In this document: piece after piece, positions 1 through 22,910 of the stretch
How the letters are laid out: each line of letters begins with the position of its first letter
Position numbering within the stretch: the stretch's first letter is position 1
The notes under the pieces: model-generated
What the model saw: only the letters and a program-made list of their open reading frames with translations
Databases searched by the model: none
What the model was told of the DNA's origin: nothing
Program-made: the position numbers and the translations under genes
DNA from: a virus
Length of the DNA: 22,910 nucleotides
Virus record (IMG/VR): IMGVR_UViG_3300021138_000188
Coordinates: 1-22,910 of that record
Reading direction: 5' to 3' (one strand)

Positions 1-2
1 CC

Positions 3-656
3 GGCGGTGCGTCGGCTGGGACCACATCGGGCCAGATTGCCGCCTCCGCTTCCGTGGCGGGCGCTACAGCGGCGACCGTGGCGTCTGCTGGCAATGTCAC
101 CGGTTCGGCTTCGGTTGCGGCTGGTGGGGCCTCTCAGGTCGCGGGCGCGGGCACCGTCACCGCCAGCGCATCCGTCAACGGCACATCCGCTTATGCTCAA
201 TCGGCCACGGGCTCGGTCGGAGCCTCTGCCAATGTCAGCGGCGCATCCGGCCAGATCGACAAAGTGGCCGGGTCGGTCACGGCGTCGGCATCGGCTGCGG
301 CGTTCAACGCGAGTTTCGGAACGGCCAACGGATCGGCCACCGTCTCAGGCGCGGCAAGCGCGCTCGGCGTCTCGACCGGGTCGGCGTCGGCCTCCGCATC
401 CGCATCCGGCGGCGCTTCGGCCATCTCGGCTGGAGCGGGATCGGTCCAAGCCTCCAGCTCGTCGGCAGCGTATGGGTCGGCCATCGCCCGGGCCTACGGA
501 TCCGCGTCCGCAGCCGCGGCGGCCCTCGGTTGGTCTGTCGTCATCGGAAGCCGCGTCGTCCAGGCGACCGGCACGGCGAGCTGGGCCACCGCGACCGGCC
601 AGTCGGACTACAAGACCATCATCGGCACCGGATCGAACAAAGCTCTCTCAGGATAG
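3..656 (+). CDS. Ala/Ser/Gly-rich repetitive protein, C-terminal part (tail-fibre-like)
   Basis: The reading frame is already open at the window edge, so the true start lies upstream; an internal GTG at 54 is not needed. The visible part is almost entirely Ala, Ser, Gly, Thr and Val, in a loose repeat of about 15-20 residues built on units such as GSASVSGAAS. The last 40 or so residues are less repetitive and end in a polar tail. Such low-complexity repeats are typical of elongated beta-structured phage fibre or surface proteins, but I recognise no named family. It sits directly upstream of another small late-type gene on the same strand, which supports a virion role. Function is inferred from composition and position only. 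Confidence 0.6.
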   Translation, partial: GGASAGTTSGQIAASASVAGATAATVASAGNVTGSASVAAGGASQVAGAGTVTASASVNGTSAYAQSATGSVGASANVSGASGQIDKVAGSVTASASAAAFNASFGTANGSATVSGAASALGVSTGSASASASASGGASAISAGAGSVQASSSSAAYGSAIARAYGSASAAAAALGWSVVIGSRVVQATGTASWATATGQSDYKTIIGTGSNKALSG

Positions 657-663
657 GACCCCA

Positions 664-1008
664 ATGGCCACGACGACGAACCTGACCTTCGACCTGGGCG
701 AGACGTGGATCATCAACCACACCGCGACCTCGGACGGCACGACCCCGCTGAACCTGACCGGCGCGACGGTGGCCCTCTACGTCAAGGGAGCCGCCGCCGC
801 CGTGCTCACCCCGGCCCAGTCCACGACCGTCATCACCAACGCCTCGCTCGGCCAGTCCACCATCAAGGTCAGCCCCGCCCAGCAGACGGCTGCAGGCATC
901 ACGGCAGGTCAGGTCGGCAACTACGTGCTCCGCATCACCCTGCAGGATGGCACCGTCACCGATCAGAACATCGGCAGCTTCACGATCAAGCAGACGGCGG
1001 CCAACTAG
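664..1008 (+). CDS. small phage structural protein, beta-sandwich/BppU-like
   Basis: This 114-residue protein starts at ATG 664, seven bases after the preceding stop, with AGGA just upstream. Its beginning (FDLGETWIINHTATSDGTTP) and the later YVLRITLQDGTV segment read as alternating beta strands. This resembles small tail or baseplate proteins of the BppU N-terminal or Ig-like type, in which a property such as LNLTGATVALYVKG describes a short beta domain. There are no membrane segments or cysteines. The reading frame continues upstream of 664, but that part is an Arg/Pro-rich shadow of the neighbouring gene. It is the last gene before a terminator and so likely the last gene of a late transcript. 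The family assignment is tentative. Confidence 0.65.
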   Translation: MATTTNLTFDLGETWIINHTATSDGTTPLNLTGATVALYVKGAAAAVLTPAQSTTVITNASLGQSTIKVSPAQQTAAGITAGQVGNYVLRITLQDGTVTDQNIGSFTIKQTAAN

Positions 1009-1042
1009 AGCCGCTTGCATAGGTTAGAAATCCGGTCACCAG

Positions 1043-1077
1043 CGCCCCTCGGCCCTCGCGGGTCTGGGGGCGTTTTT
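1043..1077 (+). terminator. rho-independent terminator after the late genes
   Basis: CGCCCC at 1043-1048 pairs with GGGGCG at 1067-1072 and is followed at once by TTTTT at 1073-1077. The hairpin lies 35 bases past the last late gene and would stop rightward late transcription before the attachment region. Confidence 0.75.
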
Positions 1078-1278
1078 CGCATTGGGGGTCTAAGGCTTTG
1101 AAATGTTTGGAGCGGCTTCTGAGTTTTTTCGCAGCGCATCGGTTTGAAATTGCAGGGAAACGGCCCAATTAGGAAACCGCTGCTCTATCCTGCTGAGCTA
1201 CCGGGCCGCGTTTGAAATCATTGGACATTCCGGCCACATCAGACCGCCGCCCCGGACCTTTTTCGCACCGTTTTCGCA
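1073..1278. repeat. direct repeats flanking the attP core (candidate integrase arm sites)
   Basis: TTTTCGCA occurs four times in the same orientation, at 1074-1081, 1126-1133, 1260-1267 and 1271-1278, two on each side of the tRNA fragment. A second repeat, TTTGAAAT, occurs at 1097-1104, 1143-1150 and 1211-1218. Its first and third copies extend to 13 matches in 15 bases (TTTGAAAT, two variable bases, TTGGA). Lambda-type tyrosine integrases use short arm-type repeats placed this way around the crossover core. The repeats are seen directly; binding by this integrase is an inference. Confidence 0.6.
1169..1207 (-). other. attP core: 5' half of tRNA-Arg(CCU)
   Basis: Read on the minus strand from 1207, this is a clean 5' half of a tRNA: a 7-base acceptor strand GGCCCGG, U8 and A9, D-arm GCTC/GAGC with loop AGCAGGATA, the anticodon stem strand GCGGT, and loop TTCCTAA with anticodon CCT. 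The next five bases (TTGGG) cannot pair with GCGGT, and no T-arm or 3' acceptor strand follows. It is therefore only half a tRNA, ending at the anticodon loop, a favoured crossover site for tyrosine integrases. Together with the adjacent integrase and phage genes on both sides, it is best read as attP. Most phages carry the 3' half of their target tRNA, so a 5' half is unusual. Confidence 0.7.
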
Positions 1279-1303
1279 AACTGGGTCGCGATCCGTTCTC
1301 CTT

Positions 1304-2362
1304 CTACCGGCTCCGCTTCATCCGTTCAACGATGGCGAGCGCAATGGTCTCCCCGTTCACGTAGCGCATGGCGATGCTTTCGACCTTCCGTTTCTCCCAT
1401 CCGAGGATGGTGGCCACGTCCTCAAGCGACAGCCCGGCGCGCACCAAGTTCGTGGCGGCCGTGCCCCGGAGGTCGTGAAAGCGCAACGCCTTGACGGATG
1501 GCCCCGCCTTCTGCTTCGCCCGCTGCATGGCGGTCTGCAAGCCCTCGTCCGTCCACGGACGGCCATGCGACGAGGTCAGCACCGTGAGGGCCCCGGTGTC
1601 GGCCGCAGTTGGCAGCCGGTCGATGATGGCGCGAAATTCTGTCGTGATCGGAATGATCACCGTCCGCCGCCGGCCGCTCTTTCCCGTTTGCCAGATGATC
1701 GCGTCATCCTTCACCGCCGACCAAGGCAAGGTCACCAGGTCGCCCAGCCGGAGGCCGCTGTGAGCGGCGAACAGAACGGCGTTCCGGGCGTGGTCGCTGC
1801 CCAGGTGCGGGAGGATCAACGCCAGATCCGCCTCGGTCCATACGAGGTCCGCCCTGTTCACCCGATACAGGCGCGGGAAGTCCTGCAGCGGGTTGACGGC
1901 AATCTGGCCCCGGTCGCGGGCCCATTGAAGGACCAGCGCCAGTGCCCCCATCCGGGCGTCGGCCGTCTTTGGGGTGGCCTTGTACTTGTCCCGCCAGTCG
2001 ATCAGGATCGCCCGGGCCTTGGGCTTCTCCAGCCATGCAAGGTCCATCTCGCCAAGGTCCCGACGCACGACATCCAGCGCCGCGCGATAATCGGCCCGGG
2101 TCCGCGGAGCCTTGGTCTGGTAGTGGGTGCTTTCCAGAAACTGAGTGATCAGCCCGGCCAAGAACCGGCCGTCAGGCTTCGCGCCGACGAGCTGCTCAAA
2201 TTGCGCGATGGCTGCCGGTGCAAGCCGCGCCACCTCACGATCAAGTGTGGTCTCGTTCGGCGCGGAGGCAGCGAGGATCCGAGGGCCACCCCGCCAAGCA
2301 TACCAATACTCATACGCGCGCTTCGCCGTGACCCGGCGGTGCCGGTCAAGTCCGGGCATCAT
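1304..2362 (-). CDS. int: tyrosine-family site-specific integrase
   Basis: This is a phage integrase that would recombine attP with a host tRNA-Arg gene. Residues 1-170 (numbered from ATG 2362) hold an N-terminal DNA-binding part and a core-binding SAM-like helical domain. The catalytic domain follows, with Arg205 in SGLRLGDL, Lys228 in TGKSGRR, His296 and Arg299 in HDLRGTAAT, Trp322 in the second His/Trp position and the nucleophile Tyr334 in AMRYVNGE. All expected catalytic positions are present. The frame stays open to 2413, but that extension overlaps the upstream xis gene. Starts at 2362 or 2359, preceded by AAGG, give a normal 351-352 residue protein beginning MMPGLDRHRR. It is the last gene of the left operon and reads toward the attachment region, about 100 bases away. 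Confidence 0.95.
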   Translation of the reverse strand: MMPGLDRHRRVTAKRAYEYWYAWRGGPRILAASAPNETTLDREVARLAPAAIAQFEQLVGAKPDGRFLAGLITQFLESTHYQTKAPRTRADYRAALDVVRRDLGEMDLAWLEKPKARAILIDWRDKYKATPKTADARMGALALVLQWARDRGQIAVNPLQDFPRLYRVNRADLVWTEADLALILPHLGSDHARNAVLFAAHSGLRLGDLVTLPWSAVKDDAIIWQTGKSGRRRTVIIPITTEFRAIIDRLPTAADTGALTVLTSSHGRPWTDEGLQTAMQRAKQKAGPSVKALRFHDLRGTAATNLVRAGLSLEDVATILGWEKRKVESIAMRYVNGETIALAIVERMKRSR

Positions 2363-2591
2363 CGAGGACGGCCTTAGCCCATTGGTCGAACGGGTCATCA
2401 GAAGTGATCGCATCTGTGGAGGACGGAACGACCAATCCCGCCGCCTTATTCAGCCAGGCGTCAATAGCGACCTGGTCCCACCGAAGGCGTCCGCCGACGT
2501 TTACCGGGGGAACCGGCAGGCGCTTCACGGCGGCCTTCGGGATCGCCAAATAGGCGGCGGCGGCGTCTAGGGTCATAAGGCGAGCCGTCAT
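2346..2591 (-). CDS. xis: excisionase-like DNA-binding protein
   Basis: This 81-residue protein has an N-terminal winged-helix segment of the excisionase/AlpA kind: MTLDAAAAYLAIPKAAVKRL is a helix-turn-helix, followed by a GGRLRWDQVAIDAWL wing and helix of the form seen in MerR-like excisionase domains. The start at 2591 is fixed by an ATGA overlap with the stop of the upstream gene; the longer open frame to 2645 has an Arg-rich shadow extension. It directly precedes and slightly overlaps int, the classic xis-int arrangement, so it probably bends attachment-site DNA to favour excision. It could instead be a small regulator of int. Confidence 0.75.
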   Translation of the reverse strand: MTARLMTLDAAAAYLAIPKAAVKRLPVPPVNVGGRLRWDQVAIDAWLNKAAGLVVPSSTDAITSDDPFDQWAKAVLDDART

Positions 2592-2797
2592 TCTTCCCCC
2601 AATGCGGCGAGGATGGCGGCTTTCATTTGATCGGCGTCGTCGCAAATGAAACTTGCCGCATAGGCCCGCCCCACCGCCTCGGGGCTGGTCATGTGGGCCT
2701 TGATCGCGGCGAGGATCGTGCCTTCGGCCTCGTAATGGCTGATGCCGCCCATGCCCAACTGGAGCAGCGTGTCGTTGATCTTTTCTTTAAGCGTCAT
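2588..2797 (-). CDS. small conserved phage protein with a YEAE motif
   Basis: This is a 69-residue helical protein of unknown function. The start at 2797 has a strong GGAGG nine bases upstream. Its N-terminal part (KINDTLLQLGMGGISHYEAE) closely matches the N-terminal part of the protein at 3501-3839 ([20 protein letters not shown]). The two are therefore paralogues or share a domain, although their C-terminal halves differ. There are no cysteines or membrane segments. It overlaps xis by ATGA and its upstream neighbour by 11 bases, which places it in the left operon. Confidence 0.7.
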   Translation of the reverse strand: MTLKEKINDTLLQLGMGGISHYEAEGTILAAIKAHMTSPEAVGRAYAASFICDDADQMKAAILAALGEE

Positions 2798-2993
2798 GGC
2801 TCTTATCCTCCGTCTGGTCGTAGGCGTGGGCCACCATCCCGGCCTTGGTCTTGCGGACGCTGACGATCAGGTAAGGCGGCTTCAGTTGGGCCACCATGTA
2901 GCCGCACATTGCGTGATCCTTTTCGAGCATGTCCCGAACGCACTCCGTCACCTCGGACAGGTGGCGCGGCTCGCAGTTGATTGTGAACCTCAT
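2787..2993 (-). CDS. hypothetical protein, 68 aa
   Basis: This small protein starts at 2993, within an ATGA overlap with the upstream stop, and is preceded by GGAGGGTGAGGG. It has an alternating strand-helix pattern ([20 protein letters not shown], then [10 protein letters not shown]) suggesting a compact alpha/beta fold, and a charged C-terminus. I recognise no family and no catalytic motif. Its position in an uninterrupted overlapping operon supports it as a real gene. Confidence 0.65.
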
Positions 2994-3511
2994 CCCTCAC
3001 CCTCCGCAGCGTGGAAGCGGGCTAGGGCGGCGGCTGCTCTGCGCAATTCACCTATCGACACGTCGGTCGGCACAACCATCGTGTCGCGCACGTTCGGGTT
3101 CGACAGGCAAATGTTCTGCGGCAGCAATTCTCCAACAGCTTTCGCCAGTTCCCGCGCGATCCCCTCCCGTTCAGCAAGCTGGGCCAAGGCGCACTCGTAA
3201 TGCCGTGGACCCCATGTGTGGCACCCCGGCCCGTGGGTTCCGATCCGACCGGCGCGGTGCTGTTCGTATTTCAGATTACGTTCGGCCTCAGCAAGCTGGG
3301 CGCGATCCATGGCGTTCGATTGCAACAGTGCCGCAATGGTCTGGTTCTGCGCGTCGATCCGCTTGTCTCTCTCAGCAAGCTGGGCAGTCAGGCGGTCTAC
3401 CTCGGCAAATAGGGTCTCAATGTCGGCCAGCACTTGCGGAATTTGCATACCGGGTTGCCAGCGCCGGTAAATCTGGTCGCGCCATTCCTTTCGCGTTCGA
3501 TTAAGTTTCAT
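2990..3511 (-). CDS. coiled-coil protein with a [13 protein letters not shown] motif
   Basis: The start at 3511 is set by a perfect GGAGG five bases upstream; an ATG at 3523 lacks this. The 173-residue protein opens with a basic segment, then a long heptad-like region around residues 25-80 ([20 protein letters not shown]) predicted to form a coiled coil. A short Cys/His segment follows, [17 protein letters not shown], and then a helical C-terminus. The Cys-His-x-Trp-Gly-Pro-x-His-Tyr-x-Cys spacing could bind a metal or form a conserved ligand site, but I do not know its function. It overlaps both neighbours in the left operon. Confidence 0.65.
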
Positions 3512-3839
3512 TGCTACCTCCAAGGGCGCGGCGGGCGGCGTTCTCGGGGTCGGCGCAATCGCCCGACTTGATGAACATTAGGGCCTCTAAGAACCGCTCT
3601 ATCATTTGCTCATGGCGGATGATCAGGTCTCTCTGGATTTCAACGCGACGCTTCCACCTCGCATTTTCAGCCGCCAAGATTTCTTCAGCCTCCTCTGCTG
3701 CGCGGAGGGCGGTGGCAATGACGCGCGTGATGACCTCTTCGGCCTCATAGGTGCTCATGTCGCCCATGCTCAACTGAATGAGCGCGTCGTGAATTTTCTC
3801 GGCCTCAGCCTCAGCTATCAGGTCAGCGCTCTGGCTCAT
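3501..3839 (-). CDS. helical protein, paralogue of the 2588-2797 product
   Basis: The start at 3839 forms an ATGA overlap with the upstream stop; an in-frame ATG at 3863 is unlikely because it lies inside that gene. The 112-residue protein shares the [19 protein letters not shown] motif with the small protein encoded at 2588-2797. It then continues as a long charged helix ([20 protein letters not shown]) likely to be a coiled coil. The shared motif may be an oligomerisation or partner-binding module reused in this operon. No enzymatic residues are apparent and the function is unknown. Confidence 0.65.
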
Positions 3840-4084
3840 GACGTGAGTTCCTTCACCGTCCACATGACCGCTTCTTCAAGGGCCGTCAGGCCAAGGCTGC
3901 GATAACGGCCCGGCTTCACAGCCTCAAACAGGGTTTCAAGTTCAACGGCCTTAGCTTTGATCGCGTCATGTAGCGCCTTTTCATCTTCGGTCAGGGCGCG
4001 ATAGCGCGGGCGAAACCGGGACACTGGCTCGTCGATTTTGTCGGACTGACGGGCGTCAGGCTGGCCTTCGTAAACGTGGGTCAT
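3836..4084 (-). CDS. Acb2/Tad1-like hairpin-domain protein (candidate cyclic-nucleotide sponge)
   Basis: This 82-residue protein has a disordered N-terminus of about 25 residues and then a compact helical hairpin. The first helix is around ALTEDEKALHDAIKAKAVEL and the second around SLGLTALEEAVMWTVKEL. The pattern of Leu-Thr-x-x-Glu, Ile-Lys-x-Lys, then Arg-x-Leu and Leu-Glu-x-Ala-Val-Met-Trp-x-Val-Lys matches what I know of the Acb2/Tad1 hairpin family. Characterised members of that family are phage proteins that sequester cyclic oligonucleotide or cyclic ADP-ribose signals of CBASS and Thoeris defence. Expression in the early-left operon fits such a role. Family membership is from pattern memory; sponge activity is not shown here. 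ATG 4084 has only a weak GAGA ribosome site. Confidence 0.6.
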   Translation of the reverse strand: MTHVYEGQPDARQSDKIDEPVSRFRPRYRALTEDEKALHDAIKAKAVELETLFEAVKPGRYRSLGLTALEEAVMWTVKELTS

Positions 4085-4093
4085 CGTAGTTTC

Positions 4094-4156
4094 TCATTGG
4101 GTTGATTGGTCTCCGCTCTGGCTAGGGGCGGTTTCGGGGGTGCGGGCGGTCGTCAT
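4094..4156 (-). CDS. possible 20-residue micropeptide
   Basis: A tiny frame starts at ATG 4156 in an ATGA overlap with the stop of the ParB-like gene. It has GGAGG and AAGG within 15 bases upstream and ends ten bases before the next gene. Its product is polar (Thr, Ser, Gln, Pro) with no recognisable motif. The overlap style matches every other junction in this operon, but so short a frame could be a translational bridge and not a functional peptide. Confidence 0.3.
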   Translation of the reverse strand: MTTARTPETAPSQSGDQSTQ

Positions 4157-4974
4157 GCGGCCTTGTCCTCCGGCATGAATTTGCGGATCTGGTTGGCGAT
4201 CTCCACCTGGAGCGGGTCGCCCTTCTTCTTGACGCTCTCGGCCCGACTGAGCAGGACATCCGGCGATGTCATAGACAGGCATCTGATCAGCTCGGCGTCC
4301 CTTGCACCGGTCCCTTTCCAGACGGCCAGGTCGAGGCCCTTCAGCACCTGGATAGGCAGCGGTTGCCATTCGGCATCCCGGGCAATCGTGAGCAGCCGAC
4401 GGAGGCGAGGAAGGCCGCTGTTGCGCACGATCTTGTGCAGCGTCCCGATCCCCGTCAGCACATTGTCCGGGTGCATGTCCTTGCTCGAATAGGCCTCGGC
4501 CAGCTCGAAGCCCGTTTCGGCCAGCACCTGGTCGATGCCGACCGCGATCTCGTCACCGGCAGCGACCTTGGCGCGGTGAACGGCGAAGGCCGTCAAGGCG
4601 ATCCGGTTCGTGTTGATCTCGACGAAGGCCGATGCCCGCTCACTCGCATGTTCGAGGGTCAGCACCACACAGGGCAACGTCTCAATGGCACCGTGCGTGG
4701 CCGCGGCGATGGCCGTGTGCTGGCCGTCGATGACCTCATAGAGGCCGTCGGCGTTGCGCGCGACGGAGAGCGGCTTGAACGCAGACCACGACCAGGTCGC
4801 GACGATCTTGCGGATCATCGCCAGGGAGCGGTGCGACAGGCCTCGCTGATAGGCCTCATCGACAACCAGCTGGTCGAGGGCCAGCCACGCGAGCTTCGGC
4901 GGCGGAGCGACCGGTGCGCGGCGAAGAGGCTTGGCGGCCTGTTCGGCTATCGGGGCGATGGGGCGGACGGTCAC
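4153..4974 (-). CDS. ParB/Srx-fold (ParB N-terminal-like) protein
   Basis: The start is GTG 4974, in a GTGA overlap with the upstream stop. The 273-residue protein carries a ParB N-terminal-like domain in its first half: LDQLVVDEAYQR is the entry strand-helix, and VIDGQHTAIAAA (residues 81-92) is the signature corresponding to ParB box II, DGxHR-like. The second half is helical and resembles the phage DUF6551-type proteins more than chromosomal partition proteins. ParB-fold proteins bind or hydrolyse nucleotides or cut DNA. No ParA is nearby, so plasmid-style partition is unlikely. A role in phage DNA metabolism is inferred from its place among the recombination genes. Confidence 0.8.
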   Translation of the reverse strand: MTVRPIAPIAEQAAKPLRRAPVAPPPKLAWLALDQLVVDEAYQRGLSHRSLAMIRKIVATWSWSAFKPLSVARNADGLYEVIDGQHTAIAAATHGAIETLPCVVLTLEHASERASAFVEINTNRIALTAFAVHRAKVAAGDEIAVGIDQVLAETGFELAEAYSSKDMHPDNVLTGIGTLHKIVRNSGLPRLRRLLTIARDAEWQPLPIQVLKGLDLAVWKGTGARDAELIRCLSMTSPDVLLSRAESVKKKGDPLQVEIANQIRKFMPEDKAA

Positions 4975-5168
4975 GCCTGCGCCCTCGGCTTGAACCGCCC
5001 GTCGCTGCCCCGCTGGGGCCTCGGCTCGATGGTCGCCTCATGGTGACGCCATCCCTCGAGATAGCCGTCCGCGTGACCGACCTGATGGCCGATGTTGAAG
5101 GCAACCCACCCGACAATCCCTCCGGTGAACAGAGCGGCACCGACCGCCGCGATGATGGTCTCGGTCAT
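4971..5168 (-). CDS. small single-pass membrane protein, 65 aa
   Basis: The start at 5168 lies in an ATGA overlap with the HNH gene upstream. A hydrophobic N-terminal segment (TETIIAAVGAALFTGGIVGW) forms one transmembrane helix, followed by a soluble tail with GHQVGHADGYLEGWRHHEA and a basic C-terminus. The length and position suggest a small inner-membrane accessory protein of the early operon. The function is unknown; possibilities include superinfection effects or membrane anchoring of early complexes. The frame continues upstream to 5399, but that is a shadow of the HNH gene. Confidence 0.65.
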   Translation of the reverse strand: MTETIIAAVGAALFTGGIVGWVAFNIGHQVGHADGYLEGWRHHEATIEPRPQRGSDGRFKPRAQA

Positions 5169-5536
5169 TTGTTCCTCGCTTCGACTTGGCCGTTCATCTT
5201 CCGGCGCAGGGTGGGATGGGAGAGGCCGCGCTTGGGTGAGCGCATCCCGAGGTGTTTCTGTTTCAGCCGCGCGACCTTGGCCTTCTCGTCCACGTCGGCC
5301 CGGGTCTTGACCTTGTGCGCGGTGGACAGGACAACCTGCAGGTTGCTCTCGATGTTCAAGCCGCCGTTGATCAGGGCCACGCGGTGATCCACTTCCCATT
5401 TATCCCCCGGATTGATCTTGACGCCGGTCAGGGCGCAGCGGCCTCCCTGGCGCTCCCAGACCCGCAGCTTGACGCGGGGCGGAATGGGGGTTTCGGGCGT
5501 CTTCCCGATCCACTCAGGCACGTCCCGGGCGCTCAT
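5165..5536 (-). CDS. HNH endonuclease
   Basis: This 123-residue protein starts at 5536 in an ATGA overlap with the upstream stop. A compact HNH core follows a helical lead (RVKLRVWERQGGRCALTG): the WEVDHRVALINGG segment supplies the Asp-His pair, and NIESNLQVV the conserved Asn. A later STAHKVKT and a Lys-rich tail (VDEKAKVARLKQKH) are typical of small phage HNH proteins. The zinc-binding Cys pairs of some HNH subfamilies are absent. It probably nicks or cuts DNA; it could be a homing endonuclease or an early DNA-processing enzyme. Its integration into the overlapping operon argues for a resident gene. Confidence 0.85.
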   Translation of the reverse strand: MSARDVPEWIGKTPETPIPPRVKLRVWERQGGRCALTGVKINPGDKWEVDHRVALINGGLNIESNLQVVLSTAHKVKTRADVDEKAKVARLKQKHLGMRSPKRGLSHPTLRRKMNGQVEARNK

Positions 5537-5790
5537 CCGCGCACCCGCATCCGAATGATGTAGCTGACCAGAGACGGGGAGACGTTTTTCGCCTGGGCGA
5601 TCTCCTTCTGGGAGGATCCGGCGTCCCATGCGGCGAGGATCTGGGCGTCTCGTTCGTCTCGCCAAGCGGCGCGGCGGTAAGTCGCGGGCCGACCGACCAG
5701 CTTCCAGCCGACCGCCGGCCGCGGCATGGGCGCGGCTTGCACGGCGTCCACAAAGCCAGCCGTGATGGCGGAGGGGTCGCGGAGGTTCAT
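5533..5790 (-). CDS. helix-turn-helix protein, 85 aa
   Basis: The start at 5790 lies in an ATGA overlap with the upstream stop; the frame is open to 5844 but the extension is a shadow. The C-terminal half contains a homeodomain-like or sigma-region-4-like helix-turn-helix (DAQILAAWDAGSSQKEIAQA, then VSPSLVSYIIRMR), placed after a basic linker. The recognition helix includes SPSLVSYI. It is probably a DNA-binding regulator of the left operon or a partner of the HNH protein it overlaps, but its target is unknown. Confidence 0.65.
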   Translation of the reverse strand: MNLRDPSAITAGFVDAVQAAPMPRPAVGWKLVGRPATYRRAAWRDERDAQILAAWDAGSSQKEIAQAKNVSPSLVSYIIRMRVRG

Positions 5791-6011
5791 GCCGCGCCCT
5801 CCTCGCCGGGAAAAGGCCGTCGGCCGACCGTGATCAAGTTCCACAGCTTGTCGGCGGTCTCGTCATCAGCCCAGATCAGAAAGCCTGCCGGGTTGTCTCG
5901 GAAATCGCGCCAGCGCGGATCGTCCGCCGCCATGATCCCAGCCGCGACAAGCGGGTCAAAGTCGATGCAGTGAAGGCGGCGAACCGCCTCCTGAAATGCC
6001 AGGCGCTTCAT
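5787..6011 (-). CDS. hypothetical protein, 74 aa
   Basis: This small acidic protein overlaps the Bet gene by ATGA at its start and the next gene by ATGA at its end. Trp and Phe residues in RWRDFRDNPAGFLIWADDE suggest a folded globular core. It has no cysteines, no membrane segment and no family I recognise. The overlaps on both sides support it as a real gene. It may cooperate with the annealing protein encoded just upstream. Confidence 0.6.
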   Translation of the reverse strand: MKRLAFQEAVRRLHCIDFDPLVAAGIMAADDPRWRDFRDNPAGFLIWADDETADKLWNLITVGRRPFPGEEGAA

Positions 6012-7006
6012 GCTGCCGCTTCCTCTTCCTTGGCCAGCGCCTCGCGCCGGGCTTCGATCAGCGATTTGATGTGGAGGGCGTCGGCCTTCGCGTGGCCCCA
6101 GAACTCCCGCATGGGCTGGGTGTTAACGCTCTCGAACCACGCCAGCTTTGCCGTCGAGCCGATCCGGTTCACTTCAGCCTCGAGGCGGTCATGCACCTGG
6201 CCGAGCGGAATGCGTTCGAGGGGCTCATGCGGGTCGAACTGCATGATTAGGTGAACCCCAGCCCCGATCCTGCCCATCCGGTCCTCGACCGCCGCGGCCT
6301 CGACCATCTCGCTGGCGGTCATCGCATCGACCTGCATCCGGTCAAGCTCGCCTTCGCCGTACAGGCCTGACAGGTCTTCGGGGAAGGCCCGACGAAGTGC
6401 TTGGGCCTCAGCAGTTTTCTGTAACATCACGCGGGGCATCCGGCCCCAGTTGCCGGATTTGTCCAAGGTTCGGACCACTTCGCCGCGAGGCACCTTGCGC
6501 CTTTTTGGTTTGCCGCTGTCGGGCCAGACTTCGCCCGTATCAATCCAATCGAACCCGTCCGCGCCCTCTTCCTTGATCGGAGCAAATTCTTCCCAGTAGG
6601 CCACGCCCGTGACCTTCCGCCACTCGCCACTCGGCGAAAGGGTGAAAAGACGGACGACGGCGCGCTCAAGGCCAAGCGGATTGTGCGGGCCCTTCAGTTC
6701 GTCGGCGTAATAGAACTCCGTCTCTTCCTCGTCCGGGCGGTAACGACCCGACCTAAAGGCGATGGAACGCAAGCCGTCGATGGTGGCAAAGATCGCGCAC
6801 TGGCGCCGCGCAGGATCATCCTTGTTAAACACAAGGCAGCAAATCTGCTTCGTCAGCGGGTTGAGGCCGCGATGTTTGGCGATGGAAATAAACAGGTCGA
6901 ACTCCGCGTCGAGTGTGTCCTTCGCCACCGTGCGCTTGATCAGTGACAGCTGGGACGGGCTGAAGGCGGCGCTGGGCTGCGTGGTCATGAGGCTCGACAT
7001 GGTCAT
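6008..7006 (-). CDS. bet: phage recombination protein Bet (RecT/Red-beta superfamily annealase)
   Basis: This 332-residue single-strand annealing protein starts at ATG 7006 in an ATGA overlap with the Gp157-like gene. The N-terminal two-thirds follow the Bet family pattern: an opening QLSLIKRTVAKDTLDAEFDL, then FISIAKHRGLNPLTKQICCL, an IFATIDGLRSIAFRSGRY core, and later VMLQKTAEAQALRRAFPEDL. These segments correspond to the DNA-binding annealase fold of lambda Red beta. The C-terminal 100 residues are helical and more variable. Such proteins coat single strands and pair complementary DNA during phage recombination and concatemer formation. No lambda-type or YqaJ exonuclease partner is recognisable in this window, so it may work with a host exonuclease or alone. 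Confidence 0.9.
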   Translation of the reverse strand: MTMSSLMTTQPSAAFSPSQLSLIKRTVAKDTLDAEFDLFISIAKHRGLNPLTKQICCLVFNKDDPARRQCAIFATIDGLRSIAFRSGRYRPDEEETEFYYADELKGPHNPLGLERAVVRLFTLSPSGEWRKVTGVAYWEEFAPIKEEGADGFDWIDTGEVWPDSGKPKRRKVPRGEVVRTLDKSGNWGRMPRVMLQKTAEAQALRRAFPEDLSGLYGEGELDRMQVDAMTASEMVEAAAVEDRMGRIGAGVHLIMQFDPHEPLERIPLGQVHDRLEAEVNRIGSTAKLAWFESVNTQPMREFWGHAKADALHIKSLIEARREALAKEEEAAA

Positions 7007-7533
7007 GCGCTCCGAATGGTGAGGGAGGGGGCGGGCGTGATGAGGGCAACACCTTCGACGGTGTCCCCGGCCTTCAGCGCATCGCCCAGGGCGCGCTTGT
7101 CCAGTTTGGGATCGGACGCCACCCAGAACCGGGCGGGGATGGCGGCCTCGTCCACGATCTCGACCTTCGCCGGGCGCTTGGCCATAGTCAGGCCGTGGGT
7201 CGGCCGGTCGATCTTCTGCACGTCCGCGATCAGCATCGCCTGTTCGATCAAAGCCCGGTTCGTCTCCACCGCCCGCTCGAACCGCTCCCGCCTGGCCTGC
7301 AGGCGCTCCGTCGCCGCCTTGATGCCGTCGAGCATCAGGTGCGCGTCCACCATGCGGGCCAGCAGCTTGTCGATGGCCTCGAAGAGCGAGGTCTCGCCTT
7401 CGATCAGGTCTGCCACCTCGCCCTCGTCCAGTTCGATGGAGGCGAGGCTTTCGCGGAGCGCCTTGACGGCCTCGGCTTCGCGGATGGGGTCTATCCAGCC
7501 CTTCGGGCGCTTGGTTTCAACGGCGGCGTTCAT
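7003..7533 (-). CDS. siphovirus Gp157-like protein
   Basis: This 176-residue protein starts at 7533 in an ATGA overlap; the open extension to 7647 is a shadow. It is mostly a long helical, coiled-coil-rich region (RLQARRERFERAVETNRALI) preceded by an acidic segment (DEGEVADLIEGE). It ends with the strand-rich GLTMAKRPAKVEIVDEAAIP and DPKLDKRALGDALKAGDTVEG blocks typical of the Gp157 family. Gp157-like proteins are commonly found beside phage recombination genes, and one Streptococcus phage member is linked to phage resistance. The exact biochemical role is unsettled. It lies directly upstream of and overlaps bet, which suggests co-function in DNA metabolism. Confidence 0.85.
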   Translation of the reverse strand: MNAAVETKRPKGWIDPIREAEAVKALRESLASIELDEGEVADLIEGETSLFEAIDKLLARMVDAHLMLDGIKAATERLQARRERFERAVETNRALIEQAMLIADVQKIDRPTHGLTMAKRPAKVEIVDEAAIPARFWVASDPKLDKRALGDALKAGDTVEGVALITPAPSLTIRSA

Positions 7534-7640
7534 GGGGTGATAATCCAGAGGGTGAAGAAGATGGCGACCATGCAGACGCAGGTCGCGACGAGGCCGACGG
7601 CGTCGGCCGGGGTGATGTCGTCGAAGGGCGAGCCATTCAT
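7530..7640 (-). CDS. 36-residue membrane micropeptide
   Basis: This very short frame starts at ATG 7640 in an ATGA overlap with the upstream stop, and its own stop overlaps the Gp157 start as ATGA. A polar N-terminus (MNGSPFDDITPADA) leads into one hydrophobic helix (VGLVATCVCMVAIFFTLWII), so it is likely a single-pass membrane peptide. Because both ends are coupled to neighbours exactly as for the larger genes, it is probably translated. The function is unknown. Confidence 0.6.
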   Translation of the reverse strand: MNGSPFDDITPADAVGLVATCVCMVAIFFTLWIITP

Positions 7641-7900
7641 GCCGCAACCCCTCCGCGCCGCTGCCGGCGCTTCAGCCAAGCGCGCCAGAGGTCATCGGCC
7701 GCGTGGACGCAGTCGAGGGCGGCGCGGGCGGATGTGAAGGTCACCAGTCCCCCGACGTGGTGGGGGAGCTGGCTCTCAGCGTCTCGGAAGTCGAAGCTGA
7801 AGCGGGTGTTCCGAAACCCGACGATCAGGACGCCGGTGACGCCCTGGCGCATGTCGGGATAGGTCTCGACCATCTGGGCGGCTGCGTTCGGGGCGGTCAT
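7637..7900 (-). CDS. hypothetical protein, 87 aa
   Basis: This protein starts in an ATGA overlap with the first gene of the operon. The middle is strand-rich (GVTGVLIVGFRNTRFSFDFR), followed by a helical, basic C-terminus (DLWRAWLKRRQRRGG) that could contact nucleic acid. There is no cysteine cluster, membrane segment or recognised family. It is the second gene of the left operon and so is expressed immediately after derepression. Confidence 0.6.
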   Translation of the reverse strand: MTAPNAAAQMVETYPDMRQGVTGVLIVGFRNTRFSFDFRDAESQLPHHVGGLVTFTSARAALDCVHAADDLWRAWLKRRQRRGGVAA

Positions 7901-8190
7901 GCGGCGTACTCCGCAAGAGCCTCGGACATGCGGTCCACGTCGATGGTGTCGAAGATGTTGCCCAGCAGTCGCTGCACGTCCTTGGACCGCAGATCGACCC
8001 CGGCGAGGAGGTTGACGCGCATCTCGACCCGGCGTCCCGCCTGAAGGTCGAACCGCGCAACGTCAGCCCAGAGGCCGACGATCTCTTCGGCAATCCAGCC
8101 GCCGGACATGATGCCGACATCCGGCTCGGCGGCCTCGTAGTAACCCTCGATCTCGACATCGAGATCGAAACCCAGTGTCCCGGTTTGCAT
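7897..8190 (-). CDS. first gene of the left operon, hypothetical 97 aa
   Basis: ATG 8190 is preceded by AGGGAGAG at good spacing and lies about 20 bases past the predicted start of leftward transcription. The protein is acidic. It has a strand-forming N-terminus (GTLGFDLDVEIEGYYEA), a middle of mixed strands (VEMRVNLLAGVDLRSKDV) and a helical end. I recognise no family. As the promoter-proximal gene it is probably made early and abundantly on induction or infection, so host takeover or anti-defence are reasonable guesses with no direct support. Confidence 0.65.
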   Translation of the reverse strand: MQTGTLGFDLDVEIEGYYEAAEPDVGIMSGGWIAEEIVGLWADVARFDLQAGRRVEMRVNLLAGVDLRSKDVQRLLGNIFDTIDVDRMSEALAEYAA

Positions 8191-8216
8191 GTGCGCTCTC
8201 CCTAGTGACAGGGCAG

Positions 8217-8245
8217 AGATTGTGCGATTTACGCACTTTCGTCAA
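8217..8245 (-). promoter_or_regulatory. leftward early promoter (PL-like)
   Basis: On the minus strand, TTGACG (8245-8240) and CAATCT (8222-8217) are separated by 17 bases and point toward the first gene of the left operon. The spacer contains a 15-base inverted repeat that matches an operator in the rightward promoter, so bound repressor would block polymerase. Confidence 0.65.
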
Positions 8246-8278
8246 CGCACATTTCGCACAGTGTGCGATTTATGTGCG
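8222..8278. promoter_or_regulatory. left operator cluster
   Basis: Six half-sites of the form GTGCG/CGCAC lie here (8222, 8232, 8246, 8255, 8263 and 8274). They form the inverted repeat GTGCGATTTACGCAC at 8222-8236 and a perfect 15-base palindrome TCGCACAGTGTGCGA at 8254-8268. The same elements recur at 9584-9641 beside the repressor gene, so this is the likely left operator of the phage repressor. Confidence 0.7.
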
Positions 8279-8300
8279 GCCTATCGTCAGGCGAACGCCG

Positions 8301-8331
8301 TTGACACCTCCGCCTTCGCTGCAGCTATCCT
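8301..8331 (+). promoter_or_regulatory. possible rightward promoter for the zinc-ribbon gene
   Basis: TTGACA at 8301-8306 is followed by TATCCT at 8326-8331. The 19-base spacer is long for a standard promoter, so the minus-10 assignment is tentative. It lies 24 bases before ATG 8355 and outside the main operator cluster, which would allow expression in the lysogen. Confidence 0.4.
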
Positions 8332-8354
8332 GTGCGACAAACAGGGGACCGATC

Positions 8355-8930
8355 ATGGCTTTGATGAACTGCCCGGAGTGCGGGCGCGAGATCAGCACGA
8401 CCGCCAAGGCGTGCGTTGGGTGCGGGGCGCCGGTCAGACCGCCGAAGAAGAAGTCGAATGGGCTGGTTTGGAAGTCGATGGCCGTGCTGATCGGGATCGG
8501 AATGGTCGGATCGGCCATATCGCTCAATGCGACCCAGCACGCTGAACAGGAACGGATCGCCAAGCTCACCCCGGCGCAGCGCCAAGCCGAGGTCGATAAG
8601 GCCAAGGCGGATGCGGACAAAGCCAAGGCGAACGAGGCGGTCTTTCAAACGGAAGCCGGGCGCGCTCGGGTTGCCGTCGCGACCCTTCGGGATGCGTCCA
8701 AGAACCCGGACAGCTTCAAGGTCAAGTCGGCAATCGCCTACCCGGACGGGGCGGCCTGCATCGAATACATGGCCACGAACAGCTTCAATGCGACACTAAA
8801 AGGCAGCGCAGTGTTGACCCCGAAGGGTGCCCTGCTCGTCGAAGAGCACAACGGAAACCGCTTCGTCGGTGCCTGGAACAAGTACTGCACTCGAACCGGC
8901 CAGGACGTGACTATCGCCGTCGGAGGCTAA
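8355..8930 (+). CDS. zinc-ribbon membrane protein (lysogenic-conversion candidate)
   Basis: This 191-residue protein starts at ATG 8355 with AGGGG upstream. An N-terminal zinc ribbon has Cys6, Cys9, Cys20 and Cys23 (CPEC and CVGC). A basic linker and a transmembrane helix at about residues 38-57 (VWKSMAVLIGIGMVGSAISL) follow. Next comes a charged helical stretch with repeated AEVDKAKADADKAKANEA, likely a coiled coil, and then a small globular C-terminal domain with three further Cys-containing strands. The gene lies alone between the left operon and the repressor, convergent with the repressor by a four-base overlap. That is where phages often keep genes expressed in the lysogen. A role in superinfection exclusion or host modification is inferred from position only. 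Confidence 0.8.
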   Translation: MALMNCPECGREISTTAKACVGCGAPVRPPKKKSNGLVWKSMAVLIGIGMVGSAISLNATQHAEQERIAKLTPAQRQAEVDKAKADADKAKANEAVFQTEAGRARVAVATLRDASKNPDSFKVKSAIAYPDGAACIEYMATNSFNATLKGSAVLTPKGALLVEEHNGNRFVGAWNKYCTRTGQDVTIAVGG

Positions 8931-9559
8931 AGCCGCCGGGCGAACCAGACCGGGCGCCCGATGATCTGGACCTCTTCAGGCGTCAACACTTCTTCGGGGT
9001 ATTCGGCATTGCGGGACGAGATCCGCAATAGCGTCCGGCGTTCCACCCAGGACACGTCCTTGATCGCGTATCCGTCGCTAAAATGCAAAGCGAATGGACC
9101 AGGCTGCGTCGGGCTCTTGTCGCGCGTGTCGATGAGCAGCTGGTCGCCGTGAAGGAAAAGCGGCTCCATGCTGGGCCCCCTGACATTGACCAGGAGCAGG
9201 TCGGCCGGCCGGGCGCGCAGCTCGTCCTCGACGAGCCGTCGAGAGACCAGAGCGACCTCGGGGTCGCCGTCGCCGGTTCCGCGACCACCCATGCCGGCGA
9301 AGGTCGGAAGCACCTCGACGGAGACGTAGGCTTGAGCCGGATCGACGACCGGGAAGTCCGGCATTGTCGAAAGGTTGCCCGGGTCGCCTCCGTGCTGCCG
9401 GATCAATTCAAGGAGCGGTTCGACCTCGCTGAATTGGACGGCGCGCTGGCCGTTCATCATCTTTGTCGCGGCCGTGCGCTCGCGGCCAATCGCTGCGGCG
9501 ATCTCCTCATGGCGGATGCCAAGGCGTCGGAGTGTTTCAACTATCTGGTTCGGGCCCAT
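8927..9559 (-). CDS. LexA/CI-type S24 phage repressor
   Basis: This 210-residue repressor has an N-terminal helix-turn-helix (IVETLRRLGIRHEEIAAAIG, residues 6-25, plus the following recognition region) and a C-terminal S24/LexA peptidase domain. The catalytic pair is Ser130 in NVRGPSMEP and Lys167 in GYAIKDV; their 37-residue spacing is the same as in LexA. An Ala88-Gly89 bond lies in the hinge and could be the self-cleavage site, so SOS-triggered induction is likely. ATG 9559 is chosen because the upstream extension crosses the operators and is Arg-rich. It would keep the leftward and rightward early promoters off by binding the GTGCG/CGCAC operators. No strong ribosome site is visible, consistent with a leaderless or low-level transcript. 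Confidence 0.9.
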   Translation of the reverse strand: MGPNQIVETLRRLGIRHEEIAAAIGRERTAATKMMNGQRAVQFSEVEPLLELIRQHGGDPGNLSTMPDFPVVDPAQAYVSVEVLPTFAGMGGRGTGDGDPEVALVSRRLVEDELRARPADLLLVNVRGPSMEPLFLHGDQLLIDTRDKSPTQPGPFALHFSDGYAIKDVSWVERRTLLRISSRNAEYPEEVLTPEEVQIIGRPVWFARRL

Positions 9560-9583
9560 GCCCGCAGTCTCAAAGAAGCGTGG

Positions 9584-9641
9584 CGCACATACGAGTGCGA
9601 TTGACGCACGGTCGGAACGGCGGTATGTGCGAATAAAGCAC
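9584..9641. promoter_or_regulatory. right operator cluster
   Basis: The inverted repeats GTGCGATTGACGCAC (9595-9609) and GTGCGAATAAAGCAC (9627-9641) lie between the divergent repressor and Cro-like genes. An extra CGCAC half-site is at 9584-9588. The first repeat matches the left operator at 8222 in 14 of 15 bases. They overlap the two promoter elements of the rightward promoter. Confidence 0.75.
9601..9629 (+). promoter_or_regulatory. rightward early promoter (PR-like)
   Basis: TTGACG at 9601-9606 and TATGTG at 9624-9629 are separated by 17 bases. One operator covers the minus-35 element and the other the minus-10 element, the usual arrangement for a repressed early promoter. The Cro-like gene starts 29 bases downstream. 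Confidence 0.65.
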
Positions 9642-9658
9642 GTTCCGAGGTCGCGTCG

Positions 9659-9859
9659 ATGAGCAGCGTTTTCGAGAAATTCGGCGGCATACGCCCGATG
9701 GCGGCGAAGCTGGGCGATGTCCCTCCTTCGACCGTCAAGAGCTGGCACACGAAGCGGTCGATCCCGAAGTGGCGGCATCCGTCGATCATGGATGCGGCGC
9801 GAGCGCACCTGATCCCTCTCACCGAGGACGAGCTTCTCAACGTCGGAGAAGACGCATGA
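9659..9859 (+). CDS. Cro-like helix-turn-helix regulator
   Basis: This 66-residue DNA-binding protein starts at ATG 9659 with GAGG upstream and is the first gene after the rightward promoter. FEKFGGIRPMAAKLGDVPPS followed by TVKSWHTKRSIPKWR is a helix-turn-helix of the small Cro/YdaS-like type. The last part is acidic. Encoded divergently from the repressor across shared operators, it is expected to be the Cro counterpart that represses the repressor gene during lytic growth. The role is inferred from position and fold. Confidence 0.8.
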   Translation: MSSVFEKFGGIRPMAAKLGDVPPSTVKSWHTKRSIPKWRHPSIMDAARAHLIPLTEDELLNVGEDA

Positions 9860-10041
9860 CCGAGCTGATCCCCGCCGTCCTGATGGTCGTGGGCGTCACG
9901 GCCGCCGCTGCTGAGAACGCCGGAATGACGAATAGCCGCCGCTGGCACCCGCTGGCGACGATGGCCTTCACGCTCACCCTGAGTGCGACCCTCTGGGGTC
10001 TGATCTTCTGGGTCGTGTTCAAGTTCGTCGGGCTCATCTGA
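9856..10041 (+). CDS. small two-helix membrane protein, 61 aa
   Basis: ATG 9856 overlaps the stop of the Cro-like gene as ATGA. Two hydrophobic segments, IPAVLMVVGVTAAAA near the N-terminus and FTLTLSATLWGLIFWVVFKF near the C-terminus, are separated by a short polar loop. The result is a hairpin membrane protein without cysteines. Holins can look like this, but the early-operon position makes a membrane accessory or exclusion protein equally plausible. Confidence 0.65.
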   Translation: MTELIPAVLMVVGVTAAAAENAGMTNSRRWHPLATMAFTLTLSATLWGLIFWVVFKFVGLI

Positions 10042-10115
10042 TGGCATCGCCAGGCCTCCTGATGACGACAGAGGGCCCGGCAGGCGGCGGCCCACCTCCC
10101 CGGGTCGCCGCCACC

Positions 10116-10301
10116 TCATTCCTCGCGCGCAAAGCGGTCGAGCAGGACCGCCGAGCGCCGGGAGTATCCGCGCGCCAGCGACGAGAAGTCGCGCCGGTCG
10201 TTCGGACTGGACAGGGCGGCGGCCCTCCATTGGGCCGCCGCGACCGCAAGCCTGATCGCCTCCACGATCAGTTCAGAACCCCCACCTTCGTCAGTCTCCA
10301 T
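10116..10301 (-). CDS. possible small antisense gene, 61 aa
   Basis: A 61-residue frame lies on the strand opposite to the right operon. ATG 10301 has AGGGG five bases upstream, with AAGGAG just beyond. Its product (ELIVEAIRLAVAAAQWRAAA, then DFSSLARGYSRRSAVLLDRF) reads as a natural helical protein and has GC-rich third positions. The competing plus-strand frame at 10041-10337 is Arg/Pro-rich and looks like a shadow, although its ends do abut the neighbouring genes. The function is unknown. Confidence 0.5.
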   Translation of the reverse strand: METDEGGGSELIVEAIRLAVAAAQWRAAALSSPNDRRDFSSLARGYSRRSAVLLDRFAREE

Positions 10302-10345
10302 GCGCGCCCCTTTGCTCCTTCGGTGTTCAAACCATGAGGGCAGCG

Positions 10346-10750
10346 ATGACCGGGATCACGAACAAAAAAGACAACGTTCCCGCTCGGGGTGAGCGGGTCG
10401 CCAACTACGTCGAAGCGTTTCTGTCTCTGCACCCTGGCCTTTCGCTTGGCGAGCTGGCCTTCCGGCTTCGGACAGACAAGCGCGACTTGGCGCGGCTGGT
10501 CAGGGACAGATCGTGCGGCTGGCGGCTGGAGGACAGCCTCGCCGCCTATTTCGGCGACGACTTCGTCGAGGCGCTTTTCAGCCCCGTCATCGGCAATCAG
10601 CGGGAGATCGAAATTGAAACTGAACGAGCGGAAATCGCCGCGCGGAACGCCCGCTTGCAGATCGCGCGGAGCGCCAGGGCGGCGGATCGCGCTCGGACTT
10701 CTCGCGTCCATCGGATGGCTTCTGACGAAGGTCGGCAAGCGGACGTTTGA
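10346..10750 (+). CDS. probable DNA-binding early protein
   Basis: The start at 10346 has GAGGG five bases upstream; ATG 10334 has no ribosome site. The 134-residue protein has a helical N-terminal domain whose LSLGELAFRLRTDKRDLARL segment resembles a helix-turn-helix, then WRLEDSLAAYFGDDFVEALF, and a charged helical C-terminus. The last 45 residues overlap a second frame starting at TTG 10614. The downstream part of the overlap has GC-richer third positions in that second frame, so the true C-terminus is uncertain. Its position after the Cro-like gene is that of a CII-type regulator, but there is no clear CII homology. Confidence 0.6.
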   Translation: MTGITNKKDNVPARGERVANYVEAFLSLHPGLSLGELAFRLRTDKRDLARLVRDRSCGWRLEDSLAAYFGDDFVEALFSPVIGNQREIEIETERAEIAARNARLQIARSARAADRARTSRVHRMASDEGRQADV

Positions 10751-10793
10751 CGTCGGCGCGGATTTGGAAATGTGGGCGCAACGACGCCTTTAA
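10614..10793 (+). CDS. small membrane protein from an overlapping frame
   Basis: A 59-residue frame begins at TTG 10614, with GGGAG seven bases upstream, inside the preceding gene and shifted by one base. A basic N-terminus (KSPRGTPACRSRGAPGRR) leads into a hydrophobic segment (IALGLLASIGWLLTKVG) and a soluble tail ending in MWAQRRL. The last 43 bases lie beyond the other gene and still look coding. It may be an independent overlapping gene, or the C-terminus of a frameshifted longer product of the 10346 gene. Confidence 0.45.
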   Translation: MKLNERKSPRGTPACRSRGAPGRRIALGLLASIGWLLTKVGKRTFDVGADLEMWAQRRL

Positions 10794-10809
10794 TTGGGGG
10801 AGCGAGAGA

Positions 10810-11109
10810 ATGCAGGCTGATCTGTTCACCACCTACCCCGACGCGCCGGGCTGGAAGGCGCGGGACACCTCGCGCGAAGCGGCCGAGGCCATCGCCCCGG
10901 TCGCGGGCACCCTCCGTGAGCGGGTGTTGATCGAGGTCAGGCGCTTCCCCGGCACGCCGGAGCAGATCGCACACCGGATGCGGGTGGATCTTTTGGCGGC
11001 TAGGCCCCGCTTTTCCGAGCTGGCTCGCCTGAACCTCATCCGTGACAGCGGAAAACGGGGAGACAGCCGCAGCGGGAAAAAGGCAATCATTTGGGAGGCT
11101 GTTCCATGA
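10810..11109 (+). CDS. winged-helix-like early protein, 99 aa
   Basis: ATG 10810 follows GGGGGAGCGAGAGA. The N-terminus (DAPGWKARDTSREAAEAIAP) is a conserved-looking lead. The remainder has the helix-helix-wing order of a MarR-like winged helix: TLRERVLIEVRRFPGTPEQI, then LLAARPRFSELARLNLIRDS and a basic GKRGDSRSGKKAIIW wing. It probably binds DNA, and similar proteins are frequent in early regions of proteobacterial phages. Its target is unknown. The stop overlaps the next gene as ATGA. Confidence 0.7.
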   Translation: MQADLFTTYPDAPGWKARDTSREAAEAIAPVAGTLRERVLIEVRRFPGTPEQIAHRMRVDLLAARPRFSELARLNLIRDSGKRGDSRSGKKAIIWEAVP

Positions 11110-11678
11110 GCAGCGTCGAGGTCTGGAAGCCGATCCCCGGCTATGAGGGTCTCTATGAGGCCAGCAGTGAGGGACGCATTCGCAGCGTCGTTCGCTGGAT
11201 GACAAACAGTTACGGTCGGTTCCGCCCATACGGCGGAAAGGTGCTCCGGCTGGTGACTAGGGCGACGGGGCATCAGTTGGTCGCCCTTTCAGCGGGCAAC
11301 GTCGTCAAGACGCACAGCGTCCATCGTCTGGTCTGCTACGCCTTCCACGGTTTTCCGTCGTCCGAGAAGCCCATCGTTCTGCACTTTGACGGCGACGCCA
11401 CAAACAACCGCCCGGAAAATCTCAGGTGGGGGACAAATGTGGAGAACGAAGCCGACAAACGCCGTCACGACCGGAACGCCAAGGGCGAGAGAAACCCGAG
11501 CGCGAAACTGACGATAGACGACGTTCAGCAGATCCGCGCTCAGTATCGTCGGGGGTCGGGCAGAAAGCTCGCTGCCCAGTTCGGTATTAGCAACACTCAG
11601 TTGCACGACATCGTTAATCGGAAGTCCTGGGATGACGGCGGCAACGCCGATCGGCGCGCTCGCAGGGGTGCGGCGTGA
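11106..11678 (+). CDS. NUMOD4-HNH homing endonuclease
   Basis: This 190-residue protein starts at ATG 11106 in an ATGA overlap with the preceding gene. Residues 5-27 are a NUMOD4 module (VWKPIPGYEGLYEASSEGRI). An HNH domain follows, with SVHRLVCYAFHG (His73) and VLHFDGDATNNRPENLRWGT, which gives His93 and the conserved Asn residues. The C-terminal part (SAKLTIDDVQQIRAQYRRGS, then LAAQFGISNTQLHDIVNRKSW) is a NUMOD-type helix-turn-helix that would read the target site. This order is characteristic of free-standing phage homing endonucleases. It lies between small early genes and keeps the four-base overlaps, so it has been fully accommodated in the operon. Confidence 0.92.
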   Translation: MSSVEVWKPIPGYEGLYEASSEGRIRSVVRWMTNSYGRFRPYGGKVLRLVTRATGHQLVALSAGNVVKTHSVHRLVCYAFHGFPSSEKPIVLHFDGDATNNRPENLRWGTNVENEADKRRHDRNAKGERNPSAKLTIDDVQQIRAQYRRGSGRKLAAQFGISNTQLHDIVNRKSWDDGGNADRRARRGAA

Positions 11679-11959
11679 AACGGCCGGTGATCGTGAGAAG
11701 GACCGACCTCTATCCGGCGGAAGCGTGCGCCGCGGCCGCGCTTCGGAAGGCGAGGGACCGCGCCCGGCGGGACATGATCCGCCAGCAGGCCCACGCCGAC
11801 GTCCAGCGCGCTCTGGCCCCCTTGGACGATGCGGAGGCCCAGACCTACCGGAGGGCCGCCCTGGCCGCCCTGATGGGCGCGCACGTTTGGCACTCAGAGA
11901 CGGCGCCGGGGTCGGCTCTCGCCGCCGAGATCGACCGCATCTTCGGGGTGAGTGCATGA
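11675..11959 (+). CDS. hypothetical helical protein, 94 aa
   Basis: The start is GTG 11675 in a GTGA overlap with the homing endonuclease stop. The product is almost all helix and rich in Ala and Arg (AEACAAAALRKARDRARRDM, then DDAEAQTYRRAALAALMGAH). No motif or family is recognised. The end overlaps the next gene as ATGA. The high Ala/Arg content is common for real proteins in this GC-rich genome, so the coding call rests mainly on the overlaps. Confidence 0.6.
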   Translation: MKRPVIVRRTDLYPAEACAAAALRKARDRARRDMIRQQAHADVQRALAPLDDAEAQTYRRAALAALMGAHVWHSETAPGSALAAEIDRIFGVSA

Positions 11960-12153
11960 CCGCCCAGCCCAGCCTCTTCGACGGCCCGACCCAGACCATA
12001 TGGCGCAAGCCTGGCCTGGGCGAGTTCCCGTGCACCGTCTGCGGATCCGCCGCCTGCTTCTGCGAGGCCCAGCCCATGCGGCCGGTGCCCGTCTGGTACT
12101 GCCGCCGGCACGTCCCGGCCGACTTCCTGCCGAAGGGTCGCATCAATGGTTAA
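11956..12153 (+). CDS. small zinc-finger-like protein, 65 aa
   Basis: ATG 11956 overlaps the preceding stop as ATGA. After a polar N-terminus (TAQPSLFDGPTQTIW) comes a compact Cys-rich core: CTVCGSAACFCE, then WYCRRH. The Cys-x2-Cys, Cys-x-Cys and Cys-x2-His spacing is suitable for one or two zinc ions. It may be a small nucleic-acid-binding adaptor of the replication region. Its end overlaps the DUF1376 gene by eight bases. Confidence 0.7.
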   Translation: MTAQPSLFDGPTQTIWRKPGLGEFPCTVCGSAACFCEAQPMRPVPVWYCRRHVPADFLPKGRING

Positions 12154-12808
12154 GCGCGCCGAGGAGTGGTTCCCGCTCTACCCCAGCCACTACCACCGGG
12201 ACACGACCGAGCTGACCACGGAGCAGCACGGGGCCTATCTGCTCCTCCTGATGGCCTGCTGGGGGAAGGGCGGCCGTCTGCCCAATGACGACGCCCGGCT
12301 GGCCGCCCTCGCCAAGCTGACGCTTCCCGCCTGGCGCAGACATGCTGCGGTGATCCGCGAGTTTTTCCAGGAGGACGGCGACACGCTGACCCACAAGCGG
12401 GTGACCTTCGAATATGAGAAGGCCCAGGAGATGTCGCGTCGGGCCCAGGCGAACGGCGCGAAAGGCGGTCGTCCGAGAAAGCTAGACGGAACCCAGAAAA
12501 AACCCAGGGCTTTCGCCGGGGATAACCTAGACGAAACACCACCACCACCACCGGATAGGGTTAAGAGCCCTTCAGGCTCTTTAACCCCTATCCAGGGCAG
12601 ATTTTCCAATTTGGAATTTAGGGAAGAAGCGCTCGACCGCATGGGCCCCGAATGGGTCGCGAGCTACGTCGATCCCGCCGAATGGCAGGACGTTCCCGAG
12701 AAGCTCATCATCGCCCGCAACGGGACAGCCGCGGATCGCATCCGGCGCGAGCTGTTCCCGCTCCTGCGCGGCATCAAGGTCATCTCAGCCCAGGAGCGCG
12801 CAGCGTGA
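12146..12808 (+). CDS. DUF1376 (YdaU-like) phage replication protein
   Basis: This 220-residue protein starts at ATG 12146 with AAGGG eight bases upstream. The first 110 residues match the DUF1376 pattern closely: EEWFPLYPSHYHRDTTELT, EQHGAYLLLLMACWGKGG, LPNDDARLAALAKL and the closing ANGAKGGRPRK. A Pro-rich linker (TPPPPPDRVKSP) follows, then a different C-terminal domain with GPEWVASYVDPAEWQDVP. This order, an N-terminal winged-helix-like domain, flexible linker and C-terminal partner domain, resembles phage initiators such as lambda O. The gene lies next to a DnaA domain IV protein. The linker DNA contains a very strong hairpin that may mark the replication origin. Confidence 0.8.
   Translation: MVKRAEEWFPLYPSHYHRDTTELTTEQHGAYLLLLMACWGKGGRLPNDDARLAALAKLTLPAWRRHAAVIREFFQEDGDTLTHKRVTFEYEKAQEMSRRAQANGAKGGRPRKLDGTQKKPRAFAGDNLDETPPPPPDRVKSPSGSLTPIQGRFSNLEFREEALDRMGPEWVASYVDPAEWQDVPEKLIIARNGTAADRIRRELFPLLRGIKVISAQERAA
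12553..12593 (+). other. long stem-loop inside the DUF1376 linker
   Basis: GGATAGGGTTAAGAGCC at 12553-12569 pairs with GGCTCTTTAACCCCTATCC at 12575-12593 around the loop CTTCA. The 17-pair stem is broken only by two single-base bulges. A second palindrome, TTCCAATTTGGAA, lies just downstream in the same AT-richer stretch. Both fall in the region coding for a variable linker. It could be a replication origin element, as in lambda gene O, or an RNA hairpin affecting transcription or translation. Confidence 0.7.
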
Positions 12809-12981
12809 AGCCAGAAGCCCGTCACCACTGGAAGTCGAAGAGCTACAAGACCGGCCCCGTCTCGACCGACCTGTTCGAGGATGGCCCGGTCTATCGCGCG
12901 AAGCTCGAAGAGTGCTCCGAGCGGCTGATCGAGCTGATCCGCCGCGACCCGGCGCGTCCTCGCCGGAGTGTGGCCGCATGA
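12805..12981 (+). CDS. hypothetical protein, 58 aa
   Basis: The start is GTG 12805 in a GTGA overlap with the DUF1376 stop; the open frame upstream of this is a shadow of DUF1376. The product has a basic N-terminus (PEARHHWKSKSYKTGPVSTD) and a helical, charged remainder with one Cys (RAKLEECSERLIELIRRDP). No family is recognised. Its overlap on both sides places it in the replication cluster. Confidence 0.6.
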   Translation: MKPEARHHWKSKSYKTGPVSTDLFEDGPVYRAKLEECSERLIELIRRDPARPRRSVAA

Positions 12982-13211
12982 TCAAGCCTCCCGCTCCCAC
13001 CGACCAGATCCGCTTCGCCTTCGGCATCGCCAAGAGCGGCTATCGACGCCCGCTGGAACCGGTCGCCCCGGAGGTCGAACGACAGGCCATCGAGCACTGG
13101 CTTGCCAGCAATGAGCCGAAACGCCTGCCGCCCGGCTTCGCCATCGGGGCCGAGCCTCGCCACACGGTCGGCTTCAGCAACCGAGCCCGCAATCGGGACA
13201 GCGTCGGATGA
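12978..13211 (+). CDS. hypothetical protein, 77 aa
   Basis: ATG 12978 overlaps the previous stop as ATGA and its own stop overlaps the next start in the same way. The protein is Pro- and Arg-containing, with short helical segments (QIRFAFGIAKSGYRRPLEPV, then EVERQAIEHWLASNEPKRLP). It shows no cysteines, membrane segments or recognisable motif. It sits between the DUF1376 and DnaA-like genes and may be an accessory to replication initiation. Confidence 0.6.
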   Translation: MIKPPAPTDQIRFAFGIAKSGYRRPLEPVAPEVERQAIEHWLASNEPKRLPPGFAIGAEPRHTVGFSNRARNRDSVG

Positions 13212-13552
13212 ACCAGCCTTGCCACCTGGGCCCCCTCTCGATCTGGCGCGCATCGACCCCTCACATCGTGGTTCCCATGACCGAACTTGTTACCCCCGCT
13301 TCAGCCACCCGCGCGATCAAGCGCCGCATCGCCTTCGAGTATGGCGTCACCGTCGAGGAGATCGACGGGCCCTCCCGGGTGCGCCGCATCCTGATCCCGC
13401 GCCTACTCGTCTACGAGGCCTTCCGCGCCCTGGGCTTCAGCTACCCGCAGATCGGCGCACGGGTCGGTGGCCGGGATCACACCTCGGTCATGTCCGGCCT
13501 TCGCACCCTCGCCAAGTACCGCGCCGCTCAACACCCGATGGTGACCAAATGA
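13208..13552 (+). CDS. free-standing DnaA domain IV protein
   Basis: This 114-residue protein carries the C-terminal DNA-binding domain of DnaA without the ATPase domain. ATRAIKRRIAFEYGVTVEEI is the opening helix pair, VYEAFRALGFSYPQIGARV the next helices, and GGRDHTSVMSGLRTL (residues 87-101) the DnaA signature loop and recognition helix. The start at 13208 follows from an ATGA overlap; an in-frame ATG 24 codons later would also leave the domain whole. Host DnaA domain IV reads DnaA boxes, so this protein could mark phage origin sites, recruit host factors, or compete with host DnaA. Its neighbour is the DUF1376 protein. Confidence 0.85.
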   Translation: MNQPCHLGPLSIWRASTPHIVVPMTELVTPASATRAIKRRIAFEYGVTVEEIDGPSRVRRILIPRLLVYEAFRALGFSYPQIGARVGGRDHTSVMSGLRTLAKYRAAQHPMVTK

Positions 13553-14265
13553 CCCGAGGCCGTCCCCGCAAGCCCGGTGCCCGCTATCCGTCCGGCCAGG
13601 TGAAGGTTCCCCCGCGCCGGTTCGAGGCGACGGAGGCGATGTCACGCCATCGCGCCGAACTCTGCGCCCGGCCGGAGCTGGCCACGACTCCCCTCGACTG
13701 CGCCTTCGGCAACGGATGGATCACCATCGAGGAACACCGGGTCGGCAACGCCTACGCCGGGCTCTGCTACGGGGTCGGCCTGGTCAAACGCACCGGAGCC
13801 GCCGGCAGTCGCCTGGAAGCCACGCCGGGATCGGCGGCGCGCTTCCGCTGGACCGACCTCGACGACAAGGAAATCTCCGCCATCTGGGACAGCGTCTTCG
13901 GGGAACACGCCGTGCCCCTTCGCTCCGAAGAGCGGGACCTGGCCATCTATGGCCGCTACCTTCGCCTTCGCCAGGCGATGACCGGCCACGAAGCGCAGGA
14001 AGTGTTCCTCGTCTGCGTGATGGATAGCTGGCCGCAGTGGATGGCCCAGCGCCTCACCGGCCGCGCGATTGAACTTCACGCCCAGGCCGAGAACCGCGCC
14101 ATGACCGAGGACGAGCTGGCGCGCCGCGCAAAGCGGTTCACCTCTTCGTTCGAGGAGAAGTATCGGATCCTGCGCTCCGGCCTGAAGGCGATGATCAAGG
14201 CCGATCATGTGGACAGCGCATCGGCCCCTCTTGACGTTTCGGGCAAATCGCCCGCTCTCAATTAA
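13549..14265 (+). CDS. hypothetical protein, last gene of the right early operon
   Basis: ATG 13549 overlaps the DnaA-like stop as ATGA. The 238-residue protein begins with a basic RGRPRKPG segment resembling an AT-hook, then a mixed region (LDCAFGNGWITIEEHRVGNA, then YGVGLVKRTGAAGSR). A helical C-terminal half follows (DLAIYGRYLRLRQAMTGHEA, then KAMIKADH). Its position at the end of the early operon, before the terminase, is where lambda has its late regulator Q, so a late-gene activator role is possible. There is no sequence support for that beyond position and a DNA-binding-like start. Confidence 0.65.
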   Translation: MTRGRPRKPGARYPSGQVKVPPRRFEATEAMSRHRAELCARPELATTPLDCAFGNGWITIEEHRVGNAYAGLCYGVGLVKRTGAAGSRLEATPGSAARFRWTDLDDKEISAIWDSVFGEHAVPLRSEERDLAIYGRYLRLRQAMTGHEAQEVFLVCVMDSWPQWMAQRLTGRAIELHAQAENRAMTEDELARRAKRFTSSFEEKYRILRSGLKAMIKADHVDSASAPLDVSGKSPALN

Positions 14266-14447
14266 TTCATCCTCCCAATTTGCGTCCCGAGGCCGTCGTC
14301 TGCACCTGCGACGGCGTCGAAGGCGTGGCTGCTCTTGGTCACGGAGCGGGCCCTTCGTCCCGAGGGCTCATGGCCACGCAGCTGGTGACGCCAGCAGAGG
14401 GCTTCGCGCCCGCAGCCGGTGGGAGCCCGGCACGGCATGGAGCCCCA
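14266..14447 (+). other. intergenic region before terminase (possible cos/packaging site)
   Basis: This 182-base stretch has no convincing gene. It contains GCGTGGC at 14323-14329 and its complement GCCACGC at 14373-14379 enclosing GC-rich sequence, so it could fold. Packaging sites of lambda-like phages lie just upstream of the small terminase gene, which makes this the best place for one. No specific cos element is recognised. Confidence 0.35.
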
Positions 14448-14882
14448 ATGTCCGAAGACGCCCCCCGCCCGGTTGGCCGTCCCTCGTCCTACGATCCGAA
14501 GTTCTGCGACATGGTCGTCGAGGACATGGGCCAAGGTTACAGCCTGACCGCCTTTGCCGGTTTGATCGGCGTGAACCGCAGCACGATCACCGAATGGATG
14601 AACGCCCACCCTGAATTTTCCGCAGCCGTTACGCGCGGAAAGGCGGCGAGGCTTCGAAACTGGGAACAGGTCGCCCTGTCGATGCGGATGAACGGCGGGG
14701 GCCCTGGCGGTGCGACGATCACCGTCTTCGGCCTGAAGAACATGGGCGGCGACGAGTGGAGCGACACCCAGCGCCATGAGGTGACCGGCAAGGACGGCGC
14801 GCCGCTGAAGGCGGAAACGGTCGTCACCCTGTCCGACGAAGACCTCGCCAAGACCGTCGAGGCCTTGAAAGCCGCCTTCTGA
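14448..14882 (+). CDS. terminase small subunit
   Basis: The start at 14448 has GGAG six bases upstream and gives a 144-residue protein; an upstream extension to 14280 is a low-quality translation of intergenic DNA. The N-terminal part has a PRPVGRPSSYDPKFCDMVVE lead and a helix-turn-helix (YSLTAFAGLIGVNRSTITEW), the DNA-recognition module of small terminases. A helical oligomerisation region and a C-terminal acidic helix (TLSDEDLAKTVEALKAAF) follow; the latter probably contacts the large subunit. Its stop overlaps the start of the large terminase as TGATG, consistent with coupled translation and a joint role in DNA packaging. Confidence 0.88.
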   Translation: MSEDAPRPVGRPSSYDPKFCDMVVEDMGQGYSLTAFAGLIGVNRSTITEWMNAHPEFSAAVTRGKAARLRNWEQVALSMRMNGGGPGGATITVFGLKNMGGDEWSDTQRHEVTGKDGAPLKAETVVTLSDEDLAKTVEALKAAF

Positions 14883-16294
14883 TGGCGGTTGATCCGATTG
14901 TGGCCGACGCCATCCGGCGAGACGCCTACACCTTCGCCCGGTGGATGTTCCGCAAGCGCACCGGGTCGGCCTGGGCCCAGTCGCCGCATCACGATCTGAT
15001 CTGCGACAAGCTGATGGCCGTCTTCCGGGGAGAGGTCACCCGGCTCGTCATCAACATCCCGCCGCGCTACTCGAAGACCGAGCTGGCAGTGGTCAACTGG
15101 ATTGCCTGGTGCCTGGGCCGAGTGCCCGACGCCGAGTTCATCCATACGAGCTACAGCGCCACGCTGGCGGCGAACAATTCGGCCAACGTGCTTCGGCTCA
15201 TCGAGCATGAGGCCTATCAGGAAATCTTCCCGGCGACCCAGCTCGACCGCACCGCCCGGCAGCACTGGACGACCACCGAGGGCGGCGTCCTCTACACGGC
15301 AGGCTCTGGCGGCACGATCACCGGCTTCGGCGCGGGCAAGCAACGCCCGGGCTTCGGCGGCGCTATCATCATCGACGACCCGCACAAGGCCGATGAGGCC
15401 CGGTCTGACGTGGTCCGCAAGTCGGTCATCGACTGGTATCAGAACACCCTTCAAAGCCGGATCAATAGCCGCCACACGCCGATCATCGTCATCATGCAGC
15501 GCCTGCACGAAGACGACCTGGCCGGATGGCTGCTGAAAGGCGGCACGGGCGAGAAGTGGGACAGCCTGGTGCTTCCGGCCATCACCGCCGAAGGTGCGGC
15601 GCTCTGGCCCGACAAGCACACGCTCGACGAGCTGCGCCGGATGGAACAGGCCGCGCCCTACGTTTTCGCCGGGCAGTACATGCAGAACCCGGCGCCGCTC
15701 GACGGCGGCATCTTCAAGCCGAACCAGATCGAGACCATCGACGCCATCCCGGCCGGCCAGATCACCTGGGTGCGGGGATGGGACCTGGCTGCGACCCAGG
15801 ACGGTGACTACACCGCTGGCGCGAAGCTGGGAAAGACCTCCGACGGTCGGTTCATCATCGCGGACATGCTGCGCGAGCGGATGGGCCCCGATGAGCGGGA
15901 TGCCGCGATCCGAAACGTGGCGAGCCGGGACGGCAAGTCTGTTCGCATCTCGATCCCGCAGGATCCGGGGCAGGCGGGCAAGACCCTCGCTCTTCACCAC
16001 ACGCGGATGCTCGCTGGCTACACGATCCACACGTCGCCCGAGACCGGCGACAAGGTGACCCGTGCCGAGCCGTTCGCCAGCCAGGTCAACATCGGCAACT
16101 GCATGATGGTCCGCGGACCTTGGAACGATGCGCTCCTGAACGAGATGCGGATGTTCCCGAACGGAAGCCACGACGACCAGATCGACGCGCTCAGTCGGGC
16201 CGCTTCATCGCTGCTCGAGGGCGTCCCCTATTCGGGCCTCTTCGAGTTCTACCGCCAGCGGGCCGACGAATTGAAAGCGAAGACCAATGGCTAA
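14882..16294 (+). CDS. terL: terminase large subunit
   Basis: This 470-residue packaging motor has an N-terminal ATPase with a variant Walker A, PPRYSKTE (residues 60-67), and Walker B AIIIDD (161-166), followed by a QRLHEDD coupling region. The C-terminal RNase-H-like nuclease shows GWDLAAT (Asp301), a QDPGQAGK motif (Asp361) and SHDDQIDAL (Asp431-Asp432), the expected acidic metal ligands. The length and motif order fit the family of phage terminases with the YSKTE-type P-loop. It is coupled to the small subunit upstream and overlaps the portal gene by eight bases. It translocates DNA through the portal and cuts concatemers. Confidence 0.97.
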   Translation: MAVDPIVADAIRRDAYTFARWMFRKRTGSAWAQSPHHDLICDKLMAVFRGEVTRLVINIPPRYSKTELAVVNWIAWCLGRVPDAEFIHTSYSATLAANNSANVLRLIEHEAYQEIFPATQLDRTARQHWTTTEGGVLYTAGSGGTITGFGAGKQRPGFGGAIIIDDPHKADEARSDVVRKSVIDWYQNTLQSRINSRHTPIIVIMQRLHEDDLAGWLLKGGTGEKWDSLVLPAITAEGAALWPDKHTLDELRRMEQAAPYVFAGQYMQNPAPLDGGIFKPNQIETIDAIPAGQITWVRGWDLAATQDGDYTAGAKLGKTSDGRFIIADMLRERMGPDERDAAIRNVASRDGKSVRISIPQDPGQAGKTLALHHTRMLAGYTIHTSPETGDKVTRAEPFASQVNIGNCMMVRGPWNDALLNEMRMFPNGSHDDQIDALSRAASSLLEGVPYSGLFEFYRQRADELKAKTNG

Positions 16295-17789
16295 CCCCGT
16301 CAAGACACCGCTGCCGCCGGGGCTTGTCGCCCGTCTGGTGTCTGGTGTCCGGTATGTGGTGACAGGCGCATCCGACGCCTGGATGGGACCGAACCAACCG
16401 CTGCCGCCGACGGCCGACAGCCCTTCGGACGAAACCCGAGGCCGTGCCTTCGACTATCGTGTCGGGATCAACCTCGACACGGTGCCGAAGACGCCCGAGG
16501 CGGGGATTTCCTACGACCTCTTGCGTGGCCTCGCTGACGGCTATGACCTGGTCCGGCTCTGCATCGAGACCCGGAAGGACCAGATCAGCGCCCAAGAATG
16601 GCAGTTCAAGATCAAGGGCGACGACAAGGCGACCGACCCGCGCCTCGATGACCTGATGGCCTTCTTCCAGTCCCCCGACCGGATGAACTCCTTCGACATC
16701 TGGTGCCGTCTGCTGCTCGAGGAGATGCTCGTCATCGACGCGGCGACGGTCTATCCGCGCATGACGCGCGGAGGGCAACCGTTCGCGTTCGAGCCTCTCG
16801 ACGGCTCGACGATCAAGCGGGTGATAGACGGCTATGGCCGCACACCCATGCCGCCGGAACCGGCCTATCAGCAGATCCTGAAAGGTCTGCCGGCCGTGGA
16901 CTACACGCTCGACGAGCTGATCTACCGACCGCGCAATCCGCGCGTCTACAAGCTCTATGGCTTCTCGCCGGTCGAGCAGATCGTGACGACGGTCAACATC
17001 GCGCTTCGTCGCCAGATCACCCAGCTCGACTACTACACCAACGGCAACGTCCCAAACGCCCTGGTGGCGGCCCCCGAGGCCTGGACGCCCGACATGATCT
17101 CCCAGTTTCAGGACTGGTGGGACAGCATCACGACGCAGGAGACCAAGCAGCGGGCGCGCTTCATTCCCGGCGGAATGTCGTTCATCGACACCAAGCAGGC
17201 GGCAATGGGGCCCAGCGACCAGGTCGTGAACGAATGGCTGGCCCGGGTGGTCTGCTTCGCCTTCAACATCAGCCCGACGCAGCTCGTGTCGATGAACAAC
17301 CGGGCGACCTCAGACAGCCAGAAGGAACAGGCCGAGGACGAAGGCCTCAAGCCGACGAAGCGCTGGCTGAAGCAGCTCATCGACGAGATCGTGGTCCGCT
17401 ATTTCGGCCACACCGACATCGAGTTCCAGTGGGTGACCGAGAAGGAGCTGGACGGCCTGAAGGCCGCTCAGATCAACCAGATCTACCTGCAGGAGGGCGT
17501 TCTCACGCCGGACGAGGTCCGCACCGATCTCGGCCTCGACCCGCTCACGCCGGAACAGAAAGACGACCTGCTGGCTGCAAAGCCGCAGCCGCTTCCCCCT
17601 CCGACGCCCGCACCGCAACCGACCGCTCCGAACGGAGCATCGCCGGGCGAGAAGGAAAAGTCCGAGACGATCCACATCCACATGCCGGAAATCAAGACCG
17701 GCGACACCCTGGTGGAAGTCGGCTCGACGGTGGTGAAGTTCGAAAATGCAGACGGCTCGGTGCGCGAACTGCGCGATGACCGAGCGTAA
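16287..17789 (+). CDS. portal protein (HK97-type)
   Basis: This 500-residue protein forms the dodecameric head vertex through which DNA enters. The sequence has typical portal blocks: DGYDLVRLCIETRKDQISAQ early, DIWCRLLLEEMLVIDAATVY, then YRPRNPRVYKLYGFSPVEQI, and later NEWLARVVCFAFNISPTQLV with QAEDEGLKPTKRWL. The C-terminus is Pro-rich and probably flexible, ending in HIHMPEIKTGDTLVEVGS, which may extend into the head interior. It overlaps the terminase by eight bases and the head morphogenesis gene by 14 bases, the standard order of head genes. Confidence 0.95.
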   Translation: MANPVKTPLPPGLVARLVSGVRYVVTGASDAWMGPNQPLPPTADSPSDETRGRAFDYRVGINLDTVPKTPEAGISYDLLRGLADGYDLVRLCIETRKDQISAQEWQFKIKGDDKATDPRLDDLMAFFQSPDRMNSFDIWCRLLLEEMLVIDAATVYPRMTRGGQPFAFEPLDGSTIKRVIDGYGRTPMPPEPAYQQILKGLPAVDYTLDELIYRPRNPRVYKLYGFSPVEQIVTTVNIALRRQITQLDYYTNGNVPNALVAAPEAWTPDMISQFQDWWDSITTQETKQRARFIPGGMSFIDTKQAAMGPSDQVVNEWLARVVCFAFNISPTQLVSMNNRATSDSQKEQAEDEGLKPTKRWLKQLIDEIVVRYFGHTDIEFQWVTEKELDGLKAAQINQIYLQEGVLTPDEVRTDLGLDPLTPEQKDDLLAAKPQPLPPPTPAPQPTAPNGASPGEKEKSETIHIHMPEIKTGDTLVEVGSTVVKFENADGSVRELRDDRA

Positions 17790-19491
17790 GCCCTATCCGC
17801 CTCAGACAGAGGACGGTTACCACACTGCTCGTCCCTTCATCGTCCGCAACCGCATCGGCATGAAGCGGGCCGTGCGCAGCTTCTTCGCTCGCCAGATCAA
17901 GCCGGTGACGGACAGCCTCGGGCGCGCTCTGGGACTGGCCAAGGCAGACGGATCGGACCCGAAGGAACGGGCGCGCCAGGCCGTCGACCAGGTCGAAATC
18001 GACTGGGCCCCCCTCGCTGACCAGGTCGAACCGTTTCTGGTCTCGGTCGCCGTCTCGGGCGCATCCGCTGGGCTGAAAAGCCTCGACATCCAGTTCGCCG
18101 ACAACATGTGGAACGGCGTCGGGACGGACGCGACGGAATGGGCCGCGAACCGCGCCGCCGAGCTGGTCGGTATGCGACTGGTCGATGGCAAGTGGGTGCC
18201 GAACCCGAATGCGAAATGGCAGATCGGAGACACGACCCGCGACATGGTCCGCTCACTAGTGACCGACGCCATTGAGCAGGGCGACAGTTCAGACAACCTC
18301 GCTGACCGCCTCGCGGCCATTCAGAACAAGCTGAAGAACGGCTTCGTCTTCAGCGATGAGCGCGCCGACATGATCGCGCGTACCGAGATCGCCCGGGCAG
18401 ACGTTCAAGGTGCTCTGATCGGCTGGCAGAAGTCCGGCGTGGTGATCGGCAAGCGGTGGCTCGCCGGAGGGCCCCGCGTCTGTCCGGTCTGCCTTGCACA
18501 TGAAGCCGAGGGCCCGAAAAAGCTCGACTACACCTGGGGCGACGGCGTGACCGCGCCTCCCGACCATCCGCACTGCCTACCGGGAAACAGCCGCATACTG
18601 GCCACGGGAATTTCTGCCACTAGTGAGCGCTGGTATGATGGTGATCTCATCATCGTCAACACTTCCAGCGGCAAGCGTCTCGCCTGCACCCCTAATCACC
18701 CGGTACTCACGCCGGATGGCTGGGTCTCGGCGCGCTTGCTCAATGAAGGAGGCCACGTAGTCGGCTGTCGCGTCGGTCAATGGGAACCTGGCCTCAGTCT
18801 TCACAACGAGGATGTGCCAGCCTGCATCGAGGATGTGGCGAAAGCGTTCAGCCGTTCGGAGGATGTGGCGTCCCGACCAATGCCAACCGCCCCCGAACAC
18901 TTCCACGGCGACGGGGAAGGCTCCCAGATCGCAATTATACGGGCCGATGGCTTCCTGCGAAATGGTCCCGATGCCTCGTTCGGCCAGCCTCCGCTGGAGT
19001 TCCAGTTCAATGGCGGAAATGTGCAGCTTTCGCGCCATCACCGTCCTAGCTCGCTTGGTCTTAGCCTCCAGGCTGTCCTTGCTTCCGCGCTTGGCCGTGT
19101 AGGCGGCCACAGCCTGCTTTGCCCGAATGTCTGGGGGGGCGGCCGCCCACCTTACAGCTTGAGCAGCCTTGAGGTTTCGACGCTCGACGCCGCGCTCATT
19201 GAGAACGCGCGTGATGACGACACGCGAAACGCCGAATTTCTGCGCGACGGCAAACTCGCTCATGCCGCCGACATAATCGGCCACGGCACCATCCTCATCA
19301 AAGATGATGCGCCGCTTCAACTGAACCCGTTTTTTCTCGACCGTATTGTTTCTGTCCACAACGAACCCTTCTCTGGAAAAGTCTACAATCTGCAGACGGA
19401 CGTGGGCTTTTATATCGCAGAGGGCGTTGTGACACACAACTGTTTCTGCTGCCTGGTCGCAGTTCTCGAAGGGGAACCCGTGAATGAATAA
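17776..19491 (+). CDS. phage head morphogenesis protein (SPP1 gp7/Mu gpF-like) interrupted by an intein
   Basis: The precursor is 571 residues, starting at ATG 17776. Residues 1-266 and 556-571 form the extein, a 282-residue minor head protein after splicing. ADMIARTEIARADVQGALIG, then VCPVCLAHEAEG and PPDHPHC joined to FCC, is the gp7-family C-terminal motif with a likely metal site. Residues 267-555 are an intein inserted exactly between His266 and Cys556 in the conserved HPxC motif. Without splicing the motif would be destroyed, so splicing is presumably needed for head assembly. The gene overlaps the portal by 14 bases and the protease gene by eight bases. Confidence 0.92.
   Translation: MTERKPYPPQTEDGYHTARPFIVRNRIGMKRAVRSFFARQIKPVTDSLGRALGLAKADGSDPKERARQAVDQVEIDWAPLADQVEPFLVSVAVSGASAGLKSLDIQFADNMWNGVGTDATEWAANRAAELVGMRLVDGKWVPNPNAKWQIGDTTRDMVRSLVTDAIEQGDSSDNLADRLAAIQNKLKNGFVFSDERADMIARTEIARADVQGALIGWQKSGVVIGKRWLAGGPRVCPVCLAHEAEGPKKLDYTWGDGVTAPPDHPHCLPGNSRILATGISATSERWYDGDLIIVNTSSGKRLACTPNHPVLTPDGWVSARLLNEGGHVVGCRVGQWEPGLSLHNEDVPACIEDVAKAFSRSEDVASRPMPTAPEHFHGDGEGSQIAIIRADGFLRNGPDASFGQPPLEFQFNGGNVQLSRHHRPSSLGLSLQAVLASALGRVGGHSLLCPNVWGGGRPPYSLSSLEVSTLDAALIENARDDDTRNAEFLRDGKLAHAADIIGHGTILIKDDAPLQLNPFFLDRIVSVHNEPFSGKVYNLQTDVGFYIAEGVVTHNCFCCLVAVLEGEPVNE
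18574..19440 (+). mobile_element. intein in the head morphogenesis gene
   Basis: This 289-residue Hint-type element begins with Cys1 (CLPGNSRILATG, block A) and carries the block B motif CTPNHPVLTPDGW with Thr39 and His42. It ends with block F (FSGKVYNLQTDVGFYIAEG) and block G VVTHN, followed by Cys+1. All splicing residues are present: Cys1, Thr and His of block B, the penultimate His, the terminal Asn and Cys+1. It should therefore splice. The middle, roughly residues 60-260, has no LAGLIDADG or HNH motif in the sense frame. A homing-nuclease-like gene runs on the opposite strand across it. Confidence 0.92.
18577..19359 (-). CDS. antisense homing endonuclease nested in the intein (HTH plus Vsr/EDxHD-like)
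   Basis: This 260-residue protein is read from GTG 19359, which has AGAAGG about seven bases upstream; the frame stays open to 19575, so the start is not certain. Residues 18-60 form a helix-turn-helix (DYVGGMSEFAVAQKFGVSRV, then VITRVLNERGV). A basic linker follows. Residues 113-190 look like a Vsr/PD-(D/E)XK-type nuclease: Glu118, IGPYNCDLG (Asp144), VAVEVFGGGWHW (Glu153, His160), His165, then an ERFRHILDAGWHILVV strand-helix ending. That residue set fits the EDxHD homing endonucleases, a group first linked to inteins. The C-terminal part is antisense to intein block B. The gene is entirely inside the intein, and its TAG stop is the complement of intein codon 2 (CTA). Activity is inferred, not shown. 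Confidence 0.8.
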   Translation of the reverse strand: MDRNNTVEKKRVQLKRRIIFDEDGAVADYVGGMSEFAVAQKFGVSRVVITRVLNERGVERRNLKAAQAVRWAAAPPDIRAKQAVAAYTAKRGSKDSLEAKTKRARTVMARKLHISAIELELQRRLAERGIGTISQEAIGPYNCDLGAFPVAVEVFGGGWHWSGRHILRTAERFRHILDAGWHILVVKTEARFPLTDATADYVASFIEQARRDPAIRREYRVIRGAGETLAAGSVDDDEITIIPALTSGRNSRGQYAAVSR

Positions 19492-21058
19492 GCGTTTCTT
19501 CGCCGAGTTCGCCAAGACCGAAGAGCAGGACGACGGCACGATCAAGGTCTGGGGCATCGCCTCGACCCCGAACACCGACGCCGACGGCGAGCGCGTGACG
19601 GCCGATGCAATGGCGACCGCTCTGCCCGACTACATGAAGTTCGGCGCGGTGCGCGAAATGCACCAGCCAAAGGCTGCCGGCACGGCTGTCGAAGCCGAGG
19701 TGGACGCCAACGGCGTAACCCAGTTCTGCGCCCATATCGTGGACGCCGAGGCCGTCAAGAAAGTCCAGGCCAAGGTCTACAAGGGCTTCAGCATCGGCGG
19801 GAAGGTGCTGGCGCGAGACGAGAACGATCCCGACACGATCACATCCATCAAGCTGGTCGAGGTTTCCCTCGTGGACCGACCCGCAAACCCGGAGGCAATC
19901 CTCACGATGTTCAAAGCTGAAGACGCCGCCCCCGATGCGGCCGCGGCCGAAACGGGGGATGCGATCTCCCAGCTGGTCGATCTGGTGAAGTCCGCCGAAC
20001 TCCCCGCCAGCGAAATGGTCCGGGTGCTAACCGACGCCATCGCCAAGGCCAAGGGCGATGCCCAGTCGATGGCCGTCGATCCGGCCGAGGCCGAGAAGGC
20101 CCCGGACATCGAAGAGAAGGCCGAGGACTGCGACGACGAGGACGACGAAAAGGACCACGCTGACGAAGAGGACGACAAGGACATGGCCGACACCGGCAAG
20201 TCCGCCTCCGTCGATGAGACCCTCGTCGGCATCGATGTGATCGTCCGCGCCGCCCAGGCGCAGGGCCTGAAGAAGGGACTGCGCGGCCTGAACGCCCTGT
20301 CGGCCGCCATCTACCAGCTCGTCGCCGTGCAGGCTGGCGTGAAGCGCGAGCAGGAAGAGGAAGGCGACAATTCGCCCGTTCCCGGCCAGATCGAGGACGC
20401 GATCAAGGACCTCCTGGAGACCCTCGTCCAGATGGCGCAGGAAGAGACCGGCGAACTCGTCGATGACCTCGATCAAGCCGGGATGGAAAGCGCCGTCCCC
20501 GAATATGGTAGCTACAGCCTGCAGTGCGCCGACAAGGTGCTGACGCTGGCCAAGCGCAACTACAGCAGCAAGCAGCGCCAGGCGATGGCCTCCAACGGCG
20601 AGGCGATGTCCGACGGCTCGTTCCCCATCAAGAACAAGACCGACCTGGAGAACGCCATCCGCGCCTACGGCCGCGCCAAGGACAAGCCGAAGGCGAAGGC
20701 TCACATCATCGCCCGGGCCAAGGCGCTTGGCCTGTCCGCCCTCATTCCCGACGACTGGAAGTCCAGCGACAAGGCAGAAGGATCATCCGACTTGGGCAAG
20801 TCCCACCTGTCGGAAGCCCTGGCCAAGCTGGGCCGGATGGAAGTCGAAAACGCCGCTCTCGCCAAGCGTGTGAAGGAACTCGAAGACATGCCCGCGCCGC
20901 CGAAAGGCCCGCTGCTGTCGGTGACCAAGGCCCAGGACATCAACAAGAGCGACACCGACGCCGCGGATGCCCCGCCGCCGGGACTGTCGCCGGAACAGTT
21001 GGCGCTCTGGAACATGAAGAAGGTTCACTCCGGCGGCGGCCAGATCATCCGCTTCTGA
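19484..21058 (+). CDS. prohead protease fused to a scaffold-like region (DUF6582 at the C-terminal part)
   Basis: This 524-residue protein starts at ATG 19484 and overlaps the previous gene by eight bases. Residues 1-145 resemble an HK97-type head maturation protease: VWGIASTPNTDADGERVTAD, then His60 in AVREMHQ, Ser103 in YKGFSIGGKV and LVEVSLVDRPANPE, consistent with a His-Ser-acid catalytic set. A long, very acidic middle (EDCDDEDDEKDHADEEDD) and a helical region likely act as internal scaffold. Near residues 380-430, FPIKNKTDLENAIRAYGRAK is a DUF6582-type segment, followed by a coiled coil and a Pro-rich end. It sits just before the major capsid gene, which it would help assemble and then cleave. 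Confidence 0.85.
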   Translation: MNKRFFAEFAKTEEQDDGTIKVWGIASTPNTDADGERVTADAMATALPDYMKFGAVREMHQPKAAGTAVEAEVDANGVTQFCAHIVDAEAVKKVQAKVYKGFSIGGKVLARDENDPDTITSIKLVEVSLVDRPANPEAILTMFKAEDAAPDAAAAETGDAISQLVDLVKSAELPASEMVRVLTDAIAKAKGDAQSMAVDPAEAEKAPDIEEKAEDCDDEDDEKDHADEEDDKDMADTGKSASVDETLVGIDVIVRAAQAQGLKKGLRGLNALSAAIYQLVAVQAGVKREQEEEGDNSPVPGQIEDAIKDLLETLVQMAQEETGELVDDLDQAGMESAVPEYGSYSLQCADKVLTLAKRNYSSKQRQAMASNGEAMSDGSFPIKNKTDLENAIRAYGRAKDKPKAKAHIIARAKALGLSALIPDDWKSSDKAEGSSDLGKSHLSEALAKLGRMEVENAALAKRVKELEDMPAPPKGPLLSVTKAQDINKSDTDAADAPPPGLSPEQLALWNMKKVHSGGGQIIRF

Positions 21059-21105
21059 TCCGCCCCTAACCCCACCCCCCGAAACGCCGCGCAGCCCGCG
21101 GCCTC

Positions 21106-21136
21106 AAGCCCCCCGCCGATTGGCCGGGGGCTTTTT
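21106..21136 (+). terminator. terminator between protease and capsid genes
   Basis: AAGCCCCC at 21106-21113 pairs with GGGGGCTT at 21126-21133, and the T-run continues to 21136. The hairpin also contains an inner GCC/GGC pair. It would reduce read-through into the capsid gene, so a separate capsid promoter or RNA processing may set capsid level. Confidence 0.75.
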
Positions 21137-21152
21137 GCGTTTGGAGATCCCC

Positions 21153-22676
21153 ATGAACGCCATCGTCTCGAAAGCCACCCTCGACCTGGTCAAGGCGGCG
21201 ACCGCCGCCCCTGACGACCTGATAAAGAACTATGTGCAGCCCGGCTCGGCCACGACCGGCCTGCAGGCCTACAACCTCTATCCGGTCGCCATCAACCTGG
21301 TGCCGATCATGACGCCCTTCCGCAACATGATCCCGCGCGTGGCTGGTGGCTTCGGCACCCAGGCCAACTGGAAGACCATCACCGGCATCAACACCGGCGG
21401 TCTGCGCATGGGCCTCGCTGAAGGCGGCCGTTCCGGCGTCATCAGCCAGTCGGTCAACGACTACTTCGCCGCCTTCCGCGGCCAGGGTCTCGAAAACAAC
21501 GTGACCTATGAGGCCCAGTTCGCCGGTCAGACCTTCGAAGACCTGCGCGCTCTCGCCCAGGTGCAGCTCCTGCAATCGGTCATGATCGGCGAGGAGCTGG
21601 TGGACCTGTTCGGCAACACCTCGCTCGCGATGGGCACCACCCCGACCCCCTCTCTGGCCACCTCCACCACCGGCGGCACCATCACCGCCGCGACCTGGTC
21701 GGTGATCTGCGTGGCCGTGGGCGGCATGGCCTACAACATGGTCGCGGGCTGGAACAACGGCGTGATCGGCCAGACCTTCGCGCAGTCCACCGCGACCGTC
21801 CCCGGCCTCGTCACCCGCACGAACATGGACGGCACCACGACCACGTTCGGCGGCAACAACGCCCAGCAGTCGGCCAACGCCACCCAGGTCACCACCGGTT
21901 CCACCTCGACCATCTCGGCCACCGTGGCCCCGGTCAACGGTGCGGTCGGCTATGCCTGGTTCATCGGTGCGGCTGGCTCCGAGCGCCTGGCGGCCCTGAC
22001 CACCATCAACTCGGCGGTGTTCACCTCGATCCCGGGCTCCGGCCAGCTCGCGTCCGCCATCCCCGGCGGCGCGGCCGACCAGTCCACGTCCTCGCTCGAC
22101 TATGACGGCCTCTTCACCCAGGCCTTCAAGTCCGGCAACAACGCCCAGATCATCACCCAGGCCACCGGCACCGCCGGCACCGGCACGGGCCTGACGGCGG
22201 ACAACGCGGGCGGCGTCTATGAGTTCGAGCAGATGTTCGCCCAGTTCTATAACAAGTACCGCCTGTCCCCGACCCATATCTTCGTGAACAGCCAGGAGCT
22301 GATCAACATCACGAAGAAGGTGGTGCAGGGCTCCGGCGCTCCGCTGCTGCAACTGATCTCCGGTGCCGACGACAGCACCATGATCCGGGCCGGCGCGAAG
22401 GTCGGCTCCTACCTGAACAAGATCACCGGCGACGTGATCCCGGTCATCGTTCACCCGAACGTGCCTCCGGGCACCGTGTTCTTCTACACCGCCGCTCTGC
22501 CGTATCCCCTCCAGGGCATCGCCGGGCCGGTTCGGATGCTGCTGCGGCAGGACTATTATTCCATCGACTGGCCGATCACGAAGCGGCGCTACGACTACGG
22601 CGTCTATTTCGACGGCGTGCTCCAGCACTTCGCGCCCTTCTCGATGGGCCTGATTACAAATATCGGGAATTTGTGA
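21153..22676 (+). CDS. major capsid protein with an inserted beta domain
   Basis: ATG 21153 has GGAG shortly upstream and gives a 507-residue protein. The N-terminal and C-terminal parts look like an HK97-fold coat protein of the kind found after a protease gene: PIMTPFRNMIPRVAGGFGTQ early, EFEQMFAQFYNKYRLSPTHI in the middle, and RMLLRQDYYSIDWPITKRRY at the end. Residues about 160-300 are Thr-, Ser- and Gly-rich strands (STTGGTITAATWSVICVAV, then VAPVNGAVGYAWFIGAA) reading like an Ig- or fibronectin-like insertion displayed on the capsid surface. Codon use is strongly GC-rich, typical of a highly expressed gene. The capsid call rests on position, length and general pattern. Confidence 0.85.
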   Translation: MNAIVSKATLDLVKAATAAPDDLIKNYVQPGSATTGLQAYNLYPVAINLVPIMTPFRNMIPRVAGGFGTQANWKTITGINTGGLRMGLAEGGRSGVISQSVNDYFAAFRGQGLENNVTYEAQFAGQTFEDLRALAQVQLLQSVMIGEELVDLFGNTSLAMGTTPTPSLATSTTGGTITAATWSVICVAVGGMAYNMVAGWNNGVIGQTFAQSTATVPGLVTRTNMDGTTTTFGGNNAQQSANATQVTTGSTSTISATVAPVNGAVGYAWFIGAAGSERLAALTTINSAVFTSIPGSGQLASAIPGGAADQSTSSLDYDGLFTQAFKSGNNAQIITQATGTAGTGTGLTADNAGGVYEFEQMFAQFYNKYRLSPTHIFVNSQELINITKKVVQGSGAPLLQLISGADDSTMIRAGAKVGSYLNKITGDVIPVIVHPNVPPGTVFFYTAALPYPLQGIAGPVRMLLRQDYYSIDWPITKRRYDYGVYFDGVLQHFAPFSMGLITNIGNL

Positions 22677-22687
22677 GTATTGTGGTA

Positions 22688-22718
22688 TACTGCCCTTAGT
22701 ATTTAACTGGGGGCAGTA
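22688..22718 (+). other. hairpin just before the last gene
   Basis: TACTGCCC at 22688-22695 pairs with GGGCAGTA at 22711-22718 around a 15-base AT-rich loop. The 3' arm lies just before ATG 22724 and includes part of the G-rich ribosome-binding region, so it might limit translation of the HNH gene. There is no T-run, so it is not a standard terminator. Confidence 0.5.
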
Positions 22719-22723
22719 CTGCG

Positions 22724-22910
22724 ATGCGTAAACTTTCCGAAAGCGATTTCTGGGCCAGGGTCAGCAAAGTCGATCCGAACTCTTGCTGGCCCTGGACTGG
22801 ATGCAAAACGAAACAAGGGTACGGGACCGCGCCGATCAGCGGCCTCAAGACGGTCACCCACCGCATGGCCTACCTTTATGCGTTCGGGCCGATCCCGGCT
22901 GGCGCGGGGA
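22724..22910 (+). CDS. HNH endonuclease, N-terminal part (cut by the window end)
   Basis: ATG 22724 opens a frame that is still open at base 22910, so the 3' end is missing. The visible part (ESDFWARVSKVDPNSCWPWT, then GYGTAPISGLKTVTHRMAYL) is the characteristic beginning of phage HNH endonucleases, with the Cys-Trp-x-Trp-x-Gly core and the Arg-x-Ala-Tyr helix; the catalytic His and Asn would follow downstream. The DNA here is clearly less GC-rich than the capsid gene before it, consistent with a homing insertion after the capsid gene. A hairpin covers its leader. Confidence 0.8.
   Translation, partial: MRKLSESDFWARVSKVDPNSCWPWTGCKTKQGYGTAPISGLKTVTHRMAYLYAFGPIPAGAG

Follow-up and report, generated by a model that had tools for sequence, protein, structure and literature searches.

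The locus

The window, by which we mean the whole 22.9-kb stretch of phage DNA analysed, contains a tyrosine integrase gene (int) and, 96 nt downstream of it and in the same sense, one half of a tRNA gene surrounded by short repeats. The features on which the argument rests are as follows.

664–1008, plus strand: phage protein with no assigned function (phrog_1084, E=1.9e-11)
1041–1074, plus strand: intrinsic terminator ending the late gene operon (-26.2 kcal/mol, z -3.8, then a T run)
1074–1133, minus strand: arm-type repeats CTGCGAAAAA and ATGCGAAAAA, the pair away from int (with TGCGAAAA at 1126–1133 and 1074–1081)
1097–1218, minus strand: three copies of ATTTCAAA (1211–1218, 1143–1150 and 1097–1104), possible accessory binding sites
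1169–1207, minus strand: 5′ half of tRNA-Arg(CCU), the attP/attB identity block, identical over 39 nt to intact Caulobacterales tRNA-Arg(CCT) genes
1169–1175, minus strand: anticodon loop TTCCTAA, the likely 7-bp overlap for strand exchange
1208–1303, minus strand: 96-nt leader from the int stop to tRNA G1, expected upstream of the rebuilt gene after integration
1260–1278, minus strand: arm-type repeats TTGCGAAAAC and GTGCGAAAAA, the int-side pair (with TGCGAAAA at 1271–1278 and 1260–1267)
1304–2413, minus strand: tyrosine integrase, transcribed towards the tRNA half (PF00589, E=7e-19; phrog_1)
2346–2591, minus strand: small HTH_17-like protein overlapping int, likely an excisionase or directionality factor (PF12728, weak, below cut-off)

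The tRNA half (minus strand, 1207–1169) extends from G1 to A38, reads GGCCCGGTAGCTCAGCAGGATAGAGCAGCGGTTTCCTAA, and comprises the acceptor strand, the D arm, the 5′ strand of the anticodon stem, and the entire anticodon loop, CCT included; the phage minus strand then continues as TTGGGCC, with which the 3′ anticodon stem cannot form. A preliminary description of this DNA had recognized a clean tRNA up to loop position 38, with failed pairing thereafter, and had assigned it to 1164–1210. The half is real and its break is correctly placed, identity to hosts stopping at A38, but the span was too generous: 1208–1210 is the CGC of the leader and five bases at the other end lie past the break. Neither ARAGORN nor Rfam calls a complete tRNA in the 22.9-kb window, as expected for a gene of which only half is present. 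The loop TTCCTAA is the likely strand-exchange overlap because host identity ends exactly there and because anticodon-loop overlaps are usual in tRNA-gene integrases of the anticodon-loop class (PMC8371274).

The repeats concentrate at this site. All four copies of TGCGAAAA in the window (0.5 expected) lie around attP in one direction and are predicted arm-type repeats, placed two and two about the core; ATTTCAAA occurs three times at attP (0.24 expected) and nowhere else in the window. The site is not inside int but 96 nt past its stop codon. The same layout of attP and int recurs in a second contig, IMGVR_UViG_3300009502_002041 (L002/L003), in which the integrase is 95% identical, the tRNA half is 100% conserved against 88% identity in the surrounding 630 bp, and the arm-type repeats on the side away from int are kept. 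Direct repeats comparable to attP arms can also be seen by eye around the cores of relatives (e.g. TGTAAA in L021 and L022). These comparisons support classification of the segment as a tyrosine-integrase attP of the tRNA-gene anticodon-loop class in the 5′-fragment configuration.

The catalytic residues R222, K245, H313, R316, and Y351 of the integrase are invariant (alignment A1), and a homologue of the small HTH_17-like protein adjoins int in relatives; a single-sequence integrase scan of genome contigs found no relatives. On the opposite side, DNA homologous to 664–1008 occupies the same place in L003. Given the phrog_1084 gene, the late-operon terminator, and the int side, both flanks of attP are phage DNA, and the possibility raised earlier that the left flank (1–1008) belongs to the host is contradicted by these features and by the shared L003 layout.

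Elsewhere in the window, an S24 peptidase repressor (CI/LexA-like; 8927–9532, minus strand) supports a temperate lifestyle. A Mu F-like minor head gene (17746–19491, plus strand) is apparently interrupted by an intein (PF14890 at residues 289–565, ending VVTHN|C, with a TIGR01445 N-terminal region), the scores for PF14890, PF04233, and TIGR01445 all being under the curated cut-offs. An open frame truncated by the start of the contig (3–656, plus strand), repetitive and rich in Ala, Ser, and Gly, has no family match and is possibly a tail or fibre protein. Compared with the phage DNA collection, this phage shows only patches of 68–73% identity, in the HNH and RecT-like genes.

The host and its attachment site

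The exact 39-mer is present in 11 of 84,980 species genomes; all 11 are Caulobacterales, and in each of them it lies in an intact tRNA-Arg(CCT) gene. The preliminary description had suggested a search for host tRNA-Arg(CCU) genes identical up to the anticodon loop, and these 11 genomes supply them; an attB identity block elsewhere in the host was looked for and not found. Because the exact 39-mer is confined to Caulobacterales and always sits in an intact tRNA-Arg(CCT), sequence comparison excludes a chance origin of the match. It also upholds the view that attP carries the 5′ rather than the 3′ half, the block from G1 to A38 being the part that matches the host gene. The bases following A38 in 37 Caulobacterales tRNA-Arg(CCT) genes, some of which carry a few mismatches in the 5′ half, are ACCGG, AGCGA, or ACCGA, and in none of them TTGGG.

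Among 398 sampled Caulobacterales genomes, 69 match above the cut-off used, with one match each, and the alignments end at A38 or one base later in all but five, which are imperfect (89–91%) and extend to the end of the query. As there is one match per genome, at tRNA-Arg(CCT), no displaced half was found in the 398 genomes, and no lysogen of this phage at that gene was seen among them. The capsid gene is nearest to that of a phage of Brevundimonas, which likewise belongs to Caulobacterales. Together, the matches support the anticodon loop of Caulobacterales tRNA-Arg(CCT) as the host attB. Since host 3′ halves differ (ACCG versus AGCG), the GCGGT 5′ stem of the phage would pair properly only in ACCG-type hosts. 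An otherwise anonymous metagenomic phage has thereby acquired a host order and an attB.

Relatives and the integrated state

Eight relatives, seven of them viral contigs and one a genome, have the same 5′-half geometry, with half classes here and below having been assigned by motif search and reading rather than by a blind classifier:

5′ half of Thr-UGU: L021, L022, L024, L025, L101
5′ half of Lys-CUU: L059
5′ half of Lys-UUU: L075, L033

Other relatives carry 3′ halves, usually antisense to int, of Gln (L023, L026, L027, L100, L103) or of Pro, Gly, and Trp tRNAs. In a 43-row integrase tree the 5′/3′ label changes at least three times, even on well-supported branches; the fully supported 13-row clade around this integrase contains both kinds, and the exact position of this phage next to the 3′ group is weakly supported (80/33). 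We also considered whether the tRNA piece is always found on the side of the core facing int, but L102, L104, L079, and L082 are exceptions, and we propose no such rule. In L104 (G163:C16), an apparent displaced host 5′ half of tRNA-Gly(UCC) adjoins int, antisense to it, which looks like 5′-type integration with int at the other prophage end. At the L100 (G367:C1) junction, the int reading frame continues into tRNA-Gln, which lies antisense, and the C-terminus of the integrase may therefore change upon integration.

Two relatives are found in the integrated state. In the Caulobacterales genome G332, whose integrase is 52% identical to that of this phage, a complete tRNA-Thr(UGU) begins at 92,590 of contig 13, directly downstream of int and in the same sense, and an identical 5′ half, preceded by a different leader and followed by non-tRNA sequence, lies at 132,388. 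A complete tRNA-Lys(UUU) likewise adjoins int in G012 (IMGVR_UViG_3300033052_000013), starting at 227; the 5′ half that was displaced lies at 45,564. The displaced host half is thus 40–45 kb from the rebuilt tRNA in both. The anticipated joining of a phage 5′ half to a host 3′ half is visible in these two relatives, with phage DNA upstream of the product.

Decoding of ACA requires a tRNA with a UGU anticodon, and a search of G332, a genome that may be incomplete, found no second tRNA-Thr(UGU), the next-best matches being Trp and Val tRNAs. If this copy is the only one, phage DNA must support its transcription, as it presumably does. AGG can often be read by tRNA-Arg(UCU), so tRNA-Arg(CCU), whose gene our phage would target, may not be essential.

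Proposed integration and transcription of the rebuilt gene

We propose that the integrase of this temperate Caulobacterales phage recombines within the anticodon loop of the host tRNA-Arg(CCU) gene. The phage 5′ half, on the int side of the core, would join the host 3′ half to give an intact tRNA directly downstream of int, and the host promoter and host 5′ half would end up at the prophage end away from int. The phage would then integrate as its relatives have done, with cuts predicted at the anticodon loop. Read-through from the int operon would be the most likely source of the rebuilt tRNA, whose transcript RNase P would trim. We hold this account as a whole—attP of a Caulobacterales phage, 5′-half integration at tRNA-Arg(CCU), and read-through as the most likely source of transcript—with high confidence; the choice of read-through over a local phage promoter, taken separately, is made with only a modest leaning.

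That leaning is based on what the promoter and terminator scans returned. A sigma-70 scan of 900–3000 found no promoter, and no minus-strand terminator was found between int and the tRNA. Sigma-70 and Caulobacter sigma-73-type scans of the leader (1208–1303) gave nothing above shuffled sequences. In a small sample, the Caulobacter -10 motif shows enrichment (p 0.007) in the upstream regions of 37 host tRNA-Arg genes but none upstream of ten phage leaders. This combination of no promoter, no terminator, and no -10 enrichment weakly favours read-through with RNase P trimming, in line with the archaeal element pTN3, discussed below. Against it, transcription of the int operon may cease in lysogeny, which would speak for a local promoter of a kind beyond the scans' recognition.

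The most serious competitor shares attP and 5′-half integration and departs only at the read-through step: the rebuilt gene would be driven from the 96-nt leader by a phage promoter of its own, which may have been captured together with the tRNA half from an ancestral host. An always-on host gene would be safer with a promoter of its own, and CAATGATTTCA is common to the phage leader (1211–1222) and the host L012 leader at nearly the same distance from G1; the two leaders share 11–12 bases, and 11 nt were reached in 5 of 1000 shuffles. The match suggests that the phage captured host leader DNA with the tRNA half, and a captured host promoter element in the leader is possible. The absence of a sigma-70 site and of -10 enrichment in the phage leaders nevertheless counts against such a promoter, as do the arm repeats that occupy much of the leader, and we regard it as rather unlikely, although it deserves to be taken seriously.

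We give each of the remaining explanations very little credence. On one of them, the locus is a degraded prophage end, in which the left flank comes from the host and the half is what remains of a host 5′ half; in its favour, the record is a linear fragment, and the distal ends of prophages can carry displaced 5′ halves. However, the left flank holds a phage protein family and a phage-style operon end, arm repeats flank both sides of the core, L003 has the same layout, and in the relatives found as lysogens the host half was displaced to the end away from int, not beside it. Equally improbable is tRNA-dependent lysogeny, known in mycobacteriophages, in which the phage likewise enters a tRNA gene and phage DNA ensures the supply of tRNA, but in which the gene is destroyed rather than rebuilt and a whole phage tRNA encoded elsewhere substitutes for it (PMC10865867). 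There attP and attB share only about 10 bp (PMC10865867), as against the 39 bp that here restore the whole 5′ half, and the relatives rebuild intact tRNA genes; the window holds no tRNA gene, but it is part of the genome, and one could sit outside it. Fragments of tRNA genes do occur as scraps in phage genomes, so the half might be a fossil or decoy with no role in integration, which is just as hard to credit considering its position among arm repeats, its full conservation in L003 compared with 88% in the surrounding DNA, and the similar placement of other tRNA halves in relatives.

Relation to known systems

In the textbook arrangement, phages carry the 3′ half of the target gene, so that the host promoter remains with the rebuilt tRNA. 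Members of the same integrase family follow it: Paracoccus phage Psul1 (tRNA-Trp) and the Gln-tRNA relatives L023, L026, L100, and L103 have attP beside int, as here, but with a 3′ half antisense to int, and the host promoter stays on the rebuilt gene. The preliminary description was right that 3′ halves are the usual case, yet the 5′ case had already been documented (PMC4383910, PMC8371274, PMC11476347), and the arrangement is known but uncommon. The Islander survey counts 3,919 islands, of which 3,760 have a 3′ fragment and 159 a 5′ fragment, and names the anticodon-loop class as one of two target classes; its 5′-tDNA islands resemble this phage in having a tyrosine integrase, a tRNA-gene target, and an element that restores the 5′ part of the tRNA, and the survey passages considered here treat neither promoters nor this integrase clade (PMC4383910). 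In Sinorhizobium meliloti, nine of 88 tRNA-targeted prophages and islands match the tRNA 5′ end and keep the gene intact; these are different elements from our phage, and the word promoter is absent from the text (PMC11476347).

The closest parallel for transcription comes from archaeal pTN3-type elements, in which identity also covers the 5′ half (41 bp in pTN3) and the integrase promoter is said to drive the rebuilt tRNA, which has been cut off from its original promoter (PMC5495485, PMC8371274). Read-through with RNase P trimming would be in line with that statement (PMC8371274). The architecture differs, because attP of pTN3-type elements lies within int and integration splits the gene, whereas here int stays whole and attP is downstream (PMC5495485, PMC8371274).

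Implications

The additions made here are the identification of the host and of attB, the recognition that 5′ halves are frequent in one integrase clade, whose members have switched between them and 3′ halves, and a pair of lysogens suited to transcription tests. In contrast to the textbook arrangement, 5′ halves are common in this bacterial clade, and the two natural lysogens each hold a tRNA under phage DNA, one of them at the only tRNA-Thr(UGU) gene found. A rarely tested question, namely how a host tRNA gene whose promoter has given way to a prophage is transcribed, and whether the host is thereby tied to the prophage, becomes measurable. We suggest tentatively, rating it somewhat below an even chance, that the clade has switched repeatedly between 3′ and 5′ attachment and that its 5′-half lysogens express a sole host tRNA only by read-through of the int operon. 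If so, the int end of the prophage would be indispensable and protected from decay, and transcription of int would be obligatory in lysogeny.
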